In this document: one piece after another, positions 1 through 64,000 of the stretch
Position numbering within the stretch: position 1 is the first letter of the stretch
Layout of the letters: each line of letters opens with the position of its first letter
Origin: Bacteroidota bacterium
Lineage (GTDB): Bacteria; Bacteroidota; Bacteroidia; Bacteroidales; P3
Length of the DNA stretch: 64,000 bases
Assembly (NCBI GenBank): GCA_017860275.1
Contig: JAFNAQ010000003.1
Span: 62,001 to 126,000, forward strand
Direction: 5' to 3'
The notes under the pieces: model-generated
Database searches by the model: none
What the model was told of the DNA's origin: nothing
What the model saw: the letters and a program-made list of their open reading frames with translations, nothing else
Position numbers and translations under genes: made by a program

Positions 1-110
1 TCATCACCAATACCGATAATTGTAGATTCATTCTTAATTTCCTTCTTTGGATTTAGCCTATCAATCAAGCCAAACTCTCCCAATGTCTCTAATTCTGTTC
101 TTTCGCTCAT
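1..110 (-). CDS. thiL: Thiamine-monophosphate kinase, N-terminal fragment
   Basis: Only the first 36 codons lie in the window; the gene continues past base 1. Translation begins MSERTELETLGEFGLIDRL and runs to ESTIIGIGDD. The E-LGEFGLI opening and the I-GIGDD segment, which contributes to Mg and ATP binding, are the usual N terminus of ThiL. ThiL phosphorylates thiamine monophosphate to the diphosphate in the cytoplasm. A TATCTTTGC promoter box lies about 20 bases upstream. The call rests on a short stretch, but the match is specific. Confidence 0.85.
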   Translation of the reverse strand, partial: MSERTELETLGEFGLIDRLNPKKEIKNESTIIGIGD

Positions 111-128
111 AAAAATATATTTCTGAGT

Positions 129-137
129 GCAAAGATA
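129..137 (-). promoter_or_regulatory. Promoter -7 box for thiL
   Basis: Reads TATCTTTGC on the minus strand, a match to the Bacteroidetes -7 consensus TAnnTTTG, directly before the thiL ATG. It abuts the argF terminator, so thiL is probably transcribed separately. No convincing -33 TTTG was found. Confidence 0.6.
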
Positions 138-146
138 AAAAAAATA

Positions 147-172
147 TAGGGGCGAATAATCATCCGCCCCTA
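147..172 (-). terminator. Rho-independent terminator of argF
   Basis: TAGGGGCG and CGCCCCTA form a perfect 8-bp GC-rich stem with a 10-nt loop. On the minus strand it is followed by TATATTTTTTTT. It lies 24 bases past the argF stop. Confidence 0.85.
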
Positions 173-195
173 CAATAATATATTTAAGGAAGGAA

Positions 196-1197
196 TTATG
201 CGCCTAATGTAGCAACCATAATAGCCTTGATAGTATGAAGACGGTTTTCTGCTTCGTCAAAAACAATTGACATTGCACTTTCGAATACATCTTCTGTTAC
301 TTCCATTGAATCTAAACCAAATTTCTTGTGCATATCACGACCTACTTCCGTTTCTAAGTTGTGGAATGCTGGTAAGCAATGTAAGAACTTAACTTTAGGG
401 TTATTTGTCATCTTAACTACATCCATATTGATTTGGTAAGGACGAAGAAGTTTAATTCTTTCTTCCCAAACCTCTGCTGGTTCTCCCATTGATACCCAAA
501 CGTCAGTATAAAGGAAGTCAACACCGTTTACAGCCTCAGCAACATCTTCAGTGATTGTTATCTTAGCACCTGTTTCCTTAGCAATCTCACGACATTTAGC
601 AACAAGTTCTGCATCTGGTTGGCAAGACTTTGGAGCAGCAGCTCTGAAATCCATACCCATCTTTGCAGCACCTACCATTAAAGAGTTACCCATATTGTTC
701 TTAGCATCTCCTAAATAACAGAAAGAAACTTGACTCAAAGGTTTGTCAATATGTTCAGTCATTGTTAAGAAGTCAGCCAAGATTTGAGTTGGGTGAAATT
801 CATTAGTTAAACCATTCCATACTGGAACACCTGCATATTCAGCTAAAGTTTCAACAGTTGATTGAGCATAACCACGGTATTCAATACCATCGTACATTCT
901 ACCAAGAACTCTTGCTGTATCCTTCATTGATTCTTTCTTACCCATTTGAGAACCAGAAGGTCCTAAATAAGTTACGTGAGCACCTTGATCTAAAGCACCT
1001 ACTTCAAAAGCACAACGAGTACGAGTAGAATCTTTTTCGAATAAAAGAACTATGTTTTTCCCTTTTAGAGTTTGAACCTCAGTACCTGCATATTTAGCAC
1101 GTTTTAAATCTCTTGAAAGATCTAATAAATATTGAATTTCCTTTGGAGTGAAGTCTAATAATTTTAAGAAACTTCTGTTTTTTAGATTGAAAGCCAT
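196..1197 (-). CDS. argF: Ornithine carbamoyltransferase
   Basis: 333 residues, the length of E. coli ArgF/ArcB-type enzymes. It carries the carbamoyl-phosphate motif STRTR (about residue 57), FHPTQ (about 135) and HCLPAFH (about 272), the last being the ornithine-binding signature. It exchanges carbamoyl phosphate and ornithine with citrulline. Many Bacteroidetes use an acetyl- or succinylornithine enzyme instead; the intact HCLP and the class-typical length favour a true ornithine enzyme. A carbamate kinase gene about 9 kb away suggests a catabolic role in citrulline or arginine fermentation (inference); no arginine deiminase is seen here. It has its own promoter and terminator. ArcB would be an equally fair name. 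Confidence 0.93.
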
Positions 1198-1237
1198 TAC
1201 TTTTTATTTTTAAATTTGTAGATATTAATTTCAGAAT

Positions 1238-1268
1238 GCAAAGTTAAGAATTTATTCCTAAGCACAAA
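1238..1268 (-). promoter_or_regulatory. argF promoter (TTTG-N18-TAACTTTG)
   Basis: On the minus strand, TTTG at 1265-1268 is followed after 18 nt by TAACTTTG at 1239-1246, close to the Bacteroidetes -33/-7 arrangement. The leader is about 40 nt. The promoter lies almost wholly inside an 81-bp sequence that recurs at 9203-9283. Confidence 0.75.
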
Positions 1269-1324
1269 AAACAATTTTTTATTTACAAGACTTATGAAAT
1301 CGTGTTGGTGGGAAATAAGGACAA
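1244..1324. repeat. 81-bp direct repeat, copy 1
   Basis: Matches 9203-9283 in the same orientation at 68 of 81 positions by hand count, with the first 30 bases identical. The two copies bound the whole surface-protein cluster. This copy includes most of the argF promoter; the other has lost the final G of the -7 box. Confidence 0.8.
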
Positions 1325-1350
1325 TAAGGAAAACTATATTCAATAAATTA

Positions 1351-1382
1351 ATAATCCCACCACATTGCTGTAGTGGGATTAT
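1351..1382 (-). terminator. Terminator hairpin after the DUF3494 gene
   Basis: ATAATCCCAC and GTGGGATTAT form a 10-bp stem with a 12-nt loop, about 50 bases past the stop of the 1435-3057 gene. The following T-run is weak, so termination efficiency is uncertain. Confidence 0.6.
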
Positions 1383-1434
1383 CATCATATGTAATTTACA
1401 AACGATTAGAGAATCATAAAATAGAGTTTGATTC

Positions 1435-3057
1435 TTATTTAGAAATCAATTTACCTGTTTGAATAATTTCTTTATTATCTATGAATTTATATATATAAAC
1501 ACCAGTTTTTAGATTGCTTACATCTAAAGTTGTTGTTCTGTCATATATTAATACATTCATAACTTCTTTTCCCAAATTGTTATATATAATCAATCTTGAA
1601 TTGTTGGTTTTTACCGCTTGGTTAATAGTAATATTGATTTTATCCATGAAAGGATTTGGTGTTATTATAACTGCATTCTTTGATTTGTCAATATCAATTG
1701 AACTAATCCCTGATAGATTACAAACAGATGTCATAGTTGTTGTGATTGCTCCAGTTGTGATTGCTCCTGATGTTGTTAGTGCTCTTCCATTAAGTACTAT
1801 CCCTGTATTAACTATTTCTATTGCTGCATTATTTACAACAAGAGTACCACAAAAAACAGAATAATTATTAATATTTACCGCTCCTTGAACTAACCAATAA
1901 ACATTCTTTGCTTGAGCTCCATTTATTAGTATAACTCTTGAGTAAACACTTGTTGTCAAAGCCCCATTTATCTTTATTACAAATACTGCATCTGGATTTC
2001 CTTGTGCGTTTAAGTATAGAGAATCGTTAAAGATTGCTGCTGAATTTAATAGATAAGTATGTGGAGTGAGGACTAAGTTTCTACCAAATTGTTCTGGATA
2101 TAATAATTCTATATCATAAGCAAGTAGGTTAAGATAATTGTATACTGTTAGCAAGTCTGCTGCACACTGAGTTGTTGTATCATCTGGGATTGGATGAATA
2201 ACACCATTTACTACTGTAAGCGGATCAAAACCGGTTGTTAGACCAAGGTTTGTTCCAACACTTCCTATAATATTACTTATCCCTGTATTTAGTACTGGAC
2301 CATCTGAAGAGAATAATGTGAAGCATTCTGTTGATAAAAGATTTGGGGCTACGGGACCTGTTAAAGGTGTAGCCAAACATCCAGAAGGAGTATATACAAG
2401 AGCTCCGTCGATTGTAATCGCTCCATTTGTTGTTAATATTCTTCCTTCAATTGTATCATTTGTTGCCAATATTATTGCAGCATTATTTGCGATAACTGTT
2501 CCTTTGAAAAAAGTTCCAGCTGATATGCTTACTAATCCTTCTATCTTCCAATAAACATTACAAACCGATGCTCCATTTATTAATTTGATTTTTGAATTTG
2601 GACTTGTTGAGAAAGCTCCATTTATTAGAAATATAAATTTGGCATTTGGGTTTCCTTGTGCATCTAAGGTAAGATCTAAATTCAAAGACGCTGCACCTGC
2701 AATAGAATATACCCCTGCAATAAGTGTATCTGAGTTACCAAGCAAGTTTGCGGGAAAGAATGTTGGTGTTGCACTATTTAATTGATTATATGCTATTAAT
2801 AAATCTGCTGCACATTGTGCACTTACTCCATCAATATCGTGCATTACTCCATTTACATTACCAAAACCAGTACTAGAACCATTATTTGTTCCAACATCTC
2901 CTGTAATTTGTGAGATGCCTGTGTTGCTAATGGCACCAGTTGAAGAAAATACAGCAAAATTAGCTGCTGAGCCTAAATTAATCGATTGACCGAAGTTTAT
3001 ACTTGGCATCAAAAACAGTACAACTGTAATTAATGAAAAAAGTCTATTCGTTTTCAT
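1435..3057 (-). CDS. Tandem DUF3494 protein with T9SS sorting domain
   Basis: 540 residues. A signal peptide (MKTNRLFSLITVVLFLMPS, ending near NFGQ) is followed by two DUF3494 domains, about residues 25-230 and 240-450. Each opens with a pattern like NTGIS-I-G-VGTN and contains LDAQGNP-A-F. DUF3494 is the beta-helix fold first known from ice-binding proteins; in warm anaerobes it is more likely an adhesin or surface-layer module (inference). The last 75 residues (ITPNPF through TTLDVSNLKTGVYIYKF) are a type A T9SS sorting domain, so the product is probably exported and anchored at the cell surface. It is a close paralogue of the N-terminal half of the 5346-8882 gene and has its own promoter and terminator. 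Confidence 0.88.
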   Translation of the reverse strand: MKTNRLFSLITVVLFLMPSINFGQSINLGSAANFAVFSSTGAISNTGISQITGDVGTNNGSSTGFGNVNGVMHDIDGVSAQCAADLLIAYNQLNSATPTFFPANLLGNSDTLIAGVYSIAGAASLNLDLTLDAQGNPNAKFIFLINGAFSTSPNSKIKLINGASVCNVYWKIEGLVSISAGTFFKGTVIANNAAIILATNDTIEGRILTTNGAITIDGALVYTPSGCLATPLTGPVAPNLLSTECFTLFSSDGPVLNTGISNIIGSVGTNLGLTTGFDPLTVVNGVIHPIPDDTTTQCAADLLTVYNYLNLLAYDIELLYPEQFGRNLVLTPHTYLLNSAAIFNDSLYLNAQGNPDAVFVIKINGALTTSVYSRVILINGAQAKNVYWLVQGAVNINNYSVFCGTLVVNNAAIEIVNTGIVLNGRALTTSGAITTGAITTTMTSVCNLSGISSIDIDKSKNAVIITPNPFMDKINITINQAVKTNNSRLIIYNNLGKEVMNVLIYDRTTTLDVSNLKTGVYIYKFIDNKEIIQTGKLISK

Positions 3058-3095
3058 TGTTTTATTTTTTTGTTATAATGAATATACATTATGAT

Positions 3096-3156
3096 GCAAA
3101 GGTAGTTACGAATACTCGCAATAGGCTTACACAATATTATATATGATTTACATAAT
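3096..3156 (-). promoter_or_regulatory. Promoter and paired 9-bp operator of the DUF3494 gene
   Basis: The -7 box is TACCTTTGC (3096-3104 on the minus strand). Upstream, TTACACAAT (3127-3135) and TTACATAAT (3148-3156), top-strand sequence, are direct repeats 21 bp apart. The same pair stands at almost the same offset before the second DUF3494 gene. The 9-12-9 direct-repeat layout just upstream of the promoter is that of an activator site; LytTR-type regulators use such spacing (inference). Confidence 0.65.
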
Positions 3157-3200
3157 TCACATACTCAATGAATTCATTTCAACTTAAAGTTACTAACAAA

Positions 3201-3234
3201 AAAAAGCCACCTCAACTTAATGAAGTGACTTTTT
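3201..3234 (-). terminator. Terminator of the PorP/OmpA operon
   Basis: An imperfect stem with G-U pairs (AAAAAGTCACTTCA with TGAGGTGGCTTTTT on the minus strand) followed by T residues, just past the stop of the OmpA-domain gene. Confidence 0.7.
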
Positions 3235-3256
3235 CGAAAAATAAAACAAACGAAAA

Positions 3257-4345
3257 CTATCTTTTAGCGTTCAGCTCAACTCTTCTGTTTAGATAATTAG
3301 CTTTAATTCTCTTTTCTTCAGAGAGATTATTAATAAATTCGTTAGTTAATTCATCTCCAGTATTAAATTCAGGGTGAGATTTAACCAAGTATTGATCAAT
3401 AATTTCCGGCTCATCATAACCTTGGTATGATATAGACACTCTATCCTCAGAGATACCCTTTGAAACCAAATATGATTTAGTATTCATTGCCCTATCTCTT
3501 GAAATAGTTTGATTTACTTCATATGTGCCTCTCATATCTGCATGACCAATACATTTTACTTTTACATCAGAATTGATATTTAAGAAAATTACAAACCTGT
3601 CTAAGATTTCTTTTGATTCTGTATCCAAATCTGATTCGTCGAATGCAAAATGTAATTTATAGTATTCATCCAATGAAATTGGTTTAGAAGGATCGGCTAT
3701 CTTTTTTGCTACAAAAGTTTGAGGCCCATTATCACTATTCATTTTTTTAAGTGATGATTCTTGTTTTGATTTTTTTTCTAAATCATTTATATAATCATTT
3801 AGATCATTAATCTTTTTATTATTTAATGAGTCCCTCTCTTGAGCAGATTTCTTAATCTTCTCTATCTCGTTTTGTAGCAATGTATCGTTACATTCTGTCA
3901 GACAAGATGATTTAATTAACTTTTCAATCATTTCCAAAGAACAATCATCGATTTCACCCTTGCCATCTAAAATAGTCTTTGCTACTTGAAGACTTTTCAG
4001 TTTTTGTCCTGTTTCACAATAATGCTTAGCCAGATAATATCTTGCTTCATTCTTTTGACAATCCTCTTTCGCCTTTGTTATAGCCACTTCATAAGCCTCT
4101 ACTGCTTCTTGATTATGTTCTTTTATTGCTGAAAAACATATAGCTTTGAAAAGATTCAGATCGTAATCATCAGGATATGTTTGAAGTTCAATATTAATTT
4201 CCTGTAAGGCTTTTGCATAATCCATATTATACATAGTTTGTTCTATTGCTTCTTTCTTCTTTTGAGGAAGATTTTGAGCCTCCATAGTTAAAGAGAAAGC
4301 AAAAACAAGCATCAACCCTAATAAAATATATTTTTTCATATTCAT
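3257..4345 (-). CDS. OmpA-domain protein with TPR-like N terminus (PorE-like)
   Basis: 362 residues. A signal peptide (to about residue 24) precedes a helical region with TPR character (residues 30-150), a charged coiled-coil stretch (about 160-205) and a C-terminal OmpA peptidoglycan-binding domain (about 230-360). The OmpA domain shows FAFDESDLD, IGHADMRGT and the helix ISRDRAMNTKSYLVSKGI. Proteins of this build, next to PorP/SprF genes, tie T9SS translocon parts to peptidoglycan, as PorE does in Porphyromonas. The gene follows porP by 22 nt and is presumably co-transcribed. An alternative ATG two codons in (4339) is equally possible. Confidence 0.82.
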   Translation of the reverse strand: MNMKKYILLGLMLVFAFSLTMEAQNLPQKKKEAIEQTMYNMDYAKALQEINIELQTYPDDYDLNLFKAICFSAIKEHNQEAVEAYEVAITKAKEDCQKNEARYYLAKHYCETGQKLKSLQVAKTILDGKGEIDDCSLEMIEKLIKSSCLTECNDTLLQNEIEKIKKSAQERDSLNNKKINDLNDYINDLEKKSKQESSLKKMNSDNGPQTFVAKKIADPSKPISLDEYYKLHFAFDESDLDTESKEILDRFVIFLNINSDVKVKCIGHADMRGTYEVNQTISRDRAMNTKSYLVSKGISEDRVSISYQGYDEPEIIDQYLVKSHPEFNTGDELTNEFINNLSEEKRIKANYLNRRVELNAKR

Positions 4346-4367
4346 TTGTATTTATAAGTTTTAGAAA

Positions 4368-5300
4368 TTAATATGAGAAATTTCTGATTGTTTCTCTCTT
4401 ATCAAATGATTTTTTATTTAGAGCCTTGTTTAGATTAAAACGCAATCCAATTTCCCATGAGTTTCTTATGCTTGATAATGAGGATAACCCAAATTCATAG
4501 TCTAAGAACAATGTTGCAGACTTAGCAATTGTTAAGTCGGCTAGAACTGCAAGAGATTTTGGTTTCAAGGTATTTGTTCCACGATATAAAGCGCCTATAG
4601 TAAACACCTTATTATATGCAAACATAATTCCTAAATCAGCATTAGCACCAAGTTCTTGATTCCACATTAAAAGACCTAAAGGACGAATCATAAGCTTATT
4701 AATCATAATATCATATTCAATATGACCATAGTATGTTAATAGATTCTTGTTATCAACATATTCTTTATTACGAAGATTCCAACGGAATGAAGAACCTAAA
4801 CGGAAACCTTTATACATATAAGTAAGCCCAAACGATGTTATGAAATTATTTGTATTGTTTTCTTGCAAATTTCCTGTATAAAGATTTGGATCAGTTCCTA
4901 CATCATTTATAACACCACTTTGATCATATCTCCATAAATCATATCCAGCAAACATACCGAATAACAAATAAGAATTGCATGATAATTTTAGGTCAACATT
5001 TGCATCAACACCAATTATTGATTGTTTTCTTAATCCATAATCATTGAAATCTCCTTGAACACCAAATCCTAAATGTTGATAAGGTAGCCCTCCATGAATA
5101 TCAAATGCTTTTGAATTCATTTGTCCAGATAAGCGATTAGCATATACGAACGTTCCTGTAATGTCTCTGCTTATTCCATAATAAGATGGATTTACCCAAC
5201 CTAAATTATTCACTACTTGAGCATATTGGAAATCACTCTGAGCAAATAATCCAATCGTACAAGACATCATTAGGAGTATTATTAAATTTATTTTTTTCAT
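4368..5300 (-). CDS. PorP/SprF family T9SS outer-membrane protein
   Basis: 310 residues with a signal peptide (cleavage near LFAQ). The segment WVNPSYYGI about 25 residues into the mature protein is this family's version of the NPAYAG motif, and alternating strands follow to an aromatic C terminus, as in a beta-barrel. PorP/SprF proteins assist secretion or anchoring of particular T9SS cargo; in Flavobacterium, SprF acts on the neighbouring SprB adhesin. Here the gene lies 45 nt downstream of a giant MBG adhesin and just before an OmpA protein, the classic cargo-helper-anchor order. No separate promoter box was seen in the 45-nt gap, so an operon is likely. Confidence 0.85.
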   Translation of the reverse strand: MKKINLIILLMMSCTIGLFAQSDFQYAQVVNNLGWVNPSYYGISRDITGTFVYANRLSGQMNSKAFDIHGGLPYQHLGFGVQGDFNDYGLRKQSIIGVDANVDLKLSCNSYLLFGMFAGYDLWRYDQSGVINDVGTDPNLYTGNLQENNTNNFITSFGLTYMYKGFRLGSSFRWNLRNKEYVDNKNLLTYYGHIEYDIMINKLMIRPLGLLMWNQELGANADLGIMFAYNKVFTIGALYRGTNTLKPKSLAVLADLTIAKSATLFLDYEFGLSSLSSIRNSWEIGLRFNLNKALNKKSFDKRETIRNFSY

Positions 5301-5345
5301 CTCTATTTTTGTTTTTTATCTTCAATATAAATTATAATCAATTAC

Positions 5346-8300
5346 TTATTTTCCTATTACTTCTACTCTACCTGACTTAGTGTATCCTTTACCATTCAAA
5401 GTAAATGTAACAATATAGAAATAAGTACCATTTGGAAGATTACTCATATCAAAGTTATTTGTATAATTGTCTGAACTATAAACTTGATTTCCATTAGCAT
5501 TCATCATTCGAACCGTTATTGGCATGAGTTGTTCATAATCACTAATTCTGAAATATGTATTCATTCCACGAATAATAGCATTTACAATTACAACATCATC
5601 CTCTGGGTCTTCCAAGTCTAATACATTCTTATTTATTATTAGAACTGCTGTATCACATCCTTCATAATTTTCTGTAGGAAGAATTGTTGCAATAACTCTA
5701 TATGATCCCACTTGAATTGGTGAACCAGTGATTAATGTTGTTGTATTTCCTTGATAATATTTTGCATCTATCATTCCTGTTAAATCAACTATACCTTGAG
5801 CATCTGCAAATGTGGCATTTTTAGGTGACCCATTGTAAATATGTATTAGGTTTGAGATTGCAATATCAATATGTTTTTTATCAACTTTTACAGAAACATT
5901 TATTGGATCAGAATTATAATAGTTATCTACATCTTGAACAATAAACACAACAGGATATGAATTATTCCCTGCATCAGGAATAGTTGTTGGTAATACCCAT
6001 TCAAATACTCCTGAAACTATATCACTGCTATAAGGATTCATTGCAGAACCTCCTATTAGGGTAGATTCAGATAATGTTTGCTCATACATTAATGATGTAG
6101 AAGTAGGTGCAACAACGATAGGTTTTGCTTTATTTACTTGAACATAAAATGCGTGAACTACAATATTATAGTTTTCAGCATCTATACCCAAAGGAGTAAA
6201 ACGAACTTGATAAGGTGCAGCTACCCCTGCTTGAGGTAAACGATCACTAATATACATCCATTCGTATGTACCATTTACAGAGGCGTTATTATTTGAGTTA
6301 ATAGCAGTTGCAGTTATCGTTGGTAACATTTGTCCGTATGTAATAACATAAGGATTGTTTGTTTGTGTTATAACTGGGTTAGCTTTATTTACCACAACTG
6401 GCAATAAACCAGATTGCACTATTTCATAATTAGCTAAATCAGTAGGTGTATATCTTCTTACAAAACCTGAGTTATTTACATTAGGTTCAATAGCTGGATT
6501 AATCCAAGAGAATACACCACTAGTTACTGCAATTCCTGTTATTGGATTAACAGCAGTTTGTCCTATGATTAGAATATCAGATAGACTTTCACCATAAGTG
6601 ATTGAGCTGAATACTCCCCAATTTACAGTTGGTATTGCCTTATTGATTGTCAAGTTAATCATTGTACTATCTGTATTATAATTAACTAAATCATTTGGGA
6701 TAAACCTTATTCTATATGCAACATTAGGGTTTGCAGGAGTAACAGTTGTTGCACTAGCCCATACAAATGTACCTGGAACATAAGAATTATTTATAGGATT
6801 AATAGCATAATGAGTTCCAACAAAGGACACATCTGCTAAGGTTTGACCATAAGTTATTGCTGTTGTTGCTGGCCAAGTTATTAAAAGTTGGTTGACTTTA
6901 TTAACAGTAATACTTGCTGTTGCTAACGAATCAAGATTAGTTAACTCTACAGGAGAATTATAGTTTCTTAAGAATGATGAACTTGTTAAAGTAAATTTAA
7001 TCCTCTTAGAGAAATTACCTACTGTATTCATTACTTCTATTGGAAAAATAAAAGACCAATTTCCAATTGTTGGATTGATTGTTGAACTATATACAATATC
7101 AAGTTTATTCTTATGGATAACCTGACCTGAAGGAGATATTATTACAGCTTGACCTACTGTTTGTCCTACTAAAATTGAAGAAACAGAAGGAGGTGAAACT
7201 ATTGCTAAATCTGCCTTACTTAATACTATATGATGTACACCATAGACTGTATCGCCATAAATCCCACCATAAATTGCTTGAGGGATAAAAATATAGCTTG
7301 CAGTATCACCAGGAAAAATAGTTACATTAGGAACTGTATTTGGATAAACCCATTTAAATATACCTCTTATATGGCTTGCACCAGATATTGCATATATTTT
7401 AGTAGGATCTAAATATGAAGAATCTGTTACTACTTGCTCGCCAATTAACATTGTAGAAGTATAGATTTCTTTTAACTTCCATCCATATTCAGTAATATTT
7501 TGTGGAATTGGAAACACAACCGATAGAGGATTTGCTCCTGATGGGCAAACTGTTGTCATAGTTGTTGATATAGCAGTTGTTGATATAGCTCCATTTGTTG
7601 AAAGTGCCCTACCATTAAGTTCAATTCCTGTGTTTGAAATCTCTATTGCTGCATTATTTACAACAAGAGTACCACAAAAAACAGAATAATTATTAATATT
7701 TACCGCTCCTTGAACTAACCAATAAACATTCTTTGCTTGCGCTCCATTCATCATTTTTACATTAGAATAAGTGCTAGTAGTCATTGCTCCGTTTATTTTT
7801 ATAACAAATACAGCATCTGGATTTCCTTGTGCATTTAAAAATACTGTATCAGTAAATGTTACTGCAGAATTCATTAAATAAGTATGAGGAGTTAGAACTA
7901 AGCTATTTCCAAACTGTGCTGGATATAATAACTCTATATCATAAGGTAATACATTCAGATAATTATAAACCGTAAGTAAATCCGCAGCACATCTTGCTGT
8001 CATAGTATCTGGAATTGGATGAATACTACCATTTGTTACAGTTAGAGGATCAAAACCTGTGGTTAGCCCTGTGTTTGTTCCAACACTACCAATAATATGA
8101 CTTATTCCAGTATTTAATACAGGTCCATTTGATGAAAATAATGTAAAGCAAGAAGTGCTTAATAGATTTGGAGCCGCTGGTCCTGTAAGTATAGGACTTG
8201 AACATCCAATAGGAGTGTAAACTAAAGCTCCATCCATTGTAACTGCTCCAGCTGTTGTCAATATTCTTCCTTCAATTGTATCCTTAGTTGTCAAAACTAT

Positions 8301-8882
8301 TGCACCATTATTTGCAATAATAGTTCCTTTCATATAGGTTCCAGTAGCTAAGCTTACTAATCCTTCAATTTTCCAGAATACATTACAAGCCAATGCTCCA
8401 TTAATTAATTTAATTTTGGAGTTAGCACTTGATGAAAAAGCACCATTTATTTTAAAAATAAATTTAGCATTAGGGTTTCCTTGGGCATCCAAAATAAGAT
8501 TTGAATTTAAGGTCGCTGCCGTTGCAATTGAATATACTCCTGCAATAAGAGTATCTCCATTTCCAAGCAATGATGAAGGAAAAAATGTTGGAATTGCACT
8601 ATTTAATTGATTATAAGCGACAGTTAAATCCACAACACATTGTGCACTTACACCATCAATATCATGCATTACTCCATTTACATTGCCGAAACCAGTACTG
8701 GAGGCATTATTTGTTCCAACGTTACCTGTTACATGGGAAATACCTGTGTTGCTGACTGCCCCAGATGCAGAAAACACAGCAAAATTAGCGGCTGAACCTA
8801 AGTTTATTGATTGCCCATAGTTTAAAAGAGGAATCATAAACAATAAAGCAACCGTAAATACAAAAAGTCGTATTGTTTTCAT
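5346..8882 (-). CDS. Giant adhesin: two DUF3494 domains, MBG repeats, type B T9SS domain
   Basis: About 1178 residues from the chosen ATG at 8882. A longer reading from 8924 is unlikely, because the promoter box at 8921-8929 would then lie inside the gene. Order: signal peptide (MKTIRLFVFTVALLFMIP); two DUF3494 domains (about 25-230 and 240-450) close to those of the 1435-3057 gene; then some six MBG-type beta domains (about 465-1075), recognisable by repeated ITYGQ/LSD-L-G and GVF-W--P motifs; and a C-terminal segment with MNANGNQVYSSDNY and LPNGTYFYI, resembling the gliding-motility (type B) sorting domain. Type B cargo usually needs a SprF-like helper, and one follows. The likely role is a long surface stalk presenting the DUF3494 heads for attachment (inference). 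Confidence 0.87.
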   Translation of the reverse strand: MKTIRLFVFTVALLFMIPLLNYGQSINLGSAANFAVFSASGAVSNTGISHVTGNVGTNNASSTGFGNVNGVMHDIDGVSAQCVVDLTVAYNQLNSAIPTFFPSSLLGNGDTLIAGVYSIATAATLNSNLILDAQGNPNAKFIFKINGAFSSSANSKIKLINGALACNVFWKIEGLVSLATGTYMKGTIIANNGAIVLTTKDTIEGRILTTAGAVTMDGALVYTPIGCSSPILTGPAAPNLLSTSCFTLFSSNGPVLNTGISHIIGSVGTNTGLTTGFDPLTVTNGSIHPIPDTMTARCAADLLTVYNYLNVLPYDIELLYPAQFGNSLVLTPHTYLMNSAVTFTDTVFLNAQGNPDAVFVIKINGAMTTSTYSNVKMMNGAQAKNVYWLVQGAVNINNYSVFCGTLVVNNAAIEISNTGIELNGRALSTNGAISTTAISTTMTTVCPSGANPLSVVFPIPQNITEYGWKLKEIYTSTMLIGEQVVTDSSYLDPTKIYAISGASHIRGIFKWVYPNTVPNVTIFPGDTASYIFIPQAIYGGIYGDTVYGVHHIVLSKADLAIVSPPSVSSILVGQTVGQAVIISPSGQVIHKNKLDIVYSSTINPTIGNWSFIFPIEVMNTVGNFSKRIKFTLTSSSFLRNYNSPVELTNLDSLATASITVNKVNQLLITWPATTAITYGQTLADVSFVGTHYAINPINNSYVPGTFVWASATTVTPANPNVAYRIRFIPNDLVNYNTDSTMINLTINKAIPTVNWGVFSSITYGESLSDILIIGQTAVNPITGIAVTSGVFSWINPAIEPNVNNSGFVRRYTPTDLANYEIVQSGLLPVVVNKANPVITQTNNPYVITYGQMLPTITATAINSNNNASVNGTYEWMYISDRLPQAGVAAPYQVRFTPLGIDAENYNIVVHAFYVQVNKAKPIVVAPTSTSLMYEQTLSESTLIGGSAMNPYSSDIVSGVFEWVLPTTIPDAGNNSYPVVFIVQDVDNYYNSDPINVSVKVDKKHIDIAISNLIHIYNGSPKNATFADAQGIVDLTGMIDAKYYQGNTTTLITGSPIQVGSYRVIATILPTENYEGCDTAVLIINKNVLDLEDPEDDVVIVNAIIRGMNTYFRISDYEQLMPITVRMMNANGNQVYSSDNYTNNFDMSNLPNGTYFYIVTFTLNGKGYTKSGRVEVIGK

Positions 8883-8920
8883 GTTTTTATTTATTTGATA
8901 TAATGAAAATACATTATTGT

Positions 8921-8982
8921 GCAAAGATAGGTCTCAAAGTAGGCAAAAATGATTACACAATATTAGAAATGATTTACATAAT
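8921..8982 (-). promoter_or_regulatory. Promoter and paired operator of the adhesin operon
   Basis: The -7 box TATCTTTGC is at 8921-8929 (minus strand). TTACACAAT (8953-8961) and TTACATAAT (8974-8982), top-strand sequence, are 21 bp apart and start 24 bp from the box, against 23 bp at the paralogous gene. This suggests co-regulation by one DNA-binding protein. Confidence 0.65.
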
Positions 8983-9051
8983 TCACACATTCAATTAATT
9001 ATGAGTATCAACGATTACTGGGAAGGCATAAGTTCTTATCTTAGGAAAGTC

Positions 9052-9081
9052 TTACACAATAAAACATATAAATTACACAAT
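9052..9081. promoter_or_regulatory. Third TTACACAAT operator pair
   Basis: Two exact copies of TTACACAAT (9052-9060 and 9073-9081), again 21 bp apart, about 100 bp upstream of the pair at the adhesin promoter. It may be an auxiliary site for the same regulator. Confidence 0.5.
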
Positions 9082-9202
9082 TCACATACCAAATAAGGAA
9101 AAAGCCCTTCTCCTTTAAGTATTATTACTATGTTTTGAAGATAAATAAATCAAGAATACCTTAAAATAATGAAGCCATTCCTTAGCCAAAGGATAAGGAA
9201 AA

Positions 9203-9283
9203 TTAAGAATTTATTCCTAAGCACAAAAAACATTTTCTTATTTACAACCGTTATGAATTAGTGTCAGTGGAAAATAGTGCCAA
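9203..9283. repeat. 81-bp direct repeat, copy 2
   Basis: Same orientation as 1244-1324, with 30 identical bases followed by scattered mismatches. The equivalent of the argF -7 box reads TAATTTTC here, one base off, so this looks like a decayed copy of the argF promoter region. No gene adjoins it. Confidence 0.8.
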
Positions 9284-9337
9284 AAATTAGATGAAATTAT
9301 TAGATAAAACAGGAAAAAGATCAAGTATTTCAGGACT

Positions 9338-9460
9338 AATTACGCCATAATTAAGACCTTGTAATGGCATTCTGGTAAAATGTAATGGCATTACAGTTTA
9401 ATCGTAATGGCATTCTGAGAAGGTAGAATGGCATTACAGTTTCCCAATTATGGCGTAATT
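9338..9460. repeat. Palindromic 21-22-bp array 1 (word AATGGCATT)
   Basis: Four copies of AATGGCATT start at 9363, 9384, 9406 and 9427. They are bracketed by AATTACGCCATAATT (9338-9352) and its exact inverse AATTATGGCGTAATT (9446-9460). The outer pair keep the beat: the six word centres are at 9345, 9367, 9388, 9410, 9431 and 9453, a pitch of 21-22 bp. The array ends about 115 bp before an HU-like gene. The pitch would place all words on one face of the helix, as in iterons. Function unknown. Confidence 0.85.
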
Positions 9461-9575
9461 CAATCAAGATTATGAGATAAATAATCCAAAACATAAGAGA
9501 AATCATTCAAGAAAGCTTACTAAATAAAGATAATAAAGAAAAAAATATTTATTAATCCCTTAAATTCAATATTTT

Positions 9576-9986
9576 ATGGCTATTACATATAAAATCTGGA
9601 AGAAAAAATTCAGAAACTCTCAAAAAGAAGAGGTAGAAAAGTACTTTGCTTGCAAGATGACAATGAATACCCTTAGCACAAAGCAAGTTGCAGAAAGAAT
9701 AACAGAAGTAAGTTCCCTAAGCGAGGGAGATTTTCTTTCCTCACTTAGCCAAATCTCTTGGGTATTGAAAACCTTTCTTAGCCTTGGTCAGAATATTACT
9801 TTAGATGGGATTGGGACATTTAGCATTTCAGTAACAAGCTCGCCAATGGATTCTCCAGAAGACCTTTCAAAGGCAAAGATAAAAGCAAAGAGAGTTGTCT
9901 TTCGTCAAGCTCCAGAGCTCAAACAAATTCTAGATAACCTAGAATTTAAACAAGTAAACAAAAAGAGGTCGCCTAATATAAAATAA
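9576..9986 (+). CDS. HU-family (DNABII) DNA-binding protein
   Basis: 136 residues, with the Bacteroidetes HU-like form: a variable N terminus, a helical dimerisation part (about 30-70, STKQVAERITEVSSLSEGD), then LGQNITLDGIGTFSISV, the strand before the DNA-binding arm, and AKRVVFRQAPELKQIL. Such proteins bend or coat DNA. It is the only plus-strand gene between argF and the O-antigen ligase gene and stands alone, about 115 bp after palindromic array 1. No clear Bacteroidetes promoter was found in its upstream region. A second HU-like protein (18774-19259) has a comparable array upstream. Confidence 0.85.
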   Translation: MAITYKIWKKKFRNSQKEEVEKYFACKMTMNTLSTKQVAERITEVSSLSEGDFLSSLSQISWVLKTFLSLGQNITLDGIGTFSISVTSSPMDSPEDLSKAKIKAKRVVFRQAPELKQILDNLEFKQVNKKRSPNIK

Positions 9987-10018
9987 GCAACCTCTCAATA
10001 TTATTTAGATTTTTTTTG
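9964..10018 (+). terminator. Possible terminator of the HU-like gene
   Basis: AGAGGT (9964-9969) can pair with ACCTCT (9990-9995), and a T-run follows at about 10011-10018. The stem is short, overlaps the end of the coding region, and may also serve the convergent arcC. Confidence 0.35.
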
Positions 10019-10022
10019 TTTT

Positions 10023-10958
10023 CTACCAAACGATTCTTGTTCCGCAGTTAGGGTTTCCTAATTGTCCTGCTTCTGTTATTATACATTCTTTTCCTCCGTT
10101 CTTTACGAAGTGAAGTGCTGCTCTTACCTTTGGAGCCATTGAGCCTTCGCCAAATTGTCCTTGTGCAAGAAGTTCTTCTGCTTTAGCTATAGTTATTACA
10201 TCTAATGCTAATTCTCCTGGTTGACGGAAGTTGATATAAACTTTTGGAACATCGGTAAGGATATAGAACTCATCTGCTCCTATCTCTACTGCTGTTAGTG
10301 CTGAGGCTAGGTCTTTGTCGATAACTGCTTCAACCCCTTTTATTCCATTTTCTTCAATAACTGGGATTCCTCCTCCTCCAACAGTAACTACAACATTACC
10401 CTCTAGAGCTAGTTCCTTTACTAATTCTATATTTGTAACCTTGATTGGTTTTGGAGAGGCTACAACTTTTCTATATTTATCGCTTTTTGAATCCTTTGCG
10501 TATGTTGCACCTGTTTCTGCTGCAAAAGCCTCTGCTTCTTCTTTTGAGTAATAAGGCCCTACTGGTTTTACTGGGTTTTGGAAGGCTGGATCGTTTTTAT
10601 CTACTACTACTTGTGTTAATAGAGTTACAACACCTCTGCTTATATCTTCTCTTGCAAAAACATTTCTAAAGCCTTGTTCTATTAAATAACCTATAGAGCC
10701 TTGTGTTTCTGCAACACAAAAATCCATTGGCATAGCTTCAATATCAAATTTCTTCTTTCCTGCCTCGTGTTGTAACATTACATTTCCAACCTGAGGTCCA
10801 TTACCATGACCAATTACTAAGTTATAATCTTGCTTCAATAGGTTTACTAAGCTATCGCAAGTCTCTGTTACATTCTTGATTTGTTCATTATAAGTCCCTT
10901 TTTGACCACTTCTCAATAGGGCATTACCCCCGAAAGCAACTACTGCTAATTTTTTCAT
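10023..10958 (-). CDS. arcC: Carbamate kinase
   Basis: 311 residues, typical for the family. Conserved parts are VAFGGNALL at the N terminus, GHGNGPQVGN (about 50-60), the VVTVGGGGIPV phosphate-binding loop (about 211), and DKDLASALTA. It makes ATP and carbamate from carbamoyl phosphate and ADP, the energy-yielding last step of the arginine deiminase pathway. With the ornithine carbamoyltransferase at 196-1197 it would let the cell gain ATP from citrulline. The two genes are separated by the surface-protein cluster rather than forming the usual operon. A -7 box precedes the gene. Confidence 0.95.
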   Translation of the reverse strand: MKKLAVVAFGGNALLRSGQKGTYNEQIKNVTETCDSLVNLLKQDYNLVIGHGNGPQVGNVMLQHEAGKKKFDIEAMPMDFCVAETQGSIGYLIEQGFRNVFAREDISRGVVTLLTQVVVDKNDPAFQNPVKPVGPYYSKEEAEAFAAETGATYAKDSKSDKYRKVVASPKPIKVTNIELVKELALEGNVVVTVGGGGIPVIEENGIKGVEAVIDKDLASALTAVEIGADEFYILTDVPKVYINFRQPGELALDVITIAKAEELLAQGQFGEGSMAPKVRAALHFVKNGGKECIITEAGQLGNPNCGTRIVW

Positions 10959-10996
10959 GAAACACTTGTTGATTTATATATTCAAAAATTAAGTCT

Positions 10997-11005
10997 GCAA
11001 AGATA
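10997..11005 (-). promoter_or_regulatory. Promoter -7 box for arcC
   Basis: TATCTTTGC on the minus strand, 39 nt before the arcC ATG. No convincing -33 element. Confidence 0.55.
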
Positions 11006-11062
11006 TAAAAATTTGTATTAATTCTAGTTTTCTCTAATCTTTTTTGGAAAATCAAGTATTTT

Positions 11063-11087
11063 AGATAGATAAAGAAATTATCTATCT
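11063..11087. promoter_or_regulatory. 10-bp inverted repeat between divergent genes
   Basis: AGATAGATAA and TTATCTATCT are separated by 5 nt in the gap between arcC and the divergent O-antigen ligase gene. It could be an operator or a leader hairpin. It follows directly on ATCAAGTATTTTAG (11051-11064), a sequence also seen near two of the palindromic arrays. Confidence 0.4.
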
Positions 11088-11170
11088 TTATTTTCTCTTA
11101 TTTTATAACATTCTTTTCATATTCTCGTTTTATAGCTTTAATACTATATTTATAACATGTTTATTTATCT

Positions 11171-12754
11171 ATGGCTTTAGAGAAGAAGAATTATATTGAG
11201 TATATCGACCTAGTTACTTTGGTTGTTTGTATTGTAGGAATGATGCTTTCTAGGTTCTTAATTAACCTAGGGATGGTTATGCTTATTGCAAGGGTATTAT
11301 TTATTGGCTCTTGGAAAGAAAAGCTTGAAAACATTAAGCAGAATAAGGTTATTCTAATAACTGCTCTTAGTTTTATTGCCCTCCATTTGGTTGGACTCTT
11401 TTGGAGTGAGAATCTAAAATATGGGTTTGGAGACATAAGCAAGAAGGCTGCTCTTTTTATTATCCCACTATGTCTTGCAATGATACCTCTAAGAAAAGAA
11501 ATAATAAAATATTTATATTGGAGCTTTATCCTTGTTCTTTTTGTAGGAGCAACATGGGGAGGGATAGTCTATTTCTCTTCAATAAACCCAGATACAAGGG
11601 GACTAATTTTTTCTTCTTCTCATATTCGTTTTTCTCTTAACCTTTGCTTTGGTATTATTAGTCTTCTATATATTTTAATCAGACAATACAAGAGTTTGAA
11701 GCCATGGATTAGGGTCGTTTCAATATTTATGGTTTGCTACTTTTTTGCCTATATGATAATTTCTCAAGCAATGACTGGACTAGTAATATTATTCCTATTT
11801 ATTATTGGTTACACTCCTTACTATCTAATAAAATATAAGAAAAACCTTGTCTCCTACTCAATATTGTCTTTATACGTTATTGTAATATCTACAAGCTCAA
11901 TATGGATTTACTTTCAATATTCTTATTACTTTACCCCAAATAAGATTTATGAAACAAATATTAGCAAAACAACTCCAGATGGGAATAAATACACAGAACT
12001 ATTTGATGTAAATAGTATAGAAAACGGAAACTATATATATCATTATTTCTGTTATAAAGAAGTCTCTCAAGAATGGAAAAAGAAAACAGGGATTGATGCA
12101 AATGACAAGTTAGTAAAAAATGATGGTAGCAAGTCTACTAATACATACTTGGATATACTTGTAAGGTATATGAACTCAAAGAATCCTATCAAAAATGCTA
12201 GAACATTCAATGAGCTTAGCAATGAAGATATTGAGAATATTAAATTAGGAATAGAAAACGTAGTATATACAGAGAAATTCAGTCTTAAGCCAAGACTCTA
12301 TAAGATATTCTATCAAATAAACTGCTTTAAAGAATATAATACCATCAAAAACTTTTCTGAGCTTCAACGCATTGAACTTTGGACAAATGCAGCAGCTTTA
12401 ATAAAAGAAAATCCATTATTTGGAGTAGGCACAGGAGATATTGCAGATAAGTTTGAACAAAAGCTTAAAGAGCGCAATTCCCAATTATATCTTTCCAAAC
12501 TTAGAACGCATAATGAATATCTAACAATACTCCTTACATTTGGAATTATTGGATTTGCCTTATTTATGTTTTGGCTAATATATCCTGCCTATAAGCAAAG
12601 ACTCTTCTATAACTTTATTTACTTTACCTTCTTCTTTATCCTATGTGTTTCTATGACTACCGAAGACACCTTAGATAATGTTGCAGGAATAATGTTTTTT
12701 GTGCTAGTAAATTATATTTTTCTATTTAACACCAAGCAGATAAATGAACTTTGA
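11171..12754 (+). CDS. O-antigen ligase/polymerase-like membrane protein
   Basis: 527 residues with about ten predicted membrane segments and one large hydrophilic loop (about 255-415). The end of the loop carries ENPLFGVGTGDIADKF and RTHNEYL, the Wzy_C/WaaL signature around the catalytic periplasmic loop. Such proteins join or polymerise undecaprenyl-linked glycans in the inner membrane, for example onto lipid A core. The specific acceptor cannot be told. The downstream LolE-like gene overlaps it by 11 nt, so the two are translationally coupled. Confidence 0.8.
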   Translation: MALEKKNYIEYIDLVTLVVCIVGMMLSRFLINLGMVMLIARVLFIGSWKEKLENIKQNKVILITALSFIALHLVGLFWSENLKYGFGDISKKAALFIIPLCLAMIPLRKEIIKYLYWSFILVLFVGATWGGIVYFSSINPDTRGLIFSSSHIRFSLNLCFGIISLLYILIRQYKSLKPWIRVVSIFMVCYFFAYMIISQAMTGLVILFLFIIGYTPYYLIKYKKNLVSYSILSLYVIVISTSSIWIYFQYSYYFTPNKIYETNISKTTPDGNKYTELFDVNSIENGNYIYHYFCYKEVSQEWKKKTGIDANDKLVKNDGSKSTNTYLDILVRYMNSKNPIKNARTFNELSNEDIENIKLGIENVVYTEKFSLKPRLYKIFYQINCFKEYNTIKNFSELQRIELWTNAAALIKENPLFGVGTGDIADKFEQKLKERNSQLYLSKLRTHNEYLTILLTFGIIGFALFMFWLIYPAYKQRLFYNFIYFTFFFILCVSMTTEDTLDNVAGIMFFVLVNYIFLFNTKQINEL

Positions 12755-13961
12755 ATATTTTATAGCCAAGAGACTTGCAAAGAAAAGCGGCAAGACATTC
12801 TCTAGACCAATAATAATAATAGCAACTCTCAGCATCACTCTTGGTATTGCTGTAATGATTTTCTCTATATCTGTTTTGCAAGGTTTTAAATCAGAGATAA
12901 AAGAAAAGATAGTTGGATTTGGTTCACATATTCAAATAATTCCATACAAGGCACATAATAGCTATAAGGTTGAAGGCATATCTCTATCAAAACAAGAAAA
13001 AGAGACTATACTAAAGATTCCAAATATTAAATCTATCCACCCATTTGTTACCAAGGGGGGTTTGATTAAGACTAAGACAGATTTTCAAGGCATAGTACTA
13101 AAGGGAATAGATAAGGATTTCGACACAAGTTTCTTCCATCATTACCTTATTAAAGGAAGGCTTTTAAATACAAAAATTCCTAACAATACAGAGGCTGTAA
13201 TCTCTAAACAGATTTCACAAAAGCTACTTCTAAAAATTGGAGATAAACTTAGGGTTTATTTTTATATAGATAATAATTATAGAGCAAGGGCTTTTAATGT
13301 TGTTGGGATTTATGAAACAGGACTAAGTATATATGACGAGAAGGTTGTTGTCTGTGATATGAATCAGGTTCAGAGTTTAAATAATTTAGACTCAAATCAA
13401 GTTGAAGGTTATGAAGTATTATTAAAAGACTTTAAGAAGCTAGAGCAGAGCGCAGACGATATATACAATTCAACCTCTCAAGACAAATCTATTCAAACCA
13501 TTCAAGAGATTGAACCAACACTTTTCTCTTGGCTTGATTTATTGGATTCTAATGTTTTTGTGATTCTTATCGTGATGATGCTTGTTTCAATTATAACTAT
13601 AACATCTACCCTATTGATAATAATATTTGAAAAGACACAAACCATAGGTATATTGAAAGGCTTTGGTGCTACAAATAGAACGATAATGAAGATATTCCTC
13701 TATAATGCAGGACGTATCATTATAAAAGGTCTAATCTTTGGAAATGCACTTGCGCTATCTCTAGGCTATCTTCAAGATAGGTTTCATATTATTAAACTTG
13801 ACCAAGAGAGTTATTACCTAACATCTGTACCAATAGAGATTTCTTTTATTCAAGTTGTCATGGTAAACATTGGCACAATACTAATATGCCTAATTGCTCT
13901 ATTACTACCCCTTAGAAGCATTTCAAAGATAAGCCCCATAAAGAGTATTCGTTTCGACTAA
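12744..13961 (+). CDS. LolC/LolE-like ABC transporter permease (FtsX family)
   Basis: 405 residues: one N-terminal membrane helix (about 23-50), a periplasmic domain (about 50-265) and three C-terminal helices, the MacB/FtsX layout. The opening FIAKRLAKKSGKTFSRPII and the TLGIAVMIFSISVLQGFKSEI segment are typical of the lipoprotein-releasing permeases in Bacteroidetes. It should act with a LolD-type ATPase encoded elsewhere to release lipoproteins for the outer membrane. The start overlaps the end of the O-antigen ligase-like gene. Confidence 0.85.
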   Translation: MNFEYFIAKRLAKKSGKTFSRPIIIIATLSITLGIAVMIFSISVLQGFKSEIKEKIVGFGSHIQIIPYKAHNSYKVEGISLSKQEKETILKIPNIKSIHPFVTKGGLIKTKTDFQGIVLKGIDKDFDTSFFHHYLIKGRLLNTKIPNNTEAVISKQISQKLLLKIGDKLRVYFYIDNNYRARAFNVVGIYETGLSIYDEKVVVCDMNQVQSLNNLDSNQVEGYEVLLKDFKKLEQSADDIYNSTSQDKSIQTIQEIEPTLFSWLDLLDSNVFVILIVMMLVSIITITSTLLIIIFEKTQTIGILKGFGATNRTIMKIFLYNAGRIIIKGLIFGNALALSLGYLQDRFHIIKLDQESYYLTSVPIEISFIQVVMVNIGTILICLIALLLPLRSISKISPIKSIRFD

Positions 13962-13972
13962 GAATCAATAAA

Positions 13973-14001
13973 AAAGGTCTCAGAAAATTCTGAGACCTTT
14001 A
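13973..14001. terminator. Bidirectional terminator
   Basis: AAAGGTCTCAGAA and TTCTGAGACCTTT pair perfectly around a 2-nt gap, with A-tract on one side and T-tract on the other. It serves the convergent LolE-like and hpf genes. Confidence 0.9.
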
Positions 14002-14014
14002 ACTTATTTTTATG

Positions 14015-14299
14015 TTACTTCTTTTGTTTTTCTATCTGTGAACGAATTGCATCTACGCAATCCATAACTCCTTTTTCAAAAGTGTCTGATTGTTTTGTAG
14101 CAAAGTGGTCATACCCCTTTTTCAACAATTTCATATCTACTATTTTATTATTTTCCGATTCGGGTTTATCAACCTTTAGAGTAACCTCTGCACCCAAACA
14201 ATCTGGTAATAGTTTTCCTAATTTAGCAACCTTTTCATTAATGAAGCTTTCTAACTTCTCATCAGTGCGGAATTTCACAGCCTTAATTGTAACGTTCAT
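14015..14299 (-). CDS. hpf: Ribosome hibernation factor, short HPF/RaiA type
   Basis: 94 residues, the short form. It has the N-terminal strand VTIKAVKFR, the conserved helix EKVAKLGKLL, and the C-terminal helix DAIRSQIEKQKK. HPF-type proteins bind the decoding region of idle 30S subunits. Unusually for this genome it has a full Shine-Dalgarno (GGAGG) before the ATG. It lies 75 nt after xerC and probably shares its transcript. In many Bacteroidetes the rpsU-xerC-hpf group runs straight into the tRNA-tuf cluster, which here is 37 kb away. Confidence 0.9.
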   Translation of the reverse strand: MNVTIKAVKFRTDEKLESFINEKVAKLGKLLPDCLGAEVTLKVDKPESENNKIVDMKLLKKGYDHFATKQSDTFEKGVMDCVDAIRSQIEKQKK

Positions 14300-14374
14300 A
14301 TGACCTCCTTTTGTTTGTTTTTGGGCAAATTGCCCTATTAATAATTATGTTTGAGATTTCTCTCCTTATATAGT

Positions 14375-15250
14375 CTACTCATTTCTTGGATGAGCTAGCT
14401 TATATACCTTTTTAAGTTTTTCAATAGTGTTATGTGTGTATATCTGTGTCGCCTCTAAATTTGCATGTCCTAACATTTCTTTTACATTCATTATATCTGC
14501 ACCCTCATTTAATAGGTGGGTTGCAAAAGTATGTCGAAGAACATGTGGAGAACGCTTTTCGACTTGTGCAAAAGATAAACTCTTTTTTACTATATCGTAT
14601 ACACTCATCTCACTGATTGCATTGCCTCTTTTATTTACGAACAACTTGGAATGATTATTGTTTAATGAAAGGCTTTCTTTATAGAAATTTTCAATCCTTT
14701 TTATTAAATCCTTATGTATTGGAACTATTCTTTCCTTCCTTCTTTTCCCAAAAATCCTTACTTCATTACGCTCAAAGTCAAAGTCTTTTATCTCTAGATT
14801 AATCAACTCAGACCTTCTCATACCCGTTGCATAGAGCAATTCAACAATTAAACTATCTCTTCTGCCCCAAATACTATCCTCATATTCCAAATTCAAAACA
14901 TTTTCTATATCCTCCTCCATTACAAAAACAGGATTACGTTTTGGGTTCTTGACAGCAAGAATCTTTGTCATTGGGTTCTTCTCTATATCGCCTTGCTTTA
15001 TAAGAAAATGAAAATAAGCCCTAAGAGAGGCTATCTTGCGATTAATTGAGCGAGAAGATATACCTTTTTCGCTTAAAGAAACAATCCAATCTCTAATCAT
15101 CTCAGAATTTACATCCCTTGCATTAGACTTTTCAAAGACCTCATTGATAAACTCTTCAAATTGTCGTAAATCGATAGAATATGCAAGAATAGTATGATAA
15201 GAATAGCGCTTCTCAATATTCAAATAATCTAAAAAATCATCTAGTTTCAT
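14375..15250 (-). CDS. xerC: Tyrosine recombinase, XerC/XerD type
   Basis: 291 residues from the ATG at 15250. A start at 15292 is open but would overlap the rpsU terminator. The N-terminal SAM-like DNA-binding domain (about 1-90) is followed by the catalytic domain with all active-site residues: Arg in TGMRRSEL, Lys in FGKRRKERIVPI, HVLRHTFATHLL, the second His in LGHANLEA, and Tyr in TQIYTH. Xer recombinases resolve chromosome dimers at dif sites. Position between rpsU and hpf is the conserved housekeeping locus of Bacteroidetes, so this is unlikely to be a phage integrase. XerC versus XerD cannot be decided here. Confidence 0.9.
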   Translation of the reverse strand: MKLDDFLDYLNIEKRYSYHTILAYSIDLRQFEEFINEVFEKSNARDVNSEMIRDWIVSLSEKGISSRSINRKIASLRAYFHFLIKQGDIEKNPMTKILAVKNPKRNPVFVMEEDIENVLNLEYEDSIWGRRDSLIVELLYATGMRRSELINLEIKDFDFERNEVRIFGKRRKERIVPIHKDLIKRIENFYKESLSLNNNHSKLFVNKRGNAISEMSVYDIVKKSLSFAQVEKRSPHVLRHTFATHLLNEGADIMNVKEMLGHANLEATQIYTHNTIEKLKKVYKLAHPRNE

Positions 15251-15267
15251 GGTGCTAATATACAAAG

Positions 15268-15301
15268 AAAAAGGCTTGAAAATTAATTTCAAGCCTTTTT
15301 T
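15268..15301 (-). terminator. Terminator of rpsU
   Basis: AAAAGGCTTGAAA and TTTCAAGCCTTTT form a 13-bp stem between rpsU and xerC. Its position supports the shorter xerC start. The symmetric A and T tracts would work in either direction. Confidence 0.85.
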
Positions 15302-15321
15302 TATGATTAAAAAACCGTTTA

Positions 15322-15519
15322 CTAGTTATTTAAAGCTTCTTGTTGTATCCCTTGGATATAGATAGCTTTAAGTCTACGATCTCTCGCTACTACTGAAGGT
15401 TTAATAAATTGTTTTCTTGAGCGTAACTCTTTCACTACGCCTGTTTTCTCGAATTTTCTCTTTAATTTCTTAAGAGCTCTCTCAATGTTTTCGCCTTCTT
15501 TAATAGGAACAATAATCAT
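15322..15519 (-). CDS. rpsU: 30S ribosomal protein S21
   Basis: 65 residues, with the S21 opening MIIVPIKEGENIERALKKLK and the basic centre KFEKTGVVKELRSRKQF. S21 is a small subunit protein on the 30S platform that helps mRNA recruitment; in Bacteroidetes it is linked to sequestering the anti-Shine-Dalgarno, in line with the scarcity of such sites here. A TATATTTGC promoter box lies about 50 nt upstream and a strong terminator follows. Confidence 0.96.
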   Translation of the reverse strand: MIIVPIKEGENIERALKKLKRKFEKTGVVKELRSRKQFIKPSVVARDRRLKAIYIQGIQQEALNN

Positions 15520-15569
15520 AATTAATACCTCTTTCTTGTTAATTTGTTATTAAAAAATATTTTTGGTCT

Positions 15570-15578
15570 GCAAATATA
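15570..15578 (-). promoter_or_regulatory. Promoter -7 box for rpsU
   Basis: TATATTTGC on the minus strand, 50 nt before the rpsU ATG, matching TAnnTTTG. Confidence 0.6.
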
Positions 15579-15589
15579 CAACTAAATAT

Positions 15590-16015
15590 TTAATTCCCAA
15601 CTTTTTTGCTTAAGATTTCAATAATCCACTCTGGGCAACGCTTGGGTTTTCTTGTATTAGTATCTATAAATGCCAATATATTATAGCCTTGACTTAATAA
15701 GGTTTCCTTTCCATCTTCCTCTTTTCTTATTATATTATAATTGAAATAGAACTTAGAAGAAGGCATAACATCGATTGAAGTTCTTATTGTCAAAACCTCA
15801 TCATAATATGCTGGAAGAAAATACCTACATTGCTGTTCGACCATAGGCATCATCACCCCTTTGTCTTCAATTTCTTTGTATGAAAGCCCTAAGCTACGAA
15901 TAGTCTCTGTCCTGCCTATCTCAAAGAAGCGAAAATAGTTACTGTTATGCACAATACCCATTTGGTCTGTATCAACATATTCCACACGAATTTCGAAGTC
16001 AAAAGAATAAAGCAT
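15590..16015 (-). CDS. Acyl-CoA thioesterase, 4HBT/YbgC type hotdog protein
   Basis: 141 residues with a single hotdog fold. The segment RVEYVDTDQMGIVHNSNYFRF contains the catalytic Asp (DTDQMG) and the H-N-Y pattern of the 4-hydroxybenzoyl-CoA thioesterase family. These enzymes hydrolyse acyl-CoAs in the cytoplasm; the exact substrate cannot be read from sequence. It lies between the rpmB terminator and the rpsU promoter, so it is probably a single gene. Confidence 0.87.
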   Translation of the reverse strand: MLYSFDFEIRVEYVDTDQMGIVHNSNYFRFFEIGRTETIRSLGLSYKEIEDKGVMMPMVEQQCRYFLPAYYDEVLTIRTSIDVMPSSKFYFNYNIIRKEEDGKETLLSQGYNILAFIDTNTRKPKRCPEWIIEILSKKVGN

Positions 16016-16038
16016 ATCTCAATTTATTAAATACAAAA

Positions 16039-16073
16039 AAGCCGTCTTTGATTGTTATTATCAAAGACAGCTT
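16039..16073 (-). terminator. Terminator of rpmB
   Basis: AAGCCGTCTTTGAT pairs with ATCAAAGACAGCTT (one mismatch) around a 7-nt loop, with a T-tract on the minus strand. It lies 25 nt past the rpmB stop. Confidence 0.85.
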
Positions 16074-16097
16074 ATTTTTTCTTTTACTCGTCTAAAA

Positions 16098-16337
16098 TTA
16101 GAAACGGATAATTCCCTTTTCGAAAGAATTTTGAAGGCAAGCTAAAACACCTTTTTTGTTAATTGTACGCATCCCTGCTGGAGTAACCTTTAGTGTAACC
16201 CACATGTTTTCTTCAGGAATAAAAAACTTCTTAGTTTGAAGATTTGGATAAAATCTTCTTCTAGTTTTAATGTTAGAGTGAGAAACGCTGTTTCCTGTCA
16301 TAACTCTCTTTCCTGTAATTTCACAAACCTTAGACAT
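16098..16337 (-). CDS. rpmB: 50S ribosomal protein L28
   Basis: 79 residues from the ATG at 16337, chosen because MSKVCEITGKRVMTGNSVSH is the family N terminus; 15 upstream codons are open but not conserved. It continues with KTRRRFYPNLQTKKF and ends KGIIRF. In most Bacteroidetes rpmB is followed at once by rpmG (L33) and a DUF4295 gene. Here a terminator follows immediately and neither is present, so rpmG must be elsewhere. Confidence 0.95.
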   Translation of the reverse strand: MSKVCEITGKRVMTGNSVSHSNIKTRRRFYPNLQTKKFFIPEENMWVTLKVTPAGMRTINKKGVLACLQNSFEKGIIRF

Positions 16338-16470
16338 TGTAATATGTTTTAATATGTTATTATTCTTAAAAATGGAGTGCAAAATTCCGAAATTTTCTTC
16401 TAACTACCAAATATTTTGGAGAAAAAGATTACCTTTGCTCCTCAATTAGTAACTAAATATATAGTTTAAA

Positions 16471-17427
16471 ATGAAAAAGCTTATTTTATCATTAGGGGTT
16501 ATTTGTTCTTTTCTTGTGTTTTCTTCATGTCAAGACGAAGAAAATACTGTAATAAATACTAATAATACCTTTTCTTCTAGCGATAGTTTCAAGATTGAAG
16601 AGGGTGTTTCTGCATCAGAAATGGTAATTTCCGACATATATAATCTTGTTCAATTAGCTCTTGATGACCAAAATGTTTTTTATCCAAATGCTCAAACCGC
16701 TCCAATAATTACCAAAGAAAAGCTTTCCCCTTCTCAAGTGGGAGATTTCCCAATGATACTTACAATTGATTTCACAACAGATACATTATCCAATTTCGAT
16801 AATCGTTTCCGTTGTGGGAAAATCGTTGCTCACGTTTCAGCTCCTTGGAGAGACTCTCTTTCTGTAATCAATGCGGAGCTTCAAAACTATTATTTATCCA
16901 CACGTACTCCTTATTATCAAGACTCACAGCGATTATTCTCCATTGCTCAGTGCAACTCTAATATGAAAGTAAAGATTCTCAACAAAGGGCTTACATATTT
17001 CGATGATCAATTTATAAAGACATTATACATCACAACCGATTCTGCAAAGGTTTCAAACAAATATGGTTCTGTTGAGATGAAGACCTCACGCTATTCATAC
17101 TATTACCAAGGTTTCGAGACTCCTACTCACTTAGATGATAAGCTTAGAAACGTTCATTATAGCAGTGGCACAGCAACCGACAACAAGACAAATTGGATAT
17201 GGAGCGCAACCGTTCCAACAAATTTAGATGATGGTATTCCATACTTTGCTTACAATAGAGACTGTCCTTGGTTAATCTCCGGTTCAATCTTATTAAACTA
17301 CGAGTATGTTGCATCAGGACAAAAACGTAAAAGTGTAATAAACTTCGGTCCATCAAACCAATCGAGCAAAGACAACAACGCATCCTTTAACTACAACGGC
17401 ACAAGCATAGTTATAGCCTTACCATAA
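16471..17427 (+). CDS. Predicted lipoprotein, unknown function
   Basis: 318 residues. The N terminus MKKLILSLGVICSFLVFSSC has a lipobox with Cys at position 20, followed by acidic residues (QDEEN), a pattern of Bacteroidetes surface lipoproteins. The rest is soluble and probably beta-rich, with many aromatic residues and no family motif I recognise. A TACCTTTGC box lies about 40 nt before the ATG. It is the first plus-strand gene after the ribosomal-protein group and is probably monocistronic, with an approximately 100-nt gap to the cupin gene. Confidence 0.75.
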   Translation: MKKLILSLGVICSFLVFSSCQDEENTVINTNNTFSSSDSFKIEEGVSASEMVISDIYNLVQLALDDQNVFYPNAQTAPIITKEKLSPSQVGDFPMILTIDFTTDTLSNFDNRFRCGKIVAHVSAPWRDSLSVINAELQNYYLSTRTPYYQDSQRLFSIAQCNSNMKVKILNKGLTYFDDQFIKTLYITTDSAKVSNKYGSVEMKTSRYSYYYQGFETPTHLDDKLRNVHYSSGTATDNKTNWIWSATVPTNLDDGIPYFAYNRDCPWLISGSILLNYEYVASGQKRKSVINFGPSNQSSKDNNASFNYNGTSIVIALP

Positions 17428-17530
17428 TTTATTTCGTCTCTTTGTAATAAATATTACAAGTCTTTCTTTCAATATGATTGTATTTTTGCTACGAAATAAC
17501 AATAGCGGAAATAAAATAAAATCATAAAAC

Positions 17531-17848
17531 ATGAAGACAATTAATTACAAAGACACTCCAACGATGAACAACCCTCATGGTGTTCAGGCAAAGAAGATTC
17601 TTGACACAGAAAATGCGCAAGTAATTCATATGTGCCTAAAGGCAGGAGAAAGCCTAAAGAAACATACAACACCAGTTGATGTATTCTTCTACGTTCTTGA
17701 AGGAGAAGGAATAGTTGAAGTTGGCGAAGAAAAACAAACAGTAGGAAAAGACACCCTAATAGAAAGCCCAAAAGACATCCCCCACTGCCTTTACAACGAA
17801 TCCCAAACTGACTTCAAAGTCCTAGTAGTAAAAACCCCAAAACCCTAA
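17531..17848 (+). CDS. Small cupin-domain protein
   Basis: 105 residues forming one cupin barrel. Motif 1 is degenerate (GESLKKHTTPVDVFFYVLEG, with one of the usual two His) and motif 2 is SPKDIPHCLYN with the usual His and Asn. Cupins of this size bind a metal and serve as small enzymes or sensors; no substrate can be assigned. It has its own leader and a shared terminator with the convergent GNAT gene. Confidence 0.82.
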   Translation: MKTINYKDTPTMNNPHGVQAKKILDTENAQVIHMCLKAGESLKKHTTPVDVFFYVLEGEGIVEVGEEKQTVGKDTLIESPKDIPHCLYNESQTDFKVLVVKTPKP

Positions 17849-17880
17849 TTGAACGAAAAGCCAAAAAAATAAAAGAACCA

Positions 17881-17907
17881 AAAAAAGCGAGGAAACCCTC
17901 GCTTTTT
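17881..17907. terminator. Bidirectional terminator
   Basis: AAAAAAGCGAGG and CCCTCGCTTTTT pair around a 3-4-nt loop between the convergent cupin and GNAT genes, with A and T tracts on the two sides. Confidence 0.9.
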
Positions 17908-17919
17908 CAATATAATAAA

Positions 17920-18447
17920 CTAGTTCTTCATTAAATCGTAATACATTAACCTTGTATCTTTATCCTCATCTTCCATAGTTAAAAAATCGAATCTATTCCT
18001 TTGATAGAATTTAATTGCTCGCTCATTATTATATGCATCAACAATAATAAATCTACATCCTGTTCTATTATTATTTGTAAATAGATATTTAAGGAAAGTA
18101 AGAATTTCGCTTCCTATATTTTTCCCTGAATATTCTTCCGATACCACAAGCCTCCCGATTTTCATTGCAGGGTAATAATTCATATGTTTTGAAAAAGGAA
18201 TATTTCTGTTTATTCTATTCCTAACACCTTTTTGGTTTTCCTCAAAAGTAATCTTATCATTTAAAAGACTATAATAAGCAACAGTTTTATCTTTATCCTC
18301 AAGAAGATAAGTTACAGCCATCAACTGACTGTAGTAATTTTTTGCATCAGAAAACAAAAAATCATTCAAATCCACATCTGTAGAATTGAATGATTTAATT
18401 TCTGTATTTTGCTCTAATCGTATTAATTTTAGTTCACTAATACTCAT
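17920..18447 (-). CDS. GNAT acetyltransferase, probable toxin of a toxin-antitoxin pair
   Basis: 175 residues. The core of the GNAT fold is present: MKIGRLVVSEEYSGKNIGSEIL, the acetyl-CoA pyrophosphate loop in a degenerate (R/Q)xxGxG/A form, then FIIVDAYNNERAIKFYQRNRF. The N terminus (EIKSFNSTDVDLNDFLFSDA) resembles that of TacT/AtaT-like GNAT toxins, which acetylate the amino acid on charged tRNA. A 52-residue gene ends 10 nt upstream and fits an antitoxin. The toxin role is inferred from order and N-terminal similarity; a metabolic or protein acetyltransferase is possible. Confidence 0.75.
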   Translation of the reverse strand: MSISELKLIRLEQNTEIKSFNSTDVDLNDFLFSDAKNYYSQLMAVTYLLEDKDKTVAYYSLLNDKITFEENQKGVRNRINRNIPFSKHMNYYPAMKIGRLVVSEEYSGKNIGSEILTFLKYLFTNNNRTGCRFIIVDAYNNERAIKFYQRNRFDFLTMEDEDKDTRLMYYDLMKN

Positions 18448-18457
18448 TATTTATATT

Positions 18458-18616
18458 TTACAATTCAAAATTTGCAATCTTCTTAAACTGCTCGTAAACT
18501 TCTTTTTGTTTATCCTTCTCCTGCTTTGAAATAGGTTTTACTTCTTCCATTTTCTTAATGAAAACTGCTGCATCCCTACCTCTCAAAACTGGAGTATCCT
18601 TAATTGGCTTTGCCAT
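18458..18616 (-). CDS. Small putative antitoxin upstream of the GNAT gene
   Basis: 52 residues, beginning MAKPIKDTPVLRGRDAAVFI and ending KKIANFEL. It has a full Shine-Dalgarno (GGAGG, 7 nt before the ATG), rare in this window, and a near-perfect promoter. It stops 10 nt before the GNAT start. The C-terminal half is highly charged and helical (KKMEEV through KEVYEQFKKI), which suits an antitoxin tail, and the N-terminal DTPVLRGRDA segment is compact. No DNA-binding motif is obvious. It is easily missed because of its length, but start signal, promoter and spacing all support a real gene. Confidence 0.75.
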   Translation of the reverse strand: MAKPIKDTPVLRGRDAAVFIKKMEEVKPISKQEKDKQKEVYEQFKKIANFEL

Positions 18617-18640
18617 AATCTACCTCCTTTTTTATATCTG

Positions 18641-18671
18641 CAAAATTACAATATTATTCCATATCAGCAAA
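18641..18671 (-). promoter_or_regulatory. Promoter of the GNAT toxin-antitoxin operon
   Basis: On the minus strand TTTG (18668-18671), 19 nt, then TAATTTTG (18641-18648): an exact match to the Bacteroidetes -33/-7 consensus and spacing. The ATG follows 25 nt later. Confidence 0.8.
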
Positions 18672-18733
18672 ATAAACATCAAAAACCATTCCAAACAAAG
18701 AATAAATCAATGAAATAAACTATCCACGTGCAA

Positions 18734-18757
18734 AAAGGTGTCGAATTCGACACCTTT
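18734..18757 (-). terminator. Terminator of the second HU-like gene
   Basis: A 24-bp perfect palindrome, each arm AAAGGTGTCGAA, lies 16 nt after the HU-like gene. Read as RNA it gives a GC-containing hairpin flanked by A and T residues. Confidence 0.75.
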
Positions 18758-18773
18758 AAATGGAATTTCTCGT

Positions 18774-19259
18774 TTATTCTTCTCCCTTGATGTTTATTTC
18801 TTGGATGTTTGGTGGGGTTTTGGGAGTTAGGGGTTGGGGCTTGGGTTTGCGATTGGTTACGTAGCCTTTTGGTGGTGGTGCTACTTTTTCGAATTTCATT
18901 TCCTTTAGCTTTGCTACTAGCTTTTTGTCGGGGCGAAAGGTTAGCTTGGTGAACTTTACCTTGCGAGCATCGACTTGTTTCTCTGTGTCGAAACCCTCAC
19001 TCGTTATCGCAACACCAAACACACCTATCCCAGAGAATTTAACATTGTTTCCCGTAATCAGACTATCCAACAATGAATCGGATAACTCCATAAGAACAGC
19101 AATAACGGAACTCTCCTTCACTGCACTCCTATGGCTAATATCTTTTGCTAACTCTTCAACGCCAATAAGACGCATGCTCTGAGCAGTGGCAAAGAATTTC
19201 TCCTGAGTCTTGCCATCTTTAATAAATCTTCTTTTAACCGGTCTGAATCTAAATGCCAT
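18774..19259 (-). CDS. HU-family (DNABII) DNA-binding protein, second copy
   Basis: 161 residues. It has the HU-like core: a helical part (IGVEELAKDISHRSAVKESS), then NVKFSGIGVFGVAITSEGF and KLTFRPDKKLVAKLKEMKFE. A proline-rich basic tail of about 30 residues (NRKPKPQPLTPKTPPN) extends beyond the domain. It is related to, but clearly diverged from, the 9576-9986 protein. The promoter box lies about 260 nt upstream, so the mRNA probably has a long leader containing palindromic array 2. That would make the array part of the transcript and open to regulation at RNA level (inference). Confidence 0.87.
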   Translation of the reverse strand: MAFRFRPVKRRFIKDGKTQEKFFATAQSMRLIGVEELAKDISHRSAVKESSVIAVLMELSDSLLDSLITGNNVKFSGIGVFGVAITSEGFDTEKQVDARKVKFTKLTFRPDKKLVAKLKEMKFEKVAPPPKGYVTNRKPKPQPLTPKTPPNIQEINIKGEE

Positions 19260-19286
19260 GTCTGTAATTTTTTATTAGGTTTCTTT

Positions 19287-19448
19287 CTCCTAAATCCTTG
19301 TTTTATTCTCCTAAATCGAAGAAAAAAACTATTTAAACAAGGATTTAGTCCCGCTATGGTAGCTACCATAACAGTGCTAGGGTAGCTACCACAGCACACC
19401 TAGGGTACCTACCCTAACTTTGCTTTGATACCCACCATAAGATTTAGG
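19287..19448. repeat. Palindromic 23-bp array 2 (word GGTAGCTACC) in the HU leader
   Basis: Four 23-bp units start at 19356, 19379, 19402 and 19425. Their cores at 19358, 19381, 19404 and 19427 read GGTAGCTACC, GGTAGCTACC, GGTACCTACC and GATACCCACC. The first unit is a 14-bp palindrome, ATGGTAGCTACCAT. On the left, CTCCTAAATC occurs at 19287 and 19308 (21 bp apart). CTAAATCCTTGTTT (19290-19303) is inverted exactly as AAACAAGGATTTAG (19335-19348), and GATTTAGG recurs at 19441. The region is non-coding and lies between the HU-like gene and its promoter. Confidence 0.88.
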
Positions 19449-19519
19449 TTACAAATATAGTGATTTTTTGGAATTAAACTCTTTCTTTTTGAGTTAATTG
19501 TATAGACTTTTGTTCTAAT

Positions 19520-19528
19520 GCAAAGATA
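19520..19528 (-). promoter_or_regulatory. Promoter -7 box for the second HU-like gene
   Basis: TATCTTTGC on the minus strand, preceded by TTGT about 19 nt upstream. It is 260 nt before the HU ATG, implying a long leader. Confidence 0.55.
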
Positions 19529-19559
19529 AGAAAAAATATTTGATTAGACAACAAAAAAA

Positions 19560-19580
19560 GGGCAGGTTTTAAACCTGCCC
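19560..19580 (-). terminator. Terminator of dipeptidyl peptidase III
   Basis: GGGCAGGTTT and AAACCTGCCC form a 10-bp stem followed on the minus strand by a run of seven T, about 60 nt past the stop codon. Confidence 0.88.
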
Positions 19581-19599
19581 AAATAAGGATATTCTCCCC

Positions 19600-19641
19600 T
19601 TTTCACTTATAACTTTTACCTTTTCACTTTTAACTTTTCAC
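19600..19641. repeat. Two 21-bp direct repeats at the end of the peptidase gene
   Basis: TTTTCACTTATAACTTTTAC at 19600 recurs as TTTTCACTTTTAACTTTTCA at 19621, a tandem pair with 21-bp period reaching the stop codon. It could be simple replication slippage. Confidence 0.5.
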
Positions 19642-21698
19642 TAATTTATTGTTGGTAGGAATGAATATTTCTTTCCGTATTGTAATTGTTGTAAGAGGAA
19701 ATTGTCTGGGTAAGTTACTTTGAAGTCAATTGTTCTTCCGTTTTGGTCTGCAACAGGAGTAATCTCTGGGTTAACGAAACCACCATAAGGCTTGATTCCA
19801 AGTTTTTGGTAACGGTCTAATACTTCTTTGTGAATAACAGGGTCAATCTTTGTTGCATATTTCTCAATCAATTCTTTACCTGCATCATAGTTTCCAGTAG
19901 ATTTTATCTCTTGGATTTTTGCTAATAACTCTCCAAAAATCTTTCTTAAAGCATCATAGTCGTTGATTTGGAAATAAGTCTTTCCATTTTTTTCTATCTT
20001 AGCAATAACGTCTCTATCTTGACCTCTCTCAAAAGCATAAGTTGCAATAAGTTTTCTTGCTTGCATGTGAGCCTGAGTAACATCTTTACCAAATTCAATT
20101 CTTGCATATTGAGTCAAAAGACCATTACGGATATAAGAATCATATTCAGCATAACCAACCTCTGTCGATGGCATAATTCCCATTTCAACCATTACTGGAT
20201 CTATAACATAATAAAGCGCAAACAAATCGGCTCTTGCTTCTTCTAAAGACGATGAGTTATCTGCCAATGCACCTGGAGAAGTTCCTGGAAGTAACTGACC
20301 AGAACCATGACCAAGACATTCGTGTAGGTCAGTATGTAGGTCGCTAGCTAAAGAACCATATTTCTTTGATATATTTATCTCTTTTTCAGAAGCAGCAAAT
20401 TCTAGAAGAGCACTCTTTGGCGATTCAAGAGCAGCCTTATCATAAGCAGAAGAAAGGTTTGCAATGGTAACAGATTTTGAACCATATTCTTTTCTAATCC
20501 AGTCAGCATTAGGAAGATTTATACCAATTGGAGGAGTTGGGAAGCAATCTCCACCCAACATAGCAGCATTTATAACCTTTGCACTAACACCCCTAACCTC
20601 TTTTTTCTTGAACTCAGCAGAAACAGGAGAATTTTCCTCAAACCATTGTGCTCTAGAGCTAATGGCTTCAGTACGCTTTGTTGCTTCCAAGTCTTTGAAA
20701 TTCACAACCGATTCCCATGTAGCCTTCATTCCCAATGGGTCATTATAATCTTCAATAAATCCATTTACGAAATCAACTTGTGACTCAGTATCTCTTGCCC
20801 AAGCAATATTATAATCGTCCCATATAGATAATTCGCCACTACGATAATATTCAATAAGCATATTAGTATACTCTCTTTGTTCATCGTTTTCTGTAACTTG
20901 GTTAGCTTTCTCTAACCAAAAGATAATCTCTTTAATAGCTTGAGAATACATACCATTTTGAGAATAAACCCTCTCTTCTATCTCTCCATCTTTATTCTTA
21001 ACAAGCTTAGAGTTTAAACCAATTGACCAAGGACGATCAGGATTTGGGCTCTTTCTATCGGAATAAAATTTCACAACCTCATCTCTTGTAAGACCTTCGT
21101 AGAAATTTACCGCAGAGTTAGCAATAATATCTTTGCTCTTATCTGTTTCTTTTCTCTTTGAAGCAATATTTGGATTGAAGATAAGATTTTCTATCTTCGA
21201 GCTAAAGCTAGCAAAGTTCTCTTTCTCCTCTAAAGGGAAGTTTTTTTGGTTAGATTTACTCATTAGAGTAGAGAAATATTGTTTAGTAAAGGTTGGCATA
21301 ATCTTATCCTCAGCATAATGATGATGTATACCATTGCTAAAGAAAACCCTTTTAGCATAAAGCACAAACTTATCCCAGTCCTCACCTTTTTTCTTTCCTG
21401 TGTATGTAGAAAGAATGTTTTCAAGAGTACGACGAATGGTCAGATTATATTTGTAGTTTTGATCCCACAGAATATCTCTACCACATTTTGCAGCCTCAGA
21501 AAGATAATAAATGTATTCTTTTTGGTCTAGGGTTAGCTTATCCCAACCCTCAACCTTATAACGCATAATCTTAATATCTGCGAACTCATCAATAAGGTAT
21601 TTGAATTCTTTTTCTGGAGTCTTTGTTTGTGCCTTTGCCCCATCAGGATGGGCAAAAAGACAAGCAGCTATAGCTGTAAACATAATCAATTTTTTCAT
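19641..21698 (-). CDS. Dipeptidyl peptidase III (family M49)
   Basis: 685 residues from the ATG at 21698, chosen because a signal peptide (MKKLIMFTAIAACLFA, cleavage near AKAQ) starts there; 11 more codons are open upstream. The M49 zinc motif is HECLGH (about 458-463), the same variant as in the Bacteroides thetaiotaomicron enzyme, and EEARAD (about 486-491) supplies the third ligand. The enzyme removes dipeptides from the N terminus of short peptides, here probably in the periplasm. With the POT-type transporter and the arginine genes it fits an amino-acid-fermenting cell (inference). Stop codon TAG. Confidence 0.93.
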   Translation of the reverse strand: MKKLIMFTAIAACLFAHPDGAKAQTKTPEKEFKYLIDEFADIKIMRYKVEGWDKLTLDQKEYIYYLSEAAKCGRDILWDQNYKYNLTIRRTLENILSTYTGKKKGEDWDKFVLYAKRVFFSNGIHHHYAEDKIMPTFTKQYFSTLMSKSNQKNFPLEEKENFASFSSKIENLIFNPNIASKRKETDKSKDIIANSAVNFYEGLTRDEVVKFYSDRKSPNPDRPWSIGLNSKLVKNKDGEIEERVYSQNGMYSQAIKEIIFWLEKANQVTENDEQREYTNMLIEYYRSGELSIWDDYNIAWARDTESQVDFVNGFIEDYNDPLGMKATWESVVNFKDLEATKRTEAISSRAQWFEENSPVSAEFKKKEVRGVSAKVINAAMLGGDCFPTPPIGINLPNADWIRKEYGSKSVTIANLSSAYDKAALESPKSALLEFAASEKEINISKKYGSLASDLHTDLHECLGHGSGQLLPGTSPGALADNSSSLEEARADLFALYYVIDPVMVEMGIMPSTEVGYAEYDSYIRNGLLTQYARIEFGKDVTQAHMQARKLIATYAFERGQDRDVIAKIEKNGKTYFQINDYDALRKIFGELLAKIQEIKSTGNYDAGKELIEKYATKIDPVIHKEVLDRYQKLGIKPYGGFVNPEITPVADQNGRTIDFKVTYPDNFLLQQLQYGKKYSFLPTIN

Positions 21699-21791
21699 AT
21701 TAATTTTTTTATTTATTTTAATTAGGGGCAAAAGTACAAATAAAAGGCGAAAACTTTGTATTTTTGCTACTGAAAACGATAACTTTGGAAG

Positions 21792-23216
21792 GTGAAAAAA
21801 CTCGATATTCTAATTATAAAATCATTCTTAGGTCCTTTACTACTTACATTCTCTATTGCTGAATTTGTTCTCTTGTTGCAATTTCTTTGGAAACAATTAG
21901 AGAAGATGATAGGCAAAGGATTGGAAACTACGGTAATACTCCAGCTTATTTGGTATATCTCGGCTACCCTTGTACCTATGGCTCTTCCTCTTGCAATACT
22001 CCTTGCCTCAATTATGACCTTAGGTAATTTTGGAGAGCGTTATGAGCTTGTGGCAATGAAGTCCTCTGGTATCTCTCTTTGGAGAATACTTCGACCACTT
22101 ATGATTGTCAGCTTCCTTCTTTCAGGTTTTGCTTTCTTCTTCTCAAACAACTATATGCCTATTGCAAATATGAAGATGAGGACTCTTCTGTATGAGATAA
22201 ACACAAAGAAACCTACAGTAAACATTCGCCCAAATGCCTTCTACTCCGATATTGATAATTACGTAATTAAGATTGGAGCAAAGGACGAGGAAGGGAAGAA
22301 CCTTACGGATGTGATGATATTCGACCATAGTAGGGATGTTGGAAACTCAAGCATAACGATTGCAAAGACTGGTCAGATGTATAGCGAGGATAATGGGAAT
22401 ACCCTTGTCTTTAACCTAAAGGACGGCTACACCTACGACGAGACAACCGATGCTGAAAACTTCTATCGCTCTCCCTTGGTAAGACTATATTTCAAGGAGC
22501 AATACATACGATTCGATATCTCCAACTTCGCCTTCTCAAAGACAGATAAGGATAGATACGCAGGGCATTACAAGATGATGAACATAACTGAGCTTAATGC
22601 CAATATAGATACTCTTACAAAGGAGAATATCCTCTTCAACACCTCTATAAGAAACAATATCTACAATAAACTTTATAGCAGTATTGTAAAGACTAAAATC
22701 TCAACCAAAGACACTACAATTTCAAACTCATTCTATTCTTCTTATGCCAAACTTCCTTTAGAGATAAAGAAGGAAATAAAGAATTCGGCAAAGGAGAAAA
22801 TAAACTCCATAAAGACAGATATTGAGATAATCAAATCAAAGGACGAGAATGATAAGGGCTTAATCACTCGACACGATATTGAATGGCATAGGAAGTTCAC
22901 TCTTTCTGCTGCCTGCATAATACTATTCTTTATTGGTGCTCCGCTTGGTGCAATTATTCGCAAGGGTGGCTTAGGTATGCCTGTGGTTATCTCTGTTTTT
23001 AGTTTTATTCTCTACTATGTGGTGGGGATGATTGGCGAAAGAGCAGCCGTTGGAGGTTCAATATCTTGCATGCTTGGCATGTGGAGTTCAACACTTGTCT
23101 TTCTACCACTAGGGCTTTTCCTTACAATGAAGGCTACATCCGATTCTGCACTAATGAATCCTGAGGGTTGGGTAAGACTATTTAATCGTTTCTTAAATTA
23201 CTTTGTCAAAAAATGA
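21792..23216 (+). CDS. LptF/LptG family permease
   Basis: 474 residues. The start is GTG, with GGAAGG just before it. Three N-terminal membrane helices, a jellyroll periplasmic domain (about 120-360) and three C-terminal helices match the YjgP/YjgQ family. Typical segments are FLGPLLLTFSIAEF, the coupling helix GERYELVAMKSSGIS, and GAPLGAIIRKGGLGMPV. LptF/G with LptB pulls lipopolysaccharide out of the inner membrane toward the outer membrane. It overlaps the following glycosyltransferase by 4 nt (ATGA), so the operon may pair glycan synthesis with export. Confidence 0.9.
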   Translation: MKKLDILIIKSFLGPLLLTFSIAEFVLLLQFLWKQLEKMIGKGLETTVILQLIWYISATLVPMALPLAILLASIMTLGNFGERYELVAMKSSGISLWRILRPLMIVSFLLSGFAFFFSNNYMPIANMKMRTLLYEINTKKPTVNIRPNAFYSDIDNYVIKIGAKDEEGKNLTDVMIFDHSRDVGNSSITIAKTGQMYSEDNGNTLVFNLKDGYTYDETTDAENFYRSPLVRLYFKEQYIRFDISNFAFSKTDKDRYAGHYKMMNITELNANIDTLTKENILFNTSIRNNIYNKLYSSIVKTKISTKDTTISNSFYSSYAKLPLEIKKEIKNSAKEKINSIKTDIEIIKSKDENDKGLITRHDIEWHRKFTLSAACIILFFIGAPLGAIIRKGGLGMPVVISVFSFILYYVVGMIGERAAVGGSISCMLGMWSSTLVFLPLGLFLTMKATSDSALMNPEGWVRLFNRFLNYFVKK

Positions 23217-24403
23217 AGATATTACAACTTTGCTACAAACCTCCCTTTCCTCCTGTTGACGGAGGTTCTATGGGAATGCATAGTTTAACAACTGGGCTAT
23301 TAAACAATAATCACGAGGTTAAGGTCATTGCCTTTAACTCCTATAAGCATCCTTGCAATGTTTCGTCTTTGCCTAAGGACTATGTCGAAAAAACAAATTT
23401 CGAGACAATTTTCGTTGACCTTAAGCCAAGATTTTGGGGAGCATTGAAGTGTTTGATTACTAACAAAAGCTATATTGCTGAGCGTTTTGTCAATAATGAT
23501 ATGAAGATATGCCTTGAGAGCTTACTAAAAAAAGAAGAGTTTGACCTAGTGCAGCTTGAGAGCATATTTCTTGCCCCATATATTCCAATTATTAGAAAGT
23601 ATTCTAAGGCTAAGCTCGTTCTTAGAGCTCCAAATATTGAACATCTTATTTGGAAAAGGACCGCTGAGGCTACCAAGAACCCAATAAAAAAATTCTACCT
23701 AAACCATCTTGCCTCAACTCTTGAGAGTTTTGAGCTTGGGGAGATAAATAATTTCGATGGTGTCTATCCCGTAACGAAGATTGATGAGGATTTCTTTATT
23801 GCCAATGGCTGCAAATGTCCTTGCAAAGGTGTTGCCGTTGGAATAGACTGCCCAGATATTATTGATGATGAGACATCGGAGCAAGACACTCTTTTTCATA
23901 TTGGCTCAATGAACTGGATACCAAACGAGCAAGGGATTAAATGGTTTATCGATGAGGTTTGGGATATTGCTCATAAAAGACTTCCTAATCTAAAGGCATA
24001 TTTTGCAGGCAGGGCAATGCCACATTGGCTCTTGGAGCTAAAGAAAGATGGCATCACAATTTATGGTGAGGTTCCCGATAGCGTAAGATTTATGACCTCG
24101 AAAGAGATTATGGTTGTGCCACTACTCTCTGGCAGTGGTATTAGGATTAAGATAATTGAGGCAATGTCGATAGGTAAATGTGTTATTGCTACCTCGCAGG
24201 CTGCCGAAGGCATAATGTATGAGGATGGGGTAAATATTATTATTGCCGATAATCCTGAGGAATTTGCCGATGCTATATATAATTGTGTTTCCGATAAGAC
24301 ATTCTCAAAAACCATAGGCAAAAACGCAGAGAAACTTATCGCCCAAAAGTATAACACCAACGCCATAGCCAAACAACTTGTCGAATTATATAGCCAGTTA
24401 TGA
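23213..24403 (+). CDS. Glycosyltransferase, family 4-like (GT-B fold)
   Basis: 396 residues. The N terminus has the glycine-rich loop of GT-B enzymes (PPFPPVDGGSMGMHSLTTG). The C-terminal domain shows LFHIGSMNWIPNEQGIKWFIDEV and the donor-binding region VPLLSGSGIRIKIIEAMSIGKCVIAT with the conserved Glu. It probably adds a sugar to a lipid-linked or surface glycan; neither donor nor acceptor can be told. It shares 4-nt overlaps with genes on both sides, so the three genes are translationally coupled. Confidence 0.88.
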   Translation: MKILQLCYKPPFPPVDGGSMGMHSLTTGLLNNNHEVKVIAFNSYKHPCNVSSLPKDYVEKTNFETIFVDLKPRFWGALKCLITNKSYIAERFVNNDMKICLESLLKKEEFDLVQLESIFLAPYIPIIRKYSKAKLVLRAPNIEHLIWKRTAEATKNPIKKFYLNHLASTLESFELGEINNFDGVYPVTKIDEDFFIANGCKCPCKGVAVGIDCPDIIDDETSEQDTLFHIGSMNWIPNEQGIKWFIDEVWDIAHKRLPNLKAYFAGRAMPHWLLELKKDGITIYGEVPDSVRFMTSKEIMVVPLLSGSGIRIKIIEAMSIGKCVIATSQAAEGIMYEDGVNIIIADNPEEFADAIYNCVSDKTFSKTIGKNAEKLIAQKYNTNAIAKQLVELYSQL

Positions 24404-25581
24404 AGATATTAGTAGTTCTTTCAAGACTTCCATACCCACTTGAGAAGGGTGATAAACTTAGGGCTTTCTTTCAGATAAAAGAGCTTGCACAAAAGAATGA
24501 TGTATACTTGTTTTGTCTAAACAACTCTCCTATTCACCCAGAGGCTGAAAGGATATTATTGGAGTTTGTGAAAGAAATACATATCGCAGGCTTTGGAAAG
24601 ATAGATTCTTTGCTCGGTTTAGCTAAATCGTTCTTCGATGGCACTCCTCTTCAGACTGGGTTTTACTCTCACCCAAGAAATATATCAGCCTTTAAAGCCT
24701 TTGCTAATAAAACTAAACCCGATGTAATCTTCTATCAGTTTGTGCGCATGGCGAAATATTCCTCTGTGGACTTTCCAAAGGTCTTAGACTTTCAAGATGC
24801 TCTATCGGCAAACATGGGAGGAAGGGCAAAGAAAAGCAATATTATAAAGAAATTCGTCTTTAACTTCGAGGCATCAAGGCTTAGAAAGTACGAGGCAAAG
24901 ATGTTTGACCTCTTCGAAAAGCTAACGATAATCGTAGAGGCTGACAAGAAGGCAATTCTTCACCCACGACAAGAAGAGATAGAGGTTCTTCCCAACGGTG
25001 TGGATGATGCTTACTTCGAATATAATTCTCCTAAGGAGAAGGAATATGATATAATTTTCTCTGGCGGTATGTCATACGCTCCCAATGTTGATGCTGCAAA
25101 CTTCTTGGCAAAACAAATAATGCCCTTGGTTTGGGAAAAACTCCCAATGGTAAGACTTGTAATTGCTGGTGCTAACCCTGCCTCATCGGTCAAAAACCTT
25201 GCTTCCGAAAGGGTAATTGTCACAGGATGGGTTGAGGATATGAAAGAGTGGTATGGGAAATCGAAACTATTCGTTGCACCTATGCAGATCGGCACCGGTC
25301 TACAAAACAAACTCTTAGAAGCAATGGCGATGGGTTTACCATGCGTAAGCTCACCACTTGCCAACGATGCACTTTGTGCCAAAGAAAACAAAGAAATACT
25401 CCTAGCCTCTGAGCCAAAAGACTACGCTGAAAAAATCCTATCCCTACTAAACAACCAGACTCTTGCGGAAAACCTTGCCCAAGAAGGCAATAAATTCGTA
25501 AAACAAAACTACAACTGGCAAACCAACAACAAAACCCTAGAAAAAATCCTCTCCCAAGCCATCGACAAGAGAAGAGGATAA
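24400..25581 (+). CDS. Glycosyltransferase, family 4-like, second gene
   Basis: 393 residues, GT-B fold. It opens MKILVVLSRLPYPLEKGDKLR, has an acceptor-domain segment FYQFVRMAKYSS, and a donor-domain signature FVAPMQIGTGLQNKLLEAMAMGLPCVSSP. The build resembles glycosyltransferases of exopolysaccharide systems. It is related to the preceding enzyme but not a recent duplicate. Last gene of the operon, with a strong terminator 27 nt later. Confidence 0.88.
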   Translation: MKILVVLSRLPYPLEKGDKLRAFFQIKELAQKNDVYLFCLNNSPIHPEAERILLEFVKEIHIAGFGKIDSLLGLAKSFFDGTPLQTGFYSHPRNISAFKAFANKTKPDVIFYQFVRMAKYSSVDFPKVLDFQDALSANMGGRAKKSNIIKKFVFNFEASRLRKYEAKMFDLFEKLTIIVEADKKAILHPRQEEIEVLPNGVDDAYFEYNSPKEKEYDIIFSGGMSYAPNVDAANFLAKQIMPLVWEKLPMVRLVIAGANPASSVKNLASERVIVTGWVEDMKEWYGKSKLFVAPMQIGTGLQNKLLEAMAMGLPCVSSPLANDALCAKENKEILLASEPKDYAEKILSLLNNQTLAENLAQEGNKFVKQNYNWQTNNKTLEKILSQAIDKRRG

Positions 25582-25607
25582 GAATATTCTTTTGAAAAGC
25601 AATAAAC

Positions 25608-25641
25608 AAAAAAGTCGCTCTTTTTGTAAAGCGACTTTTTT
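25608..25641. terminator. Bidirectional terminator
   Basis: AAAAAAGTCGCT and AGCGACTTTTTT form a 12-bp stem with a 10-nt loop between the glycosyltransferase operon and the convergent T9SS-substrate gene. Confidence 0.9.
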
Positions 25642-25667
25642 GTTTAATAATACTTTATAGATTAATA

Positions 25668-26714
25668 CTATTCAACTAGTATTGTCTTGGTAGCAATTCC
25701 TCTTGGAGTGTGAAGTTTTACAATATATGTTCCGGCTCTTAGTGAACTAATATCTATTGTCTTCTCGTAGCTATTCATTGGTATGGTTTTTAGTTTTACT
25801 CCACTGATATTGTAAATATCTAATTCCTTAACCTTAAACTGACTTATGATATTTAGTTTATCTTTAGCTGGGTTTGGGTAAACATTGCATGTATTACTTA
25901 AATCCAATTCCTTAATACTACTTGTTGAATCGACTTTTGGGACTAAGATTATTGGTAAAAGTTCAATAAAAGTTTTTTGAAACATCTCATAAACTGTGTC
26001 ATCAGCAAATCGTATCCACTGACCATTCTTTTTTAAGAGTGGACTATAACTCGATTGACATCCAAGAATTGTATCTAAACATGGTGTTGTATCAAAAATA
26101 CTACAAGTGTGGTTAAACCTCATTGTTGTACCATAGGTAATTTTTGTCGTAGTTATATCTGCTGCCAAATAAAAATCCTTAATCTTTACTGCATCGGCAA
26201 AGTAGTAATTTTTCATAGGACAATCCCACATCTTTGGACTATACATTGCTGTATCTGCCGAAGTGATCGGAACACTAATTTTCTCACTAAAGTTAGAATC
26301 CAACAAACGAAATCTATATGTTCCATAAGAACCCAAAGGCAAAATACCGTGAGCTCGTGCGGCAACTCCACAAATAAATGCACTAGAATCTAAATGATAA
26401 GGCTGTGCAACACCCTCTGGCAAATAAGTATTATAAGACATAACAGCCCCTTCCAAATAAGTTAAAGGAATAGGATTCCCCAATGAATCATATTTCTCAA
26501 CGTAGCAATTTGATGCCTTTATTTCATACCAACCACTAAAACTTGAAGCTCCCCACACTATACCTGGTGCTCCCCAAATTGTATTAATTGAATCAAAAGA
26601 CATTTGACATCCGAGTAATTCAGGAGAATAATATATTACTGTATCATATTTTTGCTGAGCATTTGTTTGCATAAAAGCAAACACCAATGCTAAAATTAAA
26701 ACTATCTTTTTCAT
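25668..26714 (-). CDS. Secreted protein with type A T9SS sorting domain
   Basis: 348 residues: a signal peptide (MKKIVLILALVFAFMQTNAQ), a 240-residue region I do not recognise, and a C-terminal sorting domain (about 275-348) with NVYPNPAKDKLNI, NISGVKLKT and ISSLRAGTYIVKL. The middle contains six Cys, some in close pairs (for example DCPMKN and TIGCQSS), which suggests disulphides after export. It is presumably delivered to the cell surface by the T9SS. A promoter box lies 61 nt upstream, and palindromic array 3 is a further 200 bp beyond. Confidence 0.83.
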   Translation of the reverse strand: MKKIVLILALVFAFMQTNAQQKYDTVIYYSPELLGCQMSFDSINTIWGAPGIVWGASSFSGWYEIKASNCYVEKYDSLGNPIPLTYLEGAVMSYNTYLPEGVAQPYHLDSSAFICGVAARAHGILPLGSYGTYRFRLLDSNFSEKISVPITSADTAMYSPKMWDCPMKNYYFADAVKIKDFYLAADITTTKITYGTTMRFNHTCSIFDTTPCLDTILGCQSSYSPLLKKNGQWIRFADDTVYEMFQKTFIELLPIILVPKVDSTSSIKELDLSNTCNVYPNPAKDKLNIISQFKVKELDIYNISGVKLKTIPMNSYEKTIDISSLRAGTYIVKLHTPRGIATKTILVE

Positions 26715-26774
26715 TTGTTATGAGTTTGTGAGTAAAATATTTTTGTGTTTAATACCTCAACAAGTATTATAATA

Positions 26775-26782
26775 CAAAAGTA
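26775..26782 (-). promoter_or_regulatory. Promoter -7 box for the T9SS-substrate gene
   Basis: TACTTTTG on the minus strand, 60 nt before the ATG, matching TAnnTTTG. Confidence 0.55.
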
Positions 26783-26944
26783 AACAATAAAAATTGATAA
26801 GGAAAATATTTTAACAAATAAAAATTAGACGATAAATTGAATTAACCAACCCATTCACAAAAGATAAGTGGATGAAAGGCTTTTGTAAGGAATAATTGGA
26901 ATTTTATTTGATAAAAAACTACGGAGATTTGATTTTATGCTTAC

Positions 26945-27087
26945 AAATCCTTGTTTCGAAGTATTTTTTCCTTATTCTGATGTCAATATCATGGCATGAT
27001 GTTATTCACTTCATGGCATGATGTCTACAATATCATGCCATGAAGTTGGCAGGATCATGGCATGATGTTGAGATTAAAACAAGGATT
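26945..27087. repeat. Palindromic 22-bp array 3 (word TCATGGCATGA)
   Basis: TCATGGCATGA or its inverse TCATGCCATGA starts at 26989, 27011, 27033 and 27055: exactly 22 bp apart. The sequence between words is not conserved. The array is enclosed by AATCCTTGTTT (26946-26956) and its inverse AAACAAGGATT (27077-27087). The same AATCCTTGTTT pair occurs at array 2, 7.6 kb away. The 513-nt gap between the T9SS-substrate gene and the beta-barrel pair holds nothing else I can identify. Confidence 0.88.
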
Positions 27088-27227
27088 AAAAAGATTGTGA
27101 TAGGCTTTTGGTAGATTAGGATAGGATTAAACGAGTTTTTTATCAAGTATATTTAGGCAAAAACAAAAGGACGCTGAAATTAATTGAACCTCTCCTTTGA
27201 GTCTAATTCTTAACCAATTCTTTTCAT

Positions 27228-27905
27228 CTAAAAGTTATATCCTAAAGAGAAGAACATACAAATATCAGGATAGTAATAACCATATTCAGAATAATATACC
27301 CTTTTAAATTTGTTAAAACTATCACCTACATCACAAGAAAGTGTAAAGGAATACTTGTTATAGAAAGCAGATAACCCAACATTACCACCTAATCCAAAAT
27401 AATTACCATCATAAAAAAAGTAATCTTTTGATGTTTCTTTATCCGTAGGAGCATTTAAGTATCCTCCTACATAATCTATTTTTTCATTTATTCTCCCAAA
27501 TATAGTATATGAAACATAAGCACCTATCTGAGGTTTTAAGGTTAACTTTTCATTTATTGGAATATTATAGGTAAAAAGCAAAGGGATTTCCAATTGATAA
27601 TTATAATGTGTTACTTTTAAATATAGTGGGTCAGGAGCCACAAAGAAATGTCCCTCAATAGAAGGAAAGCCTTCTACTTTTGTTCCCTTATCAGCAAAAT
27701 AAACTCCGGGAAGGAAAGAAAACCTTGAAGAACCAATTGGAATATCTGCAACCCCTCCAATATGAATACCCGGTTTGAATTGATAGAGTGATTGAGCAGA
27801 ATTATACGTTGATAAACTCATTCCTGCTCTAACTCCGTATTTGGTTTGCGACATGGTTGCAATGCTTACAAATATAAGTGCAATTAAAATGATTGTCTTT
27901 TTCAT
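27228..27905 (-). CDS. Outer-membrane beta-barrel protein, PorT-like, tandem copy 1
   Basis: 225 residues with a signal peptide (cleavage near MSQ). Alternating strands, KYGVRAGMSLSTYN at the start, FLPGVYFADKGTKVEG in the middle, and a terminal Phe (FSLGYNF) give the typical small OMP_b-brl_2/PorT barrel of about eight strands. Function is not predictable. It is a tandem duplicate of the next gene: the first 75 residues are almost identical, whereas about 76-105 and 150-215 differ in sequence and length, as expected for surface loops. Confidence 0.82.
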   Translation of the reverse strand: MKKTIILIALIFVSIATMSQTKYGVRAGMSLSTYNSAQSLYQFKPGIHIGGVADIPIGSSRFSFLPGVYFADKGTKVEGFPSIEGHFFVAPDPLYLKVTHYNYQLEIPLLFTYNIPINEKLTLKPQIGAYVSYTIFGRINEKIDYVGGYLNAPTDKETSKDYFFYDGNYFGLGGNVGLSAFYNKYSFTLSCDVGDSFNKFKRVYYSEYGYYYPDICMFFSLGYNF

Positions 27906-27942
27906 AGCTGTTTCTTTTAATTCTTAATTAGTTTCTTTCTAT

Positions 27943-28617
27943 CTAAAAGTTATATCCTAAAGAGAAAAACATACATATATTTGGATAGTAAATATAATCA
28001 AAAAAATCTACCCCTCTAAAATCGTTATGATTATTACCGGCATCACAAGAAAGTGTAAAGGAATACTTGTTATAGAAAACAGATAAACCAACATTAACAC
28101 CAAATCCTAAATAATTATCATCATAAAAGAAGTAATCTCTTGATGCTTCTTTATCAAAAATTGGGTACCCAGCTACATATTCTATTTTTTCATTTACTCT
28201 TCCAAACATGGTATATGAAACATAAGCACCTATCTGAGGTTTTAAGGTTAGTTTTTCATTTATTGGAATCTTATAAGTAAAAAGCAATGGTATTTCTAAT
28301 TGATAGTTGTAATCCTCTTCATTAATATAATAATAATTATTACCAAAAGTAGCTTTTTTATTTATAATCCAAAAATCGTAACCTTCTACTTTTGTTCCTT
28401 TATCAGCAAAATAAACTCCGGGAAGAAAAGAAAACCTTGAAGAACCAATTGGAATATCTGCAACCCCTCCAATATGAATACCAGGTTTGAATTGATAGAG
28501 TGATTGAGCAGAATTATACGTTGATAAACTAATTCCTGCTCTTACTCCGTATTTGGTTTGCGACACGGTTGCAATGCTTACAAATATAAGTGCAATTATA
28601 ATGATTGTCTTTTTCAT
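27943..28617 (-). CDS. Outer-membrane beta-barrel protein, PorT-like, tandem copy 2
   Basis: 224 residues, same architecture as the gene 37 nt downstream: signal peptide, KYGVRAGISLSTYN, barrel strands, terminal FSLGYNF. Differences concentrate in predicted loops, for example a longer polar insert after the KVEGYD segment. The two probably form one transcript starting upstream of this copy. Sequence identical to the hydrogenase terminator arm (AAACAAAAGGACGCTGAAAT) occurs both before this copy and after copy 1. Confidence 0.82.
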   Translation of the reverse strand: MKKTIIIIALIFVSIATVSQTKYGVRAGISLSTYNSAQSLYQFKPGIHIGGVADIPIGSSRFSFLPGVYFADKGTKVEGYDFWIINKKATFGNNYYYINEEDYNYQLEIPLLFTYKIPINEKLTLKPQIGAYVSYTMFGRVNEKIEYVAGYPIFDKEASRDYFFYDDNYLGFGVNVGLSVFYNKYSFTLSCDAGNNHNDFRGVDFFDYIYYPNICMFFSLGYNF

Positions 28618-28692
28618 AGCTATTTTTTTAATTATTTATCTCTAATTAAACTAAAAACTTACGAAATTATTATCTTCTTGGGGTAAAAAACA

Positions 28693-28722
28693 AAAGGACG
28701 CTGAAATTAATCAACGTCCTTT
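28693..28722 (-). terminator. Terminator of the hydrogenase operon
   Basis: AAAGGACG and CGTCCTTT pair around a partly paired 14-nt loop, then TTGTTTTTT on the minus strand, about 40 nt past the hydC stop. Confidence 0.82.
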
Positions 28723-28760
28723 CTTTATTTATTGCAGTTTGTTTAAATTGCAATGGCTTA

Positions 28761-29243
28761 TTATGCGTTTCTGTATTCGTTAAGAATATCTTTTACTCCG
28801 TCTGGAGTTACACGTCCATAAACCTTTTCTCCTATTAGTACTACTGGAGCTAGTCCACATGCACCTACGCAGCGTAAACAGCTTATTGAGAATTTTCCGT
28901 CAGCTGTTGTTTCACCAACTGCTATCTTTAGTTCTCTCTTAAACTCGTCTAATACTTTTTCAGCTCCACGTACATAACATGCTGTTCCTGTACATACTGA
29001 AATTGGATGCTCGCCTTTTGGTAACATTGTGAAGAATGAGTAGAATGTTACAATACCATAGATATGTGCTACCGATACGTTTAGTTCGTGAGCTACTACT
29101 TCTTGTACTTCTGCTGGTAAATAACCAAACTCTCCTTGTACTTTGTGAAGGACATTTATTGCTTCGCCTGGTAGATTCCCAAAGTTTGCGCAAATTTCCT
29201 TGATTTTATTTATCTTGCTTTCTGCTAATTTTACTTTTGCCAT
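28761..29243 (-). CDS. hydC: NADH-linked [FeFe] hydrogenase subunit HydC (NuoE-like)
   Basis: 160 residues, the full NuoE length. An N-terminal helical bundle (residues 1-75, LPAEVQEVVAHELNVS) precedes a thioredoxin-like 2Fe-2S domain with Cys pairs in VCTGTACYVRGA and CLRCVGACGLAP, the four ligands of the cluster. In HydABC enzymes it relays electrons between the flavin subunit and HydA. Last gene of the operon, 13 nt after hydA and followed by a terminator; hydC is usually first in such operons, so the order here is a variant. Confidence 0.92.
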   Translation of the reverse strand: MAKVKLAESKINKIKEICANFGNLPGEAINVLHKVQGEFGYLPAEVQEVVAHELNVSVAHIYGIVTFYSFFTMLPKGEHPISVCTGTACYVRGAEKVLDEFKRELKIAVGETTADGKFSISCLRCVGACGLAPVVLIGEKVYGRVTPDGVKDILNEYRNA

Positions 29244-29256
29244 AGCTGTATTTTTT

Positions 29257-31029
29257 TTATCCTTCTACTTCAATATGTTTTGATTTGTCGAAATAGTGTG
29301 TGTGTAACAAGTGGTGAGATATTTCTCCACATGGTTCAACCAACCAATCCTTATACAATGCTGTAATAAATGGGTTTTCGTGTGATTTACGAATTGCTTT
29401 TCCTGCGTCTTCACGATAGATTGCTGCAAAACGTTTCTCGATGATGCTGAAGTCTCCATGATGGAAAGGTTGTCCTGCTCCACCGATACATCCTCCTGGG
29501 CATGCCATAACTTCTATTGCGTGGAAGTTTGATTTGCCTGTACGAACCTCATCTAATAGTTTTCTTGCATTTGCTAATCCGTGTGCTATTCCGATATGGA
29601 TTGGCGTGCCGTCAAAGTCTACTGTTGCTTTTCTTACTCCTTCTAGTCCACGTAATTCTTCAAAGTCTATCTTTGGTAATGATTTCTTTGTGAAGATTTC
29701 GTATGCTGTACGAGTTGCTGCTTCAATTACTCCTCCTGTTGCTCCGAAGATTACAGCAGCTCCAGTTGATTCCCCTAGTGGTTTGTCAAAATCTGCTTCT
29801 TCTAATGATTCAAAGTCAATATTGAATTGTCTGATTAGTTCTGCTAATTCACGAGTTGTTAATGCAAAGTCAACGTCTGGGTTGCCATTTTCTTTAAACT
29901 CGTCTCTTGAACATTCAAATTTCTTAGCAACACATGGCATGATTGATACTACAACCATATCTTCACGCTTGATACCAAGTTTATCTGCCCAATAGTTTTT
30001 AGCTACTGCTCCAAACATTTGTTGTGGCGATTTAGCTGTTGATGGCACGTCTAACATGTCTGGGTAGTTAGTTTCGAAGAAATTAACCCATCCTGGACAA
30101 CAAGATGTTAAGATTGGAAGTTTTACATTTTTGTCTCCTGCCATGAATTTTGATATTCTTGTCAAAAGCTCTGTTCCTTCTTCCATAATTGTTAAGTCCG
30201 CTGCAAAGTCTGTGTCGAATACGTAATCGAATCCGATTTTTCTAAGTGCTGCTGCCATCTTTCCAGTTACGATTGTTCCTGGTTCGTATCCAAATTCTTC
30301 TCCAAGAGCTACACGTACTGCTGGTGCAGTTTGAACGATAACTGTTTTCTTTGGATTAGATATTGCTGTGATTACTTGACGTGTGTTGTCTACTTCGCTT
30401 AATGCTCCTACTGGACAAGCCATTATACATTGACCGCAATATGTACATGGACTCTTTTCTAAGTCTTGTTCAAATGCTGGTGCAACTACTGCTTCAAAAC
30501 CTCTGTTTACTGCCGATAGTGCTCCTACTGTTTGCCATACGTTACATACTGTTTCGCAACGACGACACATTACGCATTTATCTATATCACGAATGATTGC
30601 TCTTGATGTATCTTTTCTGTAGGTTGATTGCTCTCCTTGGTAAGGGATTTCTCTTACTCCTAATCTTTGTGCTAGGTCTTGAAGTTCGCAATTTCCACTT
30701 TTTGGGCAGATTAAACAGTCAGCAGGGTGGTCTGAAAGTATCATTTCAAGTACAGTTCTACGAGCATTTACTACTCTTAGGCTGTGTGTATTGATTTTCA
30801 TTCCCTCCATTACCTCTGTTGCACATGCTGGAGCTAAATTTCTTCTTCCTTCTACCTCTACTACACAAATACGGCATCCGCCTGGGCGGTTTTCTAATAT
30901 TATTCCGTCTAATTCGTAATAACAAAGAGTAGGGATTTCAACACCTGCTGCACGAGCTGCTTTTAAAATGGTTATACCTTTCTCAACTTGCAGAGGCTTA
31001 TTATCTATTGTTATATTTATCATTTCCAT
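29257..31029 (-). CDS. hydA: [FeFe] hydrogenase catalytic subunit HydA (group A)
   Basis: 590 residues. An N-terminal 2Fe-2S domain (CYYELDG, GGCRICVVEV) is followed by the His/Cys 4Fe-4S site (DHPADCLICPKSGNC), two 4Fe-4S motifs (CVMCRRCETVC, CTYCGQCIMAC), and the H-cluster domain: L1 TSCCPGW (about 308), L2 MPCVAKKFE (about 364), L3 MACPGGCIGGAGQP (about 505). All H-cluster Cys are present. L3 reads GGAGQP where GGGQP is usual. It makes or oxidises H2. With NuoE- and NuoF-like partners it matches the bifurcating or NADH-dependent class, using NADH and ferredoxin. The maturation genes hydEFG are not in the window. Confidence 0.95.
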   Translation of the reverse strand: MEMINITIDNKPLQVEKGITILKAARAAGVEIPTLCYYELDGIILENRPGGCRICVVEVEGRRNLAPACATEVMEGMKINTHSLRVVNARRTVLEMILSDHPADCLICPKSGNCELQDLAQRLGVREIPYQGEQSTYRKDTSRAIIRDIDKCVMCRRCETVCNVWQTVGALSAVNRGFEAVVAPAFEQDLEKSPCTYCGQCIMACPVGALSEVDNTRQVITAISNPKKTVIVQTAPAVRVALGEEFGYEPGTIVTGKMAAALRKIGFDYVFDTDFAADLTIMEEGTELLTRISKFMAGDKNVKLPILTSCCPGWVNFFETNYPDMLDVPSTAKSPQQMFGAVAKNYWADKLGIKREDMVVVSIMPCVAKKFECSRDEFKENGNPDVDFALTTRELAELIRQFNIDFESLEEADFDKPLGESTGAAVIFGATGGVIEAATRTAYEIFTKKSLPKIDFEELRGLEGVRKATVDFDGTPIHIGIAHGLANARKLLDEVRTGKSNFHAIEVMACPGGCIGGAGQPFHHGDFSIIEKRFAAIYREDAGKAIRKSHENPFITALYKDWLVEPCGEISHHLLHTHYFDKSKHIEVEG

Positions 31030-31059
31030 TTTCGATTTAATTATATCGTAAACAAATCT

Positions 31060-32853
31060 TTATTGTATACTGATTGCACCAAATTTACATTTCTCGATAC
31101 AAGCACCACACTTGATACAAAGCTCAGTACTGATTACATGAGGCATCTTCTTTTCACCTTGGATTGCATTAACTGGGCAATTTCTTGCACATGCTGTACA
31201 TCCTACACAAGCTACTGGGTCAACAACGTATTGCATCAATGATTTACATACTCCAGCTCTACATTTTTTGTCTTTAATGTGCTCTACGTATTCATCATAG
31301 AAGTTTTCTATTGTTGAAAGAACTGGGTTTGGAGATGTTTGTCCTAATCCACAAAGAGCTGTATCTTTAATTACTCTTGATAAATTGGCTAGATTATCCA
31401 AATCTTCCATTGTTCCGTTTCCTTTAGTAATCTTTTCTAAGATTTCATATAAACGTTTGTTTCCGATACGACATGGGCTACATTTTCCACATGATTCTTC
31501 AACTGTAAATTCTAGGTAGAATTTAGCAATTGCAACCATACATGATGTTTCATCCATAACAACCATACCTCCTGAACCCATCATTGAGCCAACAGCTATT
31601 AGGTTATCATAATCGATTGGAGTGTCTAAGTGAGCCGATGTTAAACATCCACCTGATGGACCTCCTGTTTGTACTGCCTTGAATTGACGACCGTCTTTTA
31701 TGCCTCCACCAATTTCATAGATAATCTCTCTTAGAGTAATTCCCATTGGAACTTCAATAAGACCTACGTTGTTGATTTGACCTGCAAGTGCAAATACCTT
31801 AGTTCCTTTTGATTTTTCTGTACCTATTTTATTAAACCATTCTGCACCTTTGTTGATGATGATTGGAATATTTGCATAGGTTTCAACGTTATTTACGTTG
31901 GTTGGTTTTTTGTTATATCCTTCTTGTGCTGGGAATGGTGGTTTGAATGTTGGTTCTCCACGCATACCTTCCATTGAGTGAATAAGAGCTGTTTCTTCTC
32001 CACAAACGAAAGCACCTGCTCCGTAACGTAATTCAATGTCAAAATCAAATCCTGAACCAAAGATATCCTTTCCTAATAAACCAAAAGTACGAGCTTGTTC
32101 AAGAGCTGTTAATAATCTTTTGATTGCAAGTGGATATTCTGCACGGATATAGACTAATCCTTTTGTTGCTCCAATAGCATAACCATTGATAGCCATAGCT
32201 TCGATAACTGAATGAGGGTCTCCTTCTAGGATAGATCTATCCATGAAAGCTCCTGGGTCACCTTCGTCAGCATTACAAACTACATATTTTTGATCTGCAT
32301 GGTTTCCTGCTGCAATTTCCCACTTAAGACCTGTTGGGAAACCACCGCCTCCACGACCGCGTAGTCCTGAAAGTTTTATTTCTTTTACAACTTCCTCTGG
32401 TTTCATTTCTCCAAGGCATTTTGCTAAAGCAGAATAACCATCTTCTGAAATATACTCCTCGATATTTTCTGGGTCAATAAATCCACAGTTACGTAATGCT
32501 ATACGTAATTGTTTTTTGTAGAATCCCATATGTTTAGAGTCAGCAACTTGTTGCTTGTTCTCTGGGTCAACGTAAAGTAAACGTGTTACTTTTCTTCCTT
32601 TTACAACGTGTTCTTCGATAATCTCTCTAGCATCTTCAGGTTTAACCTCTGTGTAGAAAGTATTGTCTGGCATCACTTTAACGATTGGTCCCTTTTCGCA
32701 GAAACCAAAACAACCTGTAAGGATAACCTGAACTTCGTTTTCTAAACCTTTGTCCTTGAGACCGTTTTTTAAATTTTGAGCGATCTCTTGGCTCTGTGAT
32801 GCATTACATCCTGTACCTCCACAGATAAGTAAGTGCATTTTGAATTTAGCCAT
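31060..32853 (-). CDS. hydB: Hydrogenase flavin subunit HydB (NuoF-like)
   Basis: 597 residues, the fused form. Residues 1-100 are a thioredoxin-like 2Fe-2S domain (CGGTGCNASQ, CFGFCEKGP). The NuoF core has the NADH-binding GLRGRGGGGFPTGLKW (about 170) and FMN region (NADEGDPGAFMDR), then the 4Fe-4S site ESCGKCSPCRIGNKR (about 465). At the C terminus two ferredoxin motifs (CVGCTACARNC, CIKCGACIEKC) complete the HydB pattern. This subunit takes electrons from NADH and, in bifurcating enzymes, splits them with ferredoxin. It lies 41 nt after the small ferredoxin-like gene and 30 nt before hydA. Confidence 0.95.
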   Translation of the reverse strand: MAKFKMHLLICGGTGCNASQSQEIAQNLKNGLKDKGLENEVQVILTGCFGFCEKGPIVKVMPDNTFYTEVKPEDAREIIEEHVVKGRKVTRLLYVDPENKQQVADSKHMGFYKKQLRIALRNCGFIDPENIEEYISEDGYSALAKCLGEMKPEEVVKEIKLSGLRGRGGGGFPTGLKWEIAAGNHADQKYVVCNADEGDPGAFMDRSILEGDPHSVIEAMAINGYAIGATKGLVYIRAEYPLAIKRLLTALEQARTFGLLGKDIFGSGFDFDIELRYGAGAFVCGEETALIHSMEGMRGEPTFKPPFPAQEGYNKKPTNVNNVETYANIPIIINKGAEWFNKIGTEKSKGTKVFALAGQINNVGLIEVPMGITLREIIYEIGGGIKDGRQFKAVQTGGPSGGCLTSAHLDTPIDYDNLIAVGSMMGSGGMVVMDETSCMVAIAKFYLEFTVEESCGKCSPCRIGNKRLYEILEKITKGNGTMEDLDNLANLSRVIKDTALCGLGQTSPNPVLSTIENFYDEYVEHIKDKKCRAGVCKSLMQYVVDPVACVGCTACARNCPVNAIQGEKKMPHVISTELCIKCGACIEKCKFGAISIQ

Positions 32854-32894
32854 ATATTTTTCCTCCTAAAAGTTGAATGAATTATAGGTATTGA

Positions 32895-33287
32895 TTATTT
32901 GTTAATTGTTTCGTAGTTAACTGGTATTATACCATCTACTAATTCGCCATCTTTGATATATTTCTCAATGATTTCATCAGCTTTTTTAGTATCCACATAT
33001 CCGAATACTATTGGTTCCTTTCCAGGAAGTGTAACTTCGATTGTTGGTTCAGCATGGCAATATCCCATACAACCTGTTTGAGTGAATACCACATTCATCC
33101 CTCTTTTGTCTGTTTCTGCCATCATATAGTCCATAATTGTTTTAGCACCTGCAGCAATACCACAAGTAGCCATAGCAACTCTTACATGAACTAAACCTTC
33201 AGCATTTCCTTTTTCGCGAGTTTCTATCTTCGCTTGGATACTTTGCTTTATAGCTTTTAAATCAGCTAACGATTTGATTTGTGTCAT
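32895..33287 (-). CDS. Small 2Fe-2S thioredoxin-like ferredoxin of the hydrogenase operon
   Basis: 130 residues. A lone thioredoxin-fold 2Fe-2S domain with Cys in ATCGIAAGAK and QTGCMGYCHAEP, like the N-terminal part of HydB. It opens the operon (MTQIKSLADLKAIKQSI). Such small ferredoxins accompany HydB/HydA in many Firmicutes and Bacteroidetes clusters and are thought to act as an extra electron relay. Translation starts with a good Shine-Dalgarno (GGAGG). Confidence 0.85.
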   Translation of the reverse strand: MTQIKSLADLKAIKQSIQAKIETREKGNAEGLVHVRVAMATCGIAAGAKTIMDYMMAETDKRGMNVVFTQTGCMGYCHAEPTIEVTLPGKEPIVFGYVDTKKADEIIEKYIKDGELVDGIIPVNYETINK

Positions 33288-33338
33288 TTTGGAAACCTCC
33301 TATTTAGTTTTTTGAACAAAATTTATTATTCTTATTTC

Positions 33339-33376
33339 TGCGATTTATCGCATAAAAAATCATAGCTGCAAAGATA
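33339..33376 (-). promoter_or_regulatory. Hydrogenase operon promoter with inverted repeat
   Basis: The -7 box TATCTTTGC lies at 33368-33376 (minus strand). Just downstream, around the expected transcript start, TGCGATTTATCGCA (33339-33352) is a perfect 5-bp inverted repeat with a 4-nt spacer. It could be a repressor operator or a short leader hairpin. It does not match the Rex consensus. Confidence 0.5.
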
Positions 33377-33449
33377 TAGCTTATTTTCGAAATATCAAAC
33401 CTTTGAGTTTATATTTTTAGAATGAAATAGGATGTATTTGAAAATATTT

Positions 33450-34583
33450 TTACTCGAATAATATTGAGAATCCTAATTGATTAAAATCCATTAAATTTCT
33501 GAATTGTCCATATGGAATAATTCCATGATAATATCTTAATCCAAAACCTAAACGATGTAGCTTCATCAACCTTGGATTATTATATCTAAAACCTGCAAAA
33601 AAGTTCAAATTAAACCAATTCATCTCATTAAAATTAAATATTCCATCTTCTCTTATTGGCTCATAATACTCCATTTTTTTTATATAATCATTGAAAAGAT
33701 AATTTACTCTTGAACGACATTCAAAAGAAAAGACTCCTTGTAGATTACTATTTTTAGATGTATTGGTTTGATATTCTAGTTGGAAATAAAACTCAAATGG
33801 GGATTCTTTGCTATTTAGGAGTTTTATGTCTCCGTTAGGTGTGGATAATATATTATACCATCCTTTCGTAAATTTCTGAATCATTAAGGCCCCAAATCTC
33901 GCAGATAAGTTACTATTATTTGTTCCATCATGATCATTGAGAGTAAACATTAGTTCATAAAAATTATATGATACATTTACTCTAATAATCGACAATCCAT
34001 CTTGAATTCTTTTTAGAGCCAATTCATCTCCGATATGTGTGCATTCATGTTTCATCGGAGAAAGTCTTAATGAATAATTTCTTATTCCCAAAAGCTTCTT
34101 ATTCTCAAACCTATGGATAAAGCCAAATTCTGGTAAACCAAAACGATACTGAGTATTAATAATTGGAGCAGTAGTTCTTTCAAACATATCTAACCAAACA
34201 TCAATTAAAAATGGCACAGTTACAGAGAAACCATTTCTCCCTGAATTAAAATTTCCTGCCCAAACAGGAAAGTCTACACCTAGATTTGAGAACACATATA
34301 ATCTATTTTTTGTCCCCTTGTTTGCCCAGTCATACTCCTTTGCGTAATTTGTAGCTAACGCAATTTCGCCTCTTGAGATTGTTGAATTAATATCTGCCCA
34401 AAAATACTTATTCCATGTACAAGTTCTAGAAATCCCTTCTTTGAAACTTGAATTACCTTCATAATTAGAAAAATCAATAACCTTACCATCTATAGTAGGA
34501 GTCAAATGAGTATTATTTTGCGCATTAAGAATTATTGCGAACAAAATAGAAAAAATGATTAGAATTATATTCTTGTTTCCCAT
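33450..34583 (-). CDS. Predicted outer-membrane beta-barrel protein, unknown function
   Basis: 377 residues with a signal peptide (cleavage near LNAQ), many alternating aromatic strands and a C terminus ending in LGFSILFE, consistent with an outer-membrane barrel. A central stretch MKHECTHIGDELALKR holds a His-rich motif and recalls DUF1207-type proteins, but the match is weak. It is separated from the hydrogenase operon by the latter's promoter, so a functional link is not implied. A TCTACAAC/GTTGTAGA hairpin (34619-34643) lies in the leader. Confidence 0.65.
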   Translation of the reverse strand: MGNKNIILIIFSILFAIILNAQNNTHLTPTIDGKVIDFSNYEGNSSFKEGISRTCTWNKYFWADINSTISRGEIALATNYAKEYDWANKGTKNRLYVFSNLGVDFPVWAGNFNSGRNGFSVTVPFLIDVWLDMFERTTAPIINTQYRFGLPEFGFIHRFENKKLLGIRNYSLRLSPMKHECTHIGDELALKRIQDGLSIIRVNVSYNFYELMFTLNDHDGTNNSNLSARFGALMIQKFTKGWYNILSTPNGDIKLLNSKESPFEFYFQLEYQTNTSKNSNLQGVFSFECRSRVNYLFNDYIKKMEYYEPIREDGIFNFNEMNWFNLNFFAGFRYNNPRLMKLHRLGFGLRYYHGIIPYGQFRNLMDFNQLGFSILFE

Positions 34584-34670
34584 TAGATTTATTATTTAAA
34601 GGGATTAATCCTCTATAATCTACAACAACTAAAGCGTTGTAGAGTTTAAAACAAAATGAGGGAAAACAAA

Positions 34671-34701
34671 AAGGGATGTAAAATATGCTTTTACATCCCT
34701 T
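34671..34701 (-). terminator. Terminator of the DUF2436 gene
   Basis: AAGGGATGTAAAA and TTTTACATCCCTT form a perfect 13-bp stem with a 5-nt loop, 25 nt past the stop codon. Confidence 0.9.
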
Positions 34702-34725
34702 ATACTTTTTTGTATTGTTTGTTAT

Positions 34726-35568
34726 TTATTGAACAATAAGCTTTTGAACATCAGAGCCAATTCTTACAAAATAAACTCCTTTTGTGAAACCAGAAAGGTC
34801 TACATTTACGTCTATACTATTATTGTTAGAAATAGCATCTACTGTCTTAGCAACTCTTCCTTGTGCATCAAAAATACTTAGATTTATTTTTCCATTTATT
34901 CCATTTGCAGTAATTCTTGTTGAATTCATTGCAGGGTTTGGATACATTGAAATTGATGTTGCTGAATTAACATCATCTAATCCAAGTAATGCCGAAGTCA
35001 TAACAACTTGATCATTACCAGTTGAGGAATTTATAGAAACCGTGAAAGTATATTCTTTTCCTGCCTGGAAAACAATATCATCTTTTCTTCCGTAATCACC
35101 AGAAGCAATCCACATTCTATCTCCTGGAGTAGGATTTGTTATACAATAATCGTAAGTTCCTGCAGGTATAACTATTGATACTTGTCCATTCATAACAATA
35201 TTAGTTGTTGATAAACTTCCATCAGCATTTACAGGTATTTTATGAGAGAATTGTGCATATGTCGCTGAAGGGGCATCACCACTAGCTGTTAAAGATCCTG
35301 TTGAAGGAATAGTTGTGCCAAATAATAGTGCTGTATTATCTAATAGCATTTGGTAACCAGAACCATCTCCCCATACATCACCAGCAGCAAGAGTTATCTT
35401 ACAATCATTTGCAGCCATCTTCATAACTGGCATATCAATTGAACTCTTAATTGGTTCAACTTTGGACTTTACATCAGAAATATGTTTTACGTTTTGAGCT
35501 TCAACATTGAATGCTAAAACAGTAAAAGCCATAAACAATGAAACAAAAATAATAGTTTGTTTTTTCAT
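34726..35568 (-). CDS. Free-standing gingipain-type DUF2436 protein with T9SS sorting domain
   Basis: 280 residues: signal peptide (to about 25), a single DUF2436 domain (about 50-190) and a type A T9SS sorting domain (about 205-280, SMYPNPAMNSTRI and LSGFTKGVYFVRI). The domain shows AAGDVWGDGSGYQMLLD, FGTTIPSTG, TYDYCITNP and FQAGKEYTFTV, closely following the hemagglutinin/adhesin segment of Porphyromonas gingivalis Kgp and HagA (AADNVWGDNTGYQ, VYDYCITNP, FEAGKKYTFTM, from memory). In Porphyromonas it is one module of a giant polyprotein; here it stands alone without protease. The probable role is adhesion at the cell surface (inference). Confidence 0.85.
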   Translation of the reverse strand: MKKQTIIFVSLFMAFTVLAFNVEAQNVKHISDVKSKVEPIKSSIDMPVMKMAANDCKITLAAGDVWGDGSGYQMLLDNTALLFGTTIPSTGSLTASGDAPSATYAQFSHKIPVNADGSLSTTNIVMNGQVSIVIPAGTYDYCITNPTPGDRMWIASGDYGRKDDIVFQAGKEYTFTVSINSSTGNDQVVMTSALLGLDDVNSATSISMYPNPAMNSTRITANGINGKINLSIFDAQGRVAKTVDAISNNNSIDVNVDLSGFTKGVYFVRIGSDVQKLIVQ

Positions 35569-35651
35569 AACAAGTTTGTTTTGTATTAATAAAAAAAATT
35601 ACTCGGCAAACTTACTATATTTTTTAATAATAAGCAAAAATATATGATAAA

Positions 35652-37841
35652 TTATTTTGCAAACAATAATTCTCTATACTTTGGTAATGGCCAAATCTCA
35701 TTATCAATCTCCATTTCCAATGCATCAACATGCTCTCTAATTGATTCCAAATAAGGATTTACATTTTTTTCATATTCAAAAGACTTTTCTTTAATTTCTT
35801 CTATTCTGTTTGCAATTTTCCTTTCCTCTGTCATCTGTTTTACCATTGCTTTTATTGAAGAAACATGCTCAGAAATCTCTTTTACTAAGTTTCTTCTTGC
35901 CTCTGATAGTTGTTCGTATTCATCTTTTTCAAATATTTGCTTCATGCCAATTAGGTTTTCAAGCAATCTATTTTGATATATAACTGCAATTGGTACTATA
36001 TGATTAATAGTCAAATCGCCCAAAACCCTACTCTCAATTTGAATCTTTTTTACATATTTCTCTAACTCTACCTCTATCCTACTCTTTAGTTCCCTCTCAT
36101 TAAATATATTTTCTCCTATCAAAACTTCTTTTGAGGATTTTGTCTCATATTTCAGTATTGCCTCTGGAACACTATTTATATTAGAAAGACCTCTTTTTTG
36201 AGCCTCAAGTTTCCAATTATCTGAATAGCCATCACCTTCAAAACGTATAGATTTTGAATCCTTAATCATTTTTTTTAAAACCTTGAAAATCGCTTCATCC
36301 TTTCCATTACCTAACTTTATTAAGTTTTCTACTTCATCACGAAATAGATTCAATTGATGAGCCATCGATGCATTTATTACAATCATCGATGCTGCACAAT
36401 TCGACGAAGAGCCTGCCGCACGAAACTCAAACCTATTTCCAGTAAAGGCAAATGGAGAAGTACGATTCCTATCTGTATTGTCTATTAGTATCTCTGGAAT
36501 CCTACCTATCCCTAGCTTCAAAGCCGTCTTCTCTTCTGGGGTCATTTTCTTATCTCCTACTTGCTCAACCAATTCATCTAACATTTTTGTTAGATATTTA
36601 CCTAAGAATACAGAGAGAATTGAAGGTGGTGCCTCATTTGCTCCAAGACGATGTGCATTCGAAGCACTTACAATGGATGCTCTTAATAAGTCCTGATTCT
36701 TATATACCATCATCATTGCATTCACGATAAATGTAATAAATAGCATATTCCCCTTTGGATTCTTCCCTGGTGCAAAAAGATTTATTCCTGTATCTGTTTG
36801 AAGTGACCAATTATTATGTTTCCCAGAACCATTAATTCCACTATAGGGTTTTTCATGAAATAGGACATTGAAATTATGTTTTTGAGCTATTCTCTTCATA
36901 AGATCCATAACCAATTGATTATGGTCATTTGCCAAGTTGGCATCTTCAAATATTGGTGCGAACTCAAACTGATTTGGGGCAACCTCATTATGTCTTGTCT
37001 TAACTGGAATCCCAAGTTTATGGCATTCAATCTCTAAATCCTTCATAAAGTTGGTAACTCTTGGAGGAATAGAGCCAAAATAATGATCGTCTAATTGCTG
37101 ATCCTTTGCTGAGGAATGTCCCATAAGTGTTCTACCTGTTAGACAAAGGTCTGGTCTAGCATTATAAAGTGCTGAATCTACTAAAAAATATTCTTGCTCC
37201 CAACCAAGGTTAACACTCACCTTATTTACATTCTTATCGAACAATTGAGCAACTCCTGTTGCTGCCTTATCAACTGCATTTAGCGCCTTAAGTAGTGGTG
37301 TCTTATAATCTAGAGCATCTCCAGTGTATGACACAAAAATTGTTGGGATACATAGCGTATCATCAACAATAAAGGCTGGAGAAGAGACATCCCATGCAGT
37401 ATATCCTCTTGCCTCAAAAGTGTTTCTTATCCCTCCACTCGGAAATGATGATGCATCTGGTTCTTGTTGAATTAGTAATTTTCCTGAAAAACGTTCAATA
37501 ACGTCTCCGTCATCACTAAAATCTATAAATCCATCATGCTTCTCTGCTGTACCGTCTGTTAAGGGTTGAAACCAGTGAGTATAGTGTGTTACACCAAAAC
37601 TCTTCGCCCAGTTCCTCATTCCATTTGCAATAAGGTCTGCCTTTTCTCTTGAAATAGGTGTTCCAATTTCAATAGCATCAATAACCGCTTTATATGCTTC
37701 CTTGGGTAAATATTCCTGCATAGTTTTTTTATCAAAAACTCTGGAGGCATAATAATCAGAAAGCTTATTAGATGGCAAACAAACCTCAATAGGTTTACGA
37801 GACGACAGCTCATTTAAAGCAATAAAACGCATTTTTGACAT
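35652..37841 (-). CDS. glnN: Glutamine synthetase type III
   Basis: 729 residues, the GSIII length found in Bacteroidetes. The N terminus MSKMRFIALNELSSRKPIEV is typical, and the catalytic domain carries GWEQEYFLVD, PVKTRHNEVAPNQFEFAP, NGSGKHNNWSL and NRTSPFAFTGNRFEFRAAGS. It makes glutamine from glutamate, ammonia and ATP, as a homododecamer. This is the main ammonia-assimilating enzyme in many anaerobic Bacteroidales. It is a single gene with a TATTTTTGC box 30 nt upstream. No PII or ammonium-transport gene adjoins it. Confidence 0.97.
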   Translation of the reverse strand: MSKMRFIALNELSSRKPIEVCLPSNKLSDYYASRVFDKKTMQEYLPKEAYKAVIDAIEIGTPISREKADLIANGMRNWAKSFGVTHYTHWFQPLTDGTAEKHDGFIDFSDDGDVIERFSGKLLIQQEPDASSFPSGGIRNTFEARGYTAWDVSSPAFIVDDTLCIPTIFVSYTGDALDYKTPLLKALNAVDKAATGVAQLFDKNVNKVSVNLGWEQEYFLVDSALYNARPDLCLTGRTLMGHSSAKDQQLDDHYFGSIPPRVTNFMKDLEIECHKLGIPVKTRHNEVAPNQFEFAPIFEDANLANDHNQLVMDLMKRIAQKHNFNVLFHEKPYSGINGSGKHNNWSLQTDTGINLFAPGKNPKGNMLFITFIVNAMMMVYKNQDLLRASIVSASNAHRLGANEAPPSILSVFLGKYLTKMLDELVEQVGDKKMTPEEKTALKLGIGRIPEILIDNTDRNRTSPFAFTGNRFEFRAAGSSSNCAASMIVINASMAHQLNLFRDEVENLIKLGNGKDEAIFKVLKKMIKDSKSIRFEGDGYSDNWKLEAQKRGLSNINSVPEAILKYETKSSKEVLIGENIFNERELKSRIEVELEKYVKKIQIESRVLGDLTINHIVPIAVIYQNRLLENLIGMKQIFEKDEYEQLSEARRNLVKEISEHVSSIKAMVKQMTEERKIANRIEEIKEKSFEYEKNVNPYLESIREHVDALEMEIDNEIWPLPKYRELLFAK

Positions 37842-37871
37842 AATGGTATATTATTTTAGGGGGTTAACGCT

Positions 37872-37880
37872 GCAAAAATA
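37872..37880 (-). promoter_or_regulatory. Promoter -7 box for glnN
   Basis: TATTTTTGC on the minus strand, 30 nt before the glnN ATG. Confidence 0.5.
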
Positions 37881-37974
37881 CTATTTTTTTCTTTCATACC
37901 CCCTATATTTGAAAGGTAACTTTAAGATATTCGTATTTTTTATGAATGCACCCCTTATTTTATAAGGCATAAAA

Positions 37975-38012
37975 AAAGGAGATAAAGAATTTACATTCTC
38001 TTTCTCCTTTGC
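37975..38012 (-). terminator. Terminator of the 38036-38419 gene
   Basis: AAAGGAGATAAAGAAT pairs with ATTCTCTTTCTCCTTT with two mismatches around a 4-nt loop, followed by a run of T on the minus strand. Confidence 0.8.
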
Positions 38013-38035
38013 AATTATTATTTCCAAAATATCTT

Positions 38036-38419
38036 CTATTCCCTTTCCATTTCTTTTTTTGTCCTATACTCTTTCAGCTGCATACAATCGTAAAAGAAAA
38101 GCATTTCGTCGCTCACCCTGTCTCCTCTGTCTATCTTGTCCTTTATGCAATCACATTCCGATTTTGGCTTTTGTGGACATTTCTTCTTTAACTTTTTCAA
38201 ATTCTTCATAATCTCATTGATTTGCTCATTCTCATCTCCAACAAGTTCAATAGCCTTTTCAATAGATTGATAGGCTCCATGATAAAGACCATTATCAATT
38301 AACCTATCAAAGCCCTCAAGCAAACTTTTTAACTGTTTTTCTCTTGAAGCAGGCTCGCATTGAGAATAAACAGCAAAACTCATTAATAGAGTAAGAAATA
38401 ATAAAACAACTCTTTTCAT
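38036..38419 (-). CDS. Small secreted helical protein, unknown function
   Basis: 127 residues. A signal peptide (MKRVVLLFLTLLMSFAVYSQ) is followed by a charged helical domain with five Cys (ECEP-like start, KKKCPQKPKSECDCIKD, FYDCM). Residues 30-85 have a TPR-like helix-turn-helix pattern (SLLEGFDRLIDNGLYHGAYQ). Probably periplasmic. It follows the 38432-38944 gene by 12 nt and is likely co-transcribed. I do not recognise a family. Confidence 0.65.
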   Translation of the reverse strand: MKRVVLLFLTLLMSFAVYSQCEPASREKQLKSLLEGFDRLIDNGLYHGAYQSIEKAIELVGDENEQINEIMKNLKKLKKKCPQKPKSECDCIKDKIDRGDRVSDEMLFFYDCMQLKEYRTKKEMERE

Positions 38420-38431
38420 AATACATAAGAT

Positions 38432-38944
38432 TTAATCATTATAATCCATATATTTATCCCTTATTTGAGAAATATTGGTATTTATCTCTTCAATATGCCT
38501 TAATGCCTCATCTTTTGAAATTCCAAAACCGAAACGATAAGTTTTTCGGAGATATCTTACACTTATCTTACCCACTCCGAATGGGGAAAAGTAACGATTA
38601 GTGAAAAGCAGATATATTAGTTTAAACTTCGACGCTTCAAGATTTTCAATATCATTTATATTTATCATCACCTTGGAATTAAAAAGTTTTCCTCGCTTTT
38701 TTATTATTAAATCATCATCATCCATAGTAATGACTTCATATCCTCTAAGCTGCCACAAAATAAAATCCAAAAACCAGATTGCAAGCATTATCAGCAATAT
38801 CGGAACAAATATCAACTCCTTGTGCGTCCCAACCATAACCCCTGCACTTATCCAGGCATAAATACATCCAATAGTTAATAGTTCATATAAGCTCAAAAAT
38901 ATCAGCAAAAACCAATTTATTTTATGTTTTAGTTCTATATTCAT
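38432..38944 (-). CDS. Small membrane protein with PH-like domain, unknown function
   Basis: 170 residues: two membrane helices (about 10-32 and 42-65), then a soluble beta-rich part (about 70-170) with YEVITMDDDDLIIKKRGKLFNSKVMININDIENLE, the layout of bacterial PH-like (YdbS/bPH) membrane proteins. Function unknown. It heads a two-gene unit with the small secreted protein. Palindromic array 4 begins about 110 nt upstream of its ATG. Confidence 0.6.
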   Translation of the reverse strand: MNIELKHKINWFLLIFLSLYELLTIGCIYAWISAGVMVGTHKELIFVPILLIMLAIWFLDFILWQLRGYEVITMDDDDLIIKKRGKLFNSKVMININDIENLEASKFKLIYLLFTNRYFSPFGVGKISVRYLRKTYRFGFGISKDEALRHIEEINTNISQIRDKYMDYND

Positions 38945-39052
38945 ATTGATGAAGTAATTATTTAGCTCTTAGTATTGTAAAATTATTTAAACCTTATTTT
39001 AATGCTGCGAAAATAATAAAAAAAAGTGATTATCGCCGTTATTTTTATTTTT

Positions 39053-39261
39053 TCTCTGAGAAAGATTTGTTTTTCTCTGAGCAAAAGATAGATTTATCAG
39101 AGATATTTTTGCAGATATGGAGTATAAATTTTAGTATATTAAATACTGTTTTCTTGGAATCAAATTACATCTGGCTAGAATCAAATTCTATTTTTTTAGA
39201 ATCAAGTTCTATTTCGCTAGAATTTGATTCTATTTTACTGGAATCAAATAGTATTTTTGAA
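39053..39261. repeat. Palindromic 21-bp array 4 (words TCTCTGAG and AGAATCAAATTCT)
   Basis: GAATCA or GAATTT, at the head of the palindrome TAGAATCAAATTCTA and its variants, starts at 39157, 39178, 39199, 39220 and 39241: exactly 21 bp each time. One unit (39220) is the inverse of the others. A second word, TCTCTGAG, stands at 39053 and 39074, and a degenerate TATCAGAG at 39095, again 21 bp apart. The first word of each group is 104 bp apart, close to five turns of the same pitch. It lies in the 458-nt gap between the DUF3467 terminator and the PH-like gene. Confidence 0.88.
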
Positions 39262-39306
39262 TATCTGATTTTAGGTTTTTGGGATGTTTGGGTTGGATAA
39301 AAATAT

Positions 39307-39374
39307 CTTCGTTTTTAAATAAAAATACTTGATTTCTGATAACAAAAGTCAAGTATTTTTATTTAAAAACGAAG
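39307..39374. terminator. Long perfect hairpin, likely terminator of the DUF3467 gene
   Basis: The 26 bases at 39307-39332 are perfectly complementary to 39349-39374, with a 16-nt loop. The stem is AT-rich (arms start CTTCG and end CTTGA), far longer than a normal terminator stem. It lies 29 nt past the DUF3467 stop and directly beside array 4. Confidence 0.7.
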
Positions 39375-39402
39375 AGTTTTTTACTACAAGAACAACGGAT
39401 AA

Positions 39403-39702
39403 TTATGCTTGTCCCATTGAATTTATATAGGGAGTGTTTTGAACTTGATCTACTATTGTCCCATTTTGAGCTTCGAACTTATCTATATTTTCTTTTAGTG
39501 CATAAAGTAGACGCTTTGCGTGTTGAGGACAAAGGATTGCTCTTGAACGAACTTGTGCCTTAGGAACTCCTGGCATTATTTGAATGAAGTCGATAATAAA
39601 CTCAGTATTTGAATGTGTTATCAATTGTAGGTTTGTATATACTCCTAGTGCAACATCTGATGGGAGTTCAATATCAATTTTTGTTTCTTGGTTGGTTTCC
39701 AT
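39403..39702 (-). CDS. DUF3467 protein
   Basis: 99 residues. The DUF3467 pattern is clear: YTNLQLITHSNTEFIIDFIQIMPG, then RSRAILCPQHAKRLLYALKENI. The family is found after rpoC across the Bacteroidetes, where it belongs to the rpoBC neighbourhood, but its function is unknown. Here a terminator lies between rpoC and this gene, so its expression may depend on read-through or an unseen promoter. Confidence 0.9.
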   Translation of the reverse strand: METNQETKIDIELPSDVALGVYTNLQLITHSNTEFIIDFIQIMPGVPKAQVRSRAILCPQHAKRLLYALKENIDKFEAQNGTIVDQVQNTPYINSMGQA

Positions 39703-39740
39703 AATCTTAATTATTTATTTGATTTAAAACTACTGATTAA

Positions 39741-39777
39741 AAAAATGAGCAATGAGAAAAACTCACTGCTCATTTTT
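39741..39777 (-). terminator. Terminator of rpoC
   Basis: AAAATGAGCA and TGCTCATTTT, with inner ATGAG/CTCAC pairing, form a long stem followed by a T-run on the minus strand. It closes the rpl-rpoBC operon. Confidence 0.85.
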
Positions 39778-39828
39778 ATTTTATTGTTTATCTATTAATA
39801 AATCAACTATTAATAAGCAAACAGTTGT

Positions 39829-42800
39829 TTATTCTTCTTTCGCAGGTTTTCTTCCTCTTTTCGCTGGTGCGCTTTGTGCAGCAAGTTCTTCTAATTGAAC
39901 TTTGTTTGCAACAAATGCTCCGCGATATTCTTTCAAACCTGTACCAGCAGGGATTAAGTGTCCAACTAAAACGTTTTCTTTTAATCCTAATAGGTGGTCT
40001 ACCTTAGCACTGATTGCAGCCTCTGTTAAAACTTTTGTAGTTTCTTGGAAAGATGCAGCAGATAGGTAACTCTTAGTTTGTAAAGAAGCACGAGTTATAC
40101 CTTGAAGAATTTGACGTGCTGTTGCTGGTTGAGCATCACGTGCAATTATTTGAGCCTTGTCTTTACGTTTTAGCGTAGAGTTTTCATCTCTTAATTTTCT
40201 TGCACTAATGATTTGTCCATTAACATAATGTTCACTGTCTCCTTGCTCTTCGATAACCTTCATTCCATAGATATTATCGTTTTCTTCGTGGAAGTCTAGC
40301 TTGTTAGCTATTTCTCCCTCTAAGAAATTAGTATCACCTGGGTCTTGAATTTCAACTTTTCGCATCATTTGACGAACAATTACCTCAAAATGCTTATCGT
40401 TGATTTTTACCCCTTGTAAACGGTAAACCTCTTGTACTTCATTAACGATATATTCTTGAACTCGCATTGGTCCTTTGATAGAAAGAATGTCAGATGGAGT
40501 AATAGCACCTTCACAAAGTGGAGAACCTGCTTTTACAAAGTCATTTTCTTGAGCAAGAATTTGCTTAGAAGTTGAAACTAAATAAGAACGAGTTTCTCCT
40601 GTTTTGCTTGTGATTATAATCTCACGATTGCCTCTCTTAAGTTTTTTGCTTAATGAAACAACACCATCAATTTCTGCTACAACAGCTGGATCAGAAGGAT
40701 TTCTTGCCTCGAATAACTCGGTTACTCTTGGTAGACCTCCCGTGATATCACCTGATTTACCAAATGAACGAGGTATCTTAACTAATGAATCTCCTGCATT
40801 TAGCTTTTGTCCTTCTTCTACCATTAAATGGGCTCCCACAGGTATGTCATATATCTTAAGGATTTCACCACTTGATGTTACAATACAAATAGCAGGATTT
40901 TTAGATTTTTGACGAGATTCAATAATTACCTTATCTTGAAGACCTGTTTGATCATCCGATTCTACTCTGAAGGTAACACCTTCAATAATAGACTCGAATT
41001 GTACTTTCCCTGAAACTTCTGTAATGATAACAGCATTATATGGATCCCATTCAACAATCAAATCACCTTTCTTAACTTGAGTCTGATTTTCAAAATAAAG
41101 TTTGGCACCATAAGGGATATTTCCTGACATTAATATTGCATCAGTATTTTCATCAACAATTCTAAATTCAGCTGAACGACCAATTACAACATTGATTGTT
41201 TCTCCCTCTGCTGTTTTTGATTCTACAGAACGTAACTCATCAATTAATAATAGACCAGCATATTTTGCAACAATCTTAGAGTTTGTTCCGATGTTTCCAC
41301 CAGCAACCCCCCCAACGTGGAAGGTACGAAGTGTAAGCTGTGTTCCTGGTTCACCGATTGATTGAGCTGCAATAACTCCAACAGCTTCTCCCTTTTGAAC
41401 CATCTTGCCTGATGCTAAGTTACGTCCGTAACATTTTGCACAAACACCTTTTTTAGATTCACAAGTTAATACTGAACGGATTTCAACTTCTTCAATTGGA
41501 GATTCTTCTATCTTAGCACATATAGATTCTGTTAATTCATCACCTGCACTTGCTAATATTTCTCCTGTCAATGGATGAATAATATCATGTAAAGTTACAC
41601 GACCAAGTATTCTGTCATATAAAGATTGAACTATCTCTTCATTTTTCTTTAAAGCAGTTGTAGGAATTCCTCTTAATGTTCCGCAATCCACATCGGAAAT
41701 AATAACATCTTGAGCAACGTCAACCAAACGACGTGTCAAATATCCAGCATCAGCTGTTTTCAAAGCAGTATCGGCAAGACCCTTACGAGCACCGTGAGTA
41801 GAAATAAAGTACTCAAGTACCGATAAACCTTCTTTAAAGTTAGAGATAATTGGATTCTCGATAATTTCACCACCAGAAGACCCCGACTTCTGAGGTTTTG
41901 CCATAAGACCTCTCATTCCTGAAAGCTGACGAATCTGTTCTTTAGATCCACGGGCTCCAGAATCAAGCATCATATAAACTGAGTTGAATCCTTGACGGTC
42001 TGTTGCAATTTGTTTCATAACAACGTTTGTCAAATCTCTATTTGTATTTGTCCAAACATCAATAATTTGGTTATATCTTTCATTATTTGTGATAAGTCCC
42101 ATTTGGTAATTCATCACAACTTCATCAACTTCTTGATTAGCTTTTCCTATTAGTACAGCTTTTTGCTCAGGGACAATAACGTCACTTAGGTTAAATGATA
42201 GACCTCCTCTGAAAGCCATTGTATAACCTAAACTCTTAATATCATCTAAGAACCTAGCTGTAGCTGCAGTTCCACAAACCTTCAATACATCACCAATAAT
42301 ATCTCTTAAACTTGTCTTCTTTAAGTCTTGGTTAACATATCCGTATCCTTCTGGGACAACCATATTGAAAAGAACTCTACCTACAGTAGTATCAATTCTT
42401 TCTATTTTTGGTTCTCCATCTACAATAGATTTTCTTCTTAAAGTAATGCAAGCGTGTAAGTCTACTGCTCCTTCATTATAAGCTATTTGAACTTCTTCTG
42501 GAGAATAAAAAATCTTACCTTCACCCTTTACTATAACATCTCCTTCTGATTTCTTAGCCTTGGTCATATAATATAAACCAAGAACCATGTCTTGTGAAGG
42601 AACTGTAATAGGAGCTCCATTTGCTGGATTAAGAATATTATGTGAAGCAAGCATTAATAACTGAGCCTCAAGTACAGCAGCATTTCCAAGTGGAACGTGA
42701 ACAGCCATTTGGTCACCATCGAAGTCGGCGTTGAACGCAGAACATACAAGTGGGTGTAATCTAATCGCCTTTCCTTCTACTAATCTTGGCTGAAATGCTT

Positions 42801-44145
42801 GAATACCTAAACGGTGAAGTGTTGGAGCACGGTTTAGTAATACTGGGTGTCCTTTAAGAATATTCTCTAGAATTTCCCAAACTACTGGGTCTCTTCTATC
42901 AACTATCTTCTTCGCAGACTTTACAGTTTTAACTATGCCTCTTTCTAACATCTTACGGATAATAAATGGCTTAAATAATTCTGAAGCCATATCCTTTGGT
43001 AAACCACATTCATGTAAATGTAAATCTGGACCTACAACAATTACAGAACGACCTGAATAGTCAACACGTTTTCCTAAAAGGTTTTGACGAAAACGTCCTT
43101 GCTTACCCTTTAAGCTATCTGATAAAGATTTTAAGGCTCTATTTGATTCAGATTTTACAGAACTTACTTTACGAGAATTATCGAATAACGAGTCTACAGC
43201 TTCTTGTAACATACGTTTTTCATTACGCATGATTACATCTGGAGCCTTAATCTCTATTAATCGTTTTAAACGATTATTTCTTATAATTACTCTTCTATAT
43301 AAATCATTTAAGTCTGAAGTTGCAAAACGACCTCCATCAAGCGGAACAAGTGGACGAAGTTCTGGCGGGATAACTGGAACGACTTGAACAATCATCCATT
43401 CAGGTCTATTTTCAAGTCTAGTTTGACCATCTCTGAATGACTCAACAACATTTAGACGCTTTAATGCCTCTTGTTTACGTTGCTGAGAAGTTTCATGGTT
43501 TGCAGTATGACGTAAATCATATGAGAGTTTATCAAGATCTAAATCTCTAAGAAGCTCTATTAATGCCTCTGCTCCCATCTTTGCAAGAAACTTATTTGGG
43601 TCTTCGTTATCTAAAAGTTGATTTTCAACAGGTAACGCTTCTAAATGTTCGAAATATTGAGTTTCGTCTAGTAGTGACCCCTTCTTTAAACCAGCTTCTT
43701 CTCTTAAACCTGGATTTATTACAATATACTTTTCATAATAAATAACTTGTTCCAATTCTTTACTCTTTAATCCAAGTAAAGAACCTATCTTGTTTGGTAA
43801 AGAACGGAAGAACCAAATATGCGCAACTGGAACAACTAATTGAATATGTCCCATTCTCTCACGACGTACCTTTTTCTCTGTAACTTCAACACCACATCGG
43901 TCACAAATTATCCCCTTATATCTAATTCTCTTATATTTTCCACAGTGACATTCCCAGTCCTTTACAGGTCCAAATATTCTTTCGCAAAAAAGTCCATCTC
44001 TTTCTGGTTTATATGTTCTGTAGTTTATTGTTTCAGGCTTAAGAACTTCACCTCTTGAACGCTCTAAGATTGATTCAGGTGAAGCTAGACTGATTGTAAT
44101 AGAATTAAAATTACTATTTACTAAATTTTCTTTTTTAACTGCCAT
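39829..44145 (-). CDS. rpoC: RNA polymerase beta' subunit
   Basis: 1438 residues, normal for Bacteroidetes. It carries the N-terminal zinc site ([20 protein letters not shown]), the catalytic [15 protein letters not shown] with the three Mg-binding Asp, the bridge-helix/trigger-loop region around [19 protein letters not shown], and the second zinc site ([13 protein letters not shown]). It forms the active centre with RpoB. It follows rpoB by 38 nt. The C-terminal tail ends in a basic RGRKPAKEE segment. Confidence 0.99.
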
Positions 44146-44183
44146 GATATTTAATGTTAATTTAAATGATTTACTGAACTTGA

Positions 44184-47100
44184 TTATTCTTTGTTGTCGA
44201 ATGTTACTTCTAAACCTAAACCTCTAAGTTCATGTATTAAAACATTAAATGATTCTGGAATCCCTGGAGTTGGCATATTGTCACCTTTAACAATTGCTTC
44301 ATAAGCCTTAGCTCTTCCAATAACATCATCAGATTTTACGGTTAAAATCTCTTGAAGTATATTAGATGCACCAAATGCTTCCAAAGCCCAAACTTCCATC
44401 TCTCCAAAACGTTGCCCCCCAAACTGAGCCTTACCACCCAATGGTTGTTGAGTAATTAATGAGTACGGTCCAATTGAACGAGCATGCATTTTATCATCGA
44501 TCATGTGATGTAGTTTAAGCATATAAATATAACCTACAGTTGCTGGTTGATCAAAACGTACTCCTGTCTCACCATCGTAAAGATGACATTTTCCATTTTC
44601 TGGTAACCCAGCTTTTCTCATATATCCATTTACCTCATCTAAATCAGCACCATCAAAAATTGGTGTTTGGAATCTTAGATTTAATTCTTTTCCTGCCCAA
44701 CCTAACACAGTTTCAAAAATCTGTCCCAAGTTCATACGAGAAGGCACCCCAAGTGGGTTAAGTACAATATCTACTGGTTTTCCATTTTCCAAGAAAGGCA
44801 TATCTTCCTCACGTACAATCTTAGCAACTATACCCTTGTTACCGTGACGACCTGCCATCTTATCTCCTACTTTCAATTTTCGTTTTTTAGCTATGTAAAT
44901 CTTAGCCATTTGAACTATTCCTGAAGGCAAATCGTCACCAATTGTTGCAACATATGACTGACGAGCAAATGCTCCTTGTATTTCTCGTGAACGAATATTA
45001 TAATTATTTAATAGTTCTTTTACGATATCATTTGTTTCATCTTCAGTTGTCCATTTGTTTGGACTTACATTATTATAATCAATTGCTAAAAGCATTTTTT
45101 GATTAAACTTAGCTTTCTTAGGAATTAACTCCTCATTGAAATTAGAGTAAACTCCTTGCGATATTTTACCAGTCAAAATAACTAATAATTTATCAACTAA
45201 TTTATTCTTAAGATCTACAAGCTCCTTTTCGTTTTTATCTTTAAGGTCCTTGATTACATCCTTATCCTTAGCTCTTGTTTTTTTATCTTTTATTATTCTA
45301 GTGAATAATTTCTTGTTAATGACTACTCCTTGTATTGAAGGTGGAACCTTCATAGAAGCATCCTTAACATCTCCTGCTTTATCTCCAAATATAGCTCTAA
45401 GAAGTTTTTCTTCTGGAGTTGGATCTGATTCTCCCTTTGGAGTAATCTTACCTACCAAAATATCTCCTTCTTTTACATAAGCTCCAATTCTAACCATTCC
45501 ATTCTCATCTAAGTCTTTTGTTGCCTCAAGACTTACATTAGGAATATCACGAGTTAGTTCTTCTAGTCCACGTTTAGTCTCACGAACTTCTGTAATAAAT
45601 TCTTCGACATGAACAGATGTGAAAATATCTTCTTTTACAACTTTTTCAGAGATAACAATAGCATCTTCGTAATTATACCCTTTCCAAGGCATAAATGCCA
45701 CTTGTAAATTTCTACCTAATGCTAGAACACCATCCTTTGTTGCATACCCTTCAGAAAGAACTTGTCCCTTCTTTACCTTTTCTCCCTTTTTAACAATAGG
45801 TCGAAGATTTATAGATGTACTTTGGTTTGTACGTTGAAATTTAGTGAAATAGTATGTTTTTGAATCATCATCAAAACTAACTACTCTTTCTCTCTCATCT
45901 CTAGCATAACGAATTATTACTTTTTCAGCATCAACAAACTCAACTACACCATCTCCTTCCGCATGAATAAGAACTCTTGAATCCGTCGCAACATAAGGTT
46001 CGATTCCTGTTCCAACGATTGGTATTTCTGGATTTAATAATGGAACTGCTTGACGCATCATATTAGATCCCATCAATGCACGGTTAGCATCATCATGTTC
46101 CAAGAAAGGAATCAATGAAGCTGCTATAGATGCAATTTGATTAGATGCAACATCCATTAAATCCACTTGTGCAGGAGATACAATAGGAAAATCTGCCATT
46201 TGACGAGTTTTCACTTTTTCTGTTGCAATTTTTCTATCTTTAGTTAAAGATGTAGATGCTTGAGCAACAATTTTATCTTGTTCTTCTTCTGCACTTAAAT
46301 ATATTGGCGATTGATCGTTAGCCACTTTACCATTATCTACCTTATAATAAGGCGTTTCGATAAATCCTAAATTGTTTATCTTTGCAAATACACATAAAGA
46401 AGATATAAGTCCAATATTTGGGCCCTCAGGAGTTTCTATAGTACATAATCTTCCATAGTGAGTATAGTGAACGTCACGAACTTCAAAACCCGCACGTTCT
46501 CTTGAAAGACCGCCAGGTCCTAAAGCAGAAATACGTCTCTTATGTGTTAGTTCTGCTAGAGGATTTGTTTGATCCATAAATTGAGACAATTGGTTTGTCC
46601 CGAAAAATGAATTGATAACTGATGATAATGTTTTTGCATTAATCAAATCTGTTGGAGTAAATACTTCGTTGTCTCTAACATTCATTCTTTCACGAATTGT
46701 TCTAGCCATACGAGCAAGTCCTACTCCAAATTGAGCATATAATTGTTCGCCTACTGTTCTAATACGACGATTACTCAAGTGGTCAATATCATCTACCTCG
46801 GTCTTTGAATTGATTAACTCAATTAAATGCTTAATTATAGAAATGATATCCAATTGAGTTAATACCTTAGTATCATTTGGAACATTTAGGCTTAATTTCT
46901 TATTTATTTTGTAACGACCTACATCTCCTAAGTCATAACGTTTATCAGAGAAAAATAATTTTTCTATTATTCCCCTTGCAGTTTCTTCATCTGGTGGTTC
47001 TGCACTTCTTAATTGTCTATAAATAAATTCAACAGCTTCCTTGGCATTATTAGCTGTATCTTTTTGAAGTGTATTAAAGATTATTGAATAATCACTAGAT

Positions 47101-47996
47101 GATGAATCGTTAGTATGCAATAGTATAGTTTGAACACCTGATTGTAAGATTTCCTCGATGTGTTCCTCTGTAAGTTCTGTTTCTCTATCTATAATTACTT
47201 CTGTACGTTCAATAGATACTACTTCTCCAGTATCTTCATCAACGAAATCCTCGATCCAAGCACGTACAACTCTTGCTGCTAATCTCCTGCCAACAACCTT
47301 TTTAAGGTTCACCTTATTAGCTTTAATTTCCTCAGCAAGATTAAATATTTCTAAAATATCTTTATCTGTTTCATAACCAATAGCTCTTAAAAGAGTTGTA
47401 ATTGGTAATTTTTTCTTCCTATCAATATAAGCATACATGACATTATTAATGTCTGTAGTAAACTCCATCCAAGATCCTTTAAATGGAATAATTCTTGCGG
47501 AATATAGCTGCATACCATTTGCATGATTGCTTGTTCCAAAGAAAACTCCAGGTGAACGGTGTAACTGGGAAACAACAACTCTCTCTGCTCCATTGATAAC
47601 AAAAGTTCCTTTTGGTGTCATATAAGGGATCATCCCTAAATATACATCTTGAATTATAGTTTCAAAATCCTCATGTTCCTCATCTGTACAATATAATTTT
47701 AATTTTGCCTTTAAAGGAACGCTGAATGTGAGGCCTCTCTCAATACATTCTTCGATAGAATAACGAGGTGGGTCAATAAAATAATCAAGGAACTCTAATA
47801 CGAAATTATTCCTCGCATCTGAGATAGGAAAGTTTTCAGAAAAAACTTTATATAATCCTTCATTTATTCTGTTCTCAGAATTTGTTTCAAGTTGAAAGAA
47901 ATCTTGAAACGATTTTAATTGAATATCTAAAAAATCTGGATATTCAAAATGTTTTACGGATGCAAAACTTACTAATGTTGGGTTAACTTGTGCCAA
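44184..47996 (-). CDS. rpoB: RNA polymerase beta subunit
   Basis: 1270 residues. Conserved parts include the rifampicin region ([41 protein letters not shown]), [19 protein letters not shown], and [20 protein letters not shown]. Within the rifampicin region the residues normally needed for drug binding look intact. The start codon appears to be TTG: the family N terminus ([19 protein letters not shown]) begins 11 codons later, an in-frame TAG lies shortly upstream and no ATG lies between. Transcribed from the ribosomal-protein operon through a hairpin in the 108-nt rplL-rpoB gap. Confidence 0.98.
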
Positions 47997-48043
47997 GGTT
48001 AAAAATTTTAAAATTAAAAATAAGATCTATACAAACACAAATA

Positions 48044-48079
48044 AGGAATAGGTATTCTTAGTTAGAATACCTTATTCCT
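48044..48079 (-). promoter_or_regulatory. Hairpin between rplL and rpoB, likely attenuator or processing site
   Basis: AGGAATA-GGTATTCT pairs with AGAATACC-T-TATTCCT: 15 bp with one bulged T and a 5-nt loop. No T-run follows, so partial termination or RNase III processing is more likely than full termination, as at the same junction in E. coli. Confidence 0.65.
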
Positions 48080-48104
48080 AGAATAAATTTTGTAGTGAAA
48101 TGTC

Positions 48105-48476
48105 TTACTTTATTTCAACTTTTGCACCAGCTTCTTCTAATTGAGATTTTAAAGCTTCAGCTTCGTCTTTAGACACACCTTCTTTTAATGGTTTTGGAGC
48201 AGCATCAACTAATTCCTTAGCTTCTTTTAATCCAAGACTACAAAGGTCTTTTACTAATTTTACTACATTCAATTTTGAAGCACCTGCTTCAACAAGAATT
48301 ACATCAAAAGCAGTTTGTTCTTCTGCTTCTGCTGCTGCTGCTGCTGGAGCAGCCATTGCTACTGCTGCTGCTGCTGGTTCAATTCCGTATTCTTCTTTTA
48401 AAATATCAGCTAATTCTTTTACTTCTTTTACTGTAAGATTAACTAATTGTTCTGCGAACGCTTTTAAATCTGCCAT
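48105..48476 (-). CDS. rplL: 50S ribosomal protein L7/L12
   Basis: 123 residues. N-terminal dimerisation domain ([21 protein letters not shown]), an Ala-rich hinge ([19 protein letters not shown]), and the factor-binding C-terminal domain ([24 protein letters not shown]). It forms the stalk that recruits translation GTPases. It lies between rplJ and rpoB in the standard order. Confidence 0.98.
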
Positions 48477-48517
48477 TTTATTTTAATTATTAATTGTTTA
48501 ACAATAATTTATTGTGC

Positions 48518-49039
48518 CTATTCGGCTTTTTCCGATAATGTTTTTAATACGCCTGATAATGTATTACCACCTGACTGTAATGCTCCAATAACATTCTTAG
48601 CTGGAGAAAGTAATGCTGCAATAACATCTGCAACAAGTTCATTTTTAGATTTGATATTAATCAATGCATCTAAATTGTTTTCTCCTAAATAGAATGATTC
48701 TTCTACATATGCAGCTTTTAATACAGGTTTAGGACATGATGTTCTAAACTCTTTTATTAATTTAGCTGGTAAATTATTGACGTTCGAAAGCATGATCGAA
48801 GTAGAACCGTTAAGAGCTGGGAATATTTCAGTATAATCAATTCCCGAATTTTCCATTGCTTTTCTAAGCAATGTATTCTTAACGACCATAAGTTTAACCT
48901 CTCTACGAAAACATAGTCTTCTAAGTTTTGCTGTATTTACAGAACTCAATCCCTCTATATCTACTAAATATAGATAAGGATACTTAGATAACTCTACTCC
49001 TATAGATTCAATTAACTGGCCTTTATCTTCTTTTCTCAT
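48518..49039 (-). CDS. rplJ: 50S ribosomal protein L10
   Basis: 173 residues, with the L10 pattern (LRRLCFRREVKLMVVKNTLLRKAMENSG, then NGSTSIMLSN). L10 anchors L7/L12 to the stalk base and, in studied bacteria, represses its own operon by binding the leader. It lies 23 nt after rplA and 41 nt before rplL. Confidence 0.97.
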   Translation of the reverse strand: MRKEDKGQLIESIGVELSKYPYLYLVDIEGLSSVNTAKLRRLCFRREVKLMVVKNTLLRKAMENSGIDYTEIFPALNGSTSIMLSNVNNLPAKLIKEFRTSCPKPVLKAAYVEESFYLGENNLDALINIKSKNELVADVIAALLSPAKNVIGALQSGGNTLSGVLKTLSEKAE

Positions 49040-49062
49040 ATATCTAAAGTTTACCTTGAAGA

Positions 49063-49758
49063 TTATTTACTTATGGACTTAGGGTCAATTTTAACTCCAG
49101 GACTCATTGTAGTAGAGATTGTTACACTCTTTACATAAGTACCTTTTGCTGCAGTTGGTTTTAATTTTAGAATAGAATTTAATACTTCATTTGCATTATC
49201 TGAGATTTTGTCGTTTTCGAATGAAATACGAGCAACTCCAGTATGAACAATACCGTATTTGTCTACTTTAAAATCAATTTTACCCGCTTTAACTTCTTGG
49301 ACTGCTTTACCGACCTCCATTGTAACAGTACCTGTTTTTGGATTAGGCATTAAACCTCTAGGGCCTAAAATTTTACCTAATGCTCCAATCTTCGGCATTA
49401 CACTTGGCATTGTAATAATTACATCGATATCCGTCCAACCGCTTTTTATTTTATCTAGATATTCATCTAAACCAAAATAATCAGCTCCGGCTGCTTTAGC
49501 TTCTTCTTCTTTATCTGGTGTACAAAGAACAAGAACTTTTTTAGTTTTACCTGTACCGTGTGGTAAAGTAACAATACCTCTTACCATTTGGTTAGCTTTA
49601 CGAGGATCAACTCCCAAACGAACATCGATATCAACCGATGAATCAAACTTGGTATAAGTTATTTCCTTTAAAACTTTTACAGCTTCTTCTAAAGAGTACA
49701 TCTTTGTAGCATCAAATTTTGCTAAAGCCTCTTTTTGTTTTTTCGATAATTTTGCCAT
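49063..49758 (-). CDS. rplA: 50S ribosomal protein L1
   Basis: 231 residues, full length. It contains [33 protein letters not shown] and the signature [22 protein letters not shown]1 forms the stalk at the E site and in many bacteria represses the rplKA mRNA. Standard position after rplK. Confidence 0.98.
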
Positions 49759-49795
49759 TTGCTGTGAAAAAATTTCTAATTAATACTCGTTAAAG

Positions 49796-50221
49796 TTATT
49801 CTTTAACTGTGATACCCATACTTCTTGCTGTACCTCTTACAATGCTCATAGCAGATTCAATTGTGAAACAGTTTAGGTCAACCATTTTTGCTTCAGCAAT
49901 TGCTAATACTTGATCATTTGTAATTGAAGCAACTTTATTTCTATTTGGTTCTGGTGAACCAGATTTCAATTTAGTTACTTCTTTAAGTTGAACAGCAACA
50001 GGTGGGGTTTTAACTACAAAATCAAATGATTTATCAGCATAAACAGTAATAATAACAGGTACAATCTTGCCCATTTGGTCTTGTGTACGTGCATTAAACT
50101 GCTTGCAAAACTCCATTATATTAACACCCTTTGCTCCTAAAGCAGGACCAACTGGTGGTGATGGATTTGCAGCACCTCCTTTAATCTGTAGTTTAATTAA
50201 TCCTGCAACTTCTTTTGCCAT
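49796..50221 (-). CDS. rplK: 50S ribosomal protein L11
   Basis: 141 residues. It contains [21 protein letters not shown], the proline-rich N-terminal part that binds thiopeptides and contacts elongation factors, and the C-terminal rRNA-binding domain ending [15 protein letters not shown]. Standard position after nusG. Confidence 0.98.
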
Positions 50222-50264
50222 TTTGTGACTTGTGCTTAAAGATTATTAAAAAAATTAATTATAA

Positions 50265-50810
50265 TTACTCTTTTTCAACTTGAACGAAAGAAAGTTCAAC
50301 TGGAGTTTTACGACCAAATATTTTAACCGTAACTTTCAATTTTTTCTTTTCATTATTAATTTCCTCTATTGTACCAGAGAAATTACTAAATGGACCATCA
50401 ACAATCTTAACCGATTCTCCAATAATAAATGGATCACTTAGTTCTTCTGTCTGTCCAATTAGCTCATCTACCTGACCAAGAATTCTCTTTACTTCCGCTT
50501 CTTGCAGAGGGACTGGAGTACCATTCTTTTCAGAAAGAAAATTAATAATATTAGTAATTCCTTTAATAGTATGTGCGATTTCACCAACCAAATTAGCTTC
50601 TATCAATACATAACCAGGAAATAGGTTCCTTTCTTTAGTAACTCTTTTTCCATTACGTACTGAATAAACTTTTTCAGTAGGAATTAATACTTGAGAAACA
50701 TACTCTTGTAAGCCAAGTCTAGTAATTTCATTTTCTAAATACTCTTTAGCTTTTTTTTCTTTACCAGCTATTGCCCTAACAACATACCATTTCTTAGATT
50801 GTTCACTCAT
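50265..50810 (-). CDS. nusG: Transcription termination/antitermination protein NusG
   Basis: 181 residues. The NGN domain ([31 protein letters not shown]) is followed by a KOW domain (about 125-180, [22 protein letters not shown]). NusG rides on RNA polymerase, reduces pausing and couples to ribosomes or Rho. Normal length, without the inserts seen in some Bacteroidetes paralogues such as UpxY, so this is the housekeeping copy. Confidence 0.98.
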
Positions 50811-50857
50811 ATATTAAAGATAATTGAAAATGATGTAATCATCAAAATAAATAATTG

Positions 50858-50912
50858 ATTTCTCTATATATCTCTGACTATTCAGTCGGTGGGAAGCAAG
50901 ATATATAGAAAT
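50858..50912 (-). promoter_or_regulatory. Structured element between secE and nusG
   Basis: CTATATATCT and AGATATATAG (with a flanking ATTT/AAAT separated by a bulge) enclose an inner GACTGAATAGTC hairpin and a CTTCCCACC single-stranded stretch. It occupies most of the 112-nt gap and could be a processing or regulatory element in the operon mRNA. Confidence 0.5.
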
Positions 50913-50922
50913 ATGATAACAA

Positions 50923-51141
50923 CTAAGCCATCATATTATATAAATATCCAAGTACGCCTTTCCACAACAATGTTGGATGAACTCCTGTTACCATATCCAT
51001 AAAAAATATAATTAGGGCTATAATAAGAGAAGCCACAAATACTACAATTGTACTATTTTGTAACTCTGCCATTGTTGGCCACGACACCTTATGCATAAGT
51101 TCGTCGAAGCTTTCCTTTACGTAATTAATTATCTTTGACAT
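50923..51141 (-). CDS. secE: Preprotein translocase subunit SecE
   Basis: 72 residues from the ATG at 51141. An amphipathic helix (INYVKESFDELMHKVSWPTMAEL) precedes a single membrane helix (IVVFVASLIIALIIFFMDMV), the short one-helix SecE form. It clamps SecY in the inner membrane. Standard position between tRNA-Trp and nusG. Confidence 0.96.
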   Translation of the reverse strand: MSKIINYVKESFDELMHKVSWPTMAELQNSTIVVFVASLIIALIIFFMDMVTGVHPTLLWKGVLGYLYNMMA

Positions 51142-51164
51142 CAATATTTATTTTTATTTATTAG

Positions 51165-51235
51165 CAGGGGCAGAGAGATTCGAACTCCCATCAACGGTTT
51201 TGGAGACCGCTATTCTGCCGTTGAACTATGCCCCT
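51165..51235 (-). tRNA. tRNA-Trp (CCA)
   Basis: 71 nt. A 7-bp acceptor stem (AGGGGCA with TGCCCCT), a T arm with GTTCGAATC, and anticodon CCA in the loop CTCCAAA. CCA is not encoded at the 3' end. Located between tuf and secE, the standard Bacteroidetes position. Confidence 0.96.
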
Positions 51236-51272
51236 AAAAATAGTGGAAATAAACTTTCCACTATAATATTAT

Positions 51273-52460
51273 TTAGTCTAATATTTCAGTTACTTGACCT
51301 GCACCTACTGTTCTACCACCTTCACGGATAGCAAACTTTAAGTTCAAGTTCAATGCAATTTCAGCAATTAGATCTACATTGATTACTAAGTTGTCACCAG
51401 GCATAACCATTTCTACACCTTCTGGTAAAGTGATTTCTCCTGTAACGTCAGTTGTTCTAAAATAGAACTGAGGACGATATTTGTTATGGAATGGAGTATG
51501 ACGTCCACCTTCTTCTTTCTTTAAGATAACAACAGAAGCTTTAAATTTCTTGTGAGGTTTTACTGAACCAGGTTTAGCAATAACCATACCACGACGAATT
51601 TCTTCTTTAGCAACACCTCTAAGTAATAAACCTACGTTATCTCCAGCTTCACCTCTATCTAATATCTTACGGAACATTTCAACTCCTGTAACAACAGATT
51701 TTAATTTTTCAGCACCCATACCGATAATATCAACAGGATCACTTGAATTAATTACACCTGTTTCAATACGACCAGTAGCAACAGTACCACGACCAGTAAT
51801 AGAGAATACATCTTCAATAGGCATTAAGAATTCTTTATCAACATCTCTTTTTGGAAGTGGAATCCATGTATCAACTGCCTCCATTAATTCCATGATTTTT
51901 TCAACCCAAACTGGTTCGTTATTTAATCCACCTAAAGCAGATCCACGAATAACAGGAGTGTTTTCACCATCAAATTGATAGAATGATAATAAATCACGAA
52001 TTTCCATTTCAACTAAGTCTAATAACTCAGGGTCATCAACTAAGTCAACTTTATTCATGAAAACTACTAAACGAGGCACACCTACTTGACGTGCTAAAAG
52101 GATATGTTCACGAGTTTGAGGCATTGGACCATCAGTAGCAGCAACTACGATGATTGCACCATCCATTTGAGCAGCACCAGTAACCATGTTCTTTACGTAG
52201 TCAGCGTGACCTGGACAGTCTACGTGAGCGTAGTGACGAATAGCTGTTTGATACTCAACGTGAGCAGTGTTAATAGTGATACCTCTTTCTTTTTCCTCTG
52301 GAGCAGAGTCAATAGAATCAAAAGACTTTACTTCACAAAAACCTTTAGATGCTAATACTGTTGTAATAGCAGCTGTCAAAGTTGTTTTACCGTGGTCAAC
52401 GTGACCAATTGTACCGATGTTAACGTGGGGTTTCGAACGGTCGAATTTTTCTTTAGCCAT
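51273..52460 (-). CDS. tuf: Elongation factor Tu
   Basis: 395 residues from the ATG at 52460, chosen because [20 protein letters not shown] is the family N terminus; the frame is open for 39 more codons through the tRNA-Thr gene. G motifs: [21 protein letters not shown] with [13 protein letters not shown], and GSALGG. It delivers aminoacyl-tRNA to the ribosome. Flanked by tRNA-Thr and tRNA-Trp, whose processing would separate the mRNA. The domain 3 ending [14 protein letters not shown] is complete. Confidence 0.98.
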
Positions 52461-52519
52461 AATAATTGACGTATTAATATTTGTTAAACTGTTTTCTATA
52501 TATTTCTTAATAAAAAAAG

Positions 52520-52591
52520 AGCCATTGACGAGACTTGAACTCGTGACCCCTTCCTTACCAAGGAAGTACTCTACCACTGAGCTACAACGGC
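52520..52591 (-). tRNA. tRNA-Thr (GGT)
   Basis: 72 nt. Acceptor GCCGTTG with CAATGGC (one G-U pair), D arm TAGCTCAGTGGTAGA, anticodon GGT in TTGGTAA, T arm GTTCAAGTC. Immediately upstream of tuf. Confidence 0.96.
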
Positions 52592-52648
52592 TTATTTATG
52601 CCAATAAGAACGAGTCAGAAATATCCAACTCGCTCTTTTTGAAGCTTG

Positions 52649-52721
52649 AGCGGAAGACGGGGCTCGAACCCGCCACCTATAGCTTGGAAGGCTATCGCTC
52701 TACCAAATGAGCTACTTCCGC
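52649..52721 (-). tRNA. tRNA-Gly (TCC)
   Basis: 73 nt. Acceptor GCGGAAG with CTTCCGC, D arm TAGCTCATTTGGTAGAGC, anticodon TCC in CTTCCAA, T arm GTTCGAGCC. Part of the four-tRNA cluster before tuf. Confidence 0.96.
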
Positions 52722-52777
52722 TTGAATAAAAACAGACCCAGATTATTATTATTTCGAATAATAAACAGTTCCATTAG

Positions 52778-52859
52778 TGGGGAGGGCTGGATTCGAACCA
52801 GCGAAGGCGTCGCCAACAGATTTACAGTCTGCCCCATTTAGCCACTCTGGAACCTCCCC
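52778..52859 (-). tRNA. tRNA-Tyr (GTA)
   Basis: 82 nt, with the long variable arm of class II tRNAs. Acceptor GGGGAGG with CCTCCCC, anticodon GTA in CTGTAAA, T arm GTTCGAATC. Confidence 0.96.
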
Positions 52860-52867
52860 TAATTTTG

Positions 52868-52941
52868 AGCCGATGGAGGGATTCGAACCCCCGACCAGCT
52901 GATTACAAATCAGCTGCTCTGGCCAACTGAGCTACATCGGC
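52868..52941 (-). tRNA. tRNA-Thr (TGT)
   Basis: 74 nt. Acceptor GCCGATG with CATCGGC, anticodon TGT in TTTGTAA, T arm GTTCGAATC. First gene of the tRNA-tuf transcript; the 8-nt gap to tRNA-Tyr implies processing from a common precursor. Confidence 0.96.
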
Positions 52942-53192
52942 ATTCCCATTCTTTTTTCAAAGGGACTGCAAAATTAGAAACATTTTTTGAAACAACCAAA
53001 TTTTTTAAAAGAAATATCCTTTTTTAATCGGTTGAAACAAATTTCAAAGAGCAGTTACTTTTTTCAAAAGCGATTGCAAAGGTATAAACATTATTTATTT
53101 CTACCTAATTTTTCAATCGAAAAATACCGATTTATTTACACAAAAACACTACATAATTATTAATGAATAAATTAAGGAAATTAGCTTCATAA

Positions 53193-53939
53193 TCATTCTT
53201 CAATCTGATGACAAAATTTTATTTCTTTTAGTTCAACTTCTATCTTTCTATTATCTCTTTTCTCTAATATCAAGTAGCCAAATTCATTCACATCAAGAAT
53301 TCTTGCCCATATATATTCATTTTTATAATAGTATTTTGCCCAGACATTATAGTATAAGAGATTTAATTTATACTTATCGTTTAGCTCTTCAGCTTTTCCT
53401 TCAATAAGCATAATTTCTCTGTGTCTTATGCAATCCAATAACTCAATCAAACAATCATTTATAATAAAATCTAAATTTGTTTCTATTTTAAGAGAGGTTG
53501 GATTTGGTGCATATTTAAAAACTATCTGATTTATATTCAGCCCTATCCCACAGATAGCGTTAGTATACTCCATTCCGCAAACCTTATTTTGAATCAATAT
53601 ACCACAGATTTTATTTCCTCCGACGTATATATCATTCGGCCATTTAATATGTACATTTGAAACATATTTACTCAAAAAATCATATACCCCAAGAGAAATC
53701 ACTTGAGTAATTTTGAATTGGTCAATAATCGAAATATAATTTGGTTTAAGTAATATCGAGCAAGTAATATTCTTATCATCCTCGCTCTCCCACCTGTTTT
53801 CTCCTTGTCCCCTCCCTTTCTCTTGAGATTTAGAGGCAATAATTGTCCACTCAGAAAGCTTCTCTGTATCTAAAGAATTAAGATATGACTGAGTTGAATC
53901 TACACACTCCAGCCAGATAATATTATATTTATTTTTCAT
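53193..53939 (-). CDS. birA: Biotin-[acetyl-CoA carboxylase] ligase
   Basis: 248 residues from the ATG at 53939; a longer reading from 53966 would overlap the promoter box. The catalytic domain shows ECVDSTQSYLN, the biotinyl-AMP loop GRGQGENRWES, CSILLKP, IKWPNDIYVGGNKICGILI and GIGLNIN. There is no N-terminal helix-turn-helix domain, so this is a monofunctional ligase and not a repressor. It attaches biotin to carboxylase carrier domains. It is a single gene, divergent from the KAP NTPase gene across the repeat region. Confidence 0.93.
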   Translation of the reverse strand: MKNKYNIIWLECVDSTQSYLNSLDTEKLSEWTIIASKSQEKGRGQGENRWESEDDKNITCSILLKPNYISIIDQFKITQVISLGVYDFLSKYVSNVHIKWPNDIYVGGNKICGILIQNKVCGMEYTNAICGIGLNINQIVFKYAPNPTSLKIETNLDFIINDCLIELLDCIRHREIMLIEGKAEELNDKYKLNLLYYNVWAKYYYKNEYIWARILDVNEFGYLILEKRDNRKIEVELKEIKFCHQIEE

Positions 53940-53963
53940 ATATCCCAATAGGTTGATAAGCTG

Positions 53964-53971
53964 CAAATTTA
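53964..53971 (-). promoter_or_regulatory. Promoter -7 box for birA
   Basis: TAAATTTG on the minus strand, 25 nt before the chosen ATG. It supports the shorter reading of birA. Confidence 0.5.
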
Positions 53972-54120
53972 CAATAATATATATTACCCGAAAAAGAACC
54001 TACCAATATAAAAACAAATCCCCTAACCCAAAATGAAACACCGTAACTCCAAACCCTTTGCTATTAAAAAAACTCAACTGACTTGGTCTATATTTATAGT
54101 TTGAATCGAAATTACCTTTT

Positions 54121-54365
54121 AAGTGGGGCAAGTGGAGGTAAGTGGGGGTAAGTGGGGGTAAAATGCAATTTAAAAGTATTCTTATAAAATATTTTATTCG
54201 CAAATAAAAAAATATCAAAGCAGAAAAAAATTACAAAGGAGCTATAAAATCTCGATTTACCCCCACTTACCTCCACTTACCCCCACTTATTTAATATATA
54301 TTTATTAATATTTGCATTCCTTAATAATGTTGAAATAGATAAAAAAACGACAAAAAACATCAATT
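54121..54365. repeat. Inverted-decamer element, copy A
   Basis: Left arm 54121-54160: four units AAGTGGGGC, AAGTGGAGGT, AAGTGGGGGT, AAGTGGGGGT. Right arm 54258-54288: the inverse, three decamers of the type ACCCCCACTT. The arms can pair over about 30 bp with one or two mismatches. The core between them (about 100 nt) and a tail with TTAATAATGTTGAAATAGAT (54322-54341) are shared with copies B and C. G-runs in the left arm could also form a G-quadruplex. No coding potential is convincing. Confidence 0.85.
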
Positions 54366-54366
54366 T

Positions 54367-54600
54367 GGTAGAGGCAAGTAGAGGCAAGTAGAGGTAAAAA
54401 TGCATTTTAAAAACTCTCTTATAAAATATAATTCTCAAATATTTTTTTCGAAGTAGAAATAAAAAAATTGCAATAGAACTTATAAATCTCAATTTACCCT
54501 CTACTTGCCTCTACTTGCCTCTACTTTTTTAGTAATAGTTCAAGTAAATTAAATGTAATTAATAATATCGAAAGAAAAAAATAAGAACAAAAATCCACCA
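54367..54600. repeat. Inverted-decamer element, copy B
   Basis: Left arm (54368-54397): GTAGAGGCAA twice, then GTAGAGGTAA. Right arm (54493-54525): the inverse, complementary over about 29 bp with a single extra base. The core begins AAAATGCATTTTAAAAACTC and ends TTATAAATCTCAATTTACC, close to copy A. The tail is TTAATAATATCGAAAGAAAA. The decamer differs from that of copy A, yet both arms have changed together. Confidence 0.85.
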
Positions 54601-54680
54601 AAAAAACATAAAAATCCAGCCCAAAATCACCAATTTTGACCAAAATAAGCGATTTTTAGAGCAAAAAATAATACCAAAAT

Positions 54681-54764
54681 AGAATAAGATTCCACAAAAA
54701 TAGAATCTTATTCTATTTTTCTAGAACAAGGATCTATTTTTTTAGAATAAGGAGATAGAATAGG
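54681..54764. repeat. Palindromic 21-bp array 5 (word AGAATCTTATTCT)
   Basis: Units start at 54681 (AGAATAAGATTC), 54702 (AGAATCTTATTCT), 54723 (AGAACAAGGATCT) and 54744 (AGAATAAGGAGAT): exactly 21 bp apart, with ATTTTT between words. The frame AGAAT-nnn-ATTCTATTTTT is shared with array 4, 15 kb away. It abuts the left arm of element copy C. Confidence 0.85.
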
Positions 54765-54992
54765 GTTAAGGTAGGTTAAGGTTAAAAATGAAAATAAAAA
54801 CTCTTTTAAAAACTATTATCACACAAATAAATATTTTTTTAATGAGGAAAATAAAAAAAACGTAATAGACCTTTAAAATCTAAATTTTGCCTTAACCTAC
54901 CTTAACCCACCTTAACCCATTTAATAGTATATAAGAGATATTAGCGACACTTAACAATATTGCAAGAAGAAACAAGAACAAAAAAAGCAGAA
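54761..54992. repeat. Inverted-decamer element, copy C
   Basis: Left arm (54763-54784): GGGTTAAGGTAGGTTAAGGT. Right arm (54887-54918): three inverse decamers (CCTTAACCTA, CCTTAACCCA, CCTTAACCC). About 20 bp pair perfectly. The core (TTAAAAATG, ACTCTTTTAAAA, TTTAAAATCTAAATTTTG) and tail (TTAACAATATTGCAAGAAGA, 54950-54969) match copies A and B. It ends about 110 nt before the KAP NTPase ATG. Confidence 0.82.
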
Positions 54993-55100
54993 AAATTAAA
55001 TACATAATTATAAAGGGGAGGATTATATTAATTATATAATCAATATCTAAATTATTTTTAATATCTTTGATTTTTAATTACAAAGCATCAACGATACTAA

Positions 55101-58049
55101 ATGAAAACAAAAAATATAGAACAATTGATTAACACTTCGTTATTATACATAAAAAGCCATATTCTTCTAATTGCAATATCAATATTAATTATTTTCTCAT
55201 GGTTCGTCTTTGAACCATTTTGGCTGGACTTAATAAATAAATTATTAGTTGTCCCTATAATATCAAAGCTGACTGACAAATCTTCTTTCTGGCTATTTAT
55301 TTTTGCTTTTTCTCTAATAACTATTTATTATCTTGCTGTTTATAAATACGAGAAAAGATTTTTGAAAAGTAGATTTATTATTTTCATTGCTGCATCTGTG
55401 CTCTACTCAATTTGCTTATCAAGCAATTATTGGATTTTCAACAGTTTGAATGGTTCAATATGTCTTTCTTACGCTAATATCATTTATTACCCATTGATTT
55501 GTGAAGTATTTATTTATATAATAAGATATAAAAAATCAAAAATAGATGCTAACGCAGAAAATGAAACTTCAACAAAGCTAATCTATGAAGATATTTGCAC
55601 AGAAGAATCCGATGACACGTATAACAGAAAAGAGTATATTAAATCTATTACTAATGTTATAGCAAATAATTTTTTTGATAGAGGTAGTTTTGCTATAGGT
55701 ATTAATGGCTGTTGGGGGAATGGTAAAAGTAGTTTCGTGTATAAAATAATGGATGAAATTAATAATAAAGCTAATAACGAATGTTTAATAATTGAATTTA
55801 AGCCATGGTATTGTAAAAACTCTAACGATATTATAGAAGAATTCTTTAGTATCTATAGAGAAAAGATATCTGTTCATATCCCTTGCTTATCCTCGGAAAT
55901 AAAAAAATATAAAAATTCCTTACTGAATATTGCAAGTTCTAAACTAGGCTTTAATCTTGCAGATATTTCCCCATTTTTTCACCAAAGCAACATACAGGGA
56001 CAATACGACGAAATATCAAAAATACTAAAAGGGACAAAATTAAATGTACTAATAGTCATAGACGATTTAGATAGACTTGATGGCGTTGAAATAATAGAAG
56101 TATTAAAACTAATAAGAAATAGTGCTAATTTCCCTTATACTCAGTTTATTGTAGCTTATGATAAAGAATATATAAAAAATACTTTATCCGACAATAATAT
56201 TGCAAAGCCTGAAAAATACTTGGAAAAAATATTCAATTTAGAAATAATCCTACCAAAATTTCATGAGAGAATTATTTGCGAGGAATTATTTCAATTATTA
56301 AAGGAGAATATCAAATTATCCAATAACAAAGAAATGTCAGATGAAGAATTGGAAAGTTTGGTTTATACGAGCATAGACACTTATATAGATAAAGAAGATA
56401 AATATTATCTTATACCAAAGATATTGGAAACAAAAAGAGATGTAATTCGCTTTACCAATTCATTCACTTTAAATTTTCAAGCATTTAAAGATAGTAAAAC
56501 TGACATTCATATCAACATCAGAGACTTGTTCTTTATCGAGTTAATAAGATATGGTTACTATAACCTATATGAGATTTTAAGAGACAATCCATTATTGATT
56601 CTTGATTTATATTTTACTCATAAAACATATTCATATAAATGGAAAGATTTCCCAAGTGAAGTAGAAGACAAACTAGATAATCAGGCAGATGAAAATGAAA
56701 AAAATACGCTAACAAGGTTTATCGATGAAGGAAAAATATTTGTTTTCAGATTTTTTATGGAAAAGCTATTCTACAACAATAATTCAGATAATAACATTTC
56801 GCATCTTAGAAATTTTGATAAATATTTTGCATTTCAATTGGATAAAAAATGTATAACCAATCAGGAATTTATTGACATTATTGATAAAGAAAATGCTGTC
56901 GAAAAAATTGAAGAATGGTTCCGTACAAAACATAAGAAAGAAATTGAAGAAAAATTATTTTATTGTCTTACATTGATAAGAAAAAAAGACAATCCAAATG
57001 ACACAAGTTATATATTATCATATAAGATTATATATTCCCTCTATGAAAAATTATTTGAATCAAAAAATCAGGACTTACTTCTGGAAGTACTTAATTCCAT
57101 TGAATCCCATATTAGAAAAATGCTAGTTATAGATATTGATCATTTAATTTGCCTATTAGAATTATGGATGAATATTCTACAAAATAAAAATTTAGAAACA
57201 TTTATAACAGGAATAAAAGACTCGGATATGTTAATGTCTATTTTATTAAAGGGAAATTTAAGAGTCGGACCTACAGACTTAAATTGTTCAATGATTGAAA
57301 AAGCTTTAACGGAGACAAAAGCTCCTATGCAAATATCTGAGATGATAAGCATATTTCTCGAAAACCAGAATAAATCTAATATTTCTAAAGACAAACTTAC
57401 AATTCCAATAAGTGGTTTATATGAAATACAAAAGTCATATCTTAATAAGTACATAAAAAATCCAGATCCTAATATCAGCTCATATAAATTATTTAATTAT
57501 TATGCCTATAATAACCCGAATCAAATAACAGAAATTTTAAAAAACTATAAAGAGTATATTTTAACTGAACGAAATGATTATCTAAACCATTTATTCAATA
57601 AAATCGTATCATCTGACCCTGAATGGTTTGTAATTAATATTGAACCGTTTTATTCCCAATTTTTTAATATACCAGAAGAGCTGGATACATTTTTATCTAG
57701 CAATATATCAAATGAAAATAGCAATAATATTCGGGCAAGAAACTTTTGGGAGATATTTAAAAATAATGACTTTAAAGAAATCACTTTCAAAAATCAAGGG
57801 ACATATGAAGATATGGTCAAAAATAATTTTAATTACGAAAGAAAAAAACTAGATGAGCTACTAGATATTCAAAATAGATTGAATAGGTTTGAGTCAATAT
57901 CCATTGGTGGTGGTTATTTGAATTATATAAAGACAGGAATAGAGGAAATTGAAACTAGCCTCGAAAGTAATAATTTATATATTCGACTCAGAGGGGATAT
58001 AATAGAACAAATAAAAAACCTAAAAATAAAAATTGATTCTAGGAGTTGA
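55101..58049 (+). CDS. KAP family P-loop NTPase, membrane-anchored
   Basis: 982 residues. Up to four membrane helices lie in residues 12-142. The KAP domain follows with Walker A GINGCWGNGKSS (200-211), the strand ECLIIEFKPWYCK, Walker B VLIVIDDLDRL (316-326), and FIVAYDKEYI. The C-terminal 500 residues are helical and unassigned. KAP NTPases include PifA, the F-plasmid phage-exclusion protein, and many lie in defence islands, but no family member's chemistry is settled. It is the only accessory-looking gene in a housekeeping stretch, flanked by birA and prfA. A defence role is inference. Confidence 0.85.
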   Translation: MKTKNIEQLINTSLLYIKSHILLIAISILIIFSWFVFEPFWLDLINKLLVVPIISKLTDKSSFWLFIFAFSLITIYYLAVYKYEKRFLKSRFIIFIAASVLYSICLSSNYWIFNSLNGSICLSYANIIYYPLICEVFIYIIRYKKSKIDANAENETSTKLIYEDICTEESDDTYNRKEYIKSITNVIANNFFDRGSFAIGINGCWGNGKSSFVYKIMDEINNKANNECLIIEFKPWYCKNSNDIIEEFFSIYREKISVHIPCLSSEIKKYKNSLLNIASSKLGFNLADISPFFHQSNIQGQYDEISKILKGTKLNVLIVIDDLDRLDGVEIIEVLKLIRNSANFPYTQFIVAYDKEYIKNTLSDNNIAKPEKYLEKIFNLEIILPKFHERIICEELFQLLKENIKLSNNKEMSDEELESLVYTSIDTYIDKEDKYYLIPKILETKRDVIRFTNSFTLNFQAFKDSKTDIHINIRDLFFIELIRYGYYNLYEILRDNPLLILDLYFTHKTYSYKWKDFPSEVEDKLDNQADENEKNTLTRFIDEGKIFVFRFFMEKLFYNNNSDNNISHLRNFDKYFAFQLDKKCITNQEFIDIIDKENAVEKIEEWFRTKHKKEIEEKLFYCLTLIRKKDNPNDTSYILSYKIIYSLYEKLFESKNQDLLLEVLNSIESHIRKMLVIDIDHLICLLELWMNILQNKNLETFITGIKDSDMLMSILLKGNLRVGPTDLNCSMIEKALTETKAPMQISEMISIFLENQNKSNISKDKLTIPISGLYEIQKSYLNKYIKNPDPNISSYKLFNYYAYNNPNQITEILKNYKEYILTERNDYLNHLFNKIVSSDPEWFVINIEPFYSQFFNIPEELDTFLSSNISNENSNNIRARNFWEIFKNNDFKEITFKNQGTYEDMVKNNFNYERKKLDELLDIQNRLNRFESISIGGGYLNYIKTGIEEIETSLESNNLYIRLRGDIIEQIKNLKIKIDSRS

Positions 58050-58122
58050 TTTATTTCGGCTCCCTTTCTTTGTTTATGGGGTAATGATATTAAGCAAACT
58101 TTTTTGATTGAAAAATAAATTG

Positions 58123-58131
58123 TAATTTTGC
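58123..58131 (+). promoter_or_regulatory. Promoter -7 box for prfA
   Basis: TAATTTTGC, 18 nt before the prfA ATG, matching TAnnTTTG. TTTG at 58103-58106 is a possible -33 but only 16 nt away. Confidence 0.5.
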
Positions 58132-58149
58132 ACCTCAAAAAATATAAAT

Positions 58150-59220
58150 ATGTTAGATAAATTAGAAGCCATACACTCAAGGTATTTAGATATTGAAGAA
58201 AACATGAATAAGCCAGATGTTATGGCTGACATGAAACGCTATGTTAAACTGAACAAGGACTACAAGGATCTTCAGCCAATAATAGCTGCATACAAAGAAT
58301 ATAAGAACATCATCGAAAATATTGAAAACGCTAGAGAATTATTGAATACTGAGAAAGATGATGATTTTCGCGAAATGGCCAAAGAAGAACTAAACGCATT
58401 AATAGCAAGAAAAGATCAGATGGAAGAAGATGTTCGTCTAATGCTTATTCCTTCTGACCCACAAGACAACAAAAATGCAATCGTTGAGATTAGAGCTGGA
58501 GCTGGTGGAGATGAAGCTAGTATATTTGCCGGCGATTTATATAGGATGTATATTAAATTCTTTGAGAAGAAAGGATGGAAAGTTGAACTAGTTGATTTCA
58601 CTGAAGGAACAGCAGGAGGATATAAAGAAGTTGTCTTAAATGTAAGTGGAGAAGCAGTATATGGACAAATGAAATATGAATCTGGAGTTCATCGTGTTCA
58701 AAGAGTACCTCAGACTGAAACTCAAGGACGTGTTCATACATCTGCAGCATCGGTTGTTGTACTTCCAGAGGCAGAAGAATTTGATGTAGATTTAAAAGTT
58801 TCTGATATAAGAAAAGATACTTTTTGCTCCTCAGGACCTGGTGGACAATCTGTAAATACAACATACTCTGCAATACGTCTAACTCATATTCCAACTGGAA
58901 TAGTTGTTTCTTGTCAAGACCAAAAATCTCAGATAAAAAACCTAGAAAAGGCAATGGTTGTACTAAGAACAAGATTATTCGAGCTTGAGTATAGCAAATA
59001 CCTAGATGAAATATCTTCAAAACGTAAAACCATGGTATCCACAGGAGATAGATCTGCAAAAATTAGAACGTATAATTATCCTCAATCAAGAGTAACAGAC
59101 CATCGTATTAACTATACAATGTATAATCTAGCTGTATTTATGGATGGGGATTTACAAGATATCCTTGATGCATTACAACTAGCGGAAAATGCAGAAAGAT
59201 TAAAAGAAGCCATAGGATAA
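58150..59220 (+). CDS. prfA: Peptide chain release factor 1
   Basis: 356 residues. The stop-codon tripeptide is PQT (187-189, the PxT of RF1) and the catalytic GGQ is at 231-233 (SGPGGQSVNTTYSA). RF1 reads UAA and UAG; the peptidase gene at 19641 ends in TAG. No frameshift or internal stop is seen. It lies 100 nt after the KAP NTPase gene and has its own promoter box. Confidence 0.98.
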   Translation: MLDKLEAIHSRYLDIEENMNKPDVMADMKRYVKLNKDYKDLQPIIAAYKEYKNIIENIENARELLNTEKDDDFREMAKEELNALIARKDQMEEDVRLMLIPSDPQDNKNAIVEIRAGAGGDEASIFAGDLYRMYIKFFEKKGWKVELVDFTEGTAGGYKEVVLNVSGEAVYGQMKYESGVHRVQRVPQTETQGRVHTSAASVVVLPEAEEFDVDLKVSDIRKDTFCSSGPGGQSVNTTYSAIRLTHIPTGIVVSCQDQKSQIKNLEKAMVVLRTRLFELEYSKYLDEISSKRKTMVSTGDRSAKIRTYNYPQSRVTDHRINYTMYNLAVFMDGDLQDILDALQLAENAERLKEAIG

Positions 59221-59260
59221 TTCATTCTTACAACATTCGAAAGCAATATTTAAGGTTTTC

Positions 59261-61693
59261 ATGCGTTTAGAAGTTTTACAACATAATATTTCTCGCATGA
59301 AAACTTTTTCTTTTTTTAGGAATCGATACATACAAATTGTTTTTTCATTAATCATTATTATCGACCTTTCTTCTTTTGTTGAAGTAAAAGGTCAATTTCC
59401 AAACGTTCCTATTGGAAGTTGGAGAGACCACTTATCTTATTATCAAACCCAAAAACTTACAAAGGTTGAAAATAAAATTTTAGTATCTGCCAAGAGTGCT
59501 ATGTTTTTCTATGACAAAGACGATAAATCTGTGGAAAGATTTTCAAAGGTAAATGGATTAACTGATGCAGGAATTAGAACTCTGTCATACGATAATCAGT
59601 CGAAATGCATAGTTGTTGCATATGAAAATTCTAATATAGATATTATTTATAAAGATAAAGTATATAATATCCCTGATGTAAAAATTCGCTCAATTGAGGG
59701 GAGTAAACTAATTAACAATATAACTTTCCACAATAATAAAGCATATCTCTCTTGTGGATTTGGAATCGTTGTAATAGACTTACTAAGAAAGGAAATATAC
59801 GATACATATTATATTGGGGAGAATAGTTCTAAGATAAATGTAAATAATGTAGTAATATATGAAGACACTATCTTTGCCGCTACGGTAAATGGGATTTTAA
59901 AGGCTCCATATAACTCAAATACATTAGCCGCAAGTCAGACGTGGATAGGACTTGATAATGCACCTGCCAATAATAAAAAAGAAGTCCAATTCTTTTTCCA
60001 ATACAAAAACAAACTCGTTGCAGCTATAAAAAGACACTCAAGTGACAACTACGATGTTTTTATTAGAAACAATAATACATGGGATACCATTTTTTCTGAC
60101 CATTTATTATATTGGATAAAACCAAGTGAAGATTATCTAATAGAAAAAACTTGGATGGATCCTGGACAAGCTATCGTTATATATGATGAAAATAAAACTA
60201 TTGTTAGGTATTTTGACGTAACTTGGAGTAGTATAATAAATAGCTACAACAATTCAATGATTAAACCAGAATTTGGAGACGTATTAGTTGACGGAGATAT
60301 GGCATGGTTTTCTCACGAAAGAGCTGGAGGACTAATTCAGTTAGACAATTTCATAGAAAATAATATAGCTAATTCAATATTTCCAAACGGACCACTTTCA
60401 AATGATGTTTTTTCAATTACAGCATCAAATGATGGAACAATATATGTGGCACCAGGGGGAAAAGATATCCAAAATGCACCTATAGGCTTGCTGGCAAATG
60501 TATATTACTTCGATGGTTATTATTGGGATTGCATTAAGAATTTTGGTTCGCAAGATACTTTGAGAGATATTATAAATATATCTATCGATCCAAATAATCC
60601 AAAGAGACTTATGGCTTCATCATGGTGGAATGGAGTCATAGAGATTATTGATAATAAATTTACTAAGGTATATAATAATGATAACACCAATGGAACATTA
60701 GAATCTAGTTATGGTTATAGAATTGCAGGAGTGCAATTTGATGCCTCTGGGAATTTAATTATTGCGAATTCTCAATCCACAAAAGGATTATGCTACTTGA
60801 CCTATAAGAACGTATGGGGAGGTTTTAATACTTTTGATTATATAGGCAAAGATGAGATTCTAGGACTGATGCTTGATAGATTTAATTATGGGAATTACTA
60901 TAAATTCATCTGGACAATGAGTAATAAAATCCTAGCCTTAGATAATAATGGGAATACAATTCAAGTCGACCCAAACAATGGATCAAAAGACCAATCTAAT
61001 GCAGTTAACTGTATGGTGCAAGACCAAGAGGGGGAGGTATGGATAGGTACAGACAAGGGTATAAAAGTTATATATTCATTAGATAATCTTTATGAAAAAG
61101 ATGCTCATGGTAAATCAAATGTTACTTGTAATAATATTATTTATCAAGAAGATGGAATAGCTCAATATCTACTAAACTTTGAAAACGTAAATTGTATAAT
61201 GGTTGACGGAGGAAATAGGAAATGGATAGGAACCGAAAGAAATGGAATATTTGTATATTCACCAAATGGGGATAAACAACTATATCATTTCACAGCAGAA
61301 AATAGCCCATTGATTTCTAACAGAGTCGTTTATATGGCGCAACAGCCAATAAGTGGAGAGGTATATATAGCAACAGATAGAGGAGTTGTTTCTTATAAGG
61401 CTGAATCAACGCAAGGAGAAGAAGAAGCTGGGGAATTAATACCTTACCCAAATCCTGTCAAACCAGACTATAATGGAGTTATTGCAATAAAGGGATTTGT
61501 TTCTGACTCTGATGTTAGAATTACTGATATTGCAGGTAATTCTGTTGCTCACTTAAAATCAATTGGTGGTCAGGCCGTTTGGAATGGGAAAAACTTTAAA
61601 GGGGAAAGAGTTAGCAGTGGAGTTTACTTAATCTTTGGTTCTGCACTAGAAGGAGAACAAACCGCTTCAGGAAAAATACTATTTATTAGATAG
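59261..61693 (+). CDS. porZ: T9SS protein PorZ (beta-propeller)
   Basis: 810 residues. Residues 1-45 hold a hydrophobic export segment (an ATG 12 codons in, at 59297, may be the true start). Then come two beta-propeller domains built of short repeats (VNGLTDAGIRTLSYD, VNCMVQDQEGEVWIGTDKGI, VNCIMVDGGNRKWIGTERNGIFVYS), and a C-terminal domain resembling a sorting signal (PYPNPVKPDYNGVIAIKG, GGQAVWNGKNFKGERVSSGVYL). In Porphyromonas, PorZ is part of the surface attachment complex that handles cargo sorting domains and A-LPS. Placement before recO is the conserved order in this phylum. Confidence 0.9.
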   Translation: MRLEVLQHNISRMKTFSFFRNRYIQIVFSLIIIIDLSSFVEVKGQFPNVPIGSWRDHLSYYQTQKLTKVENKILVSAKSAMFFYDKDDKSVERFSKVNGLTDAGIRTLSYDNQSKCIVVAYENSNIDIIYKDKVYNIPDVKIRSIEGSKLINNITFHNNKAYLSCGFGIVVIDLLRKEIYDTYYIGENSSKINVNNVVIYEDTIFAATVNGILKAPYNSNTLAASQTWIGLDNAPANNKKEVQFFFQYKNKLVAAIKRHSSDNYDVFIRNNNTWDTIFSDHLLYWIKPSEDYLIEKTWMDPGQAIVIYDENKTIVRYFDVTWSSIINSYNNSMIKPEFGDVLVDGDMAWFSHERAGGLIQLDNFIENNIANSIFPNGPLSNDVFSITASNDGTIYVAPGGKDIQNAPIGLLANVYYFDGYYWDCIKNFGSQDTLRDIINISIDPNNPKRLMASSWWNGVIEIIDNKFTKVYNNDNTNGTLESSYGYRIAGVQFDASGNLIIANSQSTKGLCYLTYKNVWGGFNTFDYIGKDEILGLMLDRFNYGNYYKFIWTMSNKILALDNNGNTIQVDPNNGSKDQSNAVNCMVQDQEGEVWIGTDKGIKVIYSLDNLYEKDAHGKSNVTCNNIIYQEDGIAQYLLNFENVNCIMVDGGNRKWIGTERNGIFVYSPNGDKQLYHFTAENSPLISNRVVYMAQQPISGEVYIATDRGVVSYKAESTQGEEEAGELIPYPNPVKPDYNGVIAIKGFVSDSDVRITDIAGNSVAHLKSIGGQAVWNGKNFKGERVSSGVYLIFGSALEGEQTASGKILFIR

Positions 61694-61699
61694 TTTAAA

Positions 61700-62437
61700 A
61701 TGGATTTATTCAAAACCAGAGGAATTGTTTTTAGTGTAATACCATATTCAGAATCAAGTATAATTGTAAAAATATTTACAGAAGAGTTTGGAATAAAATC
61801 ATATATTATCAAGGGTGCAAGAAATTCAAAAAGTAGTCTACGCTCTAATATATTTCAGCCCTTACAAATCTTAGATCTTGAGGTTTATAATAACCCTAAA
61901 AAAAACCTACAAATAATAAAAGAGGCTAAGTTGGATTACAGCATCTACTCTATTTCATCAGACATTAAGAAAACTACTTTAGCTTTTTTTATTGCAGAAA
62001 TAGTAAACCATTGCATAAAAGAAGAAGAAAAAAATATCTATATATATTCTTTTATTGAAGATACGATAATCTCACTTAATAATCTTGAATATGATTTTTC
62101 AATATTTCATCTAAACTTTCTCTTAAATCTCTCAGAACTCTTAGGCTTTAAGCCAATGAATGACTACTCAAATGAAAACAAATATTTTGATTTATCTAAA
62201 GGGCATTTCAGTTCTTTACCTCCAGTTAGTAACTTATACCTTTCATTAGAAGAATCTCTTCTATTATCAAATCTATTATCAATAGTAGATGATAATACTA
62301 AGAATAAATCAAAACTTAGTTTCGCAAAGGAAGAAAAATCGAAGCTACTCAATATTCTAATCCAATTCTATGAAATTCATATCATAGACTTTTCAAAGAT
62401 TAAATCTCAACAAGTTCTTTCCACAATTCTACACTAA
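61700..62437 (+). CDS. recO: DNA repair protein RecO
   Basis: 245 residues. N-terminal OB fold (KTRGIVFSVIPYSESSIIVKIFTEEFG, with the SYIIKGAR strand), then a helical domain. The four zinc-binding Cys of some RecO proteins are absent, as in other Bacteroidetes. RecO loads RecA on SSB-coated single strands with RecR. It starts 6 nt after porZ and ends at a shared terminator. Confidence 0.9.
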   Translation: MDLFKTRGIVFSVIPYSESSIIVKIFTEEFGIKSYIIKGARNSKSSLRSNIFQPLQILDLEVYNNPKKNLQIIKEAKLDYSIYSISSDIKKTTLAFFIAEIVNHCIKEEEKNIYIYSFIEDTIISLNNLEYDFSIFHLNFLLNLSELLGFKPMNDYSNENKYFDLSKGHFSSLPPVSNLYLSLEESLLLSNLLSIVDDNTKNKSKLSFAKEEKSKLLNILIQFYEIHIIDFSKIKSQQVLSTILH

Positions 62438-62443
62438 ATAAAA

Positions 62444-62468
62444 AAAGCTACCCTAATTGAGTAGCTTT
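62444..62468. terminator. Bidirectional terminator
   Basis: AAAGCTAC and GTAGCTTT pair around a 9-nt loop between the convergent recO and DUF5606 genes. Confidence 0.85.
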
Positions 62469-62489
62469 GATTGTATCGAATAAAAAATC

Positions 62490-62909
62490 CTATTCTGCTA
62501 TTTCTTCCTTTGATTCTTCTTTTTCGTTTAAATCAATAAGACCCTTTGAATTCAAAAGATTATACCAAGTAAATAGCTTCTTCATATCAGAAATATATAC
62601 TCTATCTTGGTCGAAATTAGGTAACACCTCTCTCATATAAGCAAGAATCTGTTTATTATCAGATTTAGAGCTAATACATTCTTTACCATCTTCTTTAGTA
62701 AAGATAGTTTGAAACACTTTAGTTAAAGGAACATCTTCCTCTGTAGTAAAAATACTAATATCTTCTAAAGAGCTTATTCTTTCGTTAGAGAATGCAGGTT
62801 GACGTTTTCCATCAACTAATGATTCCACCAAAGCTCCATTTTTAGTTTGAGAAACCAATAAGAATAAACCTGGTTTCCCTGAAATAGATAAAATCTTGCT
62901 TAAGTCCAT
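62490..62909 (-). CDS. DUF5606 protein
   Basis: 139 residues. The DUF5606 N terminus (MDLSKILSISGKPGLFLLVS and ALVESLVDGKRQPAF) is clear, followed by a helical part (LAYMREVLPNFDQDRVYISDMKKLFTWYNLL) and an acidic tail. The family is confined to Bacteroidetes and its function is unknown. It follows the S4-domain gene by 32 nt and may share its transcript. Confidence 0.85.
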   Translation of the reverse strand: MDLSKILSISGKPGLFLLVSQTKNGALVESLVDGKRQPAFSNERISSLEDISIFTTEEDVPLTKVFQTIFTKEDGKECISSKSDNKQILAYMREVLPNFDQDRVYISDMKKLFTWYNLLNSKGLIDLNEKEESKEEIAE

Positions 62910-62941
62910 ATAAATTAAATGTGTTATTAATTAATTAAGTG

Positions 62942-63157
62942 TTATATAACCTCTATTCTTTCTTCCCAAACCTCAACAACATCTCCTGGCTTAATCTTAG
63001 CTCTTTTTCTAAGATCCACTTCCCCATTTACCTTTACCTCGCCAGCAAGCACCATATCTTGAGCTGCTCCACCTGTTTCTGCAATTCCTACAACTTTTAA
63101 AAGTTGTATTAGTTGTATAAATTCATCTTTCTTTCTTAACTCAAAAGTTGTTGTCAT
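62942..63157 (-). CDS. S4-domain RNA-binding protein (YbcJ-like)
   Basis: 71 residues, a single S4 domain: FIQLIQLLKVVGIAETGGAA and VKVNGEVDLRKRAKIKPGD, like E. coli YbcJ. Proteins of this type bind structured RNA; a specific target is not known. A TATATTTGC promoter box lies 45 nt upstream. Confidence 0.88.
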   Translation of the reverse strand: MTTTFELRKKDEFIQLIQLLKVVGIAETGGAAQDMVLAGEVKVNGEVDLRKRAKIKPGDVVEVWEERIEVI

Positions 63158-63201
63158 AATAATATTGTTTATAGGCTATTCTAGCCATTAAAAATTAAGG
63201 T

Positions 63202-63210
63202 GCAAATATA
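63202..63210 (-). promoter_or_regulatory. Promoter -7 box for the S4-domain gene
   Basis: TATATTTGC on the minus strand, 45 nt before the ATG, matching TAnnTTTG. Confidence 0.5.
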
Positions 63211-63261
63211 CAATCTTTCTTTGTTTACAAACGCTAAAAAGGTATTTTTATTGAATAAAAA

Positions 63262-63286
63262 AGCCCTTAAGTTTAACTTAAGGGCT
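63262..63286 (-). terminator. Terminator of the POT transporter gene
   Basis: AGCCCTTAAG and CTTAAGGGCT form a 10-bp stem with a 5-nt loop and a T-run on the minus strand, 28 nt past the stop. Confidence 0.9.
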
Positions 63287-63313
63287 AAAATATATTTTAA
63301 AAGACTTTAGAAA

Positions 63314-64000
63314 TTACTTCGCAACTCTTTCTAACCATTTAAGCATAAATATCATAGTCATCATTGATATTGTACAAACAACAACAAATACTGTCCATGT
63401 TAACCAAATTGGAATATTACTATAAAGGATAGCTCCGATAAACAATAATTGGTTACCAACAGCAGTAGCACATAACCAAAGACCTTGCATTAAGCCTTGG
63501 TATTTAGGTGGTGCAACTCTTGATACAAATGAAATTCCAAGTGGAGATATAAATAACTCAGCAATTGTAAGAATAACATATGTACCAATTAATAAGAAAG
63601 GAGTAACTCTTTGAGCATCTGTTAGAGGTGTTCCACCTAAATCTGGATTGATTGCAGCATTTAACGGAAGATTAGAGAAATAAGATCCAACTGCCATTAC
63701 AACAAATCCTAATGCAGCTATACCCATACCTATTGCTATCTTTTTTGGAGTTGATGGTTCCTTGCCTTTAGCAGATAACCATCCAAATAAAGCCATAACA
63801 ACAGGAGTAAGTAAAACAACACAAAGAGGGTTAAAAGATTGGAAAATTTCAGCTCCTTGAATTCTAGTAAATCCTAAGTTGATATTAATCATACTAAGGT
63901 CAGTATATTCTTGAGCAAATTTTGTTAGGGTTAAACCATTTTGATGGAATGAGAACCAAAAGAAAATTACAACACCAAATACTGCAAATAATGCATACAT
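63314..64000 (-). CDS. POT-family peptide transporter, C-terminal part
   Basis: The last 228 residues lie in the window; the start is beyond base 64000. At least five membrane helices are present. Segments such as FNPLCVVLLTPVVMALFGWLSAKGKEPS, IAELFISPLGISFVSRVAPPKYQGLMQGLWL and AVGNQLLFIGAILY match proton-coupled oligopeptide transporters (PTR2/DtpT). It would bring di- and tripeptides into the cell, in keeping with the dipeptidyl peptidase III at 19641-21698. Confidence 0.88.
   Translation of the reverse strand: MYALFAVFGVVIFFWFSFHQNGLTLTKFAQEYTDLSMININLGFTRIQGAEIFQSFNPLCVVLLTPVVMALFGWLSAKGKEPSTPKKIAIGMGIAALGFVVMAVGSYFSNLPLNAAINPDLGGTPLTDAQRVTPFLLIGTYVILTIAELFISPLGISFVSRVAPPKYQGLMQGLWLCATAVGNQLLFIGAILYSNIPIWLTWTVFVVVCTISMMTMIFMLKWLERVAK

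Follow-up and report, generated by a model that had tools for sequence, protein, structure and literature searches.

Iteron-flanked, AT-rich elements beside a KAP NTPase gene as probable replication origins of Bacteroidales VapE islands

The window analysed here, a whole stretch of 64,000 nucleotides from a Bacteroidota genome, contains three tandem elements (A, B and C) in which an AT-rich core lies between two inverted arms of short repeated units. We consider it probable, at roughly 0.8, that these elements are iteron-type replication origins laid out on the SaPI/PICI plan and served by the VapE proteins of Bacteroidales, which would bind and melt them and so replicate and mobilise the DNA that carries them. 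This reading starts from the anatomy of the elements, their location 3' of many VapE genes, the family and fold of the protein encoded there, the defence cargo and the dispersal of copies, and it is supported by the agreement with SaPIs and PICIs in anatomy, position and protein family. In the proposed mechanism, the initiator would be a BT4734-type VapE that combines a PrimPol-like domain with a VapE/VirE AAA+ helicase and a winged helix at its C-terminus. It would bind the iterons in the two inverted arms, presumably as a pair of opposed hexamers, and melt the AT-rich core, so that replication starts on a small mobile island that often carries a defence system. The two arms would change together because both must fit the one C-terminal domain of one initiator. 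For the trio of the window, the neighbouring initiator gene would have been lost or never present. A, B and C would then be orphan origins, each of its own specificity, next to a PifA-like KAP NTPase, and would have been left behind by non-autonomous derivatives of VapE islands or would serve them. The BT4734/VapE module, often found near an HU-like gene, could then be understood as an integrated replicon with its own origin, often carrying defence.

Anatomy of the elements and pairing of their arms

Table 1. Features of the window, and cargo genes downstream of copies of the element on other contigs
Feature	Position	Strand	Description
Biotin-ligase gene	53193-53966	-	BPL_LplA_LipB; left neighbour of the window elements
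Element A (origin-like)	54121-54290	.	~160-170 bp class; core 19% GC, arms 55%
A, left iterons	54121-54159		AAGTGGGGC, AAGTGGAGGT, AAGTGGGGGT x2
A, right inverted iterons	54257-54289		beyond the AT-rich core
Element B (origin-like)	54366-54526	.	AT-rich core between iteron arms
B, left iterons	54368-54397		GTAGAGGCAA x2, GTAGAGGTAA
B, right inverted iterons	54494-54524
Tail of B	54525-54753	+	A/T-rich spacer
Tail of B, hairpin	54676-54692/54703-54719		followed by a T-run; terminator-like
Tail of B, repeats	54712-54753		two 21-nt repeats
Element C (origin-like)	54762-54920	.	AT-rich core between iteron arms
C, left iterons	54764-54783		GGTTAAGGTA, GGTTAAGGTT
C, right inverted iterons	54889-54919
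KAP-family P-loop NTPase gene (cargo)	55101-58049	+	best PADLOC match PifA, E 5.7e-43
Cargo, C53			type IIG enzyme and TIR-TPR
Cargo, C44			EcoRV-type enzyme and D12 methylase
Cargo, C85			GmrSD_N, HEPN, cytosine methylase, NgoPII enzyme
Cargo, C60			HD-CE with HATPase
Cargo, C36			type I methylase and specificity genes, SMODS nucleotidyltransferase
Cargo, G002			type I R-M
Cargo, G004_C13			type I methylase and specificity genes with GmrSD
Cargo, G004_C19			HIT and HNH proteins
Cargo, G006			cytosine methylase with HATPase, Z1 (MzaC), DUF4420
Cargo, G008 (C28)			type IIG enzyme, resolvase, RhuM
Cargo, G112_C487			Eco57I methylase and BsuBI/PstI enzyme

The initial annotation described a conserved core with differing decamer arms in three copies, the right arm being the inverse complement of the left, and both descriptions held at the coordinates of Table 1. 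The left arms are G-rich with two to four units and the right arms are C-rich with three, the decamer unit being AAGTGGRGGT in A (four left, three right), GTAGAGGCAA in B (three on each side) and GGTTAAGGTA in C (two left, three right). Complementarity between the arms is 96% over 27 nt in A (54125-54151/54257-54283), 81% over 53 nt in B (54368-54420/54472-54524) and 95% over 20 nt in C (54763-54782/54899-54918). The cores have 17-19% GC against 38-55% in the arms, and identity over whole elements is 71% between A and B and 69% between B and C.

A strict quartet was defined as a 6-mer with at least two G/C that occurs twice at a spacing of 7-12 nt, with its reverse complement occurring twice at like spacing 40-220 nt away from the first pair. 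All 35 strict quartets of the 64-kb window fall within 54121-54917, and 0 of 200 dinucleotide shuffles of 54061-55010 reached that number. Across 209,635 bp of this genome, in 12 sequences of which most were picked for containing an element, every strict quartet was inside an element, and a degenerate element (L019) and a half element (L147) gave none. The test is imperfectly specific, since an unrelated quartet was formed by TTGAGA inverted iterated repeats that lie outside the element, upstream of the Bacteroides finegoldii VapE locus (L152 654-747).

That both arms had changed together, as first proposed, was borne out by seven copies of the same genome aligned in register, in which 97.3% of the cells of 17 arm pairs were paired, 9 of the 17 pairs had changed on both sides and the covariation score was reached by 0 of 500 shuffles. 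The further proposal that pairing itself is selected, as RNA hairpin or DNA cruciform, found no support. Sliding the partner by 1-3 columns lowered pairing to 35-60%; sliding it by ten columns, which is one decamer, left 95.3% of cells paired and 8 pairs changed on both sides, and because pairing persists one decamer out of register, it is the unit that is conserved on both sides and not one pairing register. The hairpin reading was rejected on this register test. Unit numbers are also unequal between sides and between copies (three left and two right in the C85 element), and an Rfam search of 53000-56000 returned no family at gathering score, the best matches being microRNA models far below theirs, so the RNA-family reading was dropped with these sub-threshold matches. 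It is therefore highly improbable that the elements are structured RNAs or cruciforms with the arms as stems, despite the double changes, an RNAalifold consensus energy of -24.9 kcal/mol and one register of A in which its two variant GGAGG units face each other (in another they do not); the loop would be A/T-rich and longer than 90 nt, and the position is 3' of a replication initiator. Given the opposition of the variant units in A, local copying between arms may also have occurred. Arm covariation of this kind can imitate selected base pairing and is a trap for covariation-based RNA discovery.

Iteron turnover seems to be visible in the sequences of two further copies. The outermost left unit of the C44 element is AAGTGGGGA and its inner units are AAGTGATAGT, while at C53 a B-like start, TTTGGTAGA, stands ahead of A-type units.

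Association with VapE genes and the predicted initiator

In the genome of the window, an element lies 3' of the VapE gene on contigs C44, C85 and C60; the gene is complete on C60, cut by contig ends on C44 and C85, and the VapE gene of C48 is broken. Strict inverted iterons were found within 600 nt 3' of VapE at 9 of 20 loci with downstream sequence (C44, C85, C95, C48, G004_C13, G004_C19, G010_C34, G010_C4 and G112_C487), the observed count being reached by 0 of 200 shuffles at each, and degenerate iterons were recognised by eye at three more (C60, G002 and L060). An element thus stands immediately 3' of the initiator gene at 12 of the 20 loci, and the window elements have no VapE gene beside them. 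Neither the strict test nor the eye found an element at the other eight, which are G003 in the genus and seven of the eight loci outside it. The VapE-linked iterons vary widely (for example GGGTGGAGT, AGGGGGAAG and ACGGGACA), and the strand order seen in A, B and C is reversed at G112_C487, where the C-rich strand leads.

The search was extended to 465 phage/plasmid records with VapE-family matches (380 + 85), all below 60% identity. By the strict test, two of the eight records examined were positive next to VapE, with iterons 25 nt after the VapE stop in Parabacteroides distasonis NZ_OY725823 and about 340 nt after it in B. finegoldii NZ_OY725958, and six were negative. Among 17 order-level loci the two from our own genome were positive again, as were 2 of the 15 others (L162 and L168), with the remaining 13 negative by the strict test; these 15 include one locus already in the 20-locus set (L164) and one with no ORF at threshold (L172). 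The record and order-level scans covered whole loci, whereas the 20-locus test covered the 600 nt 3' of VapE.

The VapE of C60 has 723 aa with the domains BT4734-like_N and VapE, and its N-terminus matches PrimPol_Db with an E of 3.5e-25, below that model's cut-off. Under E 0.1, the sole PDB match of the VapE profile was 7pds ('Similar to D. nodosus vapE', E 2.4e-18, helicase part). An AlphaFold2 model of the protein (pLDDT 64.9, helicase core low) gave PriRep1 with dsDNA (7pds) as its best structure match (Z 11.6, rmsd 6.2, 320 residues, model range 284-665) and the primase RepB' as its second (Z 8.7). PriRep1, which we take to come from a staphylococcal island, has a VapE-type helicase and a C-terminal domain and is the best match of the Bacteroidales VapE in both sequence and structure, although identity over the structural alignment (model range 284-665) is 13%. 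Modelled alone, the C-terminal 112 residues reached a pLDDT of 78 with a winged-helix order of secondary structure; the isolated model matched winged-helix proteins weakly, at E > 0.04 only, so the fold call is drawn from the secondary-structure order and the PriRep1 alignment. From sequence and model, the initiator of the related copies appears to be a primase-helicase with a C-terminal domain predicted to bind DNA.

Two iteron sets flank an AT-rich region 3' of the initiator in SaPIs and PICIs (PMC6092414), the C-terminal domain of their Rep recognises the iterons (PMC6092414, PMC7581432), and the origin, as here, is directly 3' of the primase/helicase initiator gene (PMC6092414, PMC7581432). 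The elements described here differ in their Bacteroidales host, in their decamer or nonamer iterons of many types, in the occurrence of orphan copies and of tandem arrays that combine two or three specificities, and in a cargo that is often defence. The SCCmec helicase Cch2 likewise binds short direct repeats just 3' of its own gene via its C-terminal domain, but its origin has three iterons and its inverted repeats are dispensable for binding (PMC7581432), and the oriV of SGI1, an integrative island, is an iteron origin directly downstream of rep (PMC7433901). The BT4734/BF3469 and VirE/PF05272 proteins are of the same family as the VapE studied here. VirE/PF05272 domains have been predicted to be helicases of mobile-element replication (PMC5862659), and the accessible part of that paper describes no origin for BT4734/BF3469 or VirE proteins. 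No iteron origins of the VapE family in Bacteroidales were recognised in the literature searched, which included few subscription papers.

Comparison of VapE proteins over 60-column windows of their alignment is suggestive of coevolution between the iterons and the C-terminal domain, in a few pairs that are partly discordant. G002 and L060, with similar iterons, are 100% identical over the last two alignment windows and 67-73% in the first two. G002 and G004C13, with different iterons (GTAGGAGTA and GTGAGGGAG), are 80-90% identical in seven of the eight middle windows (61% in the other) and 56/46% in the last two, and the VapEs of C44 and C85, also with different iterons, are identical just before the C-terminal region and then fall to 68/56%. 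Other comparisons do not fit a simple rule: C-terminal identity is 56/67% for G002 and G004C19, whose iterons are nearly identical, and 75/51% for G004C19 and G004C13, whose iterons differ. The first 60 columns also vary as much as the C-terminal end. Contigs C44 and C85 both end within one identical VapE stretch of about 100 nt (L013 1-100; L011 end) and then diverge, and since both ends fall inside the identical part, this suggests that at least two VapE copies share an identical body and carry different C-terminal/origin modules. Since copies within a genome can differ in little besides their C-terminal domain and iterons, the module could serve as a test set for the coevolution of initiator specificity and origin iterons.

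Several other features were noticed around the VapE genes. An HU-related gene, often divergent, is near VapE at many of the loci examined (L110 2768-3202, L111 1958-2392, L109 10119-10565, L019 9814-10251, L107 3891-4322 and L152 1365-1907). At the more distant VapE locus of G003 (L106 2948-4819), where no element is recognisable, AAA_21 and RloB genes run convergent to VapE. A Y1-transposase (RAYT-like) gene with GTAGAGACGCGATTTATCGCGTCTC palindromes is located beside the C60 island (L019 2810-3610), and the same palindrome occurs near VapE on C95 (L107 4328-4416). L060 is contig JAQUYR010000059, filed under a Bacilli MAG; its VapE is 95% identical to that of a Bacteroidales genome and the contig is likely misbinned.

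Dispersed copies and their neighbouring genes

The feature extends beyond the window, with further copies on other contigs. Searched by DNA similarity, the same genome gave copies on C85, C53 (two elements, of types C and A) and C44, and a sequence-only profile added C60:13549, C60:103374, C29, C36, C1, C60:188931 and a half copy on C20; of the profile matches with E > 0.001, only those already known from VapE loci were followed. A pattern scan of genome contigs gave six loci, because its patterns lay within a short region. By DNA similarity, copies were found in 1 of 11 genomes of the genus, the one under study, and a scan of viral contigs with one VapE as the query gave no match. Element B is 89% identical to the C85 element and shares its iteron type, while its left flank is unrelated to that of C85 (25% identity; random pairs average 36%). 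Element C is 78% identical to the first C53 copy (C53a) and 75% to C60:103374, with weaker flanks, and its iteron type is close to that of the VapE-linked element on C60.

Several copies look, from their sequences, like VapE loci that have lost VapE, because gene ends or C-terminal remnants of VapE lie beside them: about the last 30 nt of the gene are retained before the element on C29, C1 and C36, and in genus relatives the remnants amount to 26 residues (G004 C23) and about 107 (G006 C62). No coding remnant of VapE was detected beside the window elements or at C53. An empty site was sought in the prfA neighbourhoods of the genus (11 genomes); the upstream gene differs where readable, and none was found.

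The dispersal of many copies also raises the question of whether these are MITE-like, non-autonomous transposable elements with the arms as transposase ends. The solo copies of C1 and C29 share 90% identity along 568 bp while their flanks are unrelated, and a serine resolvase gene, possibly a mobility gene, lies downstream of the element and the type IIG enzyme at G008:C28 (L148 11951-12544). However, the unit that copies share starts about 30 nt ahead of the VapE stop and reaches beyond the right arm, and its ends are therefore not formed by the arms; neither terminal inverted repeats nor target duplications were recognised for the ~568-bp unit of C1/C29, and the arms differ while the core is kept. 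We consider the transposon reading very unlikely; the replication-origin reading would itself allow for a mobile unit with an origin on it. Among the part of the neighbouring ORFs that was searched, there was no tyrosine integrase.

In the window, the gene next after the KAP NTPase gene is a release-factor gene. At many other copies, genes for restriction-modification or other defence functions follow the element (Table 1). Five copies (C1, C29, C60:13549, C60:103374 and G004_C23) have no evident defence gene; five of their neighbours were searched, of which two had no match and the others gave a WapI-like immunity match, an FAD enzyme and a glycosidase. The copy of G004_C24 is followed by a run of N. 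Since elements precede cargo genes in the same orientation, with a terminator-like hairpin after the element, they might be operators at which VapE or its HU-like partner binds the iterons to control cargo transcription and not replication. This is very unlikely, as solo elements exist without defence cargo, an AT-rich core between opposed iteron sets is the anatomy of an origin, and the initiator family is a primase-helicase.

Orphan elements and the repeats that follow them

If the elements are origins, those without an initiator gene could be relics, sites used in trans or decoys. We put forward tentatively, as a doubtful possibility, that orphans are kept for action in trans. With two or three stacked origins that differ in their iterons, a defence cassette could be amplified and mobilised by several different VapEs, resident or incoming; alternatively, orphans would act as decoys, titrating and handcuffing the initiators of VapE islands that invade and so excluding these islands. 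Action in trans is favoured by the iteron type that B shares with the C85 VapE locus and the closeness of C to the C60 type, both in the same genome, and by the retention of both arms in orphans whose VapE is gone; it is disfavoured by the half element of C20, as at least one such copy, and by the fact that relics of recent loss would look alike. Exclusion that depends on iterons in trans has a precedent in the lambda inhibition phenotype (PMC3349717). Stacked orphan origins of differing specificity thus raise the testable possibility that origins are retained in chromosomes because they permit mobilisation in trans or exclusion, and decoy orphans, if true, would be incompatibility used as immunity, beside classical defence genes.

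Downstream of the arms, the similarity of the tail of B to C85 and to C44 stops at one common point, 54752. Arrays of units of about 21 nt (TAGAATAAGG and CTAACTCCTTATTCTATTTTA types), with an inverted copy and a T-run, are found between element and cargo at several loci (window 54676-54753, L009, L010, L008, L110, L111, L108 and L148) and are terminator-like. A different array of 21-22-nt units lies behind the cargo of C53 (L012 14640-14752).
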